NCBI GenBank assembly: GCA_022843485.1
Contig: JALHNM010000001.1
Span: 372,001-436,000, forward strand
Source: Fimbriimonadaceae bacterium
Lineage (GTDB): Bacteria; Armatimonadota; Fimbriimonadia; Fimbriimonadales; Fimbriimonadaceae
DNA: 64,000 bases
Reading direction: 5' to 3'
The notes below the pieces were generated by a model. That model was not told the origin of the DNA, made no database searches, and saw nothing but the letters and a program-made list of their open reading frames with translations. The position numbers and the translations under genes were made by a program. This document shows positions 1 through 64,000 of this stretch, in pieces (position 1 is the first letter of the stretch; every line of letters starts with the position of its first letter).

Positions 1-457
1 CGCAGGTCGCCAGCACTTCGACCTTTGTCGTGATCAACTCGTACCCGAGCTCGTCGAGCTGACGCTTGATCTCATCGTGGATGCTCGCCGGGAGCGGCAG
101 TTCCACGACCTTGTCGCAGTCCTTGCAGACCACGTGTTCGGTCCCACCGGGGTGCGTGTCCGTGAACCGGCAGGCCACGTAGCCGTCCGCGAGTCCGACG
201 TGGTGGGCCAAGCCGATGTCCACGAGGGTCGCGAGGATCCGGTAGACGCTGACGACGTCGATCCGTCCGCCAGACGACAGGATCTCTTCGTGGATCCCGT
301 ACGCACTGAGCGGACGCTCGACCCGCGACAGCGCGCGGACGACTTGGACGCGAGGCATAGTAATTCGAAGGCCATTTGCCTTCATGCGCTCAAGCGCCAT
401 CTCCTCGTATTGGGAGGTCGATGGACGACGGGGCGCAGCCGTTCGACGACTGGGCAT
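1..457 (-). CDS. Fur-family metal-responsive transcription regulator, truncated by window edge
   Basis: The minus-strand frame starts at the ATG at 457-455 and runs off the left edge of the window, so the C-terminus is missing. The protein begins MPSRRTAAPRRPS. It then shows the Fur winged helix (MKANGLRITMPRVQVVRALS, then GRIDVVSVYRILATL) and the start of the dimerisation/metal domain with HTHPGGTEHVV-type His residues and a CKDC pair that would bind structural zinc. Fur, Zur and PerR cannot be told apart from the part seen. A GTAAT-4-ATTAC palindrome sits directly upstream of the start and may be its own operator. A 113-aa frame overlapping this gene on the same strand is a shadow. Confidence 0.85.
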   Translation of the reverse strand, partial: MPSRRTAAPRRPSTSQYEEMALERMKANGLRITMPRVQVVRALSRVERPLSAYGIHEEILSSGGRIDVVSVYRILATLVDIGLAHHVGLADGYVACRFTDTHPGGTEHVVCKDCDKVVELPLPASIHDEIKRQLDELGYELITTKVEVLATC

Positions 458-471
458 GTAATGCATATTAC
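458..471. promoter_or_regulatory. Possible Fur/Zur-type operator palindrome
   Basis: GTAAT (458-462), a 4-nt spacer GCAT, then ATTAC (467-471) form a perfect 5-bp inverted repeat immediately upstream of the Fur-family start codon. AT-rich dyads of this kind are typical Fur-superfamily operators, and Zur boxes in some bacteria contain TAAT...ATTA. Its position suggests autoregulation. The repeat is short and could be chance. Confidence 0.4.
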
Positions 472-609
472 CTACTAGTCTGAAGAAAAAGGGGTCCCTG
501 GGCTTGCGGCGGACGGAATCCCTAGTTCAAACTCACTGTCAGCTTGACGGGGGTACCGTGCGAGTCCAAGGGAGACGCTCGCCGCCCCGACCAGCCAAGG
601 GAATCACAG

Positions 610-804
610 ATGAAGTTTTACAACCTCAAGACCCGATCGCACGTGGACGTCGCCGACTCGGACGTCCGCAAGACCAAGATGGTCCGCAAGACCAAGAACG
701 GCGAGCAGGTTCGGTACGCCCTCACTGCGGAGTACGAGGGCAGCAAGCTCTTTAAGTTCGTCAACGAGGCCACCTACAAGGCCACCGACGCGAAAGAGGT
801 CTGA
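610..804 (+). CDS. Small conserved-looking basic protein of unknown function (64 aa)
   Basis: The frame from the ATG at 610 encodes 64 residues beginning MKFYNLKTRSHVDVADSDV and ending ATDAKEV. An AAGGGA ribosome-binding site lies 7 nt before this ATG, which favours it over the in-frame ATG at 544. The protein is Lys/Arg-rich in its first half with alternating beta-like segments. It has no cysteines, signal peptide or membrane segment. It resembles short basic proteins seen beside housekeeping genes, but I do not recognise the family; ribosomal protein L33 was considered and rejected. A GC-rich hairpin follows 30 nt after the stop, so it is probably transcribed alone. Confidence 0.7.
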   Translation: MKFYNLKTRSHVDVADSDVRKTKMVRKTKNGEQVRYALTAEYEGSKLFKFVNEATYKATDAKEV

Positions 805-833
805 ACGACCCCTCCTCGCATCCTCGCGAGGCT

Positions 834-863
834 GCGCCCGCCCCTCTGAACTGGGGCGGGCGC
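834..863 (+). terminator. GC-rich hairpin, probable terminator
   Basis: GCGCCCGCCCC (834-844) and GGGGCGGGCGC (853-863) form a perfect 11-bp stem with an 8-nt loop between the small ORF and the DUF1800 gene. The downstream tract (AATTCGT) is only weakly T-rich, so termination efficiency is uncertain. Confidence 0.6.
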
Positions 864-880
864 AATTCGTCTAGTCCGGC

Positions 881-2296
881 ATGGCCCTCCGCAACGACCG
901 AGACAAGACGGCCCACCTCCTCCGACGCTTCGGACTCGGAGCCAGCGAAGCCGAGGTCGACTTTTTCTCGAAAGGGGGCTACCCTGCGGCCGTAGACCGA
1001 CTTTTGGCCTATGAGGACGCCCCGGAAGTCGAGATCGACCCAGAAACGTTCCGGAACGCCCAGGGGATCCTCAACCTTCCGGCCGCCCGAGCCTGGTGGC
1101 ACGCCCGGATCCTCACGACCCGCCGCCCGCTTGAGCAGGCCCTCACGCTCTTCTGGCACCACCACTTCGCCACGAGCGCCGAAAAGGTCGACGTCGGTCC
1201 GACGATGGTCCGCCACGTCGAGACCCTGCGCCGAGGCGCCAAGGGCCGCTTCATCGACCTCCTCCTCGCCGTGAGCAAGGACCCAGCCATGCTTTACTGG
1301 CTGGACAACCACCTCAACGAGAAGGGCAAGCCGAACGAGAACTTCGCCCGCGAGGTGCTGGAGCTCTTCACGCTTGGGATCGGTCACTACACCGAGGGCG
1401 ACGTGAAGGAGGCGGCGCGGGCCTTCACGGGCTGGACCTTCGGCGTCCGGGTCGGAGGCAGGGTCCGGGAAGGGGCGAAGCCACGGGCCACCTCACAGTT
1501 CCAGTTCGTGGCGGCCCAGCACGACGACGGGATCAAGACGATCCTCGGCAACCGCGGGCCCTTCGACGGCGAAGACGTGCTCGGCATCCTCGCCGGTCGG
1601 CCCGAGACGGCCCTGTTCTTGACCCGAAAGGTCTGGGAGTGGTTCGTCTATCCGGATCCCGAGCCCGCCCTCATCGACCGGATCGCGCGACAATGGCGGG
1701 CTCAGGGGCTCGACACCGCCTGGCTCGTCAAGACGATCGCGCTCTCACCGGAGTTCGTTTCGGATCGCGCCTTCCGGGCCGTGGTGAAGAACCCGGTCCA
1801 ATTCTGCGCGAGCACGTTGCGCCAACTCGGGGTCGGCCAGCGGGTGGCGGACAGCCTCGCCGCCGCTGAAGGCAGCGACGCCGGGCTGCGCCGGGCGATC
1901 GCGCCGGCCGCCATCGCCGCCCAGACGACACGGTCGATGGGCATGGACCTGCTCTACCCGCCGGACGTCGCCGGGTGGAAGATCGGCGAGGCGTGGGTCT
2001 CAACGGCCACGATGGTCGAGAGGATGAAGTGGGCAGGGCGGCTTTTCGGCGGCACGGCCGGCCCCGGGTTGAACCTGCCGGCGGCGGCGTACCTCGAGGG
2101 GGCGGGCACCCCCGAAGCCCTAGTCGAACGGATCCTCAGCCTCTTCGACGCCCCAATCCCGGTCGCCAAGCGGGGCCCTCTCCTTGCTGCCGCTCGAGAC
2201 GGGATCGCCGCTGGAGCCTCGCGGGGCACCGTGCAAACCGCGGCCCAAGAGGTCACTCGCCTCGTCTTCGGATCGCCTGAATTCCAGTTCGCCTAG
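881..2296 (+). CDS. DUF1800 domain-containing protein
   Basis: The 471-residue protein matches the DUF1800 family over nearly its whole length. Hallmarks are the N-terminal HLLRRFGLGASEAEVDFF, a WHHHFATSAEKVD block near residue 90, NENFAREVLELFTLGIGHYT near residue 150 followed by AARAFTGW, and the C-terminal PPDVAGWKIGEAWVS region. DUF1800 proteins are usually partnered with a DUF1501 protein and are thought to act on or near the cell surface; their biochemical role is unknown. No DUF1501 gene is adjacent here and no classical signal peptide is seen. The gene ends 5 nt before the convergent asnS stop. Start ATG 881 has no strong ribosome-binding site. Confidence 0.9.
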   Translation: MALRNDRDKTAHLLRRFGLGASEAEVDFFSKGGYPAAVDRLLAYEDAPEVEIDPETFRNAQGILNLPAARAWWHARILTTRRPLEQALTLFWHHHFATSAEKVDVGPTMVRHVETLRRGAKGRFIDLLLAVSKDPAMLYWLDNHLNEKGKPNENFAREVLELFTLGIGHYTEGDVKEAARAFTGWTFGVRVGGRVREGAKPRATSQFQFVAAQHDDGIKTILGNRGPFDGEDVLGILAGRPETALFLTRKVWEWFVYPDPEPALIDRIARQWRAQGLDTAWLVKTIALSPEFVSDRAFRAVVKNPVQFCASTLRQLGVGQRVADSLAAAEGSDAGLRRAIAPAAIAAQTTRSMGMDLLYPPDVAGWKIGEAWVSTATMVERMKWAGRLFGGTAGPGLNLPAAAYLEGAGTPEALVERILSLFDAPIPVAKRGPLLAAARDGIAAGASRGTVQTAAQEVTRLVFGSPEFQFA

Positions 2297-2301
2297 GCGG
2301 A

Positions 2302-3723
2302 CTAGAACTCAGCCTGTCCGGGCGTTCGGTGGAACGGGATCGTGTCGCGGATGTTCTTGAGCCCTGTGAGGTACATGATCAACCGTTCGAACCCGAGTCC
2401 GAACCCTGCGTGGGGCACCGCCCCGAACCGGCGAAGGTCGAGGTACCACCAGTAGGCCGACTTGTCGAGGCCTTGCTCGTCGATCCTCGACTCGAGCACG
2501 TCGAGCCGGTCTTCGCGTTGCGAGCCGCCGATGAGCTCGCCGATCCGAGGGACGAGCACGTCCATCGCTCTCACGGTCTTCCCGTCCTCGTTCCCGTACA
2601 TGTAGAACGCCTTGATCTCCTTCGGGTAGTCGGTCAGGATCACGGGGCGGCCGACCTTCTTCTCGGTCAGCCACCGCTCGTGCTCGCTCTGGAGGTCGCT
2701 TCCCCAGGACACCGGGAACTCCCAGGTCTCCCCACTGGATTCCAGTAACCGCACCGCTTCCGTGTAAGTCATCCGCTCGAAACCTGACTCGACGACATGG
2801 CGAAGCGTTGTGAGTAGCTCTGGCTCCACGCGCTGGTTGAAGAACTCGAGGTCCGGGGCGCAGTGCTCCATGACGTCCCCGATGACCTCCCGAACGAACT
2901 CCTCGGCGAGGTTCATGTCCCCCTCGATCGAGCAGAACGCCATCTCCGGCTCAATCATCCAGAACTCGGCGAGGTGGCGGGGTGTGTTGGAGTTCTCCGC
3001 TCGGAACGTAGGACCGAACGTGTAGACGTTCGTGAGCCCGTGGGCAAAGGTCTCGACGTTCAGCTGGCCGCTCACCGTGAGGTAGGCGGGTTTGCCGAAG
3101 AAGTCCTCTTCGGGTTTCGTCGATTTCAGCCGGAACGCCCCCCCGTCGCTCACCTCGGATGGGTGCGACCCGGGCTCGTGCTCCAGCAAGGTCGTGACTG
3201 CGAACATCGCGCCCGCCCCTTCACAGTCGCTCGCCGTGATGATCGGTGTGTGGATCCAAGCGAACCCCCGGTCTTGGAAGAACCGGTGGACGGCCCACGC
3301 CGCGCGGTTGCGGACGCGGGTGACAGCCCCAAAGGTGTTGCCCCGCATCCGGAGGTGGGCGATCTCGCGGAGGAACTCCATCGTCGCCCCCTTCTTCTGG
3401 AGCGGGTAGCTGGTCGGGTCCGCCCCGCCGAAGACCTCGACCCCTGTCGCCTTCATCTCCACCGCCTGGCCGCTACCGGGCGACTCCACGACGACCCCGT
3501 CGAACCGCACGCTCGCCCCGGTTGTGATGCCCTTGAGCGTCTCCTCCGGGATGACCCCGGCATCGACGACGACCTGGAAATCGGCGAAGGTGGATCCGTC
3601 GTTGAGCTGGACAAAACTCACGCCCTTGCTGTCCCGTCGGGTCTTCACCCAGCCATAAGCCGAGGCCTCAGTGCCCGGTGGGGTCCGAAAGAGGTCGCTG
3701 AGCCGTGTCCGCCGGTAGTCCAT
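2302..3723 (-). CDS. asnS: Asparaginyl-tRNA synthetase
   Basis: The 473-aa protein is a class IIb aminoacyl-tRNA synthetase that charges tRNA-Asn with asparagine. Residues about 10-110 form the OB-fold anticodon-binding domain ([20 protein letters not shown]). The catalytic core follows, with FTVSGQLN-like, [20 protein letters not shown] (motif 2 region) and the C-terminal motif 3 [29 protein letters not shown] and the length fit AsnS rather than AspS. The ATG at 3723 lies 9 nt downstream of a TACACT box, so the mRNA is probably nearly leaderless. The gene is transcribed alone. Confidence 0.96.
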
Positions 3724-3783
3724 CGTCCCGCGAGTGTACCGACCCCCTCGCTCGTGGACCCCGTGCCGGCCGGGCTGGACGGC

Positions 3784-4632
3784 CTAGCCGGGTGTACGGG
3801 GGTACTGCCCGTCCAGGACCCGCTGGTACCCACCGCCGAGGAACCACCGCTCGAGCTCCTTCGTGCGGTGTACCGGCATTGGGTGAGTCGATCGCATTCC
3901 GTAGAGGAAGAACACCAAAGCCTTGCCCACAGAATCGAGCCCGCTGACGTCCTGGTAGGCCCGGGATTGGTCGAGGAACGCCTCGACGCTCGCCTCGTCG
4001 TTCATACGGGTCGACCCGGCACAGAGCTTGAGGTTCGCCGTCGCGCTGAGCGTGAAGTCCTGGGAGCAGAGCAGCCCGGCCCTGTCCGCCGAAAGCTCGG
4101 CCTGTCGCGACCACTCGAGGAAGGCGAGCACCAGGGCCATCCCGACCACGTCCGTCACCCCTAGAGTCCGCCGGCCCAAGGCGTCGAGCAACGGGATCAG
4201 CACCGAAGCGATCGAGTGGTAGAGCATGTGCCCGCTCTTGATATGCCCCAGTTCGTGGCCGACTAGATGGAAGAGTTCCTCGTCGGTGAGCGAGTCGATC
4301 ATTGAACTGCGAACAGTGACGTACGGCCGCTCGACCCCGCCGGCGAACGCGTTCGGGAACGGGTTGTTCGAGACGTAGAGCTCGGGCTCGGGCAGATCGA
4401 GCACCTCGCAGCACTCGCGCATGATCCCGTAGAGCCGTCCGAACTGGCGTGGCCCGCATCGGACGGCGGTCGCCATGTTGTAGCAGTACATCCACCTGTC
4501 CCACCCGATCTCGTGGAACTTCTGGACGACTTGGGGCAGGAGGGGCACTTTCTGCAGCGCCTCCATCGCCTTTCGGTCGGTGTCGGCGGTGTACGCGTCG
4601 GGGTGCAGGCCTGGGAACCGTCGGCGGGACAT
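3784..4632 (-). CDS. M48-family zinc metallopeptidase
   Basis: The 282-aa protein carries the zinc site HELGH at residues 126-130 inside HLVGHELGHIKSGH, with a downstream glutamate in RQAELSADRAG as likely third ligand, as in M48 (HtpX/Ste24-like) peptidases. There is one hydrophobic segment near residues 137-180 and no N-terminal signal. The ATG at 4632 (MSRRRFPGLH) is preferred over an in-frame upstream ATG because TACACT lies 8 nt before it, the promoter pattern seen throughout this window. It lies 71 nt downstream of cheX on the same strand but probably has its own promoter. The substrate is unknown; membrane protein quality control is typical of the family. Confidence 0.88.
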   Translation of the reverse strand: MSRRRFPGLHPDAYTADTDRKAMEALQKVPLLPQVVQKFHEIGWDRWMYCYNMATAVRCGPRQFGRLYGIMRECCEVLDLPEPELYVSNNPFPNAFAGGVERPYVTVRSSMIDSLTDEELFHLVGHELGHIKSGHMLYHSIASVLIPLLDALGRRTLGVTDVVGMALVLAFLEWSRQAELSADRAGLLCSQDFTLSATANLKLCAGSTRMNDEASVEAFLDQSRAYQDVSGLDSVGKALVFFLYGMRSTHPMPVHRTKELERWFLGGGYQRVLDGQYPRTPG

Positions 4633-4703
4633 CTCAAGGCAGTGTACGCCTGAGGCCGGTTCGGGGTGGCACGGCCTAGGGGGGGCCTGGGCCGTGCCTG
4701 GCG

Positions 4704-5183
4704 TCAAGCCGCCTTGGCTCGACGCTCTTGGAGCGAAACGTTGATCTCGAAGTCGCCCACGCCGGCGAGCTTCATCGGGATAACCAAGGCAGGGATGTCG
4801 AGCGTCGAGATCTTGACGTTCGAGCCCTTGACGATCGTGGGAGGCGTGATGTCACAGGTGTAGCCCTGGCCCGCCAAAAGCGTCATGGAGTTCCCACTGA
4901 TCATGTTGCCGAGCTCGGCGATCGCCGAGGCGGCCAGCTGGTCGAAGGTCACGACTTGGGTGCCCAGCATGAGCGAAGCGATCTTGTCCGCCGCGATAAT
5001 GGACATGCCGTAGATCACCTGCCCTTCGACCTCGCCCGTGATCCCACAGACGATGTTGACCTGCTGCGACGTGAAGACCTGTGGCCGTGCACTCAACTGC
5101 CCCCTCTCAGGGGTGACGTTGAGCAAGGTCTGCATGACGCTCATCGCCGCTTGCACGAACGGAGTTACGTACTCGACTTTCAT
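4704..5183 (-). CDS. cheX: CheX-like chemotaxis phosphatase domain protein
   Basis: The 159-aa protein has the CheC/CheX/FliY-type fold signature. ELGN (residues 90-93) lies within SAIAELGNMISGNSMTLLAG, which supplies the Glu and Asn that dephosphorylate CheY-P. Only one such motif is present, as in CheX. The start at 5183 is supported by a G-rich stretch (GGATGGGGG) just upstream and by alignment of MKVEYVTPFVQAAMSV to the family N-terminus; a longer in-frame start at 5339 would overlap cheY. It lies 29 nt after cheY and is probably the last gene of the che operon. Confidence 0.85.
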   Translation of the reverse strand: MKVEYVTPFVQAAMSVMQTLLNVTPERGQLSARPQVFTSQQVNIVCGITGEVEGQVIYGMSIIAADKIASLMLGTQVVTFDQLAASAIAELGNMISGNSMTLLAGQGYTCDITPPTIVKGSNVKISTLDIPALVIPMKLAGVGDFEINVSLQERRAKAA

Positions 5184-5212
5184 AATTGCCCCCATCCTTT
5201 CATCCTCGAAAG

Positions 5213-5578
5213 CTAGGCGGCGAGAAGCTTTTCGACGGCCTCGAGCACGCGGTCCGGCTGGAACGGCTTGACGATGAAGTCTTTCGCGCCCGACTGGATC
5301 GCTTCGACGACCATGTTCTTCTGTCCCATCGCCGTGCACATGACCACCTTCGCGTTGGGGTCCTGCGTCCGGATCTCCTTCAAGGCTTGGATGCCGTCCA
5401 TTTCCGGCATCGTGATGTCCATCGTGACGAGGTCCGGCTTCAGCTCACTATAGAGCTTGACCGCCTCGGCCCCGTTCGTCGCCTCGCCGCAGACCTCGTA
5501 ACCGTTCTGCGTGAGAATGTTCTTCAATGTCACCCTCATGAAGAGGGCGTCGTCCGTGATTAGGATGCGTTTCGCCAT
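5213..5578 (-). CDS. cheY: Single-domain response regulator CheY
   Basis: The 121-residue receiver domain has every expected residue: the acidic pair DD at 9-10, phospho-acceptor Asp54 in VTMDITMPEMDG, Thr82 and Lys104 in the IVKPF motif. There is no output domain. It would carry phosphate from CheA to the motility apparatus, or to pilus machinery, since no flagellar genes are visible here. Its first 19 nt overlap the end of cheR, which indicates translational coupling within the operon. Confidence 0.95.
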   Translation of the reverse strand: MAKRILITDDALFMRVTLKNILTQNGYEVCGEATNGAEAVKLYSELKPDLVTMDITMPEMDGIQALKEIRTQDPNAKVVMCTAMGQKNMVVEAIQSGAKDFIVKPFQPDRVLEAVEKLLAA

Positions 5579-6372
5579 TGCTTGTCCCCTTTGATCGGCT
5601 TGCGGTAGAAGAACGGGATCGAGGTCTCGTACCCGATCTCGCCCGACGCGTTGATCCGTTCGGTGCTCCCGACGAAGAGCACCCCGCCCGGTCGCAACGA
5701 GTCGTAGAACCGGCGGTAGAGCTGGTCCTTCGCCTCATCGGTGAAGTAGATCACCACGTTACGGCACATGATCAGGTCGAAACCGCTATCGAACCGATCC
5801 GCCAAAAGATTCTGTGTCTTGAAGGTCAAGTAGCGCTTCAACTCGGGCCGGGCGACGTAATCGTTGCCGGACTGAAGAAGGTACTTGTCACGGAACTCCT
5901 TCGGGACGCCCTTGACGTCGGTAGCCCCAAAGCGACCCTCCCGAGCCTGGCCAAGGGCAGCCTGGTCGATGTCGCTGCCGACGATCGTGTGGGATCCGCT
6001 GAAGTGGGCGTCAAGGATCATCGCGAGGGTGTGGGCTTCGGCCCCATAGCTACACCCGGCGCTCCAACACCTAAGCTTCGAAGAACCCTGAAGGAGTTCG
6101 GGGATCACCTGCGTCCGCATCTGAACCCACTTCTCCGGGTTGCGGAAAAGCTCGGACACATTGATCGCCATCTTGTCGAGGAACGCGGCGGCATTCGATC
6201 GGTTCCCAAGGATCCAAGCCGTAAACTCGTCCAGCGACTTCATGCCCTGCGCCTCGACCATCCCAATGATCCGACGCTGCATCTGGTTCGCCTTGTAGAG
6301 CCCAAGGTCGAGCCCCGCCTGTTTCTTAACAGCGGCGTGGAAGGCGTCCCACTGCTGCTGGTTAGGAAGCAC
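5560..6372 (-). CDS. cheR: Chemotaxis protein methyltransferase CheR
   Basis: The 270-aa protein has an N-terminal helical CheR_N region (to about residue 75) and an S-adenosylmethionine-binding methyltransferase domain. The domain contains INVSELFRNPEKW, CWSAGCSYGAEAHTLAM (the SAM motif, usually GCSSGEE), GSDIDQAALGQAREGRF, FDLIMCRNVVIYF and LFVGSTERI. It methylates receptor glutamates. It overlaps cheB by 11 nt and cheY by 19 nt. The SAM motif reads SYGAEA where many CheRs have SSGEEP; this probably remains functional. Confidence 0.95.
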   Translation of the reverse strand: MLPNQQQWDAFHAAVKKQAGLDLGLYKANQMQRRIIGMVEAQGMKSLDEFTAWILGNRSNAAAFLDKMAINVSELFRNPEKWVQMRTQVIPELLQGSSKLRCWSAGCSYGAEAHTLAMILDAHFSGSHTIVGSDIDQAALGQAREGRFGATDVKGVPKEFRDKYLLQSGNDYVARPELKRYLTFKTQNLLADRFDSGFDLIMCRNVVIYFTDEAKDQLYRRFYDSLRPGGVLFVGSTERINASGEIGYETSIPFFYRKPIKGDKQWRNAS

Positions 6373-7396
6373 GGCGTACCCTCCCTTGGAGGTGTTCGAC
6401 GATCGCGCCCCCGATCCGGTCTATGGGGTGTTCGACGTTGACTCCCCCGACCTCCATCGCGGCCCGCGGCATGCCGTAGACCACACAACTCTCTTCGGCC
6501 TCGCCGAACACGAACCCGCCGGCCTTCCGGACCGAAAGCGCCCCGTCCGCGCCGTCCCGACCCATGCCCGTGAGCACGACACCTACGCAGCGGGACCCGA
6601 ACGCCGCCGCCGCCGTGTTGAACAAGTGGTCGGCTGCCGGACGTACGCCGTGGATCGTGGGCCCCTGGTTCAGGCTCACCTGTCCCCGGCCGTCGACGGT
6701 CATGTGCTGTCCACCCGGCGCAAGAAGCGCAAGGCCCGGAGCCATCCGATCGCCTGCCGCCGCTTCCTTGACCACGACCGTGCCGAGACCGTCCAGTCGC
6801 TTCGCGAAGCTCGCAGTGAACCCGACAGGCATGTGCTGGACGATGAGGATCGGTACGGGCAGACCCTTCGGCAGACTCTCGAACAGCGTCACGAGTGCTT
6901 TCGGCCCACCGGTCGAGCTCGCGATGAGCAGAACTTGGTCGGTCGTCCCTACCCGGCTCGTCGCCCTGACGACCGGTCGGCGCGCCGTCGCTTGTAAGCG
7001 TGCCGCCCGGGCCCCTCGGATCTTGGCCAGGAGCTCGTCCTTCGTGCCGACGAACTTCAGGCTCGCTCCGCCCTGGGGCTTCGTGACGAAATCGATCGCG
7101 CCGGCCTCGAGGGCCCGCATCGTCTGGCTCGCCCCTTCGACCGTAACGCTGCTCACCATAATGACGGCCGTCGGCGATGCCGCCATGATCTCCTTGAGCG
7201 CAGTGAGGCCGTCCATCTCGGGCATCTCGACGTCAAGGGTGACGACGTCGGGACGAAGCCGCTTGACGGCCTCGACGCCTTCACGACCGTTCGACGCCGT
7301 GCCGATCAGGTCCATGTCGTCCTCCGACTTGATCCAGTCGCTTAGGACCCGCCGGATAAACGGCGAATCGTCGATCACCAGCACGCGTTGCTTCAC
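6362..7396 (-). CDS. cheB: Protein-glutamate methylesterase/deamidase CheB
   Basis: The 344-aa protein has an N-terminal receiver domain (DD at 9-10, phospho-acceptor Asp55 in VVTLDVEMPEMDG, Lys in FVTKP) and a C-terminal CheB_methylest domain. The catalytic serine lies in IASSTGGPKAL, the histidine in VQHMPVGFT and the aspartate in GMGRDGADG. It removes receptor methyl groups when phosphorylated. A 4-nt overlap with the HDOD gene upstream and an 11-nt overlap with cheR show tight operon packing. Confidence 0.95.
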   Translation of the reverse strand: MKQRVLVIDDSPFIRRVLSDWIKSEDDMDLIGTASNGREGVEAVKRLRPDVVTLDVEMPEMDGLTALKEIMAASPTAVIMVSSVTVEGASQTMRALEAGAIDFVTKPQGGASLKFVGTKDELLAKIRGARAARLQATARRPVVRATSRVGTTDQVLLIASSTGGPKALVTLFESLPKGLPVPILIVQHMPVGFTASFAKRLDGLGTVVVKEAAAGDRMAPGLALLAPGGQHMTVDGRGQVSLNQGPTIHGVRPAADHLFNTAAAAFGSRCVGVVLTGMGRDGADGALSVRKAGGFVFGEAEESCVVYGMPRAAMEVGGVNVEHPIDRIGGAIVEHLQGRVRRAS

Positions 7397-8259
7397 GGCT
7401 TGGCCAACTCCTGGAACAGGGTTTCGTACTCCTCGTAGCCCACGACGAAAGTATCGGTGATCTCGTCCAGCGCCTCAGGTTGCAGGCCCAAACGTACGAA
7501 GCAGGCCGGACTGAAGGCATAGTGCAACCCGTCCCCGCCAAGCCCGAAGCCCATCGAGAGCGTCAGGTAGTTGCCGATGTGGACGCAGTCCACCAGCGGG
7601 CTCGTCGGGTCGCAAAGGTCAGGGGCGTGGTGGTAGCGGATCGCGAGGATGAGCTCCTCCGGCAGGTTCCACATCCGTCCGAGGTGCTCGCCGACCTCGC
7701 AGTGGTCGTAACCTAGGATCCGGCGCTCCGCCGAGTCGAAGGGCACCTGCGCTCGATTGGCGTACTCGACGATGAGGGCGGTCTTGTCCTCGAGCCACAC
7801 GCTCAAGGCGACCTTCCCCACATCGTGCAGCAGCCCGGCCGTGAACGCTTGGTCCGGGTCGCACTTCCCGCTCAGTCGAGCGACGAGCTGCGCCCCGAGA
7901 GCCGTCCCGAACGAGTTCGTCCACAGATCCTTCGGCCCGAGACCGTAGCCCGTGAGCCTCTTCGACATCCACGGGTAGGTCGCCGCCACGAGGCACAGGT
8001 TCTTCACGCAGCGCATCCCGAGCACGACGACCGACTCCTGGAGGTTCGTAACCTTGCGCTGAAGGCCGTAGTAGGCGCTGTTCGCAAGCCGGAGGACCCG
8101 CACTGCGAGGGCCTGGTCCTGAGCCAGGATCTTCGCGATCCCCGCCGCAGTGCTGGTGCTCGAGTCGGCCTCCCGCATGACCTTCAGCGCGGCCGCGGGG
8201 AGGCTCGGGAGGTCTCCCGTTCGCTGGACGATGTCGTCAAGGGTGATCGTCTTTGCCAT
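7393..8259 (-). CDS. HDOD domain signalling protein
   Basis: The 288-aa protein is almost entirely an HDOD domain. LPSLPAAALKVMREA at the N-terminus, VRVLRLANSAYYGL, and an HD-like AGLLHDVGKVALSVW near residue 145 are followed by HCEVGEHLGRMWNLPEEL. HDOD proteins are non-hydrolytic relatives of HD phosphohydrolases that regulate motility and other signalling. The gene sits inside the che operon (12 nt after cheD, 4-nt overlap with cheB), so a role in receptor output or taxis is a reasonable inference. Confidence 0.9.
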   Translation of the reverse strand: MAKTITLDDIVQRTGDLPSLPAAALKVMREADSSTSTAAGIAKILAQDQALAVRVLRLANSAYYGLQRKVTNLQESVVVLGMRCVKNLCLVAATYPWMSKRLTGYGLGPKDLWTNSFGTALGAQLVARLSGKCDPDQAFTAGLLHDVGKVALSVWLEDKTALIVEYANRAQVPFDSAERRILGYDHCEVGEHLGRMWNLPEELILAIRYHHAPDLCDPTSPLVDCVHIGNYLTLSMGFGLGGDGLHYAFSPACFVRLGLQPEALDEITDTFVVGYEEYETLFQELAKP

Positions 8260-8271
8260 GGTGTGCCTCCG

Positions 8272-8784
8272 TTAAACCGACTTGAGCCGGCAAAGCTCAG
8301 CTTCTCCCGCCTTAACCGTCCGGACCGTGCAAACCCCCGTGGAGGTGTCCACCGTCACCGTCCGGCCCGACGACCCGCCAACGTCCTTGCCCAAAACCCG
8401 TAGGCGGAGCTTGAGGACCAGGGCCTCGACCGCGGTGGCGTTCCGGGCCCCGACGTCCAGCCGTGAGTCGGCTGAGGCGCCGAAGTTGAACACCTGCGCC
8501 CCCCCGGCGTAGGCCACCTGGAGCCGGCCGAGGTCCGCGCCTTGCTTCTCCATAAGCTTGAGCATCTCCGGTAACCCTGTGTCGGCGAATTTGCCGGGCT
8601 TCTCTACCGGCTTGTCCTTGAAGGCCTCCGGGAGCATGATGTGGACCATCCCGCTCACCCCGCTCGCGGCGTCGATCGCACAGAGCCCGATGCAACTCCC
8701 GAGACCCAAGCACGAGTAGACGACGGGCCCTTTGGCCACCTTGATCTCGGCCATCCCGACCGAGAGGACCGTCCCCGTCGGCAT
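8272..8784 (-). CDS. cheD: Chemoreceptor glutamine deamidase CheD
   Basis: The 170-aa protein contains the CheD catalytic centre: Cys in LGLGSCIGLCAIDAASG and His in GMVHIMLPEA, about 18 residues apart. It deamidates receptor glutamines and, in other bacteria, binds and stimulates CheC. The ATG at 8784 overlaps the cheC stop as TGATG, supporting this start (MPTGTVLSVG) over an upstream in-frame ATG. CheC and CheD are therefore translationally coupled, which fits their known complex. Confidence 0.93.
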   Translation of the reverse strand: MPTGTVLSVGMAEIKVAKGPVVYSCLGLGSCIGLCAIDAASGVSGMVHIMLPEAFKDKPVEKPGKFADTGLPEMLKLMEKQGADLGRLQVAYAGGAQVFNFGASADSRLDVGARNATAVEALVLKLRLRVLGKDVGGSSGRTVTVDTSTGVCTVRTVKAGEAELCRLKSV

Positions 8785-9407
8785 CAGGCGGCCTCCGAGA
8801 CGCCCATCCTCTCGAGGAGGAGGCTTAGACCCGCCTCGTTCGGCATGCAAAGGAAGTACCCGGGCGTCCGGGGTGTGCCCTCCATCCGGATGTCCGTCTC
8901 GAGAACGAGCCCCAGGAGGTCCCGGATCTCGGCCTCGGCCGCCACGGTCGAGAGGATCGACGTGACGCTGTCGATGGACACCATCGGTGGGGTCGCGTGC
9001 ATCCGCAGCCCGGTCAAATCGGAGATCGCGTTCAGAAAGCTCGAACAGATGATGTTCCCGACTTCGAGGGTGGCGGAGGCGGCGAGCTCGTCCACATCGT
9101 CCGGGGTCGCGGGAGCCTTACCGACGAGCGTGGCCCAGAGCACCTGGGCGCTGTCCCAGGGGAAGACGTAGGCCGTCTGTCCGACGACGTCGCCCTCGAA
9201 GTCCATGTAGACGGCGACCATCACGTCCTCGCGGCCGCCGACGAACTGGGGGACGTCCTCCAGGACGAGCCGTTCGACGACGGGCACGTCCATCACGTAG
9301 GTTTGGCCGGTCAACCCGGCGAGCGCGGTCGCGGCATGGCCCAACCCGATGTTGGCCATCTCCTTGACCGCTGACGATTGTAATAGCCCCAGCCCTTGTG
9401 TGTTCAT
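8784..9407 (-). CDS. cheC: CheY-P phosphatase CheC
   Basis: The 207-aa protein has two copies of the E-x2-N active-site helix: EMANIGLGHAATAL near residue 16 and LEVGNIICSSFLNAI near residue 115. This distinguishes it from one-site CheX. In well-studied cases CheC is a weak CheY-P phosphatase stimulated by CheD, whose gene follows with an overlapping stop/start. It is the first gene of the minus-strand che operon and is divergent from the biotinyl-domain gene across a 138-nt gap. Confidence 0.92.
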   Translation of the reverse strand: MNTQGLGLLQSSAVKEMANIGLGHAATALAGLTGQTYVMDVPVVERLVLEDVPQFVGGREDVMVAVYMDFEGDVVGQTAYVFPWDSAQVLWATLVGKAPATPDDVDELAASATLEVGNIICSSFLNAISDLTGLRMHATPPMVSIDSVTSILSTVAAEAEIRDLLGLVLETDIRMEGTPRTPGYFLCMPNEAGLSLLLERMGVSEAA

Positions 9408-9545
9408 CGCCCACCCTGTCGCCCGACGGGGTCGCCCCCGCCGAGGTCACTCCTGTAGGCTCTTCCACGGTGATGGTGCGTGGCCGCCAGGTATCCCTGC
9501 CAGGTGCCGGAAAGAGGGGACGACGGGCAGCGGTACACTTCCGGG

Positions 9546-9956
9546 ATGGCCAATCTGGAGGTCGGGACGATCCGCCGGGCGATCGAGGCTGCCCGGGCTC
9601 GCGGGATCCGTCGGGTGAGGTTGCGCGAGGAGGACGGTGAGTTCAACGCCGTGCTCCCGCCCGCCCCGAAGCGAAAACCCGCCACGGCCCAGGTACGGGC
9701 CGTCGTCGAGCGGGACCTCGGGCCCGACGAGGTGACCGTCACCGCCCCGGTGGTCGGCTACTACCGCGAGGTCGCCGGGGGGCTCGCCGTCGGCCAGACC
9801 GTAGCGGCTGGTGACCTTGTGGCCGAAATCCTCGCCCTTGGGCTCGCGAACGACGTCCGGTCGCCCATCGCAGGTGAGGTGACCGAAGTCCACGCGACCC
9901 CGGGCGCCCCGCTCCAGTACGGCGAGCCTGTCCTCACCGTGAGGCCGACGGCGTGA
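9546..9956 (+). CDS. Biotin/lipoyl-attachment domain protein lacking the biotinylated lysine
   Basis: The 136-aa protein has the architecture of the biotin carboxyl carrier protein of acetyl-CoA carboxylase. It has an N-terminal helical segment, a charged/proline linker (LPPAPKRKPATAQV) and a C-terminal biotinyl fold beginning VTAPVVGYYREVAGG and ending PLQYGEPVLTVRPTA. Where BCCP has EAMKM, this reads LALGL followed by ANDVRSPIAGEV, so the lysine is Gly. It therefore cannot be biotinylated at the usual site. It is followed by a pilin-like gene and accC, all coupled, suggesting a structural or divergent role. TACACT lies 6 nt before ATG 9546, so the mRNA is probably leaderless. Confidence 0.82.
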   Translation: MANLEVGTIRRAIEAARARGIRRVRLREEDGEFNAVLPPAPKRKPATAQVRAVVERDLGPDEVTVTAPVVGYYREVAGGLAVGQTVAAGDLVAEILALGLANDVRSPIAGEVTEVHATPGAPLQYGEPVLTVRPTA

Positions 9957-10333
9957 AGACCCGGGGGAACGGGCTCGTCGGCGTCCTCGCCGCTGTCCTC
10001 ATCGTCGTCGTCTTGGCCTTGGTGTTCACCGTCGGCACCGGCGCGCTGACCGGGAAGTCCAACCTGCCTCCGAGGCCGGACGGTCAAGGGCAGACCATCG
10101 TCGGCCGGAGCCTGGCCAAGGCCAGGGACACCGAGTGCCGTTCGAACCTCGCTCAGGTGCGCCTGGCGATCCAAGTGGCCACTGACCCGGTCGACGGCTC
10201 CAAACCCGCCGACCTCGCCTCGGTCCGCGTGCCCGCCGAGTTCCGCAAGTGCCCGGTCGGCGACGAACCGTACAAGTACGATGCAGCGGAGGGTACGGTC
10301 TCTTGTCCCCATCCCGGTCACGAGAAGTACTGA
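9953..10333 (+). CDS. Membrane-anchored pilin-like protein with C-terminal Cys motif
   Basis: This 126-aa protein has one N-terminal membrane helix (GVLAAVLIVVVLALVFTVG) and a small periplasmic domain with RSNLAQVRLAIQ. The C-terminus is FRKCPVGDEPYKYDAAEGTV followed by SCPHPGHEKY. Such CPxxxxxYxY...CPxPxHEKY tails are common on small type II/IV secretion-associated pseudopilin-like proteins. It lacks a clear prepilin peptidase F-T-L-I-E site. The GTG start overlaps the preceding stop (GTGA) and its stop overlaps the accC start (TGATG). The placement between two carboxylase-like genes is unexpected. Confidence 0.72.
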   Translation: MKTRGNGLVGVLAAVLIVVVLALVFTVGTGALTGKSNLPPRPDGQGQTIVGRSLAKARDTECRSNLAQVRLAIQVATDPVDGSKPADLASVRVPAEFRKCPVGDEPYKYDAAEGTVSCPHPGHEKY

Positions 10334-11694
10334 TGTTCAAGAGTGTGCTGGTCGCCAACCGTGGCGAGATCGCCTGCCGAGTCCTCCGTGCGTGTCGTCT
10401 CCTCGGCGTCAAGACGGTCGCTGTCTACTCGAAGGCCGACGCCGACAGCCGCCACGTGCACATGGCCGACGAGGCGTTCTGCATCGGTGAGGGGACGAAC
10501 TCGGACAGCTACCTCAACGCCCCGAACCTGCTGATGGCGATCGAGATCACCGGGGCCGAGGCGGTCCACCCCGGGTTCGGCTACTTCAGCGAGAACGCCC
10601 AGTTCGCCGAGGAAGTCGGGCTGATGGGCGTCAAGTTCATCGGCCCCCCCGTATCGGCCATCCGGGCGATGGGCGACAAGGCCATGGCCAAAGAGGCGGC
10701 CGTCGCCGCGGGCTGCCCCGTCGTCCCGGGTTCGGACGGGGTCGTGGGCAACGAGGACGAGGCGGAACGGGTGGCTGACCACATCGGCTACCCGGTCCTG
10801 CTCAAGGCGGTGGCCGGCGGCGGCGGGCGGGGGATCCGGCGGGTCGACTCCGCCGACCAACTCCAACGGCTCTGGGACACCGCCCGGACCGAAGCTCAGG
10901 CCAGCTTTGGGAACGGCGACATGATCGTCGAGAAGTGTGTCGTCGAGCCCCGGCACGTCGAGGTCCAGATCCTGGGCGACGAGCACGGGACGATGCTCTA
11001 TCTGGGCGAGCGCGAGTGCTCCATCCAGAACCTGCGCCACCAGAAGATCGTGGAAGAGGCCCCCTGCGCCGTGCTCGACGAGGCCACCCGCCGGGCTATG
11101 GGCGAGGCTGCCGTTCGAGTCGCCAAGTCGGTGGGTTACACCAATGCGGGGACCGTCGAGTTCCTGCTCGACCGGTCGGGCGAGTTCTACTTCCTCGAGA
11201 TGAACACCCGGATCCAGGTCGAGCACCCCGTCACCGAAGAGGTGACCGGGCTCGACCTCGTGCAGTGGCAGGTTCGGATCGCGGCAGGCGAACCCCTGCC
11301 CATGACCCAAGGCGACGTCCGTCTCGTCGGGCACGCGATCGAGGCCCGCATCACCGCCCAAGACCCGGACCGCGACTTTGCCCCCTCAACAGGCCTCATC
11401 ACCCGGTGGAACCCACCCGGGTTCGGCGGCGTCCGCCTCGACACCCACGTCTACGCCGGGTTCACCGTGAGCCCGTTCTACGACCCGATGATCGCGAAGC
11501 TCATCGTGAAGGGCCGCGACCGGGCCGAGGCCGTGCGCTTGCTCCAAGTCGCCCTCGAGGAGTTCGACGTGGCCGGGATCCAGACGAACGTCCCCTTCCT
11601 GCGCCGCCTCGTCGCCCACCCCGATTTCGTCCGCGGCGAGGTCAGCACCGCGTTCGTGCCCCGGTTCCTCAGCGAGAGCGCCGTTGAAGCGTGA
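10333..11694 (+). CDS. accC: Acetyl-CoA carboxylase, biotin carboxylase subunit
   Basis: The 453-aa protein is a complete biotin carboxylase. The N-domain begins FKSVLVANRGEIACRVLRAC. The ATP-grasp domain has KAVAGGGGRGIRRV, EKCVVEPRHVEVQI, GERECSIQNLRHQKIVEEAP and EMNTRIQVEHPVTE, and the C-terminal domain has GHAIEARI and FYDPMIAKLIV. It carboxylates BCCP-bound biotin in the first step of fatty-acid synthesis. The neighbouring biotinyl protein lacks the target lysine, so a genuine BCCP must be encoded elsewhere. The ATG at 10333 shares a TGATG overlap with the preceding stop; nusB begins inside its last 11 nt. Confidence 0.97.
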   Translation: MFKSVLVANRGEIACRVLRACRLLGVKTVAVYSKADADSRHVHMADEAFCIGEGTNSDSYLNAPNLLMAIEITGAEAVHPGFGYFSENAQFAEEVGLMGVKFIGPPVSAIRAMGDKAMAKEAAVAAGCPVVPGSDGVVGNEDEAERVADHIGYPVLLKAVAGGGGRGIRRVDSADQLQRLWDTARTEAQASFGNGDMIVEKCVVEPRHVEVQILGDEHGTMLYLGERECSIQNLRHQKIVEEAPCAVLDEATRRAMGEAAVRVAKSVGYTNAGTVEFLLDRSGEFYFLEMNTRIQVEHPVTEEVTGLDLVQWQVRIAAGEPLPMTQGDVRLVGHAIEARITAQDPDRDFAPSTGLITRWNPPGFGGVRLDTHVYAGFTVSPFYDPMIAKLIVKGRDRAEAVRLLQVALEEFDVAGIQTNVPFLRRLVAHPDFVRGEVSTAFVPRFLSESAVEA

Positions 11695-12295
11695 CGGCCG
11701 CGCCCCCGTGCTCCACCGCCGTCCCGCCCGGGAGGCCGCGTTCCACGCGCTCTATGCGATCGCCGTCGGTCGGGCGAGCCTCGAGGAGGCCCTCGCCGAC
11801 GCCGAAGAGCGCGCTGGCCTCACCGGCCCCCTGGCAGAATTCCTGCACGGCCTCGTCACACGCACGGCCGGCGACCTCTTCGCCGCCGAGGCTCGGTTCT
11901 CCGACCTCCTCGCCGCTGGGTGGACCCTCGAGCGACTAGCCCAGACCGACCGGCTTCTCCTCTGTCTCGCGTGCGACGAGCTCTGGAACTGTCCCGATGT
12001 CCCCCCCAAGGTCACTCTCTCCGAGTACGTCGGGCTCGCCAAGCGCTACGGGGGTGCCGAGAGTGGCCGGTTCGTGAACGGAGTCCTTGGGGCCGCCCTG
12101 CCCCGATCCCCCAAGGCAGACTGGGTGGAAGGCGCCGTACCCGAGGCCGAGCCGGAACCCCCGAGCCCGCTCGACGCCGAAGAGCACCGCCCCGAGGACG
12201 ACCCCGCCGAGGAACTCTCCGAAGAGTCCGGCGACGATCCTGGTGGCGTCCGGGCAGGGGCCTGGGTGATCCGAGCCGACTCACAGGAATCTTGA
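11684..12295 (+). CDS. nusB: Transcription antitermination factor NusB with acidic tail
   Basis: The first 150 or so of 203 residues match NusB: RRPAREAAFHALYAIAVG, a helical middle, LERLAQTDRLLLCLACDELW, and VTLSEYVGLAKRYGGAESGR followed by FVNGVLGA. NusB joins NusE in rRNA antitermination complexes. Residues about 155-203 form an extra Glu/Asp/Pro-rich tail absent from typical NusB of about 140 aa. The TTG start at 11684 lies inside accC (11-nt overlap), implying coupling. An upstream alternative start is not available in this frame without deeper overlap. Confidence 0.88.
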   Translation: MKRDGRAPVLHRRPAREAAFHALYAIAVGRASLEEALADAEERAGLTGPLAEFLHGLVTRTAGDLFAAEARFSDLLAAGWTLERLAQTDRLLLCLACDELWNCPDVPPKVTLSEYVGLAKRYGGAESGRFVNGVLGAALPRSPKADWVEGAVPEAEPEPPSPLDAEEHRPEDDPAEELSEESGDDPGGVRAGAWVIRADSQES

Positions 12296-12321
12296 CGATC
12301 ATAGGTGCGATTGGGTAGAGT
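12292..12321 (+). promoter_or_regulatory. Promoter of the TraF-like outer-membrane protein gene (leaderless)
   Basis: TTGACG (12292-12297) and TAGAGT (12316-12321) are separated by 18 nt. The GTG start at 12328 is only 6 nt after the -10 box, so transcription should begin at or next to the start codon. The -35 box overlaps the end of nusB. Confidence 0.65.
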
Positions 12322-12327
12322 CGCCCT

Positions 12328-13434
12328 GTGGAACTTTCCAGGATCGCCACTGCCGTCGTGACCCTCGCCCTCGGCGTACAGGCCGTCGCGGACGACGTCC
12401 AGGTCGGTGCGACCAAATCCGCCGGGATGGCGAGCGCGGGCCTCGCCCTCCGCTCGAACAAGGGTGGGGGCGACCCTCGCAACCCCGCCATGTACGCCTT
12501 CTCGCAACGGTTCCGAGTGACCGATCTGAACTTCGGCACCCACGCCCGGGGCCTGAGCCTCCGCCGCGGCGGCGAACTCCTCGGCAAGCTGTCTGACGGT
12601 GGGCTCGACACCGACAAGCTCGTCGAGATCGCGAGGGAGTTCGGCGACGACCGGGTGTCGTTCGGAAGCCGGGTGTCCCTCGGCCTCGCCTCCTCGGGGT
12701 TCAACTTGGGTCTTGAGGGGCTCGGCATGGTGGACAGCGTCCCGAACGCAGCCCTGCGCCAGTGGGTGCGCAACGGGGCCGACCTCAACGCCCCCGACCC
12801 GGCAATGCGGCTGGACGGCTACGGCTACGCCCACGGGTTCGTGAGCGTCGGGTACGGTCGCACCCTCCCAGCGCGGGACGGGTCCGAAATGGCCGTCGGC
12901 GTGGACGTCAAGTTCGTCGAAGCCTACTACTCGCACCACCGTGTCGATGCGGCACAGATCGTCTCCGGCACCGCCACCAACACCGGCGCGCCCGAGATGC
13001 TCGGCGAGGACGTGCTCAAGCGACGCGGCGTCGCCGCCGACTTCGGGTGGTACATGGCCACCGGCCCCGAGAAGCGACTCGAGGTCGCCGCCGTGATCCG
13101 GAACCTCGCCCGGCCCGACACCGGCTTCACCGGCACCCTCCCCGGCTCGGACGCCCCCAACCGCACGGACATCGAGCCGTTCGAGCGCTCCCTCGCCGTC
13201 GGGTTCGGCTACACCCACAAGGCCGGGGCCCAGGGGGCGTTCGACGTGGTCGGGATCGGCGGGCGCAGGGCCGAGGTCAGGCTCGGTGTGGACGTCCCCT
13301 TCGGCCGTCTCTTCTCGGCCCGGGCGGGCTATGGGAGCCGAGGTGGGCTCACGGCCGGGCTCAGCGTCGCCGGAATCACCCTTTCGGTCGGCACAGCCAA
13401 CGCCTTCCAAGCGGGGACGTTCTTCCGGTTCTAA
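12328..13434 (+). CDS. Outer-membrane beta-barrel protein, TraF/UPF0164-like
   Basis: The 368-aa protein has a signal peptide (RIATAVVTLALGVQAVADDV) and then alternating Gly-rich amphipathic strands typical of a beta-barrel, such as GFVSVGYGRTLPARDGSEMA and RSLAVGFGYTHKAG. It ends in Phe (GTFFRF), as outer-membrane proteins do. The layout resembles the conjugal-transfer TraF-type/UPF0164 outer-membrane family. Its role is unknown. The GTG start is adjacent to the promoter, and a nested hairpin follows the stop. Confidence 0.7.
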   Translation: MELSRIATAVVTLALGVQAVADDVQVGATKSAGMASAGLALRSNKGGGDPRNPAMYAFSQRFRVTDLNFGTHARGLSLRRGGELLGKLSDGGLDTDKLVEIAREFGDDRVSFGSRVSLGLASSGFNLGLEGLGMVDSVPNAALRQWVRNGADLNAPDPAMRLDGYGYAHGFVSVGYGRTLPARDGSEMAVGVDVKFVEAYYSHHRVDAAQIVSGTATNTGAPEMLGEDVLKRRGVAADFGWYMATGPEKRLEVAAVIRNLARPDTGFTGTLPGSDAPNRTDIEPFERSLAVGFGYTHKAGAQGAFDVVGIGGRRAEVRLGVDVPFGRLFSARAGYGSRGGLTAGLSVAGITLSVGTANAFQAGTFFRF

Positions 13435-13484
13435 AGGGGGGTCGAGCCAAGGGGCTCGAGGGGGGCCTTTCCAGCCCCCCTTTC
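13434..13484. terminator. Nested hairpins between convergent genes
   Basis: AAAGGGGGG (13434-13442) can pair with CCCCCCTTT (13476-13484). Inside it lie GGGGGGC/GCCCCCC (13461-13481) and a GTCGAGCC-type arm with its complement around AAGG. The A-run on one side and T-run on the other would let it terminate both the outer-membrane protein gene and, from the other strand, the MCP gene. Confidence 0.6.
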
Positions 13485-13499
13485 AGCCGATTGCACAGC

Positions 13500-15434
13500 C
13501 TAGGCGGCCAAGCGGTCGCGGTCGATCACCGAAAGGTTCGTCTGAGGGTCGATCTTGAACTGGGAGACAAGGCCCTGGAGCCTCCGGGCGTTCGAGGCGA
13601 GTTGGTTCGTGCTGGCGACCATCTCCTCCACACTGGCCGAAGTCTCCTCGGTCGCCGCTGAGACCTCCTGGGTCGCGGCCGCGTTCTGCTGGCTCACGGC
13701 GCTGACCTCTTGCACCGAACCCATCACGGAGCGACTGGACGTCTCCATTGAGGCCGTCGCCGCGAGGGTCTGCTCGGCGATAGCCCCTAGCTCCTCGACG
13801 TCCCGCATGATCGCGGTGGCGGACTGGTCGATCGCCTGGGCGACCGTTGCGACCGACTGGATCTCCTGGGCCGTCACGCCGACGTTCGTACTGATCTCTT
13901 GGAGCGCCTCGCCCGCCTCAAGGACGAGGTCCGACCCGGCTTGTACCTCCCGGGTGCCGACCTCGGTCGATTCGACCGCACGGGTCACGAGCCCCTGAAT
14001 GTTCGCGATGAGGTCGGCGATCTCCTTGGTCTGGCTGCTCGACCGCTCGGCGAGCTTGCGGACCTCCTCCGCGACCACCGCGAAGCCGCGCCCGTGCTCA
14101 CCGGCCCGGGCCGCCTCGATGGCCGCGTTGAGGGCCAACAGGTTCGTTTGGGCGGCGATGTCGTCGATGGCCTCGACGATCGCGTTGATCCGCTGCGAGG
14201 CCTCCCCGAGCTCGTTGATCGCGCGGGCGGTCGAGGCGCTGGTCTCGCGGATGCGATCCATCCCCGCCACGCAAGAGTCCACGCTCTCCTTACCCTTAGT
14301 CGCGAACGACAGGACCTGTCGGGCCGACTCCGCGGCGGTACGGGCCCGCTCCGCCGAGTCGTTGATCTGACCGGCGACGCCGCGCAGGGTGTTGGCCGTG
14401 CTCTGGAGCATGCGGGCCTGCCGCTCGCTCCCCTCCGAGACCTGCGAGATGGTGCGGGACAGGTCGTCGACCTCGCGCTGGGTCGAGACCATGCTCTCGC
14501 TGGTCTGGCTCGCGCCCGAGGCGACCTGCTCGATCGACTGGGCGATCTGCTGGGTGGAGGAGCCCACCTGTTCGGTCGCGGTCACGAGGTTCTCCGAAGT
14601 CTCGGCCGTGTCCGCCGAAGCCTGCTCGACCTGGCGGAGCACCGTCGCGAGCGAGTCGAAGCTCTTGTTCAGTTCGGTGCCCATCGCAGCGATCTCGTCC
14701 TTGCCCTGGATCGCCACTCGGGGCCGAAGATCCCCCTGGGCCAGGCTGCGGATGACCTCGGCGATCGTGCCCAAGCCCTTCGCGATGCCGGTCGAAATCG
14801 TTAGGCCGATCCAGGTGGCGAGTGCGATCGAGGCGAGCAGCGTCGCGAGGAGTGCGGTTTCCGCCGAGCGCTTCTCGTTAGCGGCCGTGACCGTCTGCTC
14901 ACGGATCAGGTCGCGATTCCGCTCGAGAGCCTTGTCGGCGGTCTCACGAGCTTCGTCGAAGGCTTTCCTCCCCTCGGGGCTCACCAGGTAGTCCGAAGCC
15001 GGTTCGAGCCCCTTCGAGTCCCGGAGGGCCTCAGTCTTCTTGACTCTGGCCAGGTAGGAGTCCAGTGCCGCCCGGAGCTCCCGCTCGAGCTCCTCGCCCT
15101 GGGCGGTCTTGGGAACCTGGGCGTACCGAGCGAAGCCGTCCTCGACCTGGCTCCAGTACTCATCCTTACGGCTTCGCTGGACCTCACGGCCCTCGTCGTC
15201 GAGTGCCAGGTTCACCGCCCCGCGGAGGGCCAACTCCGACGCGGTCACCATCTCTCCGACCAACGCGACCCCTTCGAAGGCCGTGAAGCGGTTCTTCGCG
15301 ATGTCTTCGAGGTCCTCATAGATCGCCAAGAGCTTCGAGTAGCCGACGACCGTACTCACGACAAGGAGCGCCACCATGACGCCGAAGGCGGCCAACAGGC
15401 GCGCCCGGATCGATATGTTCTGCAAAGCCTTCAT
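13500..15434 (-). CDS. Methyl-accepting chemotaxis protein
   Basis: The 644-aa receptor has TM1 at about residues 9-30 ([20 protein letters not shown]) and a periplasmic four-helix-bundle domain rich in charged heptads (about 35-185). TM2 is near 190-212 ([20 protein letters not shown]), followed by a HAMP domain and a long cytoplasmic coiled coil. The hairpin tip reads [20 protein letters not shown]...[18 protein letters not shown], with [17 protein letters not shown] after it. There is no CheR-binding pentapeptide at the C-terminus. It is the likely substrate of the CheR/CheB/CheD enzymes encoded at 5.5-8.8 kb. A GATACT box and a GGAGG-like site precede ATG 15434. Confidence 0.94.
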
Positions 15435-15534
15435 GCCCAGACACCCGACAGGCCACCCGGCCTGCCCTCCTTCGAGTATCGGAAGGGGCTAAGGGGATGA
15501 AGGAGTCCCGGTTTTCAGGGCACTGTCCAGTGAT

Positions 15535-16278
15535 CTAGAGCCGGGTCTTCTTGAAAATCCGCTCTGGCACGGCCCGGAAGACGGCCATGATGAGGGCCCA
15601 AGGGCGAGGCGTGTAGAGCACGTCCTTGCGCCGATCGATCGCCCGAACGATATCGTCCGCGACCCGCTCGGGCGGGGCCAAGAGCGGGAGCTTTGGCAGG
15701 CCGAAGGTCATCCCGGTGTCCACCGGGCCCGGCTTGACCGTGAGCACGTGGACCCCCGACTTCTGAAGCCGGGACCTCAGCCCTTGGAGGAACGTGGACA
15801 GCCCTGCCTTGGCCGAGCCGTACAGGTAGTTGCTCATCCGCCCGCGGTCTCCGGCCACCGAAGAGAGGGCGCACACCCAGCCCTGCCCCCGCTCCTCGAG
15901 ATACCGGGCTGCGACGAGGAGCACGGAGGCGGCGGCGGTGAAGTTCTGGTCGAGGATGGCCCGGGCCTCCCTCCAGTCCCGTTCGCCCCGCTCCTGCTCG
16001 CCCAGGTAGCCGAACGCGAGGACCACCCCCTCCACGATCCCGGCCCGGCTCACCAGGTCCGCGAAGAACGCCTCGTGCCCGTCCATGTCCATCGCGTCGA
16101 AGGGGACGGCCGTGGCGACGGCACCGGTCCGGAGCGAGACGTCCTGCGCCAGACGCTCGAGCTCTTCCCGGTCCCGCCCCGCCAGCCAAAGCGAGTGCCC
16201 CCGTTGGCCGAGTGCCACCGCGACCCAACGGGCGATGCCGCTCGTCGCGCCGAGGATCAGGACCGGGCCCCGGGTCAT
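15535..16278 (-). CDS. Short-chain dehydrogenase, DprE2-like
   Basis: This 247-aa protein has the Rossmann motif GATSGIARWVA, an SSVAGDRG catalytic-serine region and the YxxxK pair in NYLYGSAKAGL. It ends with an amphipathic tail (ALIMAVFRAVPERIFKKTRL), as DprE2 proteins do. DprE2 reduces the 2'-keto intermediate made by DprE1 during epimerisation of decaprenylphosphoryl-ribose to arabinose. The gene overlaps the DprE1-like gene upstream by 4 nt, so the two-enzyme assignment rests on both sequence and linkage. The true lipid substrate here is unknown. Confidence 0.8.
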   Translation of the reverse strand: MTRGPVLILGATSGIARWVAVALGQRGHSLWLAGRDREELERLAQDVSLRTGAVATAVPFDAMDMDGHEAFFADLVSRAGIVEGVVLAFGYLGEQERGERDWREARAILDQNFTAAASVLLVAARYLEERGQGWVCALSSVAGDRGRMSNYLYGSAKAGLSTFLQGLRSRLQKSGVHVLTVKPGPVDTGMTFGLPKLPLLAPPERVADDIVRAIDRRKDVLYTPRPWALIMAVFRAVPERIFKKTRL

Positions 16279-17642
16279 CGGCCGATCCCCAACCGCCGCG
16301 AGAGGTCCGAGCCGAACCGTCCCTCCGGGTCGACCGCCGCCTTCACCTCGAGGAACTCGCCCAGTCGGGGGTAACCCGCGCGGAACGTCTGAGCGCTCAT
16401 CCGCGAGTCCTTCGCCAGATAGACCCGCCCGCCGTGCGCCACCACGATCTCGTCGAGCCCGTCCAAGAACCGCTCGAGCCCCTCGCTGAAGGGGATGTCC
16501 AGGGCCAAGGTCAGACCCTCCATGGGGAACGAGAGGAACCCAGGGCCCTCCGGGCCGAACCGCTTGAGCACGGCGAGGAACGACGCCTTCCTCTCCCGGC
16601 TCAGGAGCTCAAGGATCTCCTTCGTCCCTTGCCGCGCCGTGGCGGTGGGCAGCACGTACTGGTACTGGACGAACCCCCGCTTCCCGTACATCCGGTTCCA
16701 CCCGTGGATGCCGTCGAGCGGGTAGAAGAAGGCCTCGTACGGGCAAAGGAACTCTCTGCGCCTGCCCTGCACCCAGTTGTAGACCGCGTTGAAAGCCCGG
16801 ATCGTCACGGGGTTGAGGGCCCAGCCGGGGAGGTCGAACGGGAACGGCTTGGGCCGCTTAGGTGCGAGGCGGAGCGGATCCTCGATGCGGAGGGGCAGCT
16901 CTTCGGGCCGGGCGTGCTCGCCGGCCATGTACACGCCACGGCCCAACCGCGCCCCGCTCGCCAAGCAGTCGAGCCACGCCACCGTGTACCGCGCGTCGTG
17001 GGCAGGGTCCGTGAGGAGGCCGATCGTCTCGTCAAGGTCGCGGGCGACGGTGTGGCGTACCCTCATGGTGGCCGTTTCGATCGGGGTCAGCCGGAGGGCG
17101 ACCTCGCTCACAATGCCGGTGAGCCCCATCCCGCCTGCCGTCGCCCAGAACAGCTCCGACCCGTCGTCGGGGGAACAGACCACCCGCTCGCCGTTCGCCA
17201 GAACGACCTCGGCCGCCGCCACGTGGGCGCTGAACGTGCCGTCCCGATGGTGGTTTTTCCCGTGGACGTCTGCGGCCAGGCATCCGCCGAGCGAACAGAA
17301 CTTGGTGCCGGGCGTCACCGGGACGAACCAGCCCCGGGGCACCATCGCGGCGAGCACGTCGGCCAGTGTCGCCCCCGCCTCCGCCCGTAACACTCCGGAC
17401 TCGGGGTCGAACTCGAGCAACCGGTCGAGCCGCTCGGTGAGGACGAGCGTGCCCTCTGAGTTCAGTGCGGCGTCACCGTAGCTCCTGCCCATCCCCCGAG
17501 CGAGGCTCGAGGCGCCGACCGGCTGCAGCTGGCGAAACTTCTCGGGCCGGACGGCCACGTTGTCGCTCGTCGGGAAACGCCCCCAGCCGCCCAGGCCCTC
17601 AAGGCGCTTCGTCGGGAGCCCCCCCACACGCTCGGGCGTCAT
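16275..17642 (-). CDS. FAD-linked oxidoreductase, DprE1-like
   Basis: The 455-aa protein has the PP-loop FAD domain with [46 protein letters not shown] and [12 protein letters not shown], followed by a substrate domain ending in [11 protein letters not shown] with the conserved active-site lysine. This matches DprE1/D-arabinono-lactone-oxidase-type enzymes. The position of the drug-reactive cysteine of mycobacterial DprE1 (in its NICVD segment) appears to be Ala here (LTLALD). The partner SDR gene overlaps by 4 nt. CATAAT lies 8 nt before ATG 17642, so it is probably leaderless. Confidence 0.83.
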
Positions 17643-17663
17643 CGGACCCGATTATGCCCCACC

Positions 17664-17750
17664 CCCGGAGCGCAGCCTTTCCGAGCCGTACCCCCTGGGG
17701 AGCGCGGCCTTTCGAGGCCGCACCCCGGTCCGCGGCCTTTCAGGCCGCAA
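17664..17750. repeat. Paired-hairpin repeat, copy 1 (with a degenerate third unit)
   Basis: Two near-perfect hairpins lie in tandem: GCGGCCT-TTCG-AGGCCGC (17704-17721) and GCGGCCT-TTC-AGGCCGC (17732-17748), joined by an ACCCCGGTCC-like linker. A degenerate unit (GCAGCCTTTCCGAGCCG) precedes them at about 17672. The same layout with different but still complementary stems occurs at 44304-44349. The gap between the DprE1-like gene and queF contains nothing else apart from their promoters. Confidence 0.7.
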
Positions 17751-17785
17751 GTGACGCCCTCCTCCCAACGGTATCCTCCCCACTG

Positions 17786-18130
17786 ATGAGATCGACCCTC
17801 GAGACGTTCCCCAACCCCGCCCCCGGCAGGGACTACACCATCCTCCACGTCTGCCCCGAGTTCACGAGCGTCTGCCCCAAGACCGGTCAGCCCGACTTCG
17901 CGACGATCGAGCTCGAGTACGTACCGGACAGCCTTTGCCTCGAACTCAAGTCGCTCAAACTCTACTACTACAGCTTCCGCCAACAAGGCATCTACTACGA
18001 GGCGGTCGTCAACCGGTTGCTCGACGAACTCACGGCAGCTTGCCAACCGCGGTGGATGAAGGTCACGGGCCGGTTCAACGTCCGGGGCGGCATCGGCAGC
18101 GTGGTCACGGCCGAGACCGGCCCCCGTTAG
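17786..18130 (+). CDS. queF: NADPH-dependent 7-cyano-7-deazaguanine (preQ0) reductase
   Basis: The 114-aa protein is a type I (single-domain) QueF that reduces the preQ0 nitrile to preQ1 in queuosine synthesis. The thioimide-forming cysteine and catalytic aspartate lie in [20 protein letters not shown], and the substrate/NADPH loop is [20 protein letters not shown]. It usually reads ESKSLKLY; here it is [14 protein letters not shown] lies 8 nt before ATG 17786, so no room exists for a preQ1 riboswitch. No other queuosine genes are in the window. Confidence 0.94.
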
Positions 18131-18147
18131 CGCCGCCGACAGAGCCC

Positions 18148-19395
18148 CTATCGCGAGCGCCCCACGACGTGGACCGGCGTCGTGAGCCGGTAAGTCAGGC
18201 CCTTCTCGACGAAGGTGGCGGTGAGCAGAACGCCCTGCTGCCGGTCCCCCGGCTTCAGGCCGACGATCCAGGTCTTCCGGTCCCCCTGTCCAAGGCCCTG
18301 GGCCGGCCGCTGCGACCATCGCGCCTTGTCGAACTTCAGTCCCTCCCCCTCCGCGACCCAGGCCTCGACGGACTGGGGCTGTGCCCCCGTGAACCGGGCA
18401 GAGACCAGGATCTGCCCGTCGTCGTCGAGTTCCATCGCCGAGACCACTTGGGGCAGGGACTCCCCCGCTTCGATCCCTCGGGCGAACGCCGCCGTTGCCG
18501 GGGTCCAGAAGTCGGTCGACCCCCACCCGTGTCCCATGTTCGGGACGACCACGACCGCCTTTGGCCCTGTGAGCCGTCCCCAGTAGACCGAGAGCGCGTC
18601 GACGGTCCAATACGGGTCGTTCGACCCGTGCACCATGAGGACCGGCGCTTTCAGGGCGCGCTCGTACTGGGCGGGGTCGACGATCCGCACGAGTTCCTTG
18701 CCCCGGGGGCTCTCCATGACGTCTTGGAGCCCGCGGTCGGTGTAGTCGTCGATCATCGGGCTGAACCGGCCCCAGTCCCGCTGCTGTTTGGCGAGTTGGG
18801 CCCCGAAGTCCAGGTTGTCGAAGACCATCGGCATGACCCCGGCCACCCGGGGGTCGCCGCTTGCCGCAGTCAGCCACGAGGTCCAGCCCCGCTTGCTCGC
18901 CCCGGTCACGACGAACCGCTTGGCCCCAGGGTCGATGGACACGAGAGCGTCCATGGCCTTGACCGCCGCCTTCGTCATCGGGAGCAGGAGCGGCCACTCC
19001 GTGTCTCCGGTCGCGAGGAACTGCTCGAAGGTGTGGGCGATCAGGTCGTCCTCGACCTTCCCCCAGAGCGGTTGGGCCGGGATCTGGAAGAGCGTCGCGA
19101 CGGGGAGGCCGGACTGGTCGGCGAGCCGTTGCGCCCAGTCGAGGTCGTTCGCGTTCGGTCCCCCGCCCGTCACATGCAGGACGAACGTCCCGGTTTCGCT
19201 CCCTTCTGAGGGCCGTTTCACAATGAGGTCGTGGCGCCAGACCGTCCCCTTCCACGTTTGGCTCGTGACCTTGTAGCGACCCTCTCCGACCGCCTCGTAT
19301 CCGTACGAGGAGTCTGGCTTAGCGAGGTAGTCGGCGAGGGCTCTCTCGGGTCCGGGGGTCATAAGGGCGACGGCCAAGGGCAACACGCTCACCAT
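18148..19395 (-). CDS. PhoPQ-activated pathogenicity-related (PqaA-like) alpha/beta-hydrolase
   Basis: The 415-aa protein begins with a hydrophobic segment (VSVLPLAVALMTPG) and matches the PhoPQ_related family: SYGYEAVGEGRYKVTSQTW, the nucleophile elbow VTGASKRGWTSWL, MPMVFDNLDF, and HGSNDPYWTVDA with the likely acid. It ends with an Ig-like beta domain (about 330-415). It is probably secreted or periplasmic. The substrate is unknown. The first residues (MVSVLPLAVALM) are short for a signal peptide. Confidence 0.85.
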   Translation of the reverse strand: MVSVLPLAVALMTPGPERALADYLAKPDSSYGYEAVGEGRYKVTSQTWKGTVWRHDLIVKRPSEGSETGTFVLHVTGGGPNANDLDWAQRLADQSGLPVATLFQIPAQPLWGKVEDDLIAHTFEQFLATGDTEWPLLLPMTKAAVKAMDALVSIDPGAKRFVVTGASKRGWTSWLTAASGDPRVAGVMPMVFDNLDFGAQLAKQQRDWGRFSPMIDDYTDRGLQDVMESPRGKELVRIVDPAQYERALKAPVLMVHGSNDPYWTVDALSVYWGRLTGPKAVVVVPNMGHGWGSTDFWTPATAAFARGIEAGESLPQVVSAMELDDDGQILVSARFTGAQPQSVEAWVAEGEGLKFDKARWSQRPAQGLGQGDRKTWIVGLKPGDRQQGVLLTATFVEKGLTYRLTTPVHVVGRSR

Positions 19396-19491
19396 CGAGC
19401 CTACTTACGTTCCTCGGAGGCCTGTGGTGCCGGTCTAGGCACGGCGGGCGGGCTTGACCTGGAGGCTCCAAGATTGCAAGAATAGGGGCTG

Positions 19492-19507
19492 CCGCGCGCT
19501 CGCGCGG
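19492..19507. other. Short perfect hairpin in the leader of the stalk-domain gene
   Basis: CCGCGCG (19492-19498) and CGCGCGG (19501-19507) form a 7-bp stem with a 2-nt loop, ending 12 nt before ATG 19520. A TTGACC with AAGAAT 18 nt downstream is a weak promoter candidate ahead of it. The hairpin could mask translation initiation, or could be chance in GC-rich DNA. Confidence 0.35.
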
Positions 19508-19519
19508 ACGGACGACAGA

Positions 19520-21154
19520 ATGAACTGGACCCTTCACCTGAGGACACTGATCTTGGCGGGCATCGTCGTGATGGCCTGCTTCGCCGCCGCGACGCCTCAG
19601 GACGTCACCGTCCAACGCGCGCCTGACCACCGGGCCTTGACCGTGCGCTATACCGGGGCGGCCATCGCGCTGGTCGAGATCCGGCTGAACGGGGCGAGCT
19701 ACTCGACCCGGGCTGTGAGCGATCGCTCCAGTTCCGGCGAGGCCAGTTTCACGATCGAGCCCTCCCGGCTCCGCGACGGCGACAACCAGGTCGAAGTCCG
19801 GCTCTACGACGGGGCGGGCAAACTGGTGGCGACGGAGCGCACGACGCTCACGATGGATCGAACCGCGAGTGGGCCCGTGTTCCTCGCCAAGCCCGGCCCC
19901 GGCTCCACCCTCCAGGGCATGGTCGAGATCAGCGTCGGCTTCAAGTCGTCGATGAAGAACCCCTACGTGAGCTTCTTCGTGAACGACCAGTTCAAGTCGC
20001 TGCGCAACTTCGCTCCGTACACCTTCCTTTGGGACACGACCCAGGTCGATAACGGGTGGCACGAGGTCGAAGCCTGGGTCATCGACCAGTCGAGCCAGAC
20101 GTTCAAGACGGAGCGGCTTCGGGTGTTCGTGAACAACCCAGGTGGCCGGACGAACCGTGTCGCCGCCCCGCCGGAGGCTGAGGCCCCGGTCCGCGTCGAG
20201 CCTGCCGCAGCCCCGGCCGCCAAGACCCGTCCGGTGAGCCCGAGGGTCGAGACCGTCGCTGGATCCACCAGCGCAACAGTGTCCGTATCCGGCAAGCGCC
20301 TGGCCTCGCCCGCGGCGGAGACCCACGCGATGGGCCTCCGGACCATGAAACCCACTGGCAAGCGCACCGCCGCCCAGCCGGTCGGATCGCGCAAGGCCCA
20401 GCCCGGAGCGCTCGCTCCCGCCCCGATCCAGGTTCCCCCGTCCCCGGTCACAGAGGTCAAGGTCGCGGCTCCTCCCACAGACCCAAGAGTCACCCCTCCG
20501 GCGAAGGCCCCCGGCGCCCGGTCTGTGCCTCCGAAGCCGAAGGTGAGCCCCGCTGCCACCCCGTCCGAGACCAGTCTGGTCGTGTCGCTCCCTTCCACCG
20601 AAGCGAGCGTCGTCGCCCCGCGGGCCAAGCCCTCCACCAAGCCCGTGGCGAAGCCGGTCGCTAAGCCGGTCACCAAGGCCGTCGCCAAACCGGTCGTCAA
20701 GCCCGCTGTCAAGCCAGTCGTCACGGCAAAGGGCCATCCCAAGGCACCCTCCACCCGACTGACGCTCACCTACGGGAGCCGACTCGCGTTCTCCGGCGCC
20801 TACTCGATCTCCCTGGACGGTCGCCGGGTCGAGTTCGACGTGGCCCCCCGCGTCGAGGAGGGCATCGCCCTCGCCCCGTTCCGCCACCTCATCGAGCACG
20901 GTGGGGGCCAGGTGCGATGGCTCCACGAAGACAAGACGGTGAGAGCTGAGGGCCTCGGTCGCGATGTCTGGTTCCGGATCGGTGAGGCCTACGGGCACGA
21001 TGGCGGCGAGTCCGTAGCACTCGAGCGCCCGTCGTTCCTCGACCGGGGCCGTGCGATCGTTCCTCTCAGCTTCGTTCAGTCCGTCCTAGGAGTCGATGTT
21101 CAGATCGACCCGAAGACTCGCCACGCCCTCGTTACCAAATCAGCGAAGGATTAA
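19520..21154 (+). CDS. Secreted Ig-like / copper-amine-oxidase-type stalk domain protein
   Basis: The 544-aa protein (from ATG 19520; an in-frame ATG at 19454 is less likely) has a membrane/signal segment (LRTLILAGIVVMACFAAATP) and two beta-sandwich Ig-like regions (residues about 30-110 and 115-205, the second with SFFVNDQFKSLRNFAPYTFL). A long Pro/Ala/Lys-rich linker follows, including repeated KPV units near residues 375-405. The C-terminal stalk domain reads RRVEFDVAPRVEEGIALAPF...GRAIVPLSFVQSVLGVDVQI. Such stalk domains sit on cell-surface proteins. No enzymatic domain is present. Confidence 0.78.
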   Translation: MNWTLHLRTLILAGIVVMACFAAATPQDVTVQRAPDHRALTVRYTGAAIALVEIRLNGASYSTRAVSDRSSSGEASFTIEPSRLRDGDNQVEVRLYDGAGKLVATERTTLTMDRTASGPVFLAKPGPGSTLQGMVEISVGFKSSMKNPYVSFFVNDQFKSLRNFAPYTFLWDTTQVDNGWHEVEAWVIDQSSQTFKTERLRVFVNNPGGRTNRVAAPPEAEAPVRVEPAAAPAAKTRPVSPRVETVAGSTSATVSVSGKRLASPAAETHAMGLRTMKPTGKRTAAQPVGSRKAQPGALAPAPIQVPPSPVTEVKVAAPPTDPRVTPPAKAPGARSVPPKPKVSPAATPSETSLVVSLPSTEASVVAPRAKPSTKPVAKPVAKPVTKAVAKPVVKPAVKPVVTAKGHPKAPSTRLTLTYGSRLAFSGAYSISLDGRRVEFDVAPRVEEGIALAPFRHLIEHGGGQVRWLHEDKTVRAEGLGRDVWFRIGEAYGHDGGESVALERPSFLDRGRAIVPLSFVQSVLGVDVQIDPKTRHALVTKSAKD

Positions 21155-21216
21155 GGCCCATCACTGTCCGCTGATGTGGAATCCCCACTTTGTGCCGATA
21201 ATGCGCACAGGGTCGG

Positions 21217-23370
21217 GTGACTAGGCGGGAACAGGCGTTCGATAGCGGGGGGGCTACATCTTCACGGTCGCAGGGCGGTCTCGTCCTCGCCTTGATGCTT
21301 GTCGGCGTGCTGGGGTCGATCCTCGCGGCCGTCCATGCCCAGCGGGCCGCCGACGAGAAGTGGGTTCGGTACCTCGAAACCTTCTCGTCGCTCGTCGCGA
21401 CCGAACTCTCGTCCGAACCCGTTCTCACGCCTGAATCCATCGCCCGTAAGCGATCCTGGGTCGCCGGTCTCATCGAAGGTCCGGGAGAGATCGATCGGGT
21501 CACGGTCTTGAAGCCCGTACGCTCGGGCTTCGAAGTCTTGATCCAGTACCCGCCGGTGAGAGAACGGACCGTCTGGACTGTGTCACAAGTCGTGGCGGCC
21601 AAGAGGGGACAAGGTTGGACGTCCGTCAAGGGGGATGACGGGCGCGACCGCGCGGTCGTGATCGTTGGGCGGACACCCGAGCCCGGTCTGGATCTACTCG
21701 CGCCCCACTGGACCGTGACCGGCCTGACTTGCCTCTTGCTCGTCGGGCTTGGCCTCTCGAGGCAGGCTTCGCGGTGGCGGGCCCGTGTCGTGATCGCCCC
21801 CACAGTTCGAAAGACGGTTCGAAGGCACGTTCTTGAAGGGTTGCTCGTGGTCTCGCTCGGGGTCCTGTGCGTCGATGGGGCCCTCGTGGCGATCAAAGGT
21901 GCGAGCCTGGAAGGGGAACGTCTCCGGGCCCAGCACCAGATGAACGTTCTGACCATGGCGATCGACGTCTGCCATCAGGTCGCGAACGTCCCGCCCGGGT
22001 TCTTGCCGAGGGCCCGAGCCGCTGTGGCGAACCTCCGACGAGCCGGCTACGCCGAGCCCGCCCGCCAGATGGAAGCGCTTTTCGAAAAGCCGGCCTCCGC
22101 TTGGCGAGACGGGGTCGTCGACGTCCGATCCATGTTGTTCAGTAGGCGCGAGTTGACCGAGCGCCGAGTCGAGGAAGCGCAACGAGACCAGTCCGCCATC
22201 CTCATGCGGTCATCGCAGGCGGTCATCGTCGCCGTACTGCTCACGGTCGGCTGCCTCGTCATCTTGAGGCTGACCTCCCGCCACGACGAACGCCTCGCCG
22301 CAGCCGTCGACGGTCAGTACCGAGCCCAAAGCGACTACGAGGCCCTCCTCGACACTGTGCCGCTCGACGTGCTCGGTTACGCGAACGGTCGAGGGCTCTT
22401 CGCGAACGAGGGCTGGGCGGCCACGATCCTCACGTCCGATACCGAAGACCCGCTCACCGCCTTCTACCGTGCTGTCGCGCCCGAGGATCGAGCGACCTTA
22501 CGGGCCACGCTCGAGACCTCGGAGGCTGATCGCACGGCGGCATCCTGCCCCGTCCGGCTCACCACGCTCTCGGGCGAGACCCTGCTGGCCGACGTCCGCA
22601 TCGCCCCCACGTTCGGCCCGGACGGTCACTTCCGGCACATGCTCGTGTTCCTCGTGGACACGACCGCGATCCATGCCGCCGAACAGCAGCTCCAGACCCG
22701 GAACATGGAGATCGAGATCAAGAACGCCCAGCTTTCCCGTACGCTCGACGAACTCGAGGAGAGCCTCGAGTCCGTCGTCAGGACCATGGTCCGGGCCATC
22801 GAGGCCAAAGACATCTACACCGCTGGCCATTCCGAGCGGGTCATGAAGTACAGCCTCTGGATCGGCGAGGAACTGGGCCTTGGGCCCTACGAGATGCGCA
22901 TCCTCGAGGTCGGGGCGCTGATCCACGACCTTGGCAAGATCGGCATCCCGGACGAGGTGCTCATGAAGCCCTCCAAACTCAACGACGACGAGTTCGCCCT
23001 GATCAAGTCCCACCCGATCCGCGGAGTGGAGATCATGGAGCGGATCAGTCAGTTCCAGGACTGTCTCCCGATCGTGCTCTGGCACCACGAGAAGCTCGAT
23101 GGCAGCGGCTACCCCGACGGCCTTGAAGGCGACCAGATCCCGCTGCTCGTGCGTATCGTGACCGTCGCCGACATCTTCGACGCCATGACGTCCTCCCGGG
23201 CGTATCGCGGGGCGATCCGCGTGCCGGCGGTCCTGCTGCAGATCCACCAAGAGGCGGCGGCGGGCAAGCTCGACCCCATGTGTGCGGAGGCGCTGCACCA
23301 GGCGCTCATTCGGCGAGGCCTGGACGACTCGCTCGATGCAGGGCGGCCGAACCAGGCGCGAGCGGCCTGA
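21217..23370 (+). CDS. Membrane-bound HD-GYP cyclic-di-GMP phosphodiesterase
   Basis: The 717-aa protein has hydrophobic segments near residues 20-40, 165-183, 207-228 and 330-350, so it is anchored with a sensor-like N-terminus. A PAS-like region with YEALLDTVPLDVLGYANG and a coiled stretch follow. The HD-GYP domain (about 505-690) shows AGHSERVMKYSLWIGEEL, LIHDLGKIGIPDEVL, KSHPIRGVEIM and WHHEKLDGSGYPDGL, all metal and substrate residues intact. It should hydrolyse c-di-GMP. The PilZ protein gene follows 72 nt downstream, a plausible effector. The GTG start at 21217 is preceded by GATAAT 14 nt upstream. Confidence 0.92.
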   Translation: MTRREQAFDSGGATSSRSQGGLVLALMLVGVLGSILAAVHAQRAADEKWVRYLETFSSLVATELSSEPVLTPESIARKRSWVAGLIEGPGEIDRVTVLKPVRSGFEVLIQYPPVRERTVWTVSQVVAAKRGQGWTSVKGDDGRDRAVVIVGRTPEPGLDLLAPHWTVTGLTCLLLVGLGLSRQASRWRARVVIAPTVRKTVRRHVLEGLLVVSLGVLCVDGALVAIKGASLEGERLRAQHQMNVLTMAIDVCHQVANVPPGFLPRARAAVANLRRAGYAEPARQMEALFEKPASAWRDGVVDVRSMLFSRRELTERRVEEAQRDQSAILMRSSQAVIVAVLLTVGCLVILRLTSRHDERLAAAVDGQYRAQSDYEALLDTVPLDVLGYANGRGLFANEGWAATILTSDTEDPLTAFYRAVAPEDRATLRATLETSEADRTAASCPVRLTTLSGETLLADVRIAPTFGPDGHFRHMLVFLVDTTAIHAAEQQLQTRNMEIEIKNAQLSRTLDELEESLESVVRTMVRAIEAKDIYTAGHSERVMKYSLWIGEELGLGPYEMRILEVGALIHDLGKIGIPDEVLMKPSKLNDDEFALIKSHPIRGVEIMERISQFQDCLPIVLWHHEKLDGSGYPDGLEGDQIPLLVRIVTVADIFDAMTSSRAYRGAIRVPAVLLQIHQEAAAGKLDPMCAEALHQALIRRGLDDSLDAGRPNQARAA

Positions 23371-23442
23371 GCCTAAGGAGAAGCCGGGGATCGACCGACG
23401 ATAACCTTGTCAGGATAGGCCCCAGGGGCCAGGAACCAGAGC

Positions 23443-23820
23443 ATGTACAACGCGGAACCGCAGGTCGATCAGAGGCAGTACGCCCGGTTCGAACTCCTCG
23501 AGTACGCCATTGCCCGGCGCGACGACGACCCCGAGCCGATCCGCTCGGTGGTGACCGACATCAGCCTGGGCGGTTTGCAGATCCGCTCCCGGGCCGAGTT
23601 CGAGGTCGGGAGGACGTACCAGATCGAGATCGGCCGTACAACGGCCAGCCCCCTCGCGCTCCCGGTCGAGGTCCGCTATTGCCGGCCGATCGAGGAGTCG
23701 GACCTGTTCGCGGCCGGACTTCGCTGTCTGCCCCGCAGTGCAAGCGAGCGTACGGCCTGGGTGGACTACGTCCACGGCATCTTCCAGACGTTCGGCGAGC
23801 GACTCCTCGACCGCCCCTGA
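23443..23820 (+). CDS. PilZ domain c-di-GMP receptor
   Basis: This 125-aa single-domain protein has both PilZ signatures. RQYAR supplies RxxxR at residues 11-15 and DISLGG supplies DxSxxG near residue 40. It therefore should bind c-di-GMP. It lies directly after the HD-GYP gene on the same strand and ends at a strong hairpin terminator, so the pair probably form a turnover/readout unit, possibly for motility. Confidence 0.9.
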   Translation: MYNAEPQVDQRQYARFELLEYAIARRDDDPEPIRSVVTDISLGGLQIRSRAEFEVGRTYQIEIGRTTASPLALPVEVRYCRPIEESDLFAAGLRCLPRSASERTAWVDYVHGIFQTFGERLLDRP

Positions 23821-23845
23821 CCCGCCCGGACACCCCATCCAAAGC

Positions 23846-23880
23846 AAGCGGCCCCAGTCGTCTCCGACTGGGGCCGCTTT
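23846..23880. terminator. Strong bidirectional rho-independent terminator
   Basis: A 15-bp perfect stem (arms 23846-23860 and 23865-23879) with loop TCTC is flanked by A residues on the left and T residues on the right. It separates the convergent PilZ and IscA-like genes and can serve both strands. Confidence 0.88.
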
Positions 23881-23896
23881 GGAAACGGGGTCGCCG

Positions 23897-24274
23897 TTAG
23901 CGGCTCGAACAGCTCCCGCAACCGCCGCCGCCTGCCTCGGCACCCTCAGTCTTGAACGAGGATCCGCACCCACAGGAGCTCACGGCGTTCGGGTTGTCGA
24001 TCTTGAACCCGCCGCCCATCATGTCGTCGACGTAATCGACGGTCGCGCCCTCCATGTACTGGAGGCTCAGGCCGTCCACCACGATCCGGATGCCTTGCAT
24101 CGAGAAGACCTGGTCGCCCTCCTCCGGTTCGGCGTCGTCCAGGGCCATCCCGTAGGACAGGCCCGAACACCCTCCGCCCTGAACCCAGATCCGCAGGGAG
24201 GCGTCCGTCTTCTGCTGACTCACCATCAGCTCCTTCAGCTCGCAACTGGCCCGTTCGGTAAGTGTGATCGCCAT
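23897..24274 (-). CDS. A-type iron-sulfur carrier (IscA/SufA/ErpA family)
   Basis: The 125-aa protein has the family layout MAITLTERASCELKELM..., QGGGCSGLSYGMALD with the first conserved cysteine, and VDYVDDMMGGGFKIDNPNAV followed by SSCGCGSSF with the C-G-C pair. It would deliver or transiently bind Fe-S clusters. An extra Gly/Cys tail (AGGGGCGSCSSR) adds two cysteines beyond the usual end. A TetR regulator diverges from it and a ferredoxin lies 0.8 kb away. Confidence 0.93.
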   Translation of the reverse strand: MAITLTERASCELKELMVSQQKTDASLRIWVQGGGCSGLSYGMALDDAEPEEGDQVFSMQGIRIVVDGLSLQYMEGATVDYVDDMMGGGFKIDNPNAVSSCGCGSSFKTEGAEAGGGGCGSCSSR

Positions 24275-24440
24275 GGCAAAACTCCGTTGGTTCGATGACC
24301 CTACTAGATTCTGCCACAGGTCGTCTCGATCCGTGGGTCACTGGCCCTGAGCCTCTCGGCGAAATCGTCCACACTAGTCCCATTATCTTGACGCAGGTGG
24401 GCACTATGTCGCCCCTCGTCACGTGGAACACGGTGTGCCG

Positions 24441-25043
24441 ATGATTTCAGAAGTCAAGACGAAGAGGCCGAACGGACGCGAGACCCTCCTCGCTGCCTGT
24501 GAGGTTTTGTTCCTCTCGGCCGGTTACAGTCGCGTCAGCGTCGCCGACATCCTGGAGGAAAGTGGCCTGAAGGCCCCCTCGCTCTACCACCACTTTGGGG
24601 ACAAGGAGGGCCTTTACCGGGCCTGGGTTCTAAGGACGCTAGGCCGGTCGGAGGAGGCCCTGAGGCGGGCTGTAGAGGGCGCCCCGAGAGGCCGTGCCCT
24701 AGCCGCTGTCGCCACCGTCGCCTGCGCTTCTGACTTCCCCGACGTCCTCGAGATGTTGCGGGACCTCTCCTCGCTCAGCGAGCCGGGGCAGGCCGAGGTC
24801 CGGGCTGCGCTGCAGTCCTGCGTGTACGGGTGGGTCGAGCGGGCGCTCGAGCTCTCGGGCGAGCCGGAGTCCCCCCAGCGCACCGCGATGGCGACGCTGA
24901 TCGCGCACGCCCTCGCGGCCTCCCGGTCGCGCTACGTCGGCGACAAAGCTGGGGGAGAGTGTCCCCTGGGCCTCCTGAGCCGGGCCGTGAACTACCACGG
25001 GAGCCAGGGGAGGCTTACGGCGGCCTCTGAGGACTGCGGCTGA
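24441..25043 (+). CDS. TetR-family transcription regulator
   Basis: The 200-aa protein (from ATG 24441; a GTG at 24423 in frame would add 6 residues) has the TetR helix-turn-helix near residues 8-55: GRETLLAACEVLFLSAGYSR, VSVADILEESGLKAPSLYHH, FGDKEGLYRAWV. The ligand-binding half is divergent and helical. It is divergent from the iscA-like gene across 166 nt, so it may control that gene or itself. The ligand is unknown. Confidence 0.88.
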   Translation: MISEVKTKRPNGRETLLAACEVLFLSAGYSRVSVADILEESGLKAPSLYHHFGDKEGLYRAWVLRTLGRSEEALRRAVEGAPRGRALAAVATVACASDFPDVLEMLRDLSSLSEPGQAEVRAALQSCVYGWVERALELSGEPESPQRTAMATLIAHALAASRSRYVGDKAGGECPLGLLSRAVNYHGSQGRLTAASEDCG

Positions 25044-25088
25044 GCCAGGCCCTTCTGGCCGTCCCGTTCGAGGTAAACCAGCGGAGAC

Positions 25089-25340
25089 ATGCCGTACGTC
25101 GTGACTGAGCCCTGTGTCGGGGTTAAGGACAAGTCCTGCATGACCGTGTGCCCAGTGGACTGCATCTACGAGGGCGACGACATGGTCTACATCCACCCCG
25201 ACGAATGCATCGACTGCGGGCTCTGCGAACCGGAGTGCCCCGTCTCGGCGATCTTCGTGGATACCGACGTGCCCGCGCAATGGCGCGAGTACATCGAAAA
25301 GAACCGGGAACTCGCTCCGAAGGTCGCCGGCCAGGCCTAG
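25089..25340 (+). CDS. fdxA: 7Fe-type ferredoxin (FdxA-like)
   Basis: The 83-aa protein begins [20 protein letters not shown] followed by CPVDCI, the spacing of a [3Fe-4S] site, and then [16 protein letters not shown] for a [4Fe-4S] site. The C-terminal helical tail ([19 protein letters not shown]) is typical of Thermus/Mycobacterium-type FdxA. It is a soluble electron carrier. A GCGGAGAC ribosome-binding site precedes ATG 25089. Confidence 0.93.
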
Positions 25341-25344
25341 GGCC

Positions 25345-25929
25345 TTAGGCCGCCTCGCTGAAGTAGCTACGCCAGCGGGCTTGGTTCGTCCGGTCGATGG
25401 CCGTGACTTCGAAGCCGATCCGGTACGTGCCGCCGACCACAGTCTCACGGCAGTTCCTGACGTGGGCCTTCCCCGTGACCGTCCCGGGAGGCCCTGACAC
25501 CTCGATGTCGACTTCAGTCCCCTGAGGGATCGGCTCGTTCGCGAGCGCCCCCATCCCCTCGAGGCTCATGTCTACGATCTCAAGGTCGATCACCGACGCC
25601 TCGACGGTCGCCCGCCCGATCAGCCCCCGGACGTTGATCCGGGGCGATTCGCTCGAGGCGACCTGCCTGGGAGGCTTCTGGATCTCGAAGACGAGGACGT
25701 CCTGCGTCTCGACCACGAACTCGGCCGGGAACAACAGGCTGCTGTCCTTCCCAAAGAGCTGAAAGTGGAACAGATCGCCGGGGCGACACTCGAGGTCGGG
25801 GGAACGGCGCACGAGCACCCGGTTCCCGACGAGTTGGGAGACCCAAGCGCCGAAGAGCTTGGCGTCCCGGAGCCGCTGGATCCGCGCTCGCGTCCTGGAG
25901 AAGTCCCCTTGGGGGCTGCGATTTGACAT
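25345..25929 (-). CDS. PilZ-like domain protein A
   Basis: The 194-aa protein has an N-terminal beta domain (RIQRLRDAKLFGAWVSQLVG...) and a C-terminal PilZ domain with RINVR (RxxxR) and DMSLEGMG (DxSxxG). It is likely a c-di-GMP binding protein with a YcgR-like two-domain layout. The ATG at 25929 is 1 nt after the stop of the paralogue upstream (TGACATG), so the two are co-translated. It ends 4 nt from the convergent ferredoxin gene. Confidence 0.82.
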   Translation of the reverse strand: MSNRSPQGDFSRTRARIQRLRDAKLFGAWVSQLVGNRVLVRRSPDLECRPGDLFHFQLFGKDSSLLFPAEFVVETQDVLVFEIQKPPRQVASSESPRINVRGLIGRATVEASVIDLEIVDMSLEGMGALANEPIPQGTEVDIEVSGPPGTVTGKAHVRNCRETVVGGTYRIGFEVTAIDRTNQARWRSYFSEAA

Positions 25930-25930
25930 G

Positions 25931-26584
25931 TCAGGCGGCCTCCTCGACGAACCGGAGCCACCGGGGCCCATCGAGCCGTCCGGAGGTATCGACGGACGCC
26001 CCGCAACGGAACGTCTTGCCCCGGGCCCCGGGGCGGGAATAGCGCACGACTCCTGTGCCGCGCACGCGACCCGTGGGAGTGTCAAGGCCGAATTGGAACT
26101 CAGTACCGGGCTCGATCACGTGCCGGGTGACGAACCCGAAGCCGCTCTCTGAGACGTCAACGACGCTCACCTTGACCGACCTTGAGTCCACTGTGATCTC
26201 CCCCTGCACGCCGTTCACCCGGACCCGGTACGGCTCGACGGTGACGATGTAGCGCAGCGGGGAGTCTGCCTTGAAGATGAGGGGCACGACCGACGCTTCG
26301 ATCATCTTCGAGTTCGAGCCCTCTACCGCGGAGATCATGCCTCCTTGGAGCATGTCGAAGTCGCCAATGTCGGAGAGCGTGCCGGTGAAGCTCGCAGAGG
26401 CCCGCTGGCAGTGGGCTTCGAACTGGAACTTGTCCCCGATCTCCATGACCACTGACGTCTCAGCTTGCACCTGGATCTGAGTGCCGAACACCGATTCGAC
26501 CCAGCCGCTAAAGATGCGGGCGTCTCGAATCCGGGTAAACCGTATCCGTGTCCCGATGAAGTCCTTCGGGGTGATTCGAACCAT
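25931..26584 (-). CDS. PilZ-like domain protein B
   Basis: The 217-aa paralogue of the following gene begins with a similar segment (RIRFTRIRDARIFSGWVESV versus RIQRLRDAKLFGAWVSQLVG) and has the PilZ half-signature DVSESGFGF. The first PilZ motif is not a clean RxxxR (PYRVRVNG), so c-di-GMP affinity may be weak or lost. It is the first gene of a two-gene minus-strand unit, divergent from the GbsR/MarR gene across 73 nt. Confidence 0.76.
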   Translation of the reverse strand: MVRITPKDFIGTRIRFTRIRDARIFSGWVESVFGTQIQVQAETSVVMEIGDKFQFEAHCQRASASFTGTLSDIGDFDMLQGGMISAVEGSNSKMIEASVVPLIFKADSPLRYIVTVEPYRVRVNGVQGEITVDSRSVKVSVVDVSESGFGFVTRHVIEPGTEFQFGLDTPTGRVRGTGVVRYSRPGARGKTFRCGASVDTSGRLDGPRWLRFVEEAA

Positions 26585-26657
26585 GCTCTAATGAATCGTC
26601 GGCTCGGGCACGCTATCTGTTTAGCCCTGGTCCCCTCAAAACCGTTACCTCTGACCC

Positions 26658-27221
26658 ATGCAGAAACCCGCCAAGCTATCGCCGACCCCCAGTGCGGATG
26701 CCACGGAGCGGTTCGTCCTCGAGTGGGGCAGGATGAGCTCGAGTTGGGGCATCAACAAGACGATGGCCCAGATCCACGCCCTGCTCCTCGTCACGGGACA
26801 GGAGTTCACGGTGGAGGAGATCATGGAGCGCCTCCATATCAGTCGGGGGAACGCGAGCGTCAACCTTCGGAACCTGGTCGAGTGGGGCATCATCCGTCGC
26901 TCCCGCTCGCCGGGCGACCGCAAAGACACCTACCGAAGCCTGGAGGATCCCTTCCACGTCTTCTCGCGGGTCGTGCGCGAGCGCAAGCGCCGCGAGATCG
27001 ACCCCACCGTGGCCGCCCTCGAAGACTGCCTCGCGATGATCCCTGAAGGGGACGATGAACAGGCCGTCCGTCTGCGGGGGAGGCTGCGTGACCTCCAGTC
27101 CATCTTCCGGGCGATCGACGCCGTTTACGAGCAGGTGTTCGCCACGGACCAGGGCTTCCGCGAGGCGATCGAGCTCATCCTCCAGGCCAGTCCCGAGGCG
27201 TTGGCGAAGCGGGTAAGGTGA
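26658..27221 (+). CDS. GbsR/MarR-type winged-helix transcription regulator
   Basis: The 187-aa protein has FVLEWGRMSSSWGINKTMAQ followed by IHALLLVTGQEFTVEEIMER and LHISRGNASVNLRNLVEWGI, the winged helix of the GbsR/TrmB-like MarR subgroup. A helical dimerisation C-terminus follows. The ligand is unknown. It lies 6 nt before lon on the same strand, so it may be co-transcribed with or regulate lon. Confidence 0.85.
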   Translation: MQKPAKLSPTPSADATERFVLEWGRMSSSWGINKTMAQIHALLLVTGQEFTVEEIMERLHISRGNASVNLRNLVEWGIIRRSRSPGDRKDTYRSLEDPFHVFSRVVRERKRREIDPTVAALEDCLAMIPEGDDEQAVRLRGRLRDLQSIFRAIDAVYEQVFATDQGFREAIELILQASPEALAKRVR

Positions 27222-27227
27222 CCTCGC

Positions 27228-29567
27228 ATGGCAGCCCGCCCGGCCCGGCCCCGTCCCCCCGTGACCCATTCCCGGGCTCCCGTCCTGCCCGTCCGGGACA
27301 CCGTACACTTCCCGGGCGTCATCCAAACCCTCCTCATCGGCCGCGAGATGTCGGTGCGGGCGCTGCAACAGGCCCTGCGTAGGGATCGGGAGGCCCTCGT
27401 CCTCGGCCAGAAGGACCACACGGTCGACGAACCCACCGCCGACGAGCTACACCGGGTCGGCACGCTGAGCGAGGTGCTTCACGTGCTCCCGCTGCCGGAC
27501 GGCACGATGCGGGTCGTCCTGCGGGGCCTGGCCCGGGCCCAGGTCGCGAAGCTCGCCTACCGCAGTGGGTCCTTTAGCGCCGAGTTCGTCCTCCTGGAGG
27601 AGTCTCCCGCCTCTGGAGACGAGATCCAGGCCTTGATGCGGGAGAGCGTCGCCACGTTCCAAGAGGCCGTGGCCCTCGGGCTCAACGCCGCCCCGGAGGT
27701 CGTCGAGAGCGTCCCCGGCATCGAGGACCCCCGTTACCTCTCGGACCTGCTGGCCCACCACCTGCCAGGCCCCGCCGCCGTCAAGCAGTCGCTCCTCGAA
27801 CAGACCGACGTCACGAAGCGCCTCGACCAACTCGTCCGGATCCTCGGGAAGGAGCGCCAGGTCCTCGAGCTCCAGGCCGCCCTACGCACCCGGGTCGAGC
27901 GCGAGCTTGGCCAGACCCAGCGCGAGTACTACCTCCGAGAGCAGCTCAAGGCGATCCAGCAGGAGCTCGGCGGAGGCGAGTCCGTGCTCAGCGAGGAGGG
28001 CGAGGAGTACCGTCGCAAACTCGAGGCGTCGGGGATGCCCCCCGACACGCTCGAGAAGTCGATGCAGGAGCTCCGTCGCCTCGAGCGGGCCCCGGCCAGT
28101 TCGCCCGAAGGGATGGTCATCCGCACCTACCTCGACTGGCTCGCCGTCCTGCCATGGGACACGGTGAGCGAGGACCGGATCGACGTCAAGAAGGCGGCGG
28201 CGATCCTGGAGCGCGACCACCACGGCCTCCCCACGGTCAAGGACCGCATCCTCGACTTCCTGGCCGTCCGCCAGCTCTCCAAGTCGCTTCGGGGCCCGAT
28301 CCTGTGCTTCGTCGGGCCGCCGGGGGTCGGGAAGACGAGCCTAGGCCGCTCGATCGCCGAGTCCCTCGGCCGGCAGTTCCACCGCGTCTCGCTCGGCGGC
28401 GTCCGGGACGAGGCCGAGATTCGAGGGCACCGGCGCACGTACATCGGCTCGATGCCGGGCCGGCTCATCCACGGGCTCCGGACCTGCGGCACCCGCAACC
28501 CGGTGTTCATGCTCGACGAGATCGACAAGATGGGCTACGACTTCAGGGGCGACCCCACCTCCGCATTGCTCGAAGCCCTCGACCCCGAACAGAACGCCCA
28601 GTTCAGCGACCACTACCTCGAGGTCCCGTTCGACATCTCGGCCGTGATGTTCATCGCGACCGCCAACCTCCTCGAGAACGTCCCCCCCGCCCTGCGCGAC
28701 CGGATGGAGGTCATCCGCTTCCCCAGCTACACCGAGCAGGAGAAGATCCAGATCGCAACCAAGTACCTCGTCCCCCGCAAGATGGAGGAGCACGGCCTCA
28801 AGAAGGGGCAGCTCAAGCTCGGCAAGCCCTCCCTCGAGGTGCTCGTGCGGGAGTACACGCGGGAGGCCGGGGTCCGCTCACTGGAGCGGGAGGTCGCCAC
28901 GATCTGCCGCAAGGCGGCCCGGAGGATCGCCGAAGGGGACACCGGGTGCGTCGAGATCGGGCCGGGCGACCTCGGCGGGCTCATCGGGCGGCCGCGGTTC
29001 CGCTACGGCGTCCGGGGCAAGAAGGACGAGGTCGGCACGGCCACCGGGCTCGTCTACAGCGAGTACGGCGGGGACATCGTGACGATCGAGGTCTCGCTCA
29101 CGCCGCCGTTCGGCGACCAGCCCCAGGTCCGGCTCACCGGCTCTCTCGGCGACGTGATGAAGGAGTCGGCGCTGGCGGCCGCCACGTTCGTGCGGGCGAA
29201 CGTGGCCCGCTACGCCGACCGGGAGTTCCGGTTCGACCTCCACGTCCACGTCCCCGAGGGCGCGGTGCCGAAGGACGGGCCGTCTGCCGGGGTCACCATC
29301 CTGACCGCGCTCGTGAGCGCCTTCACCGGCCGGCCCGTGCGGCGGGACGTGGCCATGACTGGCGAGGTCACGCTCCGGGGGCGGGTGCTGCCCGTCGGCG
29401 GGGTACGCGAGAAAGTCCTCGCCGCCCACCGGGCCGGGATCAAGCACGTCGTCCTGCCCGAGGACAACGTCCGCGACCTCGACGACCTCCCCGACTCAGT
29501 CCGCAAAGACATCGTCTTCCACCCCATCGCCACCGCCGACGACGCCCTCACCATCGCCCTGGGCTGA
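27228..29567 (+). CDS. lon: ATP-dependent protease Lon
   Basis: The 779-aa protein has the three Lon domains. The N-domain is residues about 15-205 ([20 protein letters not shown]). The AAA+ module has Walker [12 protein letters not shown] and Walker [11 protein letters not shown]. The protease domain has [20 protein letters not shown], where Ser is nucleophilic, and the catalytic Lys in [13 protein letters not shown]. It degrades misfolded and regulatory proteins. AAGGTGA precedes ATG 27228. It follows the GbsR/MarR gene by 6 nt. Confidence 0.97.
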
Positions 29568-29594
29568 CCCGACTCTGAACCCAAGGCCGGCGCA

Positions 29595-29619
29595 GAGGCC
29601 GCCGCGGAGCGTCGGCCTC
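29595..29619. terminator. Weak hairpin between convergent lon and P-type ATPase genes
   Basis: GAGGCCG (29595-29601) and CGGCCTC (29613-29619) form a 7-bp stem with an 11-nt loop. No T-run follows on either strand, so the assignment as terminator is tentative. Confidence 0.4.
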
Positions 29620-29625
29620 CGGTAC

Positions 29626-32406
29626 TTAGCTGGTCGCCTTGCGGCCCTGCCACCACTTCTCGATACTGATGACCGGGAGGATGACGGCGCCGACGAGGGT
29701 GGCGCGGAGGAGGTCGTCTGCGCTGATCGCGTACGTGCCGAAGACCTGCTGCATGAACGGTGTGTAGATGAACATCGCCTGGAGCGCGAGCAGGGCCCCG
29801 ATCCCGACGAAGACCGTCTTGTTGCTCCAGAGGCCGATCTGGAGGATCGAGTCCTTCAGCGACCGGCAGTTCAACATGTAGAAGATCTGGAACATGATGA
29901 CGGTCGTGACCGCCATCGTCTGCGCCTTGGCGAGGGCGACGGCCTCGGCCAGGCCGGCCTGCTGGGCCGTGTTGTACTCGTAGAGGAACAGCCCGATCGC
30001 GCCCGCCGTCATCAGGAGCGCGGCGATGACCGTCCGCGAGACCACGAACCGGTTGAGGACCGGCTCTTTCGGGTCGCGCGGCGGGCGGGACATCACGTTC
30101 GGTTCCTTCGCCTCGAACGCGAGGGGCAGGGCGAGTGCGACGGCCCCGACGAGGTTGATCCAGAGCAGCTGAGTCGGCAGCATCGGTAGCAACAGCTCCT
30201 TAGTCTGGGGGTCGAACGGGAAGAACGCCACCGCGTACATCAGGATGAACGCCAGCCCCAGGTTCGTCGGCAGCACGAAGGCGAGCGACTTGATGAGGTT
30301 GTCGTAGACCCGCCGCCCCTCTTCGACCGCGGCCGCGATCGAGGCGAAGTTGTCGTCCGTGAGCACGATGTCGGCCGCCTCTTTGCTGACCGCGGTGCCC
30401 GTGATCCCCATCGCGACGCCGATGTTCGACTGCTTGAGGGCGGGGGCGTCGTTGACACCGTCCCCGGTCATCGCGACGACCTGGTTCTGCGCTTGGATCG
30501 CCTTGACGAGCCGCAACTTGTGCTCCGGGGCGACGCGGGCGAAGACGTTGGTCGTCCGCACGACCTCCTTCAGCCCCTCGTCGTCCATCTGGGCGAGCTG
30601 GGTGCCGGTGACGGCCTGGCCGTCCGTTGTGAGCCCAAGCTGCTTGCCGATCGCCTGCGCCGTGCCCTTGTGGTCGCCGGTGATCATCTTGACGGTGATG
30701 CCCGCCTGCTGACAGACCCGCACGGCCTCGATCGCCTCGGTCCGCGGCGGGTCGATCATGCCCTGGAGCCCGAGGAGGGTCAGCTCCCCGGCGACGTCCG
30801 CCATCTCGAGGTGGACGTGGCCCTCCGGCAACCGCTTTGAGGCGACCCCGAGCACCCGCATACCCTGGGCCGCGAAGCCCTCGACGGCGTGCATGACCGC
30901 GTCCGGATCGACGGCCCCGCCCCCGAAGGTCTCGCCACACCGGCTGAGCACGACCTCGGGCGCACCCTTCACCAGGACGGTGATGTCACCGTTCGGGGCC
31001 CGGTGCAGAGTGGCCATGAACTGGTTCTCCGACTCGAACGGGATCGCGTCGATGCGGTCGTGGGCCTTTCGGAGGTCGTCGACCTCCATGCCGACCTTCT
31101 CGGCCGCGACCACGAGGGCCCCTTCGGTCGGGTCGCCGGTGAGCGCCGGGTGCTCGCCTTGGCGCTCGACGACGGCGTCGTTACAGAGCGCACCCCCGAG
31201 GAGGAGGCTCTCGACGTCGGCCGGAGGGGTCCCGATGGTCTGCCCGTTCGCCCGGAGTTCGCCTTCGAGGCCGTAGCCGACGCCAGTCACCTCGTAGGTG
31301 CCGCTCGGTGCCCAGAGGGCCTGGACGGTCATCTCGTTGCGGGTGAGGGTGCCGGTCTTGTCCGAGCAGATCGTGGTGGTCGAGCCGAGGGTCTCGACAG
31401 CGGGGAGCTTGCGGATGACGGCTCGGCGATCCGCCATTCGCTGGACCCCAATGGCGAGGGCGATCGTCACGATGGCGGGCAGGCCCTCGGGGATCGCGCC
31501 GACGGCGAGGGCGATGGCGAAGATTACGGTGCTGCGGAAGGCCTGCTCGAACGGCATCCCGTTCTGAGACATCTCCCGCCAGGTCCCCACGATGAGCATG
31601 AGGACGGCGACAGCGATGATCGCGACCGTGATCTGCCCGCCGATCTGCTTCAGGGCCTTCGTGAGCGGGGTCTCGAGGTCAGCGGCCTCGTTCAGCATCG
31701 TCGAGATCCGCCCGAGTTCGGTCGCTTTGCCGGTGGAGACGACGACCGCCGTCCCGGTGCCGTAGGTCACCATCGTGCCCCCGAACGCCATGTTCGTCCG
31801 GTCGCCGAGGCTCGAGTCGGCCTTGACCGGGGCGAGCGCCTTCTGGACGGGGACCGACTCGCCCGTGAGCGCGGCCTCTTCGACCTGCAGGCTCCTGACC
31901 TGGATCAGCCGGACGTCGGCTGGGACCTTGTCGCCGCTCGCCAGATAGACCACGTCGCCAGGGACGAGGTTGGCGACGGCCAAGGTGACCTTCTTCCCGT
32001 CCCGCATCGTGGTCGCGTTCTCGGGGACCATATCGACGAGCGCCTCGATCGCCTTGCCCGCTTTGTACTCCTGGACGAAGCCGATGATCGTGTTCAGGAT
32101 CACGACGGCCAGGATGACGAGGCCGTTCTTAAGGCCGTCCACGGGGTCGGCGATCATCGCGACGATCGAGGATCCGATGAGGACCCACACGAGGGGGCTA
32201 TTGATCTGGCGCCAGATGACCTGCAGCGGGGTGTCACCGGACTGCCGCTCCAGGACGTTCGGGCCGTACACGGCGAGTCGTGCTTGGGCTTCGGCGGTGG
32301 TGAGGCCGTCGTCCGTGGCCTTCAGCGTCGCGAGCGCCTCCTGAGGCTGTAAAGAATGCCAGGCAACGTCGGGCGTCGTCGAGGAAACGGGGCGAGTCTC
32401 GGTCAT
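29626..32406 (-). CDS. P-type cation ATPase, predicted Mn2+ exporter
   Basis: The 926-aa protein is a P2-type ATPase with an N-terminal cation ATPase domain, the actuator motif TGES, PEGLP in M4 ([13 protein letters not shown]), the phosphorylation site [25 protein letters not shown] and the hinge [12 protein letters not shown], plus a C-terminal four-helix set. M6 reads [18 protein letters not shown], without the usual Asp of SERCA-type pumps, so the transported ion cannot be read from known Ca2+ pumps. Its leader contains a yybP-ykoY riboswitch, which in other bacteria turns on Mn2+ export genes, including P-type ATPases. This makes Mn2+ efflux the best inference. Confidence 0.9.
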
Positions 32407-32441
32407 AGTCGTGTCCAGTTCCCGGGCGACCTGCCCGGAGG

Positions 32442-32547
32442 AACGGTCTCGCGCACTGGGCCTTCTCCCCAGGCGGCGGCCGGGGGCTTGTGCCCCGGAT
32501 TGACGGCCGACGACTCCCGCCTCCTGGCGGTTGGCTACTCCCCGTTA
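32442..32547 (-). promoter_or_regulatory. yybP-ykoY manganese riboswitch
   Basis: On the minus strand, AACGG (32546-32542) opens a closing stem completed by CCGTT (32446-32442) after the conserved GAGAC. The hallmark GGGGAGTAGCC lies at 32543-32533 and GCCGTCAATCC at 32507-32497. A GGGGC-ACAA-GCCCC hairpin follows at about 32496-32483. These elements in this order are the yybP-ykoY consensus, a Mn2+-sensing RNA. TATACT at 32559-32554 is a fitting -10 box just upstream. The element ends 35 nt before the ATPase ATG, suggesting control of translation or of a terminator. The call rests on the motif, not on a covariance search. Confidence 0.85.
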
Positions 32548-32593
32548 CCCTGTAGTATACGTTCGCGGGGGCGATCAGTCTCGGGATCGCCGT

Positions 32594-32611
32594 GCGGCCT
32601 GGAAGGGCCGC
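32594..32611 (-). repeat. Single-hairpin repeat unit related to the paired-hairpin family
   Basis: GCGGCC-TGGAAG-GGCCGC forms a 6-bp hairpin (32594-32611). Read on the minus strand it sits in the context AGCGCGGCC...GGCCGCA, matching the flanks of the paired hairpins at 17704 and 44304. It lies just beyond the nadA stop codon, where it may also act as a terminator. Confidence 0.55.
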
Positions 32612-32615
32612 GCTC

Positions 32616-33794
32616 CTAGGGGCCGACGTCGAGCATGCGCTGCAGGGCCACCCGGGCCCACGCCGCGATGGCCTCGGGCACCCTGACCGCGTTGACCACC
32701 GTCCCGGCCGCGAGGTTCTCGAGCACCCAGCACAGGAAGCTCGGGTGGATGCGGTACATCGTCGAGCACGGGCAGATCTGAGGGTCTAGGCAGAAGACCG
32801 TCTTGTCGGGGTTCTCCTTGGCCAGGCGACTCACGAGGTTGATCTCCGTCCCGACCGCCCAGACCGAACCCGCCGGCGCGGCCTCTACGGTCTTGATGAT
32901 GTACTCGGTCGAACCGGCGAGGTCGGCCGCCTTGAACACGTCGAGCGGGCACTCCGGGTGGACGAGGACGGACACGCCGGGAAACTCCGCCCGCGCCCGC
33001 TCGACCTGCTCCACCGTGAACCGCTTGTGGACGGAACAGTGACCCTTCCAAAGGATGAACTTGGCCTGACGGAGGTGATCTGCCGAATTCCCGCCCAGCG
33101 GCTTGAACGGGTCCCAGAGCGCCATATCCCGGTCGGGGTCGAACCCCATCCGGTACGCGGTGTTACGTCCGAGGTGCTGGTCGGGGAAGAACAGCACCTT
33201 GTCGCCCCGCTCGAGGGCCCATCTCAACGCGGCGGGGGCGTTCGTGCTCGTGCACACCGTCCCCCCGTGCTCCCCGACGAACGCCTTCAGGTTCGCCGCG
33301 GAGTTGATGTAGGTGACGGGAACGACCGGAGCCCCCCCCTCGGTTTTGGGGGGATGGTTCGTGCCCTCCGAAACTGAGGGGGGGGTTGGGGGGGGAGACT
33401 CCGGGACCCCGACCACCGCCGCGAGCTGCTTCCAGGCCGAGCGCACCTGGAAGATCCCCGCCATGTCCGCCATCGAGCACCCCGCGGCCAGGTTCGGCAG
33501 GATCACGGTCTGGGAGTCGGGCGTAAGGATGTCCGCGCTCTCCGCCATGAAGTGCACGCCACAGAACACGATGAACTCGGCCTCCGGGTGCGCCCCGGCG
33601 TCCTTGGCGAGCTTATAGCTGTCCCCGCGGTAGTCCGCGTGGCGGATGATCTCGTCCCGCTGGTAATGGTGGCCCAGCACGACCAGGCGAGACCCAAGCG
33701 CCCGCTTCGCCGCTTCGATCCGCCCCGCGGCGAGGTCGTCGGTCAGTTCAGCGTACTCACTCGGGAGGGGGGCCTGGAACATCGTCGTCGCCAC
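32616..33794 (-). CDS. nadA: Quinolinate synthase
   Basis: The 392-aa protein condenses iminoaspartate with dihydroxyacetone phosphate in NAD synthesis and carries one [4Fe-4S] cluster. Family blocks include LVVLGHHYQRDEIIRHADYR, GDSYKLAKDAG, FCGVHFMAESADIL, LAAGCSMADMA and VVPVTYINSAANLKAFVGEH. VCTSTNAP, PDQHLGRNTAYRMG, VHPECPLDVFKAAD, VGTEINLVSRL and CLDPQICPCSTMYRI follow. The cluster cysteines lie in CSMADM, VHPEC and the QICPC region. About 25 extra residues (ESPPPTPPSVSEGTNHPPKT and beyond) interrupt the protein before VVPVTYINS and come from a palindromic repeat. A GTG start at 33794, 5 nt after TACACT, is preferred over ATG 33782. Confidence 0.95.
   Translation of the reverse strand: MATTMFQAPLPSEYAELTDDLAAGRIEAAKRALGSRLVVLGHHYQRDEIIRHADYRGDSYKLAKDAGAHPEAEFIVFCGVHFMAESADILTPDSQTVILPNLAAGCSMADMAGIFQVRSAWKQLAAVVGVPESPPPTPPSVSEGTNHPPKTEGGAPVVPVTYINSAANLKAFVGEHGGTVCTSTNAPAALRWALERGDKVLFFPDQHLGRNTAYRMGFDPDRDMALWDPFKPLGGNSADHLRQAKFILWKGHCSVHKRFTVEQVERARAEFPGVSVLVHPECPLDVFKAADLAGSTEYIIKTVEAAPAGSVWAVGTEINLVSRLAKENPDKTVFCLDPQICPCSTMYRIHPSFLCWVLENLAAGTVVNAVRVPEAIAAWARVALQRMLDVGP
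33332..33385 (-). repeat. In-frame palindromic repeat inside nadA (GTNHP element, copy 1)
   Basis: Arms 33332-33346 (C-run, TCGGTTTT) and 33371-33385 (AAACTGA, G-run) are near-complementary around a core shared exactly with the dxs copy: GGGATGGTTCGTGCCC at 33351-33366. G-rich flanks extend to about 33396. On the coding strand it encodes the peptide SEGTNHPPKTEGG and keeps the nadA frame open. Confidence 0.78.
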
Positions 33795-33871
33795 TTGCGA
33801 GTGTACAACGCCCACCCGTCGGCACTCGTCCCGACCCCGGGACGAGTGCCGAAGTGAGCCTAGGCACTTCG

Positions 33872-35818
33872 TCAGTGCGCCTGCTTCGCGAGGACGACGC
33901 GCTGGGCGGCAGCCGTGATCGCTTCGACCGACAGCCCCTGCTCGGCCCGGATGACCGGCTGGGGCCCGTGCTCGACGAAGGTGTCCGGGAGGGCGAGGAC
34001 CTCCATCGGCAAGCCACGGAGCCCATGCCCGGCGAGCGCGTCCCGGACCTGCTGGCCGAACCCGCCCGTCCGCACGTTCTCCTCGACCGTCACCACCGCC
34101 CCGCACTGCCGAGCGACCGTGGCGATCGTTTCGGCGTCGATCGGCTTAGCCCACCGGGCGTTGACCACGACCGCCCGCACCCCTTCGGCCGCGAGCGCCT
34201 GGGCCGCCCGCCAGGCCTCGGCGACCATCGAGCCGAGCGCGACGATGGCCACGGCAGACCCCGCCTCGTCTTTGCCGGGATGGTTCGTGCCCGAAGAGAG
34301 TGGGGCGGGAGACCCCAGCACCTCGGCCTGCCCAATCTTGACCGGCGTCCGCCCCTCAGGCAACACGTCCTCCGCCGCCCCGCGCGGGTAGCGCATGGCG
34401 ATCGGCCCGGTGTCGTGGTGGGCCATGAACCGGAGCATCTCGCGCAGTTCGGTGGCGTCCCGGGGGGCGCACAGGGCCATGTTCGGCATCAGCGTCAGGT
34501 ACGAGACGTCGAACGCCCCGTGGTGGGTCGGGCCATCGTCCCCGACCAGCCCGGCCCGGTCCATGACGAACCGCACCGGAAGGTTCTGGATACAGACGTC
34601 GTGCAAGACCTGGTCGAACCCGCGTTGCAGGAACGTCGAGTAGATCACGCAGAACGGCTTGATCCCGCCCGCCGCGAGTCCGGCGGCGAAGGTGACCGCG
34701 TGCTGTTCGGCGATCCCGACGTCGTAGTAGCGGTCGGGGAAACGCTGGGCGAATCCGGTCAAACCGGTGCCGTCCGGCATGGCCGCAGTGATGGCGACCA
34801 CCTTCGGGTCTTCCGCCGCGACCTCGCCCATCGCCTCGCCGAACACCTGCGTGTAAGCGGGGGCACCGCCCGCCTTGCGCGGCATCTCGCAAGCCGTCGG
34901 GTCGAACGGGACGACCCCGTGCCACTTGCGGGCGTCGTCCTCGGCGACGTCGTACCCTTTGCCCTTGACCGTGATCGCATGGACGAAGACCGGGTAGTCG
35001 ACCGTCCGGACGTTCCGGAACACCTCGAGGAGCGTCGGCAGGTCGTGCCCGTCGATCGGCCCGATGTACTCGAACCCCATCTCCTCGAAGATCGTCCCGG
35101 TCTCCTCGGGCGCGAGCGAGTGGGTGATGCCGTGGCGAAGTCCCGCCGCGAGCCTCGGGGCGGGACCGGGGATCTTCTCGAGGACCCCTTTCGCGAACCG
35201 GGCCAGCCCCTGGACGTCCGGCCGAGAGCGGAGTCGGGCCAAGTAGTTATGCAGGGCCCCCACGTTCGGCGCGATCGACATGCGGTTGTCGTTGAGCACG
35301 ACGCACAGGTCGGTTTGGAGCTCGCCCGCGTGGTTCAGAGCCTCCCAACTCATCCCGCTCGCGATGGCCGCGTCGCCTGTGATCGCGACGACCTTCTCCT
35401 TCGTGCCGAGCCGGTCGCGGGCGGCGGCGAAGCCGAGGCCGGCCGAGATCGCTGTCCCCGCATGGCCGGCGCCGAAGCAGTCGAGCTCGTGCTCCTCGCG
35501 GCGGAGGAACCCGCTGATCCCCTTGTGCTTGCGCAAGGTCTCGAACCGGGGGAGGCGCCCGGTGAGCAGCTTGTGGGGGTAGGCCTGGTGGCCGGTGTCC
35601 CACACGACCTTGTCGGGCGGGATCGAGTAGGCCGCGTAGAGCGCGACGGTCAGCTCGACCGTGCCCAGGTTCGAACTGAAGTGCCCCCCGGTCTGGCTCA
35701 CCTTGTCGATGATCGCCTGGCGCACCTCGTCCGCCACCTGCCGGAGCTCTTTGTCGCTGAAGCGGTGGAGGTCGGTTGGGGAGACGACCTGTTCGAGAAG
35801 AGGGTAGACGCCGCTCAT
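33872..35818 (-). CDS. dxs: 1-Deoxy-D-xylulose-5-phosphate synthase
   Basis: The 648-aa transketolase-like protein makes DXP from pyruvate and glyceraldehyde 3-phosphate using thiamine diphosphate. Blocks include GGHFSSNLGTVELTVALYAA, WDTGHQAYPHKLLTGR, AGHAGTAISAGLG and the ThDP site AITGDAAIASGMSWEALNHA with LNDNRMSIAPNVGAL. Further on are YIGPIDGHDL, YDVGIAEQHAVTFAAGLA (catalytic Glu), FMDRAGLVGDDGPTHHGAFD and the C-domain VTVEENVRTGGFG. Between GQAEVL and AVAIVALGSMV an extra segment (GSPAPLSSGTNHPGKDEAGS) is encoded by a palindromic repeat like that in nadA. It is transcribed alone, 77 nt from nadA. Confidence 0.96.
   Translation of the reverse strand: MSGVYPLLEQVVSPTDLHRFSDKELRQVADEVRQAIIDKVSQTGGHFSSNLGTVELTVALYAAYSIPPDKVVWDTGHQAYPHKLLTGRLPRFETLRKHKGISGFLRREEHELDCFGAGHAGTAISAGLGFAAARDRLGTKEKVVAITGDAAIASGMSWEALNHAGELQTDLCVVLNDNRMSIAPNVGALHNYLARLRSRPDVQGLARFAKGVLEKIPGPAPRLAAGLRHGITHSLAPEETGTIFEEMGFEYIGPIDGHDLPTLLEVFRNVRTVDYPVFVHAITVKGKGYDVAEDDARKWHGVVPFDPTACEMPRKAGGAPAYTQVFGEAMGEVAAEDPKVVAITAAMPDGTGLTGFAQRFPDRYYDVGIAEQHAVTFAAGLAAGGIKPFCVIYSTFLQRGFDQVLHDVCIQNLPVRFVMDRAGLVGDDGPTHHGAFDVSYLTLMPNMALCAPRDATELREMLRFMAHHDTGPIAMRYPRGAAEDVLPEGRTPVKIGQAEVLGSPAPLSSGTNHPGKDEAGSAVAIVALGSMVAEAWRAAQALAAEGVRAVVVNARWAKPIDAETIATVARQCGAVVTVEENVRTGGFGQQVRDALAGHGLRGLPMEVLALPDTFVEHGPQPVIRAEQGLSVEAITAAAQRVVLAKQAH
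34258..34316 (-). repeat. In-frame palindromic repeat inside dxs (GTNHP element, copy 2)
   Basis: A CCCCGCCTCGTCTTTG arm (from 34258) faces a GAGAGTGGGGCGGGAG arm (to about 34311) around the same 16-nt core as in nadA, GGGATGGTTCGTGCCC at 34277-34292. The arms are imperfect complements. On the coding strand it encodes SSGTNHPGKDEAG in the same reading frame as the nadA copy, about 930 bp away. Confidence 0.78.
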
Positions 35819-35885
35819 GCCGTGTGCCTAAGTTACACTACGGTTGGGCCAGGGGTTCCGGTGTCCCCCTGATGAGGAGCCCCGT

Positions 35886-36248
35886 CTAGTAGCCGGTGAC
35901 CAGCCGCTCCATTGCCTTCGCCCCGCCCTTCGCGTCCTTCGGCGGCTCTTTCGGGGCGGAGTCCGGGCACGGGACGAACGCCGTACCCTCGACGGGTTTA
36001 AGCTCGATGAGCAGGCGGGGTTCGGATCCGTCCCGCGGCACGGCCCAGGCCTTCGGGAAGACGAACGTGAGCTCGACCACGTCCCCACGGTCGCGAACCC
36101 GGGTGGCCAACGGGCGCGGTGCGTGGACCGACCGGGGCATCACGACGAGGCCGTGACCGGGGAAGAACCAAGTCTGGAACGAGGCCCAGGCGTCACACCC
36201 ATAGCCTCCCGTGAGCACGGTCATGGCGATCGCGGCGGTCGGTAACAT
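35886..36248 (-). CDS. Small hypothetical protein, possibly exported
   Basis: The 120-aa product (from ATG 36248) begins MLPTAAIAMTVLTGGYGCDA, a short hydrophobic segment with a cysteine that could be a weak lipoprotein or signal sequence. It continues with WFFPGHGLVVMPRSVHAP and a beta-rich middle (RGDVVELTFVFPKAWAVPRD), then a Lys/Pro-rich tail. No family is recognised. A good sigma-70-type promoter and a GGAGGGG ribosome-binding site precede this start, which supports it being real; a longer in-frame start at 36470 would run through that promoter. Confidence 0.65.
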   Translation of the reverse strand: MLPTAAIAMTVLTGGYGCDAWASFQTWFFPGHGLVVMPRSVHAPRPLATRVRDRGDVVELTFVFPKAWAVPRDGSEPRLLIELKPVEGTAFVPCPDSAPKEPPKDAKGGAKAMERLVTGY

Positions 36249-36272
36249 CGTTCCAGTCCCCTCCTGCGCCCC

Positions 36273-36301
36273 ATTGTAGGCGGTCCCTGGCTCTGTTGCA
36301 A
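36273..36301 (-). promoter_or_regulatory. Promoter of the small hypothetical gene
   Basis: On the minus strand, TTGCAA (36301-36296) and TACAAT (36278-36273) are separated by 17 nt. A GGAGGGG Shine-Dalgarno lies between it and ATG 36248. Unlike most promoters in this window it gives a leader of about 20 nt. Confidence 0.7.
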
Positions 36302-36387
36302 GCCGTTCGGCGAGAATTTCGAGCCCTTTTCGTTTCCGCCCGCCGTTGGGTCGTCGGGCTGGCCCGGGTTTTCTGCCAGAATTGACC

Positions 36388-36621
36388 ATGCCTATCGTCC
36401 GCGTCCGCGTGATGCTCAAACCGTCCTTACTCGACTCAGCCGGGCGGACGGTGCTGGGTTCGTTGCACAAACTTGGATTTTCCGAGGTCGATCAAGCCCG
36501 CATTGGCAAAGTCGTCGAGCTCCACCTGACCGAGTACGACGAGGATCGCGTGCGCGAGATGTGCGCCAAGCTCCTGACGAACCCCGTCATCGAGGACTTC
36601 GAGATCGAGGCCCTCCCTTGA
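36388..36621 (+). CDS. purS: Phosphoribosylformylglycinamidine synthase subunit PurS
   Basis: This 77-aa protein matches PurS over its full length: IVRVRVMLKPSLLDSAGRTV, LGSLHKLGFSEVDQARIGKV and VREMCAKLLTNPVIEDFEIE. PurS bridges PurQ and PurL in the fourth step of purine synthesis. The ATG at 36388 follows CAGAAT by 5 nt, so it is probably leaderless. The stop overlaps the purQ TTG start (TTGA). No purL is adjacent within the window. Confidence 0.94.
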   Translation: MPIVRVRVMLKPSLLDSAGRTVLGSLHKLGFSEVDQARIGKVVELHLTEYDEDRVREMCAKLLTNPVIEDFEIEALP

Positions 36622-37298
36622 GGGTCGCCGTCCTCCGCTTCCCGGGCTCCAACTGCGACCAGGACGCGCTCCACGCCCTCCAGGATGATCTGGGCCTCAA
36701 GGTCGGGTACGTCTGGCACACCGAGACCTCGCTCGCCGGGTACGACGGGGTGTTCGTGCCCGGTGGCTTCTCGTACGGCGACTACCTCCGATGCGGCGCG
36801 ATGGCCGCCCGGGCGCCGGTGATGGACGAAGTGCGCCGGTTCGCCGCTGAGGGCCGTCCGGTGATCGGCGCGTGCAACGGGTTCCAGATCCTGTGCGAGG
36901 CCGGGCTCCTGCCCGGGGCGCTCGTCGCGAACGAGGGCCAGAAGTTCGTCTGCCGAGACGTGTGGCTCGAGGCCGTCGACCGCACGTCCCGCTGGACTCG
37001 GGGGGTCGAGCGGCCGATCCGCCTGCCGATCGCGCACGGCGAAGGCCGGTACGTCTGCGAGCCCGAGGACCTCGCCCGGGTGGAGGGCGAAGGGCGGGTG
37101 GCCTTCCGCTACGTCGGCGGGCCCGACGGCGGCCCCGGTAACCCGAACGGGTCGATGGACGACATCGCGGGCGTCTTGAACCCAGCGGGCAACGTTCTGG
37201 GACTGATGCCCCACCCCGAGAGGGCGACGAAGGCCATCCTTGGCGGGACGGACGGACGGCTCGTGCTCGCAGGGTTCCAGATGGCCCTGGTGAGCTAG
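36618..37298 (+). CDS. purQ: Phosphoribosylformylglycinamidine synthase glutaminase subunit PurQ
   Basis: The 226-aa class I glutamine amidotransferase has VAVLRFPGSNCDQDALHAL, FVPGGFSYGDYLRCGAMAA, the nucleophilic cysteine in IGACNGFQILCEAGLLPGAL, and the His/Glu pair in GLMPHPERA. It delivers ammonia to PurL. The TTG start at 36618 overlaps the purS stop, so translation is coupled. A 14-bp palindrome follows the stop. Confidence 0.95.
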   Translation: MRVAVLRFPGSNCDQDALHALQDDLGLKVGYVWHTETSLAGYDGVFVPGGFSYGDYLRCGAMAARAPVMDEVRRFAAEGRPVIGACNGFQILCEAGLLPGALVANEGQKFVCRDVWLEAVDRTSRWTRGVERPIRLPIAHGEGRYVCEPEDLARVEGEGRVAFRYVGGPDGGPGNPNGSMDDIAGVLNPAGNVLGLMPHPERATKAILGGTDGRLVLAGFQMALVS

Positions 37299-37305
37299 GG
37301 CCGAA

Positions 37306-37319
37306 CGGACGGCCGTCCG
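37306..37319. other. Perfect 14-bp palindrome CGGACGGCCGTCCG
   Basis: This zero-loop dyad lies 8 nt after the purQ stop and 20 nt before the NlpC/P60 gene. It could be a regulator binding site for the latter or chance in GC-rich DNA. The 40-nt gap also contains GAATAGT, a possible -10 box. Confidence 0.35.
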
Positions 37320-37338
37320 AGAATAGTCCCTAACTGCG

Positions 37339-38097
37339 ATGAGAGCGCTCCTCCTTGTGACCGGCTTAGCCCTGGCGTGTGCCCAGGCCGGTGCCCAGAC
37401 CGCGACCGCGGGCGAAGCGGCCGGTCGGGTGATCGGCAAGCTGGGTCAGGCCGTCGCCGAGACCCCGATCCGCTCGGCGGCCACGACCCGCTCGCGCGTG
37501 TTCTCGACGACCCGCCGGTTCCAGTACCTCATCGTAAACCCGACCCGGCACGAGGGCTGGCTCGCCGTCAAGCTCCAGAACGGGCGCCAGGGCTATATCC
37601 TCGCCGACAAGGTGGCCCGGCTGCCGTACGACGTGCGCATGGACGCCCCGGCCCCGACCGCCCCGCCCCGGGGCAACGCCGCCTCGCGCACCGGGACGAG
37701 CGGCCGGCCCGCCGTGGACGAGATGCTCCAGTACTCGTTCCGCTATGTTGGGACCCCCTACCGCTGGGGCGGCAACAGCCTGAGCAACGGGATCGACTGC
37801 AGCGGGTTCGTCCAGCAGCTCTTCGGCAAGGTCGGGGTCGACCTCCCGCGGACCGCCGCCCAGCAAGCCCTCGTCGGCACGGCGGTCGAGCGGATCGAGC
37901 ACCTGCGCCCGGGCGACCGGCTCTACTTCTGGGAGCACCGCCGCAACAAGATCGGCCACACGGGCATCTTCCTCGGGTTTCAAGGCGACGGCCGGGCGTA
38001 CTTCATCCACTCGAGCTCCGGCCGGCGAGGTGTCCAGACCGACGACCTCGCGAACCCCAAGTGGCGCAACCTCCTCGTCGCCGCCCGTCGCGACTAG
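37339..38097 (+). CDS. Secreted NlpC/P60 cell-wall peptidase with SH3-like domain
   Basis: The 252-aa protein has a signal peptide (ALLLVTGLALACAQAGAQTA), then an SH3b-like domain (about 40-105) with GWLAVKLQNGRQGYILADKV, a proline-rich linker and an NlpC/P60 domain. YVGTPYRWGGNSLSNGIDCS carries the catalytic cysteine, and KIGHTGIFLGFQG the histidine; FIHSSS provides the third polar position. It should cleave gamma-D-Glu-diamino acid bonds in peptidoglycan peptides. It is convergent with the DUF1611 gene. Confidence 0.92.
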   Translation: MRALLLVTGLALACAQAGAQTATAGEAAGRVIGKLGQAVAETPIRSAATTRSRVFSTTRRFQYLIVNPTRHEGWLAVKLQNGRQGYILADKVARLPYDVRMDAPAPTAPPRGNAASRTGTSGRPAVDEMLQYSFRYVGTPYRWGGNSLSNGIDCSGFVQQLFGKVGVDLPRTAAQQALVGTAVERIEHLRPGDRLYFWEHRRNKIGHTGIFLGFQGDGRAYFIHSSSGRRGVQTDDLANPKWRNLLVAARRD

Positions 38098-38190
38098 CCT
38101 CGTTCCCCAGCACGCGGTCGGCTTGGCCGGAATCGCGGACGACTCCAAGGGTTGACGGCCACTGCGCTGGGGTCGGAGTGGACCAGGCGG

Positions 38191-39219
38191 TCAGGCGAGG
38201 AGGGCGTCGAGGAGGCGGGCGGGGCTTTGGCGGACGGGGTCGACGGTGGGCCAGCCCGTCTCGGCCTCGTGCTCCCGGAGCGCCCGATCAGCTTCGTCCG
38301 GCGTCATGTGGCCCGTGTTGAGGGCGAGTGCGGACGTGGTCGGCCGGGGATAGACGCCCCCCGCGGAGCCGAGGTCCTCGTACATCCCGGCGAGGTCGCG
38401 CAACGGTGGGATCCGCAGCCACTCGAGGCGCGGCGGGTGGTCCATCCCGGCCCGGTGGCAGAGCACGAGGTGCGTCGGGCAGGCCCCGCGCAGGAGGGGG
38501 AGGTTCGCCGAACTCCCGGGGTGGACGAGCGACCCCTGGCCCTCCACAAGCACCAAGTCGGCGTCCGAAGCCGCGAGGACGGCCTGCTCCACCGCCCCCG
38601 ACGCGTAGTCGAGTCGCACCGCGTCCAGCGGCACCCCCGAGCCCATGATCGTGATACCGATCTGTCCGGTGGCGACAAAGGCGACCCGAACCCCCCGTTC
38701 CCGGGCGAGACGGTAGACCTCGAGCCCGGCCGTCATCTTCCCGACGCTCATGTCGCTCCCCACGAAGAGGGCGCGCCGGTTGCCGAGCGACCGGGCCGCC
38801 CCGGTGCCGACCCCGATGCCTGGCGGTTCGGTCCGCACGTCCCAGATCCATTGCGACGGCTCCTCGACCGTGTAGCGGGGGCCGAGCCGGTCGTGGAGGC
38901 CGTTCACGAGCGAGAACCCAAGGTGTACGGCATGGTCGAGCACCGGCCACCACTCCAGCGGGATGAGCCCACCGGGAGGGGCGATCCCCAGGACGAGAAC
39001 GTTCGCCCCGGCCGCTCGGGCCGCCTCGACGCTCGGCACGATCGGGCACGGCCGGTCGATCTCGGTGAGAGCCACCAGGTCGGTCCCGGCGTGCACCGAA
39101 TCGACCACGCACACCACCTCGTGCGGCGAATAGCGCAAGAGGCCGAGGCCCATCTTGCCCGTTTGGGCTTCGAACGCCCCTTCCATATAGATCGCGAGCC
39201 GGTCACTGGGCTGGAGCAT
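38191..39219 (-). CDS. DUF1611 P-loop protein, DgcN-like (N-acetyl-D-glutamate pathway)
   Basis: The 342-aa protein has an N-terminal Rossmann-like region and a P-loop domain with GSDMSVGKMTAGLEVYRLAR, VAFVATGQIGITIMGSGVPL, DAVRLDYASGAVEQAVLAA and VLVEGQGSLVHPGSSANLPL. This is the DUF1611 signature of DgcN, described as an N-acetyltransferase for D-glutamate, often paired with an epimerase DgcA; no DgcA is next to it here. TAACCT 7 nt before ATG 39219 selects this start over an in-frame ATG 30 nt upstream. It follows acs by 26 nt and faces a gamma-D-Glu peptidase gene. Confidence 0.85.
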   Translation of the reverse strand: MLQPSDRLAIYMEGAFEAQTGKMGLGLLRYSPHEVVCVVDSVHAGTDLVALTEIDRPCPIVPSVEAARAAGANVLVLGIAPPGGLIPLEWWPVLDHAVHLGFSLVNGLHDRLGPRYTVEEPSQWIWDVRTEPPGIGVGTGAARSLGNRRALFVGSDMSVGKMTAGLEVYRLARERGVRVAFVATGQIGITIMGSGVPLDAVRLDYASGAVEQAVLAASDADLVLVEGQGSLVHPGSSANLPLLRGACPTHLVLCHRAGMDHPPRLEWLRIPPLRDLAGMYEDLGSAGGVYPRPTTSALALNTGHMTPDEADRALREHEAETGWPTVDPVRQSPARLLDALLA

Positions 39220-39245
39220 CGACCCGAGGTTACCGCCCGGACGCC

Positions 39246-41306
39246 TCAACCCTCAGCACTCTCGTACTTGTCCTTCAAGGTCGCCACGACGCCCGGGTCG
39301 GCGAGGGTGGTCGTGTCACCGAGCGCCCGGCCCTCCGCTACGTCGCGTAAGAGCCGTCGCATGATCTTGCCGGACCGGGTCTTGGGGAGCTCGGCGCAAA
39401 CGACGAGGTCGTCCGGCCGGGCGATGGCCCCGATTTTGTGGGCCACGTGGGCCTTGATCGCGGCCTCGGTCTCTGGCCCAGGCGCGAACCCGGCCCGCAG
39501 GATCACGAACGCCGCGATGGCTTGGCCCTTGATTTCGTGGGCCCGGCCGATGACCGCCGCCTCGGCCACCGCCGGATGGTCGACGAGGGCGCTCTCGACC
39601 TCCATCGTCGAGATGTTGTGCCCGCTGACGAGCATAACGTCGTCGATACGGCCGAGCAGCCAGAAGTATCCGTCTTCGTCCACGCGGGTGCCGTCACCTG
39701 GGAAGTAGGCCCCGGGCAGTCGGCTCCAGTAGACCTGGCGGTAGCGGGCGGGGTCGCCCCAGATGCCGCGGAGCATCGAGGGCCAAGGCTGGGTGACGGC
39801 GAGGATCCCGGTCACGGCCGGACCGGTCGCCGGGGCCTCCCCTCCAGCCGCGCAGGCCACAAAACCCATCGCCCCATGGATCGGGGTCACGTCCCGGCCG
39901 GTCTCGTCGAAGACGGCGGTCCTGATTCCGGGGAAGGGTTGGGTCGCGGACCCGGGCTTGGTGGCGGTGATCCCGGGCAGCGGGGTGACCATGATCGCCC
40001 CGGTCTCGGTCTGCCACCAGGTGTCCACGACCGGGCACCGCTCTCCCCCGATGACCCGGTGGTACCAGAGCCAGGCCTCCGGGTTGATCGGCTCGCCGAC
40101 CGACCCCAGGAGGCGGAGCGAGGAGAGGTCGCACCGTTCGGTGTACTCGTCGCCCCACTTCATGAACGTGCGGATCGCGGTAGGGGCGGTGTACAGGATC
40201 GTGACGCCGTGCTTCTCGACCGTCCGCCAGAACCGGTCCTTGTCGGGCGTGTCCGGACTCCCCTCGTAGACCACCTGCGTCACCCCGTTCGCCATCGGCC
40301 CGTAGACGACGTAGCTGTGGCCCGTGACCCATCCGCAGTCGGCCGTGCACCAATAGACGTCGTCCGGCTTGAGGTCGAACACCCATTGGGTGGTCGCATA
40401 GGTCTGGGTGAGGTACCCGCCCGTCGTGTGGACGATCCCCTTCGGCTTGCCCGTCGAGCCGCTCGTATAGAGGATGAACAGCAGGGCTTCGCTGTCCATC
40501 GGTTCGCACGGGCAATCGACCGACTGGGACGGCACCAGGTCGGCCCACCGCACGTCGCGCCCCTCGACCCACACGCCCTGGTCGTACTCAGGTGTGCCTG
40601 CGGTGGACTGCGGCCCAGGGGCCCCCAGCGCGGAACCCACGCGCTCGTAGACCAGGACCCGTTCGACGGTAGGGCACCCGAGGGCCAGGGCTTCGTCGGC
40701 GATGCGCTTCAGTTCGACGACCCCTCCCCGCCGCCACCCTCCGTCGGCGGTGACGAGCACTTTCGCCCCGGCGTCGTTGATCCGCTCGTGGAGCGATTCG
40801 GCCGAGAACCCGCCGAAGACCACCGAGTGCGCCGCCCCGATCCGGGCGCACGCGAGCATGACCATCGGTAGCTCCGGCACCATTGGCATGTAGACGCACA
40901 CCCGGTCCCCTTTGCCCACACCCAGGGCCTTGAGGGCATTCCCTATCCGCGAGACCTCGTCCCGCACCTGGGCGTACGTGAACCGCCGGACATCCCCGGG
41001 CTCCCCCTCCCCGATAAGGGCGACCTTGTCCCCCAGACCGGCCTCGACGTGCCGGTCGACGCAGTTGAAGCACGCGTTGAGCCGCCCCCCGACGAACCAC
41101 TTCGCGAACGGCGGCTCCCACTCCAAGGCCGTGTGCCAGGGCTCGGCCCAATCGAGCCGCCGGGCCCACCCTTCCCAGAAGCCGACCGGGTCCGCCGCGG
41201 CCTCGGCGTAGACGCCAGGGTCGGCCACGTTCGCGCGGGCGCGAAAGGCGTCCGATGGCGGGAAACTCGGCGAGTCGCCGAGGACGGTGCGGGGGGTGTC
41301 TGACAT
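39246..41306 (-). CDS. acs: Acetyl-CoA synthetase (AMP-forming)
   Basis: The 686-aa adenylating enzyme activates acetate to acetyl-CoA. It carries the Acs N-terminal domain (DPVGFWEGWARRLDWAEPW), the AMP-binding loop ILYTSGSTGKPKGIVHTTGG, WCTADCGWVTGHSYVVYGPM, DTWWQTETGAIMVTPLPG, the hinge GRIDDVMLVSGHNISTMEVE and the C-terminal catalytic Lys in PKTRSGKIMRRLLRDV, the classic acetylation-regulated site. TAGAAT and an AAGGA ribosome-binding site precede ATG 41306. Confidence 0.96.
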   Translation of the reverse strand: MSDTPRTVLGDSPSFPPSDAFRARANVADPGVYAEAAADPVGFWEGWARRLDWAEPWHTALEWEPPFAKWFVGGRLNACFNCVDRHVEAGLGDKVALIGEGEPGDVRRFTYAQVRDEVSRIGNALKALGVGKGDRVCVYMPMVPELPMVMLACARIGAAHSVVFGGFSAESLHERINDAGAKVLVTADGGWRRGGVVELKRIADEALALGCPTVERVLVYERVGSALGAPGPQSTAGTPEYDQGVWVEGRDVRWADLVPSQSVDCPCEPMDSEALLFILYTSGSTGKPKGIVHTTGGYLTQTYATTQWVFDLKPDDVYWCTADCGWVTGHSYVVYGPMANGVTQVVYEGSPDTPDKDRFWRTVEKHGVTILYTAPTAIRTFMKWGDEYTERCDLSSLRLLGSVGEPINPEAWLWYHRVIGGERCPVVDTWWQTETGAIMVTPLPGITATKPGSATQPFPGIRTAVFDETGRDVTPIHGAMGFVACAAGGEAPATGPAVTGILAVTQPWPSMLRGIWGDPARYRQVYWSRLPGAYFPGDGTRVDEDGYFWLLGRIDDVMLVSGHNISTMEVESALVDHPAVAEAAVIGRAHEIKGQAIAAFVILRAGFAPGPETEAAIKAHVAHKIGAIARPDDLVVCAELPKTRSGKIMRRLLRDVAEGRALGDTTTLADPGVVATLKDKYESAEG

Positions 41307-41391
41307 CGGTGTCCTTGCCGGCTGATTCTATCCCTACCGCCGTGCACCGGATGCTCGGTGACACCCGTCCCATACCCTGGAGGCGAGATCG

Positions 41392-42063
41392 GTGTTCCAG
41401 GTCAGTTCGTGCGTCGGGTTGCTCGCGCGGGAGCCCATGGGGGCCGTGCAGTTCTACGAGCGGGCGTTCGGGATGCGTTGGGTGGGGAGCGAGCACGGGA
41501 TCGAGCTCAGCGCTGGCCCGTTGCGCCTCTTCGTCGATCCCGGCGAGCCGCGACCATTGGTGCTTGAGCTCTTGACGCCAGACCTCGAGGTCGCTCGACG
41601 GAGAGTCGCCGCGTTCGGGTTCGAGCGGCTCCTCTGGGAGGGGGTTGGCCGCACGAACCTCGTCCGCGACCCGTTCGGCCTCTTGTGGAACGTGTTCGAG
41701 GACCCTCACGCCTTCGGGCCCCCGGACCTCGAGCCGCCCGAGGTGGGGGTCGCCAAGGCCTGTGTCGGGGGCCTCGTGCCCGACCCCGGGCACGTGGCTT
41801 CGTTCTACGCCCGGGTGCTCGAGTCCGCCCCCAACCGGCTGACCGACAACTCGTGGGCCGTCGACTCGGGGGGCATGCGGGCTCGGTTCCGCTACAGCGA
41901 GCGGGTTTCGCCCGCGATCTGGCTCACCGAGGCGCCGGCAGACGGCCTCCGTCGGGAGGGGGTCGCCGAGTCCGACCCCGGCGTGTTCGTCGACCCCTTC
42001 GGCGTGGCCTGGTGCGTCGAACTCGGCGAGAAGCCGACCCACGCGGCCGTCACCCCTCTATAA
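41392..42063 (+). CDS. VOC-fold (glyoxalase/dioxygenase superfamily) protein
   Basis: The 223-aa protein has two VOC modules: residues about 1-110 (FYERAFGMRWVGSEHGIELS ... RDPFGLLWNVFED) and 120-215 (FYARVLESAP ... VDPFGVAWCVELG). The paired D-P-F-G-x-x-W motifs are typical. Metal ligands are not obvious, so enzymatic activity is uncertain. The GTG start at 41392 is preceded by TACCCT and a GGAGG site. The stop codon is part of the -10 box of the next gene. Confidence 0.78.
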   Translation: MFQVSSCVGLLAREPMGAVQFYERAFGMRWVGSEHGIELSAGPLRLFVDPGEPRPLVLELLTPDLEVARRRVAAFGFERLLWEGVGRTNLVRDPFGLLWNVFEDPHAFGPPDLEPPEVGVAKACVGGLVPDPGHVASFYARVLESAPNRLTDNSWAVDSGGMRARFRYSERVSPAIWLTEAPADGLRREGVAESDPGVFVDPFGVAWCVELGEKPTHAAVTPL

Positions 42064-42072
42064 TCGAGCCCT

Positions 42073-42576
42073 ATGGTGCTGATGGTCGAGTTCGCCCGCT
42101 TCGCCGAGGAAGCCCGGCGGCACTGCCCCGGGGCCGTCGCCTACCTGCGCTCCGCGGCCGAGAGCACGCTCGTCTCGGCCTTCGACCCCGGCTCCAGGGT
42201 GCTCGTCCGGAGCTCCACGACCCTACCCATCGACCAGGCCCAGAACGCCCTGCTCGGCGCCGGGCTGCAGGTGGGCCAGGGCCATTGGGTGGCGGGGGAG
42301 GGTCATGAGGACGATGCGCTCTCCCGTCCGCTCTGGGTCGCCGCCGTCTCTTACCGGAGCCACGAGGACCGTCCGGGGCTCTGGGTGGACGCGAGCTTCG
42401 AGGAACGGAGCGCTGGGGACGTGCTCAACCACCTGCACGAGGAGTTCCGGCGCGAGGGGTCGCTCAGCGATGTCCCGATCGAGGACTTCATCCGGCTGGC
42501 CGACCCGAACGTCGTGCTCCTCTCGCCGGACGACCTCCGCCACTTCGCCCAGGAGCGGGAGCGGCCCGTCGAATGA
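42073..42576 (+). CDS. Hypothetical protein (167 aa)
   Basis: The protein starts MVLMVEFARFAEEARRHCPG and is a mix of helix and beta-strand with no signal or membrane segment. A WVAAVSYRSHEDRPGLWVDA strand region and a DPNVVLLSPDDLRHFAQERE C-terminus are visible. I do not recognise the family. TATAAT, a perfect -10 box, lies 8 nt before ATG 42073 and overlaps the previous stop, so it likely has its own leaderless transcript. Confidence 0.7.
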   Translation: MVLMVEFARFAEEARRHCPGAVAYLRSAAESTLVSAFDPGSRVLVRSSTTLPIDQAQNALLGAGLQVGQGHWVAGEGHEDDALSRPLWVAAVSYRSHEDRPGLWVDASFEERSAGDVLNHLHEEFRREGSLSDVPIEDFIRLADPNVVLLSPDDLRHFAQERERPVE

Positions 42577-42632
42577 CGGCCCAGTCTGCAACCCCCGACC
42601 GCCCCGGCCCGTCAACAGGCTAGGACACTTTG

Positions 42633-43001
42633 ATGACCGCTGAACAAGAACGCACCTGGGGCATGCTGTCCCACGCCCTCCCGCTTGCCGCCACGCTCGT
42701 GACTGGGTTCGGCTGGCTGGCCGCCTTGGCGATCTATATGATCCACAAGGACAAGTCGCGGTTCGTGGCGTTCCATGCGTTCCAGGCGATGCTCTTCCAA
42801 ATCGCGTTGTTCGTAGTGATGGCCGTCGGAGTCATCGCGTTCATCACCGTCATCGGCATCCCAGTCGCCTTCCTTATCTGGATCGCGGCGGCGATCGCGG
42901 GGCTCATCTACCCGATTCTCGCCGCGATCAAGGCGAACGAGGGCCAGGTCTACGCCCTGCCCATCGTCGGCGACGTCGCGCGGCGGACGACCGGGGTCTA
43001 G
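42633..43001 (+). CDS. DUF4870-type small membrane protein
   Basis: The 122-aa protein has WGMLSHALPLAATLVTGFGW (TM1), then KDKSRFVAFHAFQAMLFQIA, the amphipathic signature of DUF4870/Tic20-like proteins, TM2 (ALFVVMAVGVIAFITVIG) and TM3 (AFLIWIAAAIAGLIYPILAA). It is an integral membrane protein of unknown function. The second of two tandem start codons (ATG 42633) is chosen because AGGA lies 7 nt before it. Its last 4 nt overlap the convergent Gfo/Idh gene. Confidence 0.85.
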   Translation: MTAEQERTWGMLSHALPLAATLVTGFGWLAALAIYMIHKDKSRFVAFHAFQAMLFQIALFVVMAVGVIAFITVIGIPVAFLIWIAAAIAGLIYPILAAIKANEGQVYALPIVGDVARRTTGV

Positions 43002-44251
43002 GCTAACGACCGACCCGGCGTCGGCACGGGCGCGACCGGCATCTGCCCGAACTCCAGCGTGTCGGGGACGAGCGAGGCCTCAGACGCCATCAGCTCGTCC
43101 CAGGTCACCTCTTGCCCGGTGTACGCGGCCGTCCGCACCATGATCGCGCTCATCGTGCTCTCCGCGACTTGCTTGGCCTCGTTGATCGGGGTGCCGGTGC
43201 GGATCGCCCGGATCAGGGCGATGTGCTCTTCGACGTAGGGGTTCGGTCGCGGCCCTTCGAAACGGTAGGCGTTTTCCCCCTTTATCCAGCCCGCGGCGTT
43301 CGAGCGGCCCTTTGTGCCGATGAGGAGCTCGCCGACCTTCGTGGCCGTCCCGTCCTGCTGGCGGCACATGCTCGTGACGACCGCTCCGTTCGGGTACTCG
43401 AGTTCGACGGCGAAGTGGTCGAACACGTGCCCATAGGCCGGGTCTGTGCGGACCTGCCTCCCGCCCGTGCCGAAGGCTTTGACTGGCGTCGCCCCGAGGG
43501 CCCAGTTGATGACGTCGATGTTGTGGATGTGCTGTTCGACCGGTTGGTCCCCGCTGAGCCAGGTGAAGTAGAGCCAGTTGCGGATCTGCCACTCGACGTC
43601 GCTCCACTCCGCCTTTCGGGGGTACATCCAGAGCCCGCCCTGGTTCCAGTGGCAACTGCCCGCCACGACCTCGCCGATCGCCCCGTCACGGATGCGAGCG
43701 ATCACGTCACGGTAGCCCGGTTCGTATCGCCTTTGCGTCCCGGCGACGATGCTGAGCCCCTTCTCGCGGGCCGTCTCGCCGCTCGCGATGACGCTGCGCA
43801 CGCCCGGAGCGTCGACGGCGACCGGCTTCTCCATGAACACGTGCTTGCCCGCTTCGACCGCCGCGGCCAGGTGCGCAGGCCGGAACCCGGGGGGCGCGGT
43901 CAGGATCACGACGTCGACCCCGCTGCCGATGACCTTGCGGTAGGCGTCGAACCCGCTGAACATGGTCTCGCCGGTGACTTGGTAGCGTTCACCGAGGCCT
44001 GCCTTCAGGTCCGCGGCCGAGGACTCGAGACGGTCGGCGAAGAGGTCGCCCATGGCCGTGAGGGTAAGGCCCTCGATCGAGCCGACGCAGTCGCGGGCGG
44101 CCCCGGTCCCCCGGCCTCCACACCCGATCAATCCGACCTTGAGGCGGTCGGAACCGACGACGTGGGGGAAGGCGATCGGGCTCATCATGGTCAGAGTCGT
44201 AGCCGCCGAAGCGGCGAGGAAATCGCGCCGGGAGAGGCGGGTGCCAGGCAT
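42998..44251 (-). CDS. Tat-exported Gfo/Idh/MocA-family oxidoreductase
   Basis: The 417-aa protein begins with a twin-arginine signal (LSRRDFLAASAATTLTMMSP). The NAD(P)-binding domain follows with KVGLIGCGGRGTGAARDCVG and the EKPVA motif (KHVFMEKPVAVDAPG). The GFO_IDH_MocA C-terminal domain has HWNQGGLWMYPRK, GDQPVEQHIHNIDVINWALG and the H-N-x-D catalytic region. This group usually acts on carbohydrates outside the cytoplasm; the exact substrate is unknown. TATGAT lies 9 nt before ATG 44251. A paired-hairpin repeat follows upstream of the gene. Confidence 0.92.
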   Translation of the reverse strand: MPGTRLSRRDFLAASAATTLTMMSPIAFPHVVGSDRLKVGLIGCGGRGTGAARDCVGSIEGLTLTAMGDLFADRLESSAADLKAGLGERYQVTGETMFSGFDAYRKVIGSGVDVVILTAPPGFRPAHLAAAVEAGKHVFMEKPVAVDAPGVRSVIASGETAREKGLSIVAGTQRRYEPGYRDVIARIRDGAIGEVVAGSCHWNQGGLWMYPRKAEWSDVEWQIRNWLYFTWLSGDQPVEQHIHNIDVINWALGATPVKAFGTGGRQVRTDPAYGHVFDHFAVELEYPNGAVVTSMCRQQDGTATKVGELLIGTKGRSNAAGWIKGENAYRFEGPRPNPYVEEHIALIRAIRTGTPINEAKQVAESTMSAIMVRTAAYTGQEVTWDELMASEASLVPDTLEFGQMPVAPVPTPGRSLA

Positions 44252-44303
44252 GGTTCGGCCATCATACTCGGCTCCGGCTACGTTTTGGCCAGTGAATCGG
44301 AGC

Positions 44304-44349
44304 GCGGAGCTCCCGCTCCGCCCCCCGGTCCGCGGAGCTCCTGCTCCGC
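44304..44349. repeat. Paired-hairpin repeat, copy 2
   Basis: Two hairpins, GCGGAGC-TCCC-GCTCCGC (44304-44321) and GCGGAGC-TCCT-GCTCCGC (44332-44349), are joined by a CCCCCGGTCC linker. Spacing and outer bases match copy 1 at 17704-17748 exactly, while the inner stem triplets differ and remain complementary. It fills most of the 156-nt gap between the Gfo/Idh and SUMF1-like genes; nothing else is seen in that gap. Confidence 0.75.
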
Positions 44350-44407
44350 AGGGTCTATAGCCGAACCTGACCCCCTTGCCCGTTCAGGGCCGCCCGTGGC
44401 CCGGCCC

Positions 44408-45157
44408 TCACCGAGGCAGCACGATCCGGAAGCCGACGACCGGGCCGTCGGAGAGCCACCACCGGCTCTTCGGGTTCTGAGGGTCACTCATCGTCCAGTC
44501 GTCCGGTTGGACCGTGCGGGAGCGAGAGCCGACCTGGGGGCCCTTGTCGCGCCAACTGCCCCCGAGCGCCAAGGGCCCCGAGGGGCCGTCGACCCACTCC
44601 ATGACGTTCCCCAGCGTGTCGTGGAGGCCCCAGGCGTTCGGCCGCTTCTTCCCCACTGGCTGAGTCTTGTCGTCGGCGTTGTCCCAGAACCAGGCGTGGG
44701 CGTCGAGGTCAGTGGGGTCGGCGACGCCGGCGAGCGAGGCGTGGACCCACTCCGCTTCGGTCGGGAGCCGGTAGGGCTTGTCGGTCTTGGCGGCGAGCCA
44801 TGCGCAGAAGCCGCGGGCCGCGTGGTGGGTCATGGCGAGCGCCGGGTAGCCCCGGTGGCCGAACCCGCGGTCGACCGCGCCGTACGGCTTGCTCGGCCGG
44901 CTCTCGGCGTCGACCCCGGCCGCCTGGTCCTCCTGGCTCAGGTCGAGCCGGTAGGCGTAGACGTCATAGGCGTCCCAAGTCGTCTCGGTCTCCGCCACCC
45001 AGAGCGAGGGCACGCTATGCTTGACCCCGTCGATCACCACCTCGCCCGCCGGGACGGCCCGCATCCGGAACGTGACGAGCGTCCCGGGGATCGTCTCGAC
45101 GAACGGATCCGGGAGGGGGAGGCTCATCTGGAGGAGGGCGAACGAGAAGACGTGCAT
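44408..45157 (-). CDS. SUMF1/FGE-sulfatase-domain protein without catalytic cysteines
   Basis: The 249-aa protein (from ATG 45157; ATG 45127 is possible) carries the formylglycine-generating-enzyme fold: VAETETTWDAYDVYAYRLDL, PKP-like YGAVDRGFGHRGYPALAMTH, YRLPTEAEWVHASLAG, NAWGLHDTLGNVMEWVDGPS, LALGGSWRDKG and GPVVGFRIVL. The cysteines that FGE uses near its C-terminus are absent, so it is probably a structural or alternative-function member. It starts back-to-back with apbE, with the two coding regions overlapping by 6 nt at their 5' ends. It may be exported; the N-terminal SFALLQMSLPLPD is weakly hydrophobic. Confidence 0.82.
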   Translation of the reverse strand: MHVFSFALLQMSLPLPDPFVETIPGTLVTFRMRAVPAGEVVIDGVKHSVPSLWVAETETTWDAYDVYAYRLDLSQEDQAAGVDAESRPSKPYGAVDRGFGHRGYPALAMTHHAARGFCAWLAAKTDKPYRLPTEAEWVHASLAGVADPTDLDAHAWFWDNADDKTQPVGKKRPNAWGLHDTLGNVMEWVDGPSGPLALGGSWRDKGPQVGSRSRTVQPDDWTMSDPQNPKSRWWLSDGPVVGFRIVLPR

Positions 45158-45985
45158 GGAGCCGGGCTCGAACGGTTCGAGTTTACCGAGGTCCACATGG
45201 GGTGTCGCACGCGCATCGTCGCCTGGGCCGCCTCGAGCGAACTGGCCGAGCGAGCGTGCCGGGCCGCTTTCGAGCGGTTCGCCGAACTCGAGGACGTGGC
45301 GAGCGACTGGCGGCCGACGAGCGAGGCCTCGCGCCTGGGGACGGAGCCGAAGCCGGTCTCGGACCATTTATGGCGGCTGCTCACGGCCGCCTGTGAGGCC
45401 TGGCGTGACACGAGCGGGGCGTTCGACCCGACGGTCGGCCCGCTCACGCGACTATGGCGGCGGGGGGAGTGGAGTCAGGGGGAGGCGGCGACGGCCCGGG
45501 CGCTCGTCGGGGCACAAGGGCTCACGTTGGAAGGGGGGCGAGCCTGGTTCGACCGGAAAGGCATGGCCCTCGACCTGGGCGCTATCGCCAAGGGCGACGC
45601 GTGTGACCAGGCCCTGGCCGTCCTCGATGGTCTCGGCGTGGAGTCCGCGCTCGTCGAGTCGGGCGGCGACTTGGCGGTCTCAGGCCCGCCGCCCGGGCGC
45701 CCGGGCTGGGCGGTCCGGCTCGCCGACGGCTCGGTCGTCACGCTCGCCCACCGGGCCGTCTCGACCTCGGGCACGGTCTCACAGGAGCGAGCCGGGATCG
45801 GGCACTTGGTGCACCCAGGGCGAGGGCTGGAGGCCCTTGGGGGCCGGCTGGTGAGCGTCCTAGGGCGCAGGGCGATCGAGACGGAGCCCTGGTCGACCGC
45901 GCTGGCGCTGGAAGGGCCACGACTGGAGCCCGCTGCTCGGGCGAGGGGGCTCGAGGTGGTCTGGGCAGCCTCGCGTCCCGCCTAG
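45152..45985 (+). CDS. apbE: FAD:protein FMN transferase (ApbE-like)
   Basis: The 277-aa protein has RFEFTEVHMGCRTRIV at the N-terminus (usual ApbE motif: F-x-H-M-G-T), then FAELEDVASDWRPTSEASRL, DTSGAFDPTVGPLTRLWRR, DRKGMALDLGAIAKGDACDQ with the FAD-binding core, SALVESGGDLAVSG, and HRAVSTSGTVSQ. These are the FAD- and Mg2+-binding residues of ApbE. It covalently attaches FMN to a target protein. The GTG at 45152 includes the RFEF segment; the internal ATG at 45197 would delete it. Long frames running from 43.1 kb into this gene on the same strand are artefacts. Confidence 0.87.
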   Translation: MHGAGLERFEFTEVHMGCRTRIVAWAASSELAERACRAAFERFAELEDVASDWRPTSEASRLGTEPKPVSDHLWRLLTAACEAWRDTSGAFDPTVGPLTRLWRRGEWSQGEAATARALVGAQGLTLEGGRAWFDRKGMALDLGAIAKGDACDQALAVLDGLGVESALVESGGDLAVSGPPPGRPGWAVRLADGSVVTLAHRAVSTSGTVSQERAGIGHLVHPGRGLEALGGRLVSVLGRRAIETEPWSTALALEGPRLEPAARARGLEVVWAASRPA

Positions 45986-46857
45986 CCGGATTCGAAGAGC
46001 GAGCGCTGCGGCGGCGTGTTTATGGGGCGTCCGAGGAGGGTCAGCAACCGGCGGCAGGTCGCAGGCCCGTGCCCGGCGAAGCTGTTCCCGCAGAATCCGT
46101 AGACCGTCCGCCCCGGCCGGAGCGCATCGCCCAGCCAGTCGAGCCACCAGCCGAGGCGCGGGGTGGCGTCGTGCAGCTCGCGGTCGTCGTGCGGGTACTG
46201 GGCGTGGCGGCCGTTCCAACGCAGGTACACGAACTCCGCGGTATCAGCCCACGGGAGTGGCCGGTAGGGGCCAGGGCGCGGCCGGTCGTCGACCCCGTCG
46301 GGCGGGCGGGCGGCCTCGCCGACCGGAGCGAGGTCGGCCCCCACCCAGCCGATCCCACGCGACCGTAAGAGGCTCAGCACGTCATCGCTCACCCAGGATC
46401 GGTGGCGGAACTCGACGGCCAAGGGCACGCCCTCCAGCCCTTCGGTCAGTCGGCCCAGGCCCTCGAGTTCCTGCCCGTGGCGGGTCGCGGGGAACTGGAG
46501 CAGTACGCAGCCGAGTCGGTCGCCGAGCGCCCCGGCCGCTTCGAGGAACCGGAGCAGACCCCCGCGGGTGACGGGGTGGGCGAGGTGCCCCGGCCCTTCG
46601 CCGTGGGTCACAACCTGGGGGGCCTTCAGCGCGAACCGGAACTCGCTCGAGACCGCCCCCGCCCAGGCACGGAACCGCTCGGGAGGAGGGGTCGCGTAAA
46701 AGGTCGTGTCGAGTTCGACCGTCGAGAACGACTCGGCGTAGGCCCGGAGACGCTGGGCCGGAGGCAAGTCGGGGGCGTAGAACGGGCCCCGCCACTCGTC
46801 GTAGGCGAACCCGATGCACCCGATCCGCCAAGAGGCGGCACCGGCTGGGTGGGGCAC
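45982..46857 (-). CDS. DUF72 domain-containing protein
   Basis: The 291-aa protein is a TIM-barrel DUF72 member: GCIGFAYDEWRGPFYAPDLP, YAESFSTVELDTTFYATPPP, FRFALKAPQVVTH, AVEFRHRSWVSDDVLSLLRS, YLRWNGRHAQYPHDDREL and YGFCGNSFAGHGPA. The biochemical function is unknown. The GTG start at 46857 is 6 nt after the atpC stop, so they are co-transcribed. The stop overlaps the convergent apbE stop in CTAG. Confidence 0.9.
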   Translation of the reverse strand: MPHPAGAASWRIGCIGFAYDEWRGPFYAPDLPPAQRLRAYAESFSTVELDTTFYATPPPERFRAWAGAVSSEFRFALKAPQVVTHGEGPGHLAHPVTRGGLLRFLEAAGALGDRLGCVLLQFPATRHGQELEGLGRLTEGLEGVPLAVEFRHRSWVSDDVLSLLRSRGIGWVGADLAPVGEAARPPDGVDDRPRPGPYRPLPWADTAEFVYLRWNGRHAQYPHDDRELHDATPRLGWWLDWLGDALRPGRTVYGFCGNSFAGHGPATCRRLLTLLGRPINTPPQRSLFESG

Positions 46858-46863
46858 CGGGGC

Positions 46864-47271
46864 TTACCCTTGGCGGGCGGCCCGGAGCCTAGAGACGGCG
46901 CGCTCCATCTCCTTCGAAGCCTGCTCCATGGACATCGACGACGCCTCGCCCCTGAGCGCTTTGCGGGCCTCTTCGAGTAGGGCCTGCTCCTGGGCCACGT
47001 CGATCTCCTTGGCCATTCGGGCCTCCTCGGAGAGGACGATGCACTGCCCCTGGCTGACCTCGAGGAACCCTGGCCCGATCGCGATGTGCTCGCGCTGGTT
47101 GTCGGTGCCCATCAGCTCGACCACGCCGTCTCTCAGCGCCACGATGGAGGCCTCGTGGTCCGCCAGGATCCCGATGTAGCCCGTGACCCCGGGGGCGACG
47201 ACCGAAGTGACGGCCCCTTCGAAGACGGTGCGGTCCGGGGCGACGACCGAGAGCTGGAAGGCCTTTGCCAT
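46864..47271 (-). CDS. atpC: ATP synthase epsilon subunit
   Basis: The 135-aa protein has the epsilon beta-sandwich (AFQLSVVAPDRTVFEGAVTS, VVAPGVTGYIGILADHEASI, GFLEVSQGQCIVLSEEAR) and the C-terminal helical pair (AQEQALLEEARKALRGEASS). The rest of the ATP synthase operon is not next to it, since mscS lies 22 nt upstream and DUF72 6 nt downstream. It is either relocated or a paralogue. TACTCT lies 10 nt before ATG 47271 with a CCAGGA site between them. Confidence 0.92.
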   Translation of the reverse strand: MAKAFQLSVVAPDRTVFEGAVTSVVAPGVTGYIGILADHEASIVALRDGVVELMGTDNQREHIAIGPGFLEVSQGQCIVLSEEARMAKEIDVAQEQALLEEARKALRGEASSMSMEQASKEMERAVSRLRAARQG

Positions 47272-47293
47272 AGCGTCCTGGAGAGTATGGCTC

Positions 47294-48397
47294 CTAGGCT
47301 CCGGCTCCGCCCGGACCGTCGCCCTCCTTGGCCTGGGCCACGCGGATGTCGCGGACGGGGTACGGGATCGTGACCCCCGCCTCGCGCAGCGCGGCGTGCA
47401 GCCTCTTGACCATGTCCGACCGGGCCCGGTACTGGCCCTCGGACGACCCGACGGTGAGGAACAGACGGAACACGACCCCGCTCTCGCCGAACGCTTGCCA
47501 CCGGACGAACGGCTCGGGCGCGGCCGCGCCGCCAACCGCCGGGTACTCGTCCTGGATGGCCTGGGCGACCCTCAATGCGATCCGCTCGATCAGTTCGAGG
47601 TCTTCGTCGTAGCCGACGGGGCAATCGACGGAGACCACGGTCGGCGGGGCGGGCCGACTCATGTTCTGGATCTCCTGCTTCGAGATGAGCGAGTTCGGGA
47701 CCACGAGCAGCGTCTCGTCGAGTTGACGGATCAGGGTGGTTCGCCAGCCGATCTGGCGGACGATGCCCTCCCGACCCTGACCGAACCGCACATGGTCTCC
47801 GACCCGGACACTCGGGTCCATCGCGAAGAGCAGGCCTGAGAACACGTTCGAGAGGCTCTCCTGGAGGGCGAGGCCGATGATGACGCCGCCGATCGCGCCG
47901 CCCGCCAGGATCGGCCCGGGGTCGATCCCGGACGCGTTCATCGCGAACACGACCCCGAGGGTGATCGCGCCGAAGCTCACGAGTTTGCGGAGGACGACCC
48001 AGTGGCTCCGCGTCGCGGGGTCGGCGGACTCCTCCTCCCGGCCCCGGAGGGTGAAGTAGGCGTTCGCCCCCCGGACCACGGCCACCACGAGGACGACGAT
48101 CCAGGCGACCGTGATGGTCCGCTCGACCCAGATCCCCTCGCGTGTCTGCCCGGAGGCCGCCGCCAGTGTCGAGAACGCGACGGAGAGTCCCCGAAGGACC
48201 CCGCCCGCGACCGCCACACGCTCGATCACGCCCCCGAGCGACCGCGTGACGAACGACTGTTTCCACACGCGCCGGCCCAGGACGACCCGCACGAGCAGCG
48301 CGATCCCGATCCCGACCGCAACCCACCCCGCGAAGGCGAACGCGGCGTCCGTCCACGTCTCGGGTCCGACCTCGCGGATCAACCGTCCCCAGTTCAC
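47294..48397 (-). CDS. MscS-family mechanosensitive ion channel
   Basis: The 367-aa protein has transmembrane segments near residues 18-40, 55-80, 92-112 and 130-150. The pore-lining helix region follows (AGGAIGGVIIGLALQESLSN), then VFSGLLFAMDPSVRVGDHVR and a C-terminal MscS beta domain (LDETLLVVPNSLISKQEIQN). It protects against osmotic downshock. TAGCCT lies 7 nt before the GTG start at 48397. Confidence 0.93.
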   Translation of the reverse strand: MNWGRLIREVGPETWTDAAFAFAGWVAVGIGIALLVRVVLGRRVWKQSFVTRSLGGVIERVAVAGGVLRGLSVAFSTLAAASGQTREGIWVERTITVAWIVVLVVAVVRGANAYFTLRGREEESADPATRSHWVVLRKLVSFGAITLGVVFAMNASGIDPGPILAGGAIGGVIIGLALQESLSNVFSGLLFAMDPSVRVGDHVRFGQGREGIVRQIGWRTTLIRQLDETLLVVPNSLISKQEIQNMSRPAPPTVVSVDCPVGYDEDLELIERIALRVAQAIQDEYPAVGGAAAPEPFVRWQAFGESGVVFRLFLTVGSSEGQYRARSDMVKRLHAALREAGVTIPYPVRDIRVAQAKEGDGPGGAGA

Positions 48398-48526
48398 GCC
48401 GTTCAGGCTACCCGCGTCTCACGGGGGTCGGCGGCGTCCAGAGGCAGCGAACGTGCTAGGGCACCGGGGCCCCTCTGAGCCTGATCGAGACGTCGGAGGG
48501 CGGGCCCTGGTATCCTGCACCCGGGC

Positions 48527-48612
48527 GCCGGGATGGCGGAATGGTAGACGCGGTGGTCTCAAACACCATTGGCCGCGAGGTCGTGCGGGTTCGAGTCCCG
48601 CTCCCGGCACCA
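48527..48612 (+). tRNA. tRNA-Leu (anticodon CAA)
   Basis: Acceptor GCCGGGA (48527-48533) pairs with TCCCGGC (48602-48608). The anticodon arm has loop CTCAAAC, so the anticodon is CAA. A long variable arm (TGGCC-GCGA-GGTCG) marks a class II tRNA, and the T arm is GCGGG-TTCGAGT-CCCGC. A genomic CCA follows discriminator A48609. TATCCT 10 nt upstream is a plausible -10 box. Its 3' half from 48570 is duplicated at 50415. Confidence 0.96.
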
Positions 48613-48658
48613 CGGGCGTAACGGCGGCCCCTGCCGAGCGTCCCCCCCTCGATGAGGA
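48570..48658 (+). repeat. 89-bp direct repeat, left copy (tRNA-Leu 3' half plus flank)
   Basis: From TGGCCGCGAGG in the tRNA variable arm to GATGAGGA, this stretch matches 50415-50503 in 88 of 89 positions; the one difference is C48645 versus A50490. It contains 40 nt of the tRNA 3' end, the CCA and 46 nt of downstream flank including a start-codon-like ATGAGG. It is the left boundary of the putative integrated segment. Confidence 0.9.
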
Positions 48659-48696
48659 GGGTCGCCCCGTTCACCCCCATGCCCAGCGACCGGGAG

Positions 48697-49779
48697 CTAC
48701 TTGTCAAGGTAGAGCGTCTCGTCGAGGGGCCACGAGTCGCTGAAGCGCCGCCCGAAGTGGGTCGTTACTCCTCGAGGCGTTCTCACCGATTCGAATCGGC
48801 CCCACGACACAGACCCGTCGAGGCGGAGTCGGGCGACTCGGCCCATGAAGGCGAAGCACGGGCTCTCGTCTGCCTTCTTCGGGATGTTCGGGCCGTCCCG
48901 AAGCAGGTCCGCGAAGTCCGAAGACCTGCGACCGTGAACCCGCGACACGACGACGCCCATGTTGGGGTCCCAAGCCACGAGCTTCTCCCACGTGAGGTAT
49001 CTCGTGAACATTCTGAGCGATTCGAAGGACGTGGGTACCTTTGCCGGACTGCGCCAGGCTCGCCGTTCACAGGTGAGGCCGAACCCTGAAGGGAACGGGT
49101 CGCCTGGCGAGCGCAGGACGGCCGGGTCCGAGATGAGGCCGGTCGTGACGAGTGGGTCGAGGTTCGGGGGCAGTCCCGGGACTTCGTCACCGCCGTAGAG
49201 GCCCAGGGCCGTGCCGACTTGACGAAGGTTCGAGACCGTCGTCGTCGCCTCGGCCTCCCTGATGCCGTGCCGATAGACGCTGGTCACAAGACCCGAGAGC
49301 AGAGCAACGATCACGGTCGCGACGAGTACCTCGACGAGGGTGAGCGCGGTCCGGGTGGTGCGGGGCCCGCTCGGGGCTCGGCCACGCTCGCCCCAACCGA
49401 GGAACCACGTCGCGACCGCGAGGTTGACGAGGACGAGGGAGACGAGCAGGAGGGGGAACGTGACCAAGCTCGTGTTCGGGCCGAACACGACCCGGACTTG
49501 GACGTGGGAGACGACCAAGAATACGGCCGAAACCCCCACGGTGAGGAGCATGCCCGTCCGGAACGGGCGCCTGGCTACGAGGAACGGGGTCACCATGGCG
49601 GCGACGATGGCCATCGTCAGCCAGACGCCGATGTGCCCGTACAGGCTTTGCTCTCGGAAGCGCAGAGGGGAGTTCCAATCCAGGAGGACGAGGACGAGCT
49701 GCCCGGCGACTCCCACCCCATAGGCGGCGAGCCGAGGAATCCAGCCGAGCCCTTTGCCCTGGCTCGTAGGGGTCGGCAT
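48697..49779 (-). CDS. Polytopic membrane protein fused to an internal prepilin-like domain
   Basis: The 360-aa protein starts with four hydrophobic segments (about residues 15-35, 47-67, 74-94 and 103-127). A prepilin-type hydrophobic helix follows, TRTALTLVEVLVATVIVALL (about 142-161), with the L-T-L-V-E sequence seen at type IV prepilin cleavage sites. The rest is a pilin-like domain: TTTVSNLRQVGTALGLYGGD, DPAVLRSPGDPFPSGFGL and a WGRFESVRTPRGVT C-terminus. A prepilin site after a polytopic domain is very unusual. The ATG at 49779 overlaps the stop of the Cys-rich gene upstream (TGATG), so the two are co-translated. Confidence 0.75.
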   Translation of the reverse strand: MPTPTSQGKGLGWIPRLAAYGVGVAGQLVLVLLDWNSPLRFREQSLYGHIGVWLTMAIVAAMVTPFLVARRPFRTGMLLTVGVSAVFLVVSHVQVRVVFGPNTSLVTFPLLLVSLVLVNLAVATWFLGWGERGRAPSGPRTTRTALTLVEVLVATVIVALLSGLVTSVYRHGIREAEATTTVSNLRQVGTALGLYGGDEVPGLPPNLDPLVTTGLISDPAVLRSPGDPFPSGFGLTCERRAWRSPAKVPTSFESLRMFTRYLTWEKLVAWDPNMGVVVSRVHGRRSSDFADLLRDGPNIPKKADESPCFAFMGRVARLRLDGSVSWGRFESVRTPRGVTTHFGRRFSDSWPLDETLYLDK

Positions 49780-50336
49780 CAGCTAGGCTCCGCTCGGCTT
49801 TCGCACCTCTTCTCGCCCGGAAGGGCACACGGACCTGGCAGCGTCGACGGCGGATCGCAACAGATCCTGCTCGACTCGCCGTCCGGGGAGCAGTTCGGCT
49901 TCATCTGCCCCGCGTTCACCCATGGGCCGCAAATCACGTAGAGTTCCGCACTCTCGCACCGGTATTTCTTGGCCGTCCGACGGAGCAGCTCGTTCTTGAC
50001 CCAGGGCAGCCAAGAACAGTCCCAAGTCTGCCTCTTGCACCAGTCCTGAGCGTTGCAGCCTACGTAGTCACACCCTGGATCTTCGCACGTGTAGCTGGTG
50101 TTGTCCCCGGCCCGCTTCGTTTCAGGGCTGTACAGGGCATTCAGAAGGGCTTGGCGAGACGGGTCTTCGACCGAGCAGCCGGAGGCCCGGACCGGGGCAG
50201 CGTCATCGACGATCGAGCCGACTGCCGCTAGCGACCGGGTGGTCGCGTCGAGCCCCCGCGCGGCCGATTCGTCGTTCGCCCAAAGCGCCACGTTGAGAAG
50301 GGTGAGGGCTGGGATGAGAAGTAGGGCACGTTTCAT
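49779..50336 (-). CDS. Secreted cysteine-rich protein of unknown function
   Basis: The 185-aa product (from ATG 50336) has a signal peptide (RALLLIPALTLLNVALWAND) and a mature part with 13 cysteines: SGCSVEDP, YTCEDPGCDYVGCNAQDWCK, WDCSW, YRCES, YVICGPWVN, PNCSPDGESSRICCDPPS, GPCALPG and KRCES. The pattern suggests several disulfides in a small extracellular domain. I do not recognise the family. It is the first gene of a two-gene unit with the membrane/prepilin fusion. A TACACT box lies 9 nt upstream of this ATG. Confidence 0.7.
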   Translation of the reverse strand: MKRALLLIPALTLLNVALWANDESAARGLDATTRSLAAVGSIVDDAAPVRASGCSVEDPSRQALLNALYSPETKRAGDNTSYTCEDPGCDYVGCNAQDWCKRQTWDCSWLPWVKNELLRRTAKKYRCESAELYVICGPWVNAGQMKPNCSPDGESSRICCDPPSTLPGPCALPGEKRCESRAEPS

Positions 50337-50414
50337 GGCATGGCCAGTGTAGGGGTCTAATTGCCCATTCGGGCCCTCGTAGGGCTTAATACTTCTTTTA
50401 GAGAGGCGTCCACC

Positions 50415-50503
50415 TGGCCGCGAGGTCGTGCGGGTTCGAGTCCCGCTCCCGGCACCACGGGCGTAACGGCGGCCCCTGCCGAGCGTCCCACCCTCGATGA
50501 GGA
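50415..50503 (+). repeat. 89-bp direct repeat, right copy (truncated tRNA-Leu)
   Basis: This copy contains the tRNA variable arm, T arm, 3' acceptor strand and CCA but no 5' half, so it is not a functional tRNA gene. It runs into the first codons of the secreted protein gene at 50497, which was presumably adjacent to the tRNA before insertion. The 78 nt between the Cys-rich gene and this repeat are AT-rich (TTAATACTTCTTTTAGAGAG). Confidence 0.9.
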
Positions 50504-51051
50504 CGCTCGCTTCAGTCATCGCCCTCGTGTGCGCCGGGGTGGCCTCCGCCCAGAGCCTCACCTTCTACTCGGGCGGTGAGATCCCTTGGCGGCAGCTCGA
50601 CAACCGGTTCGACGGTCGCCTCCGCGAGGCGCGGGTGGACGTCATCCGGTCCCAACCGGACTGGGAGTCTTACACCGGCGCCCAGACGGGGTTCGGCGGG
50701 GCCCGGGTGGGGACTCTGCTTCGGCCGGACTTCTGCCGCCAGCAGGTGATCGCGATCAACCTCGGCACCGAGCGGGCTTGGATGCGGCGGGTCTACGTGA
50801 CCTCGGTCCGGCCCCGGGACTCCTTCACCTGGGAGATCCGAGTCAAGATCGATGCCCTGGACGGGGCGGCCGAGGACGTTCCGACCTTCCTGAGCCCCTA
50901 TGTGACGGTTCTGACCCCGCTCGGGCCGGACGACTACGTCGTGGTCTTCGACACGCCCGAGGGCCGGGACATCGTCGAACTCCGGTCGCCGCCGCGCCTC
51001 TACGTCGCGCCCGTCGACCCGTGGGGCGAGCGTCGGGGGCGAGGGCGGTGA
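50497..51051 (+). CDS. Secreted PrcB_C-like protein 1
   Basis: The 184-aa protein has a signal peptide (RTLASVIALVCAGVASAQSL). Its mature domain has VIRSQPDWESYTGAQTGF, FCRQQVIAINLGTERAWMRR and a beta-rich end, resembling the PrcB C-terminal-like fold in which an S-x-x-W motif precedes a v-v-x-x-x-G strand. Its first codons lie within the right copy of the 89-bp repeat. The stop overlaps the GTG start of the next gene (GTGA), which encodes a similar domain. Function unknown. Confidence 0.7.
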   Translation: MRTLASVIALVCAGVASAQSLTFYSGGEIPWRQLDNRFDGRLREARVDVIRSQPDWESYTGAQTGFGGARVGTLLRPDFCRQQVIAINLGTERAWMRRVYVTSVRPRDSFTWEIRVKIDALDGAAEDVPTFLSPYVTVLTPLGPDDYVVVFDTPEGRDIVELRSPPRLYVAPVDPWGERRGRGR

Positions 51052-51548
51052 GGCTCGCCGCCGCGCTGGTCCTCGTCGCTGGGTTGGTCGGTGCAGCCCC
51101 CGCCCTCGGCGAACAGCAGCGCCCGACCCGACCCAAGACCATGACGTTCGTGACCGTGACCTCCGGCGACCAAGCGTTCGCGGCCTCTGAGCCCGTACTC
51201 GTTGCCCGTTCCGAGACCGAGTGGGTCTCGCTGGCCAATTCTCTCGCGATCGACGAGGAGCAGCGCGCTTCGTTCCGCCAGAAGGGTGCGGCCCTGGACG
51301 GGCTCGACTGGGCTAAACACCAGCTCGTGTTCGCCCGGGCCCCGGAGCAACCGACCGGCGGCTATCGGCTCGAAGTGACCCGGATCGTGGAGGCTCGACC
51401 CGGGGCCTGGACGCTCGAGGCCCGGGTACGTAAGCCCAACCCCGACGATCTCGTGATGCAGGTCATCACCACCCCCTGGACGATCGTCCGGACGGCGAGG
51501 ACGGCCTCTGTGCCTCGTCTCCAACTTGTGAAGGATCGAACGCGTTAA
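51048..51548 (+). CDS. Secreted PrcB_C-like protein 2
   Basis: The 166-aa protein (GTG 51048, coupled by GTGA overlap) has a signal peptide (RLAAALVLVAGLVGAAPALG). The mature domain has ARSETEWVSLANSLAID, DWAKHQLVFARAPEQPTGGY and RLEVTRIVEARPGAWTLEAR, the P-T-G-G-Y strand being characteristic of PrcB_C-type proteins. It probably acts in the periplasm or outside the cell as a binding or protease-associated domain. Its stop overlaps the convergent folE2 stop region by 4 nt. Confidence 0.74.
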   Translation: MRLAAALVLVAGLVGAAPALGEQQRPTRPKTMTFVTVTSGDQAFAASEPVLVARSETEWVSLANSLAIDEEQRASFRQKGAALDGLDWAKHQLVFARAPEQPTGGYRLEVTRIVEARPGAWTLEARVRKPNPDDLVMQVITTPWTIVRTARTASVPRLQLVKDRTR

Positions 51549-52360
51549 GCCTTTGACCGCTTGAGATAGGCGTACGCGTTGTGGGCGTGGATCGATTCTT
51601 CGTTCTCGACCTCGATCTCGTACGCCTTGACCCGTGGGTCGTTGTCGAAACGGATCGCGACTTCGCGCACCAAATCCTCGACGAAGCGGGGGTTTTCGTA
51701 AGCCGTTTCGGTCACCCACTTCTCGTCCGGTCGCTTAAGGACCGGGTAGAGGGCGCACGACCCCGAAGCCTCTATGGCGTCGATGAGGTCTTCGAGCCAC
51801 ACGTGCTCGAACGTCTCGACCATGACCGTGACCCAACCCCTTTGGTTGTGGGCACCGTACTTGGAGATCTCCTTGCTACACGGGCACAGGGTCGCGACCG
51901 GCACCGTGACGGTTAGCTGGATGTCGAAGGCCCCGTTGCCTTGCGCCTTGAACCCGCACGCATACTCCATCATCCCAGCCATCCCCGTCACCGGTGCTTT
52001 CTTCTCCATGAAGTAGGGGAACGAGACCTCGATGTGAGCTTGCTTAGCGTGGAGCCGCTCCGTCATCTCATGGAGCATCCGGGGCAGGCTCTGGACAGTG
52101 ATCTCCCGGCCCGTCTCGTTCAAGACCTCGAGGAAGCGGCTCATGTGCGTCCCCTTGAAGTGACTCGGAAGGTCGACGGTGAGCGTGAAGTCGCCGATCG
52201 TGTGCTGCCTTTCGTTCGCCCGATCGAGCACGACAATCGGGAACTTGACGCGACGGACCCCGACTTTATCGATCGCGATGTTCCGGTCGTCCGGGGTCTT
52301 TTGGATGTCTGGGAGGCCAGAAACGTTCGAACCAGAGGTGTCGTCGTTGGGGAGGGGCAT
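51545..52360 (-). CDS. folE2: GTP cyclohydrolase IB
   Basis: The 271-aa protein is FolE2, which converts GTP to dihydroneopterin triphosphate for folate and possibly queuosine. Family blocks include VGVRRVKFPIVVLDRANE, DLPSHFKGTHMSRFLEVL, EVSFPYFMEKKAPVTGMAGM, the metal-binding cysteine in TVPVATLCPCSKEISKYGAH, NQRGWVTV, PVLKRPDEKWVTETAYENPR and FVEDLVREVA. FolE2 enzymes do not require zinc, and in some bacteria they are Zur-regulated. The ATG at 52360 follows an upstream hairpin by 12 nt. No promoter is certain. Confidence 0.94.
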   Translation of the reverse strand: MPLPNDDTSGSNVSGLPDIQKTPDDRNIAIDKVGVRRVKFPIVVLDRANERQHTIGDFTLTVDLPSHFKGTHMSRFLEVLNETGREITVQSLPRMLHEMTERLHAKQAHIEVSFPYFMEKKAPVTGMAGMMEYACGFKAQGNGAFDIQLTVTVPVATLCPCSKEISKYGAHNQRGWVTVMVETFEHVWLEDLIDAIEASGSCALYPVLKRPDEKWVTETAYENPRFVEDLVREVAIRFDNDPRVKAYEIEVENEESIHAHNAYAYLKRSKA

Positions 52361-52372
52361 TTCGGTGTCCGA

Positions 52373-52392
52373 CGCTCTGCGGTTGCAGAGCG
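52373..52392 (-). other. Hairpin in the folE2 leader
   Basis: CGCTCTGC (52373-52380) and GCAGAGCG (52385-52392) form an 8-bp stem with a 4-nt loop 12 nt before the folE2 start. On the minus strand, TCCGACG further upstream (about 52410-52404) can pair with CGTCGGA just before the start. Together they may form a larger leader structure or a regulator dyad. Confidence 0.5.
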
Positions 52393-52533
52393 CACACGAT
52401 TGGCTACGTCGGAACGGCCCCCATGTTTCCCCGTCCCTAGGTAGCAAGCGGCCCGACGCGGGACATTGCGCCCAATCCCGCACGGTTCGCCCGCTCGGCC
52501 CCGTCTCGCCGACCTCTGCCATACTCTCGGTCG

Positions 52534-53016
52534 ATGCAGGTGTTCGAAGGCCGTCCGGACGGGGCAGGGAAGCGGGTGGCGGTCGTCGCGACCCGGTGGA
52601 ACGAGTTCGTCGTCAAGGAGCTCCTCGATGGGGCCTTGGACGAGTTGCGACGGTCCGGCGACCCAGAGGTCGTGGTCGTTCGGGTGCCCGGCTCCTGGGA
52701 GGTCCCCCCGGCGGTGGCCGCCCTCCTCGAGACAGGGGGCTGGGACGCCGTCGTCGTGGTCGGTTGCATCCTCCAGGGTGCGACCCACCATGCCGAGCAG
52801 CTCGCCGGCGACGTGGCCGGTGCGCTCATGGCCATGCAGAACGCCTACGGGGTCCCGATTGGCTGGGCGGTGCTCACGCCCGAGGACGCGGGCCAGGCCA
52901 TGGATCGGGCGGGGCTCAAGATGGGGAACAAGGGTCGCGAAGCCGTCCTAGCCGCGCTCGAGGCCGCCGACCTGTTAGGCCAGCTCCGGGCGGGCGTGGT
53001 CGAGCCCGAAGACTGA
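52534..53016 (+). CDS. ribH: 6,7-Dimethyl-8-ribityllumazine synthase
   Basis: The 160-aa protein has RVAVVATRWNEFVVKELLDG, VPGSWEVPPAVAALLE, VVGCILQGATHHAEQLAGDV with the catalytic histidine, PIGWAVLTPEDAGQAMDRAG and NKGREAVLAALEAADL. It forms lumazine, the direct riboflavin precursor. TACTCT lies 6 nt before ATG 52534, so it is leaderless and cannot have an FMN riboswitch. No other rib genes are adjacent. Confidence 0.95.
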   Translation: MQVFEGRPDGAGKRVAVVATRWNEFVVKELLDGALDELRRSGDPEVVVVRVPGSWEVPPAVAALLETGGWDAVVVVGCILQGATHHAEQLAGDVAGALMAMQNAYGVPIGWAVLTPEDAGQAMDRAGLKMGNKGREAVLAALEAADLLGQLRAGVVEPED

Positions 53017-53026
53017 GCCGCCCCGG

Positions 53027-54055
53027 CTACAGCGCGAGCCCGCTGAACTCCGCGAGGCGCCGCAGCTCGCCCATCAAGCCCTCGAACTGAGACGGCGTCA
53101 GCGCTTGCGACCCGTCGCTCAGCGCCGTCTTCGGGTTCGGGTGCATTTCCACCATCACCCCGTCGGCCCCCGCGACCATCGCCGCCTTTGCCATCGGCGC
53201 GACGAACCGGGCCACACCGGTCCCGTGCGAAGGGTCGACCACGACCGGCAGGTGCGAGAGCTCCTTGAGCACCGGCACCGAGCTCAAGTCGAGCGTGTTC
53301 CTGGTGTAGGTTCGGTCGATCGGCATCACGCCCCGCTCGCAGAGGATCACGTTGGGGTTGTTCTGGTTGAGCACGTACTCCGAGGCGAGCAGGAACTCGT
53401 CGATCGTCGCGCTGGGGCCTCGCTTCAGGAAGACCGGCTTCTGGCTCCGGCCCGCCTCGATGAGGAGCGGGAAGTTCTGCATCGACCGCGCCCCGATCTG
53501 AAGGACGTCGACGTACTCGCCGACCGTCCCGACCATGTCCGCGCTCATGACCTCGCTGATCGAGACGAGGCCCGTTTCCCCGGCGACCTGCTTGATGATC
53601 TTGAGCCCCTCGAGCGCGAGGCCCTGGAACGAGTACGGGGAGGTCCGCGGCTTGAACGCCCCGCCCCGCAGCACCGTCCCGCCCGCCGCCTTGACCACGT
53701 CCGCCGCCGCTCGGAACTGCTCGTACGACTCCACTGAGCACGGACCCCCCATCACAACGAACCGACCGGGCCCGATGCGGACACCGCCGACCTCGACCGC
53801 GGTCGGCTCCGGGTGGAACTCGATCGAGGCGAGCTTGAACGGGCTCGTGGTCTGGGTGACCTTGCTGACCCCGTCGAGAGTCGCGAGGGCGGCCTCCATC
53901 GCGATCCGCTCGTCGTTGCTGAGGAGGGCCGGGATGCCGACCGCCACGCGGCCTTCGCCGGGGAGAGGGAGCGGGTCGTGACCGCGCTCGCGGATGACCG
54001 AGCAGACCGCGTCGACCTGCTCCTGGGTCGCGCCGAGGCGCATCACGATGATCAT
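53027..54055 (-). CDS. aroF: 3-Deoxy-7-phosphoheptulonate (DAHP) synthase
   Basis: The 342-aa protein is a class I-beta DAHP synthase with an N-terminal ferredoxin-like regulatory domain (residues 1-70, MIIVMRLGATQEQVDAVCSV). The catalytic barrel has FVVMGGPCSVESYEQF, KPRTSPYSFQGLALEGLKII, LQIGARSMQNFPLL, VFLKRGPSATIDEFLLASEY, and PVVVDPSHGTGVARFVAPMA followed by MVEMHPNPKTALSDGSQAL. It starts the shikimate pathway. TATCCT lies 10 nt before ATG 54055. Confidence 0.95.
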   Translation of the reverse strand: MIIVMRLGATQEQVDAVCSVIRERGHDPLPLPGEGRVAVGIPALLSNDERIAMEAALATLDGVSKVTQTTSPFKLASIEFHPEPTAVEVGGVRIGPGRFVVMGGPCSVESYEQFRAAADVVKAAGGTVLRGGAFKPRTSPYSFQGLALEGLKIIKQVAGETGLVSISEVMSADMVGTVGEYVDVLQIGARSMQNFPLLIEAGRSQKPVFLKRGPSATIDEFLLASEYVLNQNNPNVILCERGVMPIDRTYTRNTLDLSSVPVLKELSHLPVVVDPSHGTGVARFVAPMAKAAMVAGADGVMVEMHPNPKTALSDGSQALTPSQFEGLMGELRRLAEFSGLAL

Positions 54056-54115
54056 GGGAGGCCCCAGGATACCGGCCCGACCCGGCGTCGCCCCCGGCCC
54101 CAGGAATCGACCGGC

Positions 54116-54820
54116 CTAGTCGGCGGCGGGTTCCGGGGCCGGGAAGAGGAACCCGGCGGCCTTGGCCGCGGCGAACTGTTCCTCGGGCCGTCGTTCGACT
54201 CGCCCGGTCACGAAGAGGACGAGGCGCCGACCGTTCGGCCAAGCGGCCGAATCGAAAAGGAGCGCGCGTCGATCCGGGTGGGTCACTTGAGGGAGCTTCT
54301 TGCCGCCGAGTGCCGCATTCCCGTCGATTCGCTCCCCTTGTGGGTTGTTCGAGACGAGGGGTCCGTCTTTGTAGTAGCCAGCGACGTACGGCTCCATTGC
54401 TTCCGCGCTCTCCGTCGTCGGGGGCAGGACGTCGTCGAAGTCGCTCGCGTACATAAGGACCGCAATCCCGAACGATCTTAGGTTGGCCGTCGTGGTCGTT
54501 TGCTGCCCGGCGAGGCGGGCTTGGGCGAAGATGGGGAACAGGATCGCGGCAAGGATTCCGACGCACCCCATCAGGACGATGCCGACGGCGCCGATCACGA
54601 TCCACACGGTCGCCCGCCCCCGGTCAGGGGCGGCCTGATTCGGGGCGAACGCGTACGGGCCCGCCACTGCACCGACGGTCGTTTGGGCCCCGGTCTCGGA
54701 CTCGGTGAGGATCGTGCCTGCCTGAACCTCGCCCGCTTGGAGCTTGGAGGCGAGCGCCTCGACCGTAAACGGCCCCGACTTCTCACCCTCCCCCGACACC
54801 ACGAAGTACTGCGAGGCCAT
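54116..54820 (-). CDS. GYF_2-domain/pilin-like membrane protein
   Basis: The 234-aa protein begins with a GYF_2-type domain (FVVSGEGEKSGPFTVEALAS, LQAGEVQAGTILTESETGAQ). A membrane helix follows (WIVIGAVGIVLMGCVGILAA), then ILFPIFAQARLAGQQTTTTA and NLRSFGIAVLMYASDFDDVL, which are typical of the region after the prepilin helix in DUF1559-type proteins. It lacks the prepilin leader itself. CAGAAT lies 6 nt before ATG 54820, making it probably leaderless. Function unknown. Confidence 0.78.
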   Translation of the reverse strand: MASQYFVVSGEGEKSGPFTVEALASKLQAGEVQAGTILTESETGAQTTVGAVAGPYAFAPNQAAPDRGRATVWIVIGAVGIVLMGCVGILAAILFPIFAQARLAGQQTTTTANLRSFGIAVLMYASDFDDVLPPTTESAEAMEPYVAGYYKDGPLVSNNPQGERIDGNAALGGKKLPQVTHPDRRALLFDSAAWPNGRRLVLFVTGRVERRPEEQFAAAKAAGFLFPAPEPAAD

Positions 54821-54879
54821 GGCGCGATTCTGCCCGTTCTGGAGGTCGGGGGTCAAGCCGGGCCGACTCGACCGGACTC

Positions 54880-56031
54880 CTACACCCTATCCGACCGAGC
54901 GGCGAGGACGGCATCGACCTCGTTCACCAGAACCTGTGCGGCCAACCGCGCCTCGTCGGGGGTCGAGTCTTTGCCGAACGTGAACCGAAGGCCCTCGCGA
55001 GCCTCAGCCTCGGACAGGCCGGTCGCGAGGAGGACGTGGCTCGGGAGGAGGCTCCCGCTACTGCAGGCAGCGCCGCTGCTCGAGCTCACCCCGGCCCGGT
55101 CGAGCCGGATCAAAAGCGTCTCGGCGCTCACCCCCGGCACCCGAACGTGGCAGTGCCCTGACAGACAAGGCACGCCCGCCGCCACCGTGGGGTCGAACCG
55201 GCCGGTCGGGGCGAGTTCGGCCCAGAAGGCATCTCGGGCCGCTTTGCGAGACTCGACCCGGGCCCGGTTCGCGCGGCACCACGAGACGGCCGCCGAGAAC
55301 CCGACGATGGCGGCCACGTCCTCGGTCCCCGCCCGCATCTCGCGCTCCTGCCCTCCCCCCAGACTCAAAGGCCGCACCTCGACCCCCGAGCGCACCGCGA
55401 GGGCCCCCGCCCCCCGCGGCCCGTAAAGCTTATGGGCGGCCACGCTCATCAGATCGACGCCGAGGTCGCCCATCGTGCCGCTGAACGGGAACGTCTGCAC
55501 CGCGTCCGTGTGCAGCAGGGCCCCGGCCTCTCGGGCCAGTCGGGCCAGTTCCGGCACCGGGTTCACCGTCCCCAACTCGTTGTTGGCGTGCATGACGCTC
55601 ACGAGGGCGACGTCCGGGCCGAGCCGGTTCGCCAGAGTCTCCGGCGAGACCCGGGCATAGCGGTCCACCGGCAATGTCTCCACGCGAAACCCGAGGCGCT
55701 CGAGCAGGGGCTGCGTATGGAGGACGCAGTGGTGCTCGGCCGCGCCGAAGAGCACCCGGCGGCGGGCGGGGTCGGCCACACCGAGGGCCGCCCCGACGAT
55801 GGCGAGGTTTGCCGCCTCGGTGCCGCTCGAGGTGAAGACGACCTCGCCGAACAAGCACCCGAACGCTTCGGCCACGACCTCGCGGGCTTGGTCGACGGCG
55901 TCGCGGGCAGCCCGGCCCTCGACGTGGAGGCTGCTCGGGTTCGCGGCCACCGCCAGCCAGGGCTCCATCGCCGCCCGGGCCTCGAGCAGGAGCGGGGTCG
56001 TCGCCGCGTGGTCGAGGTAGACGCGCTTCAC
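54880..56031 (-). CDS. Cysteine desulfurase (NifS/IscS family)
   Basis: The 383-aa PLP enzyme has RVYLDHAATTPLLLEARAAM, FTSSGTEAANLAIVGAALG, GAAEHHCVLH, HANNELGTVNPVPELARLA, LLHTDAVQTFPFS, the PLP lysine in SVAAHKLYGPRGAGAL, and GGGQEREMRAGTEDVAAIVG. The mobile catalytic cysteine lies in SSSSGAACSSGSLLPSHVL. It supplies sulfur for Fe-S clusters or tRNA thiolation. The GTG start at 56031 overlaps the CPBP stop (GTGA), so the two are coupled. No iscU is next to it. Confidence 0.93.
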   Translation of the reverse strand: MKRVYLDHAATTPLLLEARAAMEPWLAVAANPSSLHVEGRAARDAVDQAREVVAEAFGCLFGEVVFTSSGTEAANLAIVGAALGVADPARRRVLFGAAEHHCVLHTQPLLERLGFRVETLPVDRYARVSPETLANRLGPDVALVSVMHANNELGTVNPVPELARLAREAGALLHTDAVQTFPFSGTMGDLGVDLMSVAAHKLYGPRGAGALAVRSGVEVRPLSLGGGQEREMRAGTEDVAAIVGFSAAVSWCRANRARVESRKAARDAFWAELAPTGRFDPTVAAGVPCLSGHCHVRVPGVSAETLLIRLDRAGVSSSSGAACSSGSLLPSHVLLATGLSEAEAREGLRFTFGKDSTPDEARLAAQVLVNEVDAVLAARSDRV

Positions 56032-57425
56032 AAGAAGATCAGGAGGGCGAGCGTGAGGATGAAGGCGTTGTGGACGGCGTGCATGACGATGGCCGGGATC
56101 AGCGAGCCGGTGAGGTGCGTCACGTAGGCGGCCATGCACCCGATCGCTGCGATCCCCGCCCAGAGCACCGGCCCTTGTGGGTGGATCGCCGCGAACAGCA
56201 GCCCGGACAGCACTCCCGCCCCCCAAAGCGGCATGTAGCGCCCCAGGGCGGGGAACAGCAGCCCCCGGAAGCTGAGCTCCTCGAGCAACGGGGCGAACAC
56301 GGCGGCGAGGATGAAGAGGGCGATCAGCTGGCCAGGGCTCGCCCCCGCCGCGATCTCGCTGCTGACCGGGTGGCTCGGCGTCGGGAGGAACCGGAAGAGG
56401 TACTGGAAGACAAGGGCGAGCACGAAGACGATCGGCAGGTTCGCCAGGAAGGCCGCGACCCCGATCCCGGCGAGCTTGGGCACGTTCTTCGTGTCCCCGA
56501 TGAGCTTCTTCCACCCATCTGACTCGCCGAAGAGGGGCACCCGCTGCGCCCAAGCGAAGGCGATCGCGAAGACGAGCGAGCCCACGACGAGCGGCCACCC
56601 GACCGCCGTGCCCTGCCCGATGCCGACGGCGACGAGTGCGGGGACGGTCGTGAAGAGGCCCAGGAAGACGGCCATCCGGAGGGCGTACCGGTCCGCGCTG
56701 GCTTCGGTGAGGCCTCCGGCCGGGTAGCCGACGGGCTTGAGCTTGCCCTGGGCGAGCAGCGCCCCGAACACGACGAGTAGCGCGAACCCCAACGCGCCCG
56801 CGCCGAACGCGACGACGAGGACCCCCGCCCGTAGGATGGCCTCGCTCGGAGGGTAGAGCCGTTCGAGGAAGCCCTCGTCGTTCGGAAGCGCGCGGGCGAC
56901 CCGCCCGTTGAAGTCGTCGCCGAGCCGGGCCCGGGCGGCGTCGCGGTCGGCGGGTGGGGACGAGGGGTCGGAGACGGTGGCGAGGGCCTTCTCGGCTTCG
57001 TCGCCGTCCTTCTTCAGCCTCGCCAGGCGCTCCGGGTCGGGCGCCTCGCCCCGCAGCGTGCTGAGACTGACCTCCCACGCGTCGCGGGTCGTCCCGTCAA
57101 GGTCCGCCACCGCCTGCTCGAGGGACCGCAGGGCATCCCGATACTGGCCCTCGACCCCGGGGCTCGGCACCGTGCCCTGTCGGGCGAGGACCAGAGACCC
57201 TCCGACGAAGCGGACTTGGAGCTCCTCTTGGTCGAGTCTTACCTCGGTGCCCTGCTCACCTCCGGGGGCGAAGTACTCGCCGAGCGCGGCGGAGATGAGG
57301 AGGGCGAAGAGGGCAAAGAGGACGACCCAAGCGGCCTTGCGGAGGGCCTTGTTCGGTGCGGGTGCCGGTTGGGGCGCTTCCGGTTCGGGGTCGGTCGGGG
57401 CGTCGCGGGGATCCTGGTCGGTCAC
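56028..57425 (-). CDS. CPBP-family intramembrane glutamic protease
   Basis: The 465-aa protein has TM1 near residue 30-48 and then an unusually long extracytoplasmic insert (about 50-195) rich in charged helices. About seven further TM segments follow, with the ABI/CPBP motifs APLLEELSFRGLLFPAL (E-E-x-x-x-R), FAAIHPQGPV and HAVHNAF. Such proteases cleave membrane peptides or process bacteriocins and prenylated proteins; here the substrate is unknown. The GTG start at 57425 is 13 nt after TAGAGT. It is the middle gene of a thyX-cyclase-CPBP-desulfurase run. Confidence 0.85.
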   Translation of the reverse strand: MTDQDPRDAPTDPEPEAPQPAPAPNKALRKAAWVVLFALFALLISAALGEYFAPGGEQGTEVRLDQEELQVRFVGGSLVLARQGTVPSPGVEGQYRDALRSLEQAVADLDGTTRDAWEVSLSTLRGEAPDPERLARLKKDGDEAEKALATVSDPSSPPADRDAARARLGDDFNGRVARALPNDEGFLERLYPPSEAILRAGVLVVAFGAGALGFALLVVFGALLAQGKLKPVGYPAGGLTEASADRYALRMAVFLGLFTTVPALVAVGIGQGTAVGWPLVVGSLVFAIAFAWAQRVPLFGESDGWKKLIGDTKNVPKLAGIGVAAFLANLPIVFVLALVFQYLFRFLPTPSHPVSSEIAAGASPGQLIALFILAAVFAPLLEELSFRGLLFPALGRYMPLWGAGVLSGLLFAAIHPQGPVLWAGIAAIGCMAAYVTHLTGSLIPAIVMHAVHNAFILTLALLIFL

Positions 57426-57490
57426 GTTTGGTGACGAAACTCTACCGGCTGGGCAGCCCCCCGGATCGGCACGGCCCCAAAGGCTCGGCC

Positions 57491-58549
57491 TCAGCGGCTG
57501 GCGGAGGCGACCCGCGTGACCCGTGCGAGCGCGATCGGTTCGACCCGACCCTTGAGCGAGTGGACGCCTACGGGGACCGCCTCGAAGCCCTCGGGGAGCT
57601 CGAGTTCGTCGAGGAGCGCCTGGGAGACGAGGAGGCGCGCCCCGAGGTCGCTGCACAGACCTTGGATTCGCGCGGTCGTGTTCAGGACGTCACCGTGGTA
57701 GACGATCTCGCTCTTGATCTCCCCGACCTGGGTCGCCACCACCGGCCCCCAGTGCGCCCCCGCCTTGAACTCGGGGACGACCCCGAACGTCTCGCGGTAC
57801 CACCCCGCCCGGGCGGCGATCTGATCCTCGAAGAGGGCGAAGCACCGCAGGCAGTTGGCCCGTTCGAACCCCCGAGCCCGGCGCCAGGTCAGGACCGCCT
57901 CATCGCCGATGTAGTGCGACACCTCGCCCTTCGTCGCCAGGACCGGCTCGCTGAGGTCCTCGAAGAACGCCTGCACGAGCCTCGAGAACTCGACTTCCCC
58001 CATCCGTTCCGCGAGCGCGGTCGATCCCCGGAGGTCGACGAACATGAAGACGCGCTCCTCCCGTTTTGGCGTGTGGTAGTAGCCGAGCACCCAGTTCCTC
58101 ATCACGCCCGGTCCGAGCTGCCGCGAGACGCCGAAGAGGAACGCGATTACGAGCATGAGCACGAACGTCACCGCCGACGCGGCAAGGATCCCTGGCTGGG
58201 AGAAGGTCCCCCGGACCGCGGCGAGGACGTCGGGGTCGAACGGGGAGGCCCGGTTCGCCAGCACCAACAGGAGCCATAGCGCGGTCGGGAACGCCAGGGC
58301 GATGACCAGGGAGTACCCCGCCGCCGTCCCAAGCGCTGTGACCGCGAGCGACCGGGATCGGACCCGTGGCTGACCCCACACGACGAACGCGCTCATGAAC
58401 GCAGCGAAGCAGAGGGGGAACAGCGCCACCGCCCAGGGGATGTAGTCCGGCCTCGGGGTGAAGACGAAGGCGGGGACGGCCCCGAACGCGAGCGAGACCG
58501 GGTAGGCCCGCTTGAATGTCCGCCAGAACCCGCCGGGAGTGCGCTTCAC
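57491..58549 (-). CDS. Membrane-bound class III adenylate/guanylate cyclase
   Basis: The 352-aa protein has four TM segments in its first 170 residues (about 18-38, 48-70, 78-98 and 118-145). The class III cyclase homology domain follows, with FMFVDLRGSTALAERMG (first metal Asp), SHYIGDEAVLTWR (second Asp), FKAGAHWGPVVATQVG and YHGDVLNTTARIQGL. It should make cAMP or cGMP. The GTG start at 58549 overlaps the thyX stop (GTGA). Confidence 0.9.
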   Translation of the reverse strand: MKRTPGGFWRTFKRAYPVSLAFGAVPAFVFTPRPDYIPWAVALFPLCFAAFMSAFVVWGQPRVRSRSLAVTALGTAAGYSLVIALAFPTALWLLLVLANRASPFDPDVLAAVRGTFSQPGILAASAVTFVLMLVIAFLFGVSRQLGPGVMRNWVLGYYHTPKREERVFMFVDLRGSTALAERMGEVEFSRLVQAFFEDLSEPVLATKGEVSHYIGDEAVLTWRRARGFERANCLRCFALFEDQIAARAGWYRETFGVVPEFKAGAHWGPVVATQVGEIKSEIVYHGDVLNTTARIQGLCSDLGARLLVSQALLDELELPEGFEAVPVGVHSLKGRVEPIALARVTRVASASR

Positions 58550-59412
58550 GGCACGGCAGGGTCTTCCGGTGCCTCGACCCCGTGGGCGGCGCGGAGCCGT
58601 TCGAGCTTGGACTCGAAGATCTGCCTTGGGCGCTCCTCGAGGTCCGGTTCCTGACCGGAGAGGAGGGCGACGAGGGCCGCGCACTCCGACCGACTGAACT
58701 TGACGGCGTGCAGCTTGTGCTCATCGAACGCCTCGTAAGCGATCGGCGCCACGGCCTGGGCGCACCGGGCGAGCGCCTCCGCGTACGCCCGGATCTCGTA
58801 CTGGGCGTGGCTGTCCATGCGCAGGGCCAGGAAGTGGAACAGGTTGTGCAGGTCGATCTGCCAGTACCACTCGGTGTAGAGCGAGAGAGGGAGGTTGACC
58901 CGGGCGACCTCTCGGGCGAGGCCGGCCTCGAGATAGGTCGTATAGGTCTTATAGGACTGATCCTGTTCTTCCCTGAAGGACTGGACCAAGGCGTCGGCCG
59001 CGGGCAGCACCTCGTCGGAGCGGGCCTGTTTGTTGTCGGCGCTCTGGCCCCGCATCTGGTCCGGGTCGGGCACGTAAAACTCGTCTTGCATGACCGAGTA
59101 GCGCCCGCTGATCTCGTTGAGTCGGGCCGTCCGGTGGCGCACCCACTGGCGGGCCACGAAGATCGGCATCTTCGTGTGGAAGGTCAAGACGACCTGCTCG
59201 AACGGCGAGGTGTGCTCGTTGCGGAGGAGGTAATGGATGAGGCCACGATCCTGACGGTAGCTCTTGGTCCCTGCCCCGTAGCTCACTCGCGCGGACTGCA
59301 CGATGCGGTCGTCGCCGCCAAGATAATCGACGAGCCGGACGAACCCCTTGTCGAGCACCCGGATCTCCTGGTCTAGCAGGGCCTCGGCCTCTGGGACGGT
59401 CGTTCGCGCCAT
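58546..59412 (-). CDS. thyX: Flavin-dependent thymidylate synthase
   Basis: The 288-aa FAD enzyme methylates dUMP. The ThyX motif region reads RQWVRHRTARLNEISGRYS, with surrounding NEHTSPFEQVVLTFHTKMPI, EEQDQSYKTYTTYLEAGLAR and EWYWQIDLHNLFHFLALRMD. ATG 59412 is chosen because GAGGC lies just before it; an in-frame upstream ATG is less likely. It is the first gene of a unit continuing with the cyclase. Confidence 0.96.
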   Translation of the reverse strand: MARTTVPEAEALLDQEIRVLDKGFVRLVDYLGGDDRIVQSARVSYGAGTKSYRQDRGLIHYLLRNEHTSPFEQVVLTFHTKMPIFVARQWVRHRTARLNEISGRYSVMQDEFYVPDPDQMRGQSADNKQARSDEVLPAADALVQSFREEQDQSYKTYTTYLEAGLAREVARVNLPLSLYTEWYWQIDLHNLFHFLALRMDSHAQYEIRAYAEALARCAQAVAPIAYEAFDEHKLHAVKFSRSECAALVALLSGQEPDLEERPRQIFESKLERLRAAHGVEAPEDPAVP

Positions 59413-59450
59413 GCCTCGATCTTGGCACGAGCCCGGCGACGGCGCTGCAA

Positions 59451-59469
59451 CCTGACCGGCCCGGTCAGG
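59451..59469. promoter_or_regulatory. Perfect inverted repeat at the promoter of the 59484 gene
   Basis: CCTGACCG (59451-59458), GCC, CGGTCAGG (59462-59469) is an 8-bp dyad that ends 2 nt before the TAGACT -10 box (59472-59477) of the downstream gene. It lies between the divergent thyX and 59484 starts, where a repressor or activator could bind. Confidence 0.5.
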
Positions 59470-59483
59470 TGTAGACTCCATTC

Positions 59484-59951
59484 GTGAAGAAACCGACGAC
59501 CGTCGTCCTCTTCGTCGTCGCGGGGCTGGTCGTGCTGTGCTGCGGGGGTCTGCTCGTGACGGGCGTCCCGGCGATGCAGACCGCCATGAAGATCGTCACC
59601 GCGGCCACCGAGTACGGGAACGAGACCGTGACGGCGGTGGCCAGCGAGTGGAACGCCGACGAGCTCATCAAACGCTCCGGCGGGGCGCTGAAGGCGAAGC
59701 CCAAGGGCGAGGTCGAAGCGCTCGTCAAGGCCTGGAGGGAGGAGTACGGGGCGTTCAAGTCCGGCACGGGAACCGTCTCCGGGGTCGAGGCCAAGACCGG
59801 TACGGGCTCCGCTCCGTTGATGGAGGTCCGCTACACGAACTCCGCCGTATTCGAGAAGGGCAAGGCGCAGGTGGAGCTGACCCTCGTCCAGACGGGTCGT
59901 GAAGGGCCGTGGGTCGTCGAGTCCTTCGAGGTCGTCAAGGGCAGCGGCTGA
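59484..59951 (+). CDS. Membrane-anchored protein of unknown function
   Basis: The 155-aa protein has one N-terminal helix (TTVVLFVVAGLVVLCCGGLL) and an extracytoplasmic alpha/beta domain (VASEWNADELIKRSGGALKA ... [13 protein letters not shown]) that resembles generic DUF4878/NTF2-like anchored domains, though this is uncertain. GTG 59484 lies 6 nt after TAGACT. It overlaps the convergent vsr gene by 17 nt. Confidence 0.7.
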   Translation: MKKPTTVVLFVVAGLVVLCCGGLLVTGVPAMQTAMKIVTAATEYGNETVTAVASEWNADELIKRSGGALKAKPKGEVEALVKAWREEYGAFKSGTGTVSGVEAKTGTGSAPLMEVRYTNSAVFEKGKAQVELTLVQTGREGPWVVESFEVVKGSG

Positions 59952-60399
59952 TCGCCAGGTCGAGCACTAGCCCCGCCACCTCGGCGAGCGACTGCTTGAG
60001 TTCGCACTCCCAGACCGTCACGACGGCGTAGCCCGCCTCGCGCAGCCGCGCCGAGTCCCGGTCGTGACGGGCCTGGTTCGTTTCGACCTTCGTCCGCCAG
60101 AACTCCGCGTTCTGGGTCGGGGTCTTGCCGTCCCGACACCGGGGGCAGCCGTGCCAAAAACACCCTTGGACGAACACGCAGACCCGGGCGGGCCCGAAGA
60201 CGACGTCCGGAGTCCCCGGCAGCTTCCGCACGTTGACCCTGTAGCCCCGGGCACCGGCAGCCCAGAGGGCTCGGCGTAAGGCGAGTTCGGGCTTGGTCCC
60301 CTTGCTCCGGTTGCCCTGCATGCTCCGCCGCGTCTGCTCGCGGACGACCCAGGTCTCGCGCAGGCGGTTGATCCCGTACGCCTGGGTCGGCTCGGACAC
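59935..60399 (-). CDS. vsr: Very-short-patch-repair endonuclease Vsr
   Basis: The 154-aa protein matches Vsr: [50 protein letters not shown] with zinc-binding residues, [20 protein letters not shown] and [10 protein letters not shown]. The catalytic Asp lies in GTPDVVF. It nicks DNA beside T:G mismatches formed by deamination of 5-methylcytosine. Usually a Dcm-type methyltransferase gene is adjacent; none is visible here. TACACT lies 6 nt before the GTG start at 60399. Confidence 0.92.
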
Positions 60400-60502
60400 C
60401 CTAGCAGTGTACTGCCCCCGCCCCGCCAGGCTCCCGCGGCGCTCCTCGGGCCCGTCTGGTCGATCCAGGCTGGGTCCCGGCCCAGGCATCTGCCTTCGAG
60501 AC

Positions 60503-60532
60503 TTGACACCGTGGAAAGCGCATGGGTACCAT
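60503..60532 (+). promoter_or_regulatory. Consensus promoter of the prepilin gene (leaderless)
   Basis: TTGACA (60503-60508) and TACCAT (60527-60532) are 18 nt apart, and GTG 60539 is 6 nt after the -10 box. This is the only exact TTGACA among the promoters noted in this window, which suggests strong expression. Confidence 0.75.
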
Positions 60533-60538
60533 AGTGGC

Positions 60539-61282
60539 GTGGTGGTTGCATTAGGCTCATATTGCAAACCGTTCGCTCCAGCACGAGCGAGCCGGGCGTT
60601 CACGCTGATCGAGCTCCTCGTCGTGGTGGCGATCATCGCGGTGCTCGCCGCTATCCTGTTCCCGGTCTTCGCGCAAGCCAAGCTGGCCGCCCAGAAGACA
60701 CAATGCGCGAGCAACCTCCGCCAGATCGGCATCGCCCTCACTCTCTACGCGAACGACTTCGACGGTCGGTTCCCGGGCTCTTCCCACGAGGCGGGGTTCG
60801 TCGAGGAAGGGGCCTGGATCTTCCAACTCCGGCCCTACGTGGCGAACACGGACGAGATTCGGATCTGCCCCGCCGACTCGAAGCGCGAGGAGCGTCTGCG
60901 AGAGGGAGGGACGAGCTACGTGCTCAACGAGTACATCGTCGTCGATGGCGAGGGCGCCCAACTCGTGCTCGACGCGATGCCTCGGCCTAGCGACTCCATC
61001 ACCACCTTCACGGTCGCCGATAGCTCGGGGTCGACGTGGCAGCAAGACCACACCCACAGCCGGAACTGGATCCGCCGGCCGTTCGACCGCAACTGGCGGC
61101 GCATCCTGGCCGACATCCAGCCGGACCGGTTCCGGGCAGGCGTCGGCCGCGGGACCGAGAACCGGACCGAAGGGAGCGCCAACTACCTCTACGCCGACAC
61201 TCACGTCCGTTCGCACCCAGCCGCTCGCGTCAAGGGTTGGGCGGACACCAACGACAACTTCGCCCTCCCCCCTGTGGATTGA
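60539..61282 (+). CDS. Type IV prepilin-like protein (DUF1559/H-x9-DG class)
   Basis: The 247-aa protein has a short leader, then [20 protein letters not shown] with the prepilin cleavage site A/F-T-L-I-E, the helix region and [20 protein letters not shown] followed by [19 protein letters not shown]. The C-terminal [13 protein letters not shown] segment corresponds to the N-x-x-x-x-D-G-H-type region. It is likely a pseudopilin of a type II/IV-like secretion or surface system. The GTG start at 60539 is set by the promoter. Two choice-of-anchor M proteins follow on the same strand. Confidence 0.88.
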
Positions 61283-61286
61283 ACCG

Positions 61287-62027
61287 ATGCGTCGATCACT
61301 CACCCTCTTCGCCCTTGCCACCGTCTCCACTGCCGTCGTCTCCCCCGCCCAGGCCCAGTTCTTCGGGCTCGTCTGGCTCAGCGGGCACGTCGACGCCCTC
61401 TACGCCACCTACCAGGCCGGCCAACTCGGCCTCGGATTGAACAACGTCGACGAGGGGTGGGAGCGCGACCCGGCCCGCGTCCTCCTCGGCGTCCCGAAAC
61501 AGGCCCGCTCGCAATGGCCCTCGGGCAGCCAGTGGGCGTTCTTCTCCAACCCCGGGGCCCGGGTCTGGGTGTTGCCCCAGACCCAGAACTTGGCTCTCCT
61601 CTACGCTGGCGTCTCGTCCGAGTCGATGACGGGGACGACGTTCGACCGGTACCTGAACACCGATCCCCGAGTGAACCGACTCGGCAGGTGGGTCGGGTTC
61701 GAGGTCAAGGCCGTCCGCGGCCCAGGCGAGTTCGCGGTCTGGCAGACCGACTCGTTCGGCAACCCCGTCGTCTGGGTCGCGACCAAGGATGGGCTCGGGG
61801 CCAACGACGTCGTCTGGACCCTCGAGGGTGGCCACGTCCACGTGAACTGGGGGTTCTCGGCGCGGGGGCGCTACGAGGTCGACGTCGTGGTCTCCGCGCG
61901 GCTCGGCGGGCAGCGGATCGAGAGCCCGGTCACGACCTACACCTTCGGCGTCGAGTGGGGCTTCCCGATTCCCGTCGACGACGTGGGCACGGTCCCCCTC
62001 GGCGCACGCCCCGCCTCGAAACCCTGA
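61287..62027 (+). CDS. Secreted choice-of-anchor M domain protein
   Basis: The 246-aa protein has a signal peptide (RSLTLFALATVSTAVVSPAQ) and one domain of the surface-anchored/choice-of-anchor M type: GSQWAFFSNPGARVWVLPQT, GPGEFAVWQTDSFGNPVVW and GGHVHVNWGFSARGRYEV. These H-x-H-x-N-W-x-F signatures are the family core. It has no PEP-CTERM tail, unlike the next gene. It starts 4 nt after the prepilin stop, so they are probably co-transcribed. Confidence 0.85.
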   Translation: MRRSLTLFALATVSTAVVSPAQAQFFGLVWLSGHVDALYATYQAGQLGLGLNNVDEGWERDPARVLLGVPKQARSQWPSGSQWAFFSNPGARVWVLPQTQNLALLYAGVSSESMTGTTFDRYLNTDPRVNRLGRWVGFEVKAVRGPGEFAVWQTDSFGNPVVWVATKDGLGANDVVWTLEGGHVHVNWGFSARGRYEVDVVVSARLGGQRIESPVTTYTFGVEWGFPIPVDDVGTVPLGARPASKP

Positions 62028-62111
62028 CTCCTCACATCGTTCCTCCGTCCGGAGCCAACTTGGCCCCGGCGACTGCCTACCGATCGAACCAGAAAGGACA
62101 TAAAACACACC

Positions 62112-62849
62112 ATGAACACACGAACCTTAAGCGCGGCCCTCGCCGCATCGCTCCTGACGTGCTCCCTCACCGCGGGCGCCCAGTTCACCAACGTCCTCAC
62201 CGAAGGCGAGGTCGATTTCGGGATCAAGTACGACGCCGCCGAGGGGTGGGAGTTCGAGCTCCACGACGAGACGAACAACGTCGAGTACGAGCTCGGTGAG
62301 ACCCTGCTCGTGGCCCCCGAGGACGCCCGCCTCTCGCGCCCGGGCGGGGTCCAGTGGGACTTCCTCGGGGTCGGCGCAGGGGAATCGGTCTGGGTCTTGC
62401 CCCAGAACGAGATCAGCGGGCTCCTCTACTTCGGCGTGGGTTCGGAGGAGATGACGGGCGACGTCTTCGACTCTTACTTTGAGGCCGACGCCCGCGTCAA
62501 CGACCGGGGTCGCTGGATCAAGACCACCGTCGCGGCGGTTCGCGGTCCGGGGCAGTTCTCGGTGTGGACCACCGACCAGAACGGTAACCCGACCGTCTGG
62601 GCCGCCACGGCCGACGGGCTCCAGAGCTCCGACGCCCTGTTCGGCGTCGAGGGCGGGCACACCCACTATAACTGGGGATTCACCGCGGCCGGCCGGTACG
62701 AGATCGACGTGGTCGTGTCCGCGTTCCAGGGCGGTGCGCTCCTCCAGAGCGACGTCGCGACCATCAACTTCGACGTCGTCCCCGAGCCCGCGACGATCCT
62801 CGCCCTAGCCGCCGGCCTCGCCGCGGTCGCGAGCCGCCGCAGGCGGTAG
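62112..62849 (+). CDS. Choice-of-anchor M protein with PEP-CTERM sorting signal
   Basis: The 245-aa paralogue of the preceding gene has a signal peptide (AALAASLLTCSLTAGAQFTN) and the same domain core (GGHTHYNWGFTAAGRYEI; GPGQFSVWTTDQNGNPTVW). It ends VPEPATILALAAGLAAVA plus an Arg-rich tail, a classic PEP-CTERM signal for exosortase-type sorting. An AAAGGAC ribosome-binding site precedes ATG 62112, 84 nt after the previous gene. It is likely a surface protein. Confidence 0.9.
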   Translation: MNTRTLSAALAASLLTCSLTAGAQFTNVLTEGEVDFGIKYDAAEGWEFELHDETNNVEYELGETLLVAPEDARLSRPGGVQWDFLGVGAGESVWVLPQNEISGLLYFGVGSEEMTGDVFDSYFEADARVNDRGRWIKTTVAAVRGPGQFSVWTTDQNGNPTVWAATADGLQSSDALFGVEGGHTHYNWGFTAAGRYEIDVVVSAFQGGALLQSDVATINFDVVPEPATILALAAGLAAVASRRRR

Positions 62850-62859
62850 AGACGGGGTA

Positions 62860-62891
62860 GGCCCCGGCCCGACCATGGCGCGGCCGGGGCC
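62860..62891 (+). terminator. GC-rich terminator hairpin after the PEP-CTERM gene
   Basis: GGCCCCGGCC (62860-62869) and GGCCGGGGCC (62882-62891) form a 10-bp stem with a 12-nt loop, followed by CCCTTATCC. The short T-content makes intrinsic termination likely but weak. Confidence 0.6.
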
Positions 62892-62978
62892 CCCTTATCC
62901 ACCGATCTTCGCACACGAACCCGTGCGAGTCGTCGTTATCAACTTAAAGATTGCTTTTAGGTGGACAAAGGCCAGCAG

Positions 62979-63015
62979 TGCCCCGCTTATCGTCCGCAAG
63001 GTCGATATGGGGGCA
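62979..63015. other. Two-part hairpin in the AT-rich gap before the Fic gene
   Basis: TGCCCC (62979-62984) pairs with GGGGCA (63010-63015), and inside it TATCG (62988-62992) pairs with CGATA (63003-63007). A separate TCGCAC...GTGCGA hairpin lies at 62909-62928. The surrounding 216-nt gap is notably AT-rich (AACTTAAAGATTGCTTTTAG). It could hold a regulatory site or a small RNA, but no promoter or terminator pair proves this. Confidence 0.35.
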
Positions 63016-63065
63016 CACAAGCCCAGCTGTCAACATTAAAGTGCGTTAGGGTATCATAACGACCC

Positions 63066-64000
63066 ATGACCGACCTGCGGACGACGGGCGAGTATGTCGT
63101 GCAGCCCCGTGGGTATCGGGCGTTCTTGCCCCGTCCCCTCCCGCCTGACCCGCCGATCGCCTTCGACGACGCCCTCCTCGATCTGCTCTCGCGGGCGGAC
63201 CGGTCGCTCGGGCGGCTCGACGGGCTTTCCGAGATCGTCCCCGACCCCGACCTCTTCGCCTACATGTTCGTCCGCAAGGAGGCCGAGCTCTCTTGCCAGA
63301 TCGAGGGCACCCAGTCGTCGATGGACGACCTCCTCCTCGCGGAGGCGGGCGTGCTCGGGCCGGACAAGCACGGTGACGTCGGAGAGATCGTCAACTACAT
63401 CGGGGCGATGCGCCACGGCCTTGCCCGGCTCGCCGACCTCCCCGTCTCGATGCGCCTCGTCCGCGAGATCCACGAGCGCCTCCTCTCCGGTGTCCGAGGT
63501 CAGGAGAAGGCCCCGGGCGAGGTGCGCAGGACCCAGAACTGGATCGGCGGCAGTCGACCGGACAACGCAGTCTTCGTCCCACCCCCGCCGGAGGCACTGA
63601 CCGAGGCCCTAGGAGCCTGGGAGCGGTTCGTCCACTCGGACCACCCGATGCCCCCACTCGTGCGGATCGGCCTCGCCCACGCCCAGTTCGAAACGATCCA
63701 CCCCTTCCTCGACGGGAACGGGCGGACGGGCCGTCTGCTCATCACGTTCCTCCTGTGCGAGCGCGGGGTGCTGCGCCAGCCCGTGCTCTTCTCTTCGCTC
63801 TACTTCAAGCGCCGCCGGTCGGAGTACTACGACCGGCTACAGGCCACTCGCGACCGGGGCGACTACGAGGGGTGGATGCGCTACTTCTTGACGGGCGTGC
63901 TTGACTCGGCCGAGGCCGCCGCGCAGGCCGCCTCCCGGTTGGTCGCGATGCGCGAGGAGCACACCTGCCTCGTCCGCGAGACGATGGGCCGGGCCGCGCC
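63066..64000 (+). CDS. Fic-family AMP-transferase, class II-like, truncated by window edge
   Basis: The gene runs off the right edge of the window; about 311 residues are visible. A Fic_N-type region precedes the Fic core motif ETIHPFLDGNGRTGRLL (catalytic His near residue 212). SCQIEG at residues 76-81 fits the S/T-x-x-x-E-G/N autoinhibitory helix placed N-terminal to the Fic domain, which defines class II. AMPylation of an unknown target is expected, inhibited by its own helix. TATCAT lies 8 nt before ATG 63066. Confidence 0.92.
   Translation, partial: MTDLRTTGEYVVQPRGYRAFLPRPLPPDPPIAFDDALLDLLSRADRSLGRLDGLSEIVPDPDLFAYMFVRKEAELSCQIEGTQSSMDDLLLAEAGVLGPDKHGDVGEIVNYIGAMRHGLARLADLPVSMRLVREIHERLLSGVRGQEKAPGEVRRTQNWIGGSRPDNAVFVPPPPEALTEALGAWERFVHSDHPMPPLVRIGLAHAQFETIHPFLDGNGRTGRLLITFLLCERGVLRQPVLFSSLYFKRRRSEYYDRLQATRDRGDYEGWMRYFLTGVLDSAEAAAQAASRLVAMREEHTCLVRETMGRAA

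Follow-up and report, generated by a model that had tools for sequence, protein, structure and literature searches.

A recombinase-less 1.76-kb insert between 89-bp direct repeats at tRNA-Leu(CAA) in a Fimbriimonadaceae genome: a candidate non-autonomous islet

Genomic islets that carry no integrase of their own between att-like repeats are well established. Cis-mobilizable elements (CIMEs) have att-like ends and no integrase (PMC5704250), and in Dehalococcoides 15 ssrA islands without an integration module lie between repeats of the ssrA 3' end (PMC3146451). Long direct repeats can also arise by transposition, with variable target duplications of 8-514 bp reported for IS1549 and IS1634 (PMC2266710), and homology-facilitated illegitimate recombination or merodiploid-type outcomes of transformation are the subject of two further papers (PMC3784515, PMC8116780). 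The locus described here lies in a 64-kb stretch (the window) of a 2.96-Mb Fimbriimonadaceae genome, in which a segment of 1756 bp (48659..50414; 1845 bp from repeat start to repeat start) sits between two direct repeats at a tRNA-Leu(CAA) gene and is absent at the orthologous site in two relatives, G001 and G016.

The repeats, at 48570..48658 and 50415..50503 on the plus strand, differ at one of 89 positions (C at 48645, A at 50490), and a looser alignment extends to 96 bp with 96.9% identity. All exact direct repeats of at least 20 nt within the window derive from this pair, and a whole-genome search with positions 48520-48660 as query finds the 89-bp unit twice in the genome, both copies in the window. 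ARAGORN calls one tRNA in the window, a complete tRNA-Leu(CAA) of 86 nt (48527..48612, plus strand; Rfam tRNA score of 59.1 bits for 48527-48609), the 3' half of which lies inside the left repeat. The left repeat is made up of the last 43 nt of the tRNA, a 39-nt spacer and 7 nt of a gene start (ATGAGGA); the right repeat holds the last 43 of the 86 tRNA nucleotides and the native 39-nt spacer, and ends 7 nt into the gene at 50497. The earlier note had claimed a match of 88 in 89 bases at these coordinates, a left copy that completes tRNA-Leu(CAA) and a right copy with the tRNA 3' half alone, and all three points are borne out. The repeat begins 3' of the anticodon arm, excluding the anticodon loop, and overshoots the tRNA by 46 bp into the next gene; these 46 bp are not needed for restoring the tRNA.

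The state of the site before insertion is visible in relatives. In G001, a member of the same genus, 38 bp separate tRNA-Leu(CAA) from a 50497 orthologue (47% identity), which prcB follows, and G016 has tRNA-Leu, the 50497 orthologue (46% identity) and prcB in the same order, with the insert absent from both; the site in G025, where prcB follows tRNA-Leu, matches this empty arrangement in part. In the window the native neighbours lie outside the insert, and comprise a gene for a 184-aa secreted protein (50497..51051, plus strand), whose orthologues directly follow tRNA-Leu in G001 and G016, and a gene for a PrcB_C-domain protein (51048..51548, plus strand; Pfam PF14343, E=1.3e-11), whose orthologues follow tRNA-Leu in G001, G016 and G025. 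The right copy is the native tRNA-gene junction and the left copy its duplicate, because the 39-nt spacer in the right repeat fits the 38-nt geometry of G001. The empty sites in G001 and G016 show that the site acquired 1.76 kb and that the target was duplicated in the process, confirming the proposal that the 50497 gene formerly followed the tRNA directly; this was an insertion at the 3' side of tRNA-Leu. The insertion is recent, since the repeats differ by one mismatch in 89 bp and both reading frames of the insert are open. Other sources to consider are a local duplication that has nothing to do with the insert and an artefact of assembly, given that slippage can repeat a sequence in place and that the assembly consists of 20 contigs, but the absence of the insert from the relatives' orthologous site, the homologues of its genes elsewhere and the position of the repeats at its boundaries make either very improbable.

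Two genes lie between the repeats, both on the minus strand and neither matching a recombinase, and the GC content of the insert (65.5%) is only slightly lower than that just outside (69-71%). The gene at 48697..49779 encodes a 360-aa fusion of an N-terminal membrane domain (about four TM segments) and a type IV prepilin/pseudopilin-like domain, recognised from domain matches and from homologues of the two halves; the matches of the pseudopilin part to N_methyl (E=0.006) and to a GspG-like domain (E=2.8e-4) are both below the cut-off. The fusion is real as sequence: where the two parts join, neither a stop nor an in-frame start was seen in the printed DNA, and a fused homologue also occurs in G030. 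In G025, in G046 and at a second locus of the window genome (G000:C6) the two halves are separate neighbouring genes, located downstream of a Cys-rich gene. In the window the Cys-rich gene, at 49782..50336, encodes a 185-aa Cys-rich exported protein from a family in which C89, C107, C127, C159 and C178 are invariant and W139 and R120 nearly so. These genes form a recognisable module, in which a Cys-rich exported protein is followed by a membrane protein and a pseudopilin, fused in the case of the window. As judged from domain type only, the module probably serves to bring the Cys-rich exported protein and the pseudopilin to the cell surface or into a type II/IV secretion-like filament; the predicted structures of the two insert proteins are of very low confidence (pLDDT 44 and 43). 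The description of the insert in the earlier note, as a membrane/prepilin fusion and a Cys-rich secreted protein with no integrase, agrees with the two ORFs found, and its suggestion of surface-type cargo agrees with genes that look, by domain type, like cell-surface genes. A cassette delivering surface proteins is plausible. The second module of the window genome, with unfused Cys-rich, membrane and pseudopilin genes (L038 6453-8132; G000:C6:140453-142131), lies about 1.5 kb from tRNA-Trp and has no flanking repeats.

The Cys-rich family has five invariant cysteines in twelve aligned members, has no match in Pfam, NCBIfam, PADLOC or PDB, and has no solved structure. In a profile search it is patchily distributed, being found in 20 of the 113 genomes of the order and in 15 of 47 genera; certain genomes carry several copies, and G001 has none. 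Named relatives assign the group to Fimbriimonadales/Fimbriimonadaceae, and a tree of the family contains no well-supported branches. A phage or plasmid source was considered and rejected: the fusion protein has no match among annotated plasmid proteins, the Cys-rich protein none among phage proteins, and the tRNA-Leu att sequence is absent from IMG/VR.

The window genome encodes four tyrosine recombinases, all outside the insert and the nearest about 78 kb away; two are Xer-like, one belongs to an element at tRNA-Met and one lies in another region, on contig C10. All four score far below the cut-offs for integron integrases, and an integron cassette was rejected on this ground. There is no serine recombinase in the genome. 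The earlier note had proposed looking for a tyrosine recombinase elsewhere that uses this att site, and for other inserts bounded by the same 89 bp; no recombinase specific for the site was found, and neither the genome nor IMG/VR contains another element with this repeat. The tRNA-Met element (about 8.5 kb; G000 contig C19, L040) is bounded on one side by tRNA-Met and on the other by a 91-bp copy of the tRNA 3' part with 90% identity (329-418 and 8843-8930), and encodes a tyrosine integrase (1069-2397) and an AAA_25 ATPase. It is a genuine tRNA-integrating element of the ordinary type, and its presence shows that such recombinases occur in this genome. The repeat of this element begins near the anticodon and stops at about the end of the tRNA, whereas the repeat in the window starts and ends later. 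The proposal that the locus is the footprint of integration at a tRNA attachment site therefore divides into two: insertion with target duplication at the 3' side of tRNA-Leu stands, given the empty sites in G001 and G016, but an origin by a tRNA-type integrase does not follow, given the 46-bp overshoot that the tRNA-Met repeat lacks.

Another possible source of target duplications, of any length and without sequence specificity, is the capture of a fragment at a double-strand break, in which end joining fills in long overhangs, and a filler-like 86-bp gene fragment is found elsewhere in the genome (L102). Ku (PF02735) is, however, absent from the window genome, which is 98.8% complete, and six of seven further genomes tested lack it as well. 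Ku-dependent end joining was rejected for this absence, and capture by end joining in general is hardly credible. Ku is present in G001, of the same genus (L131; G001:C1:549417-549956).

Some related modules in other Fimbriimonadales genomes also lie between repeats, each formed by the end of a gene at that locus. In G025 (L037, G025:C20, 9226-12894 and 18171-18211), two tandem modules have a full DUF4139 gene on one side and, on the other, 139 bp copied from the tail of that gene (90.6% identity), with a third, shorter tail copy between the modules, and the junction sequences upstream of the two modules are 97% alike over 70 bp. In G008 the flhA tail is duplicated after the module (112 bp, 89%), an extra tail fragment not reported for any of the 18 further genomes that had flhA in the same search, and in G022 the duplicated tail (51 bp, 88%) is that of a fumarylacetoacetase-like gene. 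At the G004 and G033 loci the repeated 42 bp correspond to the start region of a Kef-type transporter gene. The duplicated tails of G025 and G008 end at the stop codon, and that of G022 goes three bases beyond it. None of the repeat-flanked modules in G025, G008, G022 and G004/G033 contains a recombinase, and no common core sequence is seen among the repeats of the different loci.

Several further features were seen at these sites. The two repeat copies in G033 (L054 7849-7890 and 9092-9133; the same in G004, L053) hold different perfect palindromes, CCCCATAATGGGG and CCTCATAATGAGG, so that the palindrome persists while its bases differ. The junction motif of G025, TTCAAACCGGGACGTTCG followed by (GA)n, also occurs 5.5 kb away, after the stop codon of another gene and ahead of a short ORF with Cys codons; the idea that it marks element ends throughout the G025 genome was rejected, since its copies number three, all within 7.4 kb. 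Simple repeats lie just upstream of modules, (GA)n in G025 (L037 12690-12725) and (CT)n in G046, and in G008 a G run separates TTGACA and TAACTT, which resemble −35 and −10 hexamers; the tracts are located at L068 5420-5500, L037 12690-12725 and L055 8770-8790. It is possible that these tracts are phase-variable promoters, which would make expression of the relatives' surface modules phase-variable. A pattern search detected no such tract and no sigma-70-like promoter at the window module.

Long, locus-specific duplications (42-139 bp) that leave both flanking genes intact are what transposition of the IS1549/IS1634 kind, with long variable target-site duplications, would produce when acting on a non-autonomous passenger, and the sequence CCGGGACGTT(T)CG (12-13 bp) occurs, by eye in the printed sequence, in inverted orientation at the two outer ends of the G025 array. 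Inspection by eye of the window insert and of the G008, G022 and G033 modules, however, revealed no matching terminal inverted repeats. In addition, the whole window genome has one DDE_Tnp_1 transposase and none inside the insert; of five other genomes tested, four (G008, G025, G033 and G004) have none, and these four carry scars. Transposition is an improbable source of the repeats, and no enzyme was found that would support an IS1634 origin.

The favoured reading, to which we assign a probability of about 0.45, is that the insert is a non-autonomous, CIME-like islet that entered at tRNA-Leu(CAA) with duplication of the 89-bp junction, its recombinase acting in trans or having been lost with a larger element. 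A foreign module would enter as a circle or a fragment and be joined between tRNA-Leu(CAA) and the secreted-protein gene by a trans-acting recombinase; alternatively, the insert may be what is left of a larger element whose integrase was lost. In either case the duplicated 89 bp spares both neighbours, with the left copy completing the tRNA and the right copy keeping the spacer and the start codon. A second reading, somewhat unlikely, is natural transformation by incoming DNA in which the module adjoined a homologous stretch, with homologous pairing on one side and illegitimate joining on the other, in which the recipient's own gene end is left as a remnant and the modules are frequent passengers with no mobile element involved. 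It explains why repeats and their lengths are specific to each locus, why a recombinase is absent, why the copies are 88-97% identical and why the repeat spans the native spacer and a gene start; the 46-bp overshoot and the absence of a shared core favour one-sided homologous joining. The same 46 bp, being more than an attP needs, speak against a CIME-like islet, as do the exclusion of the anticodon loop, the failure to find a recombinase specific for this site, the lack of a common core among loci, the absence of a second element with this repeat and the fact that most modules carry no scar. On the other side, three repeats end at the stop codon or at most 3 bp from it, which random joins would not favour and which favours an element that restores its target gene, and the G025 tandem, with its shared 70-bp junction (97%), looks site-specific and favours site-specific accretion. 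On balance, a CIME-like islet moved in trans is slightly favoured over transformation-associated recombination.

How closely the modules are tied to such repeats was assessed in sampled stretches. Among 28 Cys-rich loci besides the window, collected without regard to repeats, host-gene-tail repeats were found at two and not at about 26, the other repeats at these loci being REP-like or due to paralogues; the G022 and G004/G033 loci were found through similarity to the fusion protein. Control positions had repeats of at least 50 bits in 7 of 231 cases, and those inspected proved to be paralogues or satellites, apart from a copied gene-internal fragment (L102) and a position that turned out to be a module (L053). 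The link between the module and host-gene-end repeats is suggestive, not proven, and the lack of a scar at most modules is perhaps due to age. Repeats are not a general attribute of prepilin genes, a possibility rejected from about 35 canonical prepilin loci of the window genome, where the repeats are those of paralogues or satellites. By eye, repeats at G042, G058 and G008:1755328 were discarded as REP-like dispersed repeats, and that at G059 was discarded as likely HTH-domain paralogy. Elsewhere in the window genome, L106 (G000:C12:8000-27900) and L130 (G000:C6:20000-39900) hold GC-rich dispersed repeats, 35-200 bp long and REP- or satellite-like, that occur in clusters. In L102 (G000:C1:39000-58900), a stretch of 86 bp (10077-10162) in the central part of a gene for a 1017-aa protein recurs at 12432-12517 (97.7%), about 2.3 kb away, past that gene and a PEP-CTERM-like gene.

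A broader proposal would be that Fimbriimonadales carry recombinase-less micro-cassettes of 1.2-3.5 kb that shuttle Cys-rich, pseudopilin and membrane modules between gene ends by one common mechanism in trans, the duplicated gene end restoring the target and some cassettes having phase-variable promoters; as a whole this is rather unlikely. Should a single mechanism exchange the modules as whole units, they would represent a gene-cassette system of very small size serving surface diversity in the poorly studied Armatimonadota, and a handle on how integrase-less islets move. Otherwise the locus is no less a clear case of an islet whose empty site is known and whose scar is precise, and it brings to attention an unnamed Cys-rich protein family coupled to pseudopilins.

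Set against known systems, the insert resembles tyrosine-integrase tRNA elements, such as that at tRNA-Met, in having an intact tRNA at one end and a copy of the tRNA 3' end at the other, but it has no integrase, replication or transfer genes and its repeat is differently placed; an autonomous element of that type has an integrase near one end and a repeat confined to the tRNA between the crossover and the 3' end, and the insert shows neither. With IS1549 and IS1634 the modules have in common long, variable and locus-specific direct repeats, although the insert has no transposase and, by eye, no matching terminal inverted repeats. Integron gene cassettes are likewise small cargo units without a recombinase of their own, whereas the modules are units of two to three genes at scattered sites, with no integron integrase and with repeats that are host gene ends. 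Compared with CIMEs and the Dehalococcoides ssrA islets, the insert is just 1.76 kb with two genes and cargo of a different type, its repeat overshoots the RNA gene by 46 bp and enters the neighbouring gene, a search for a helper element sharing the repeat found none, and the target gene ends of the relatives' modules are varied. In common with them it lacks an integrase and is bounded by direct repeats that include an RNA-gene 3' end, and the tandem accretion known from them is paralleled in G025. Of the features by which a CIME is recognised, att-like repeats at the tRNA 3' end, no integrase or transfer genes and an empty site in relatives are found here; a further one would be functional att sites used by a helper integrase, and no helper with this repeat was found in the genome or in IMG/VR. 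CIMEs and integrase-less ssrA islands are the closest known kind.
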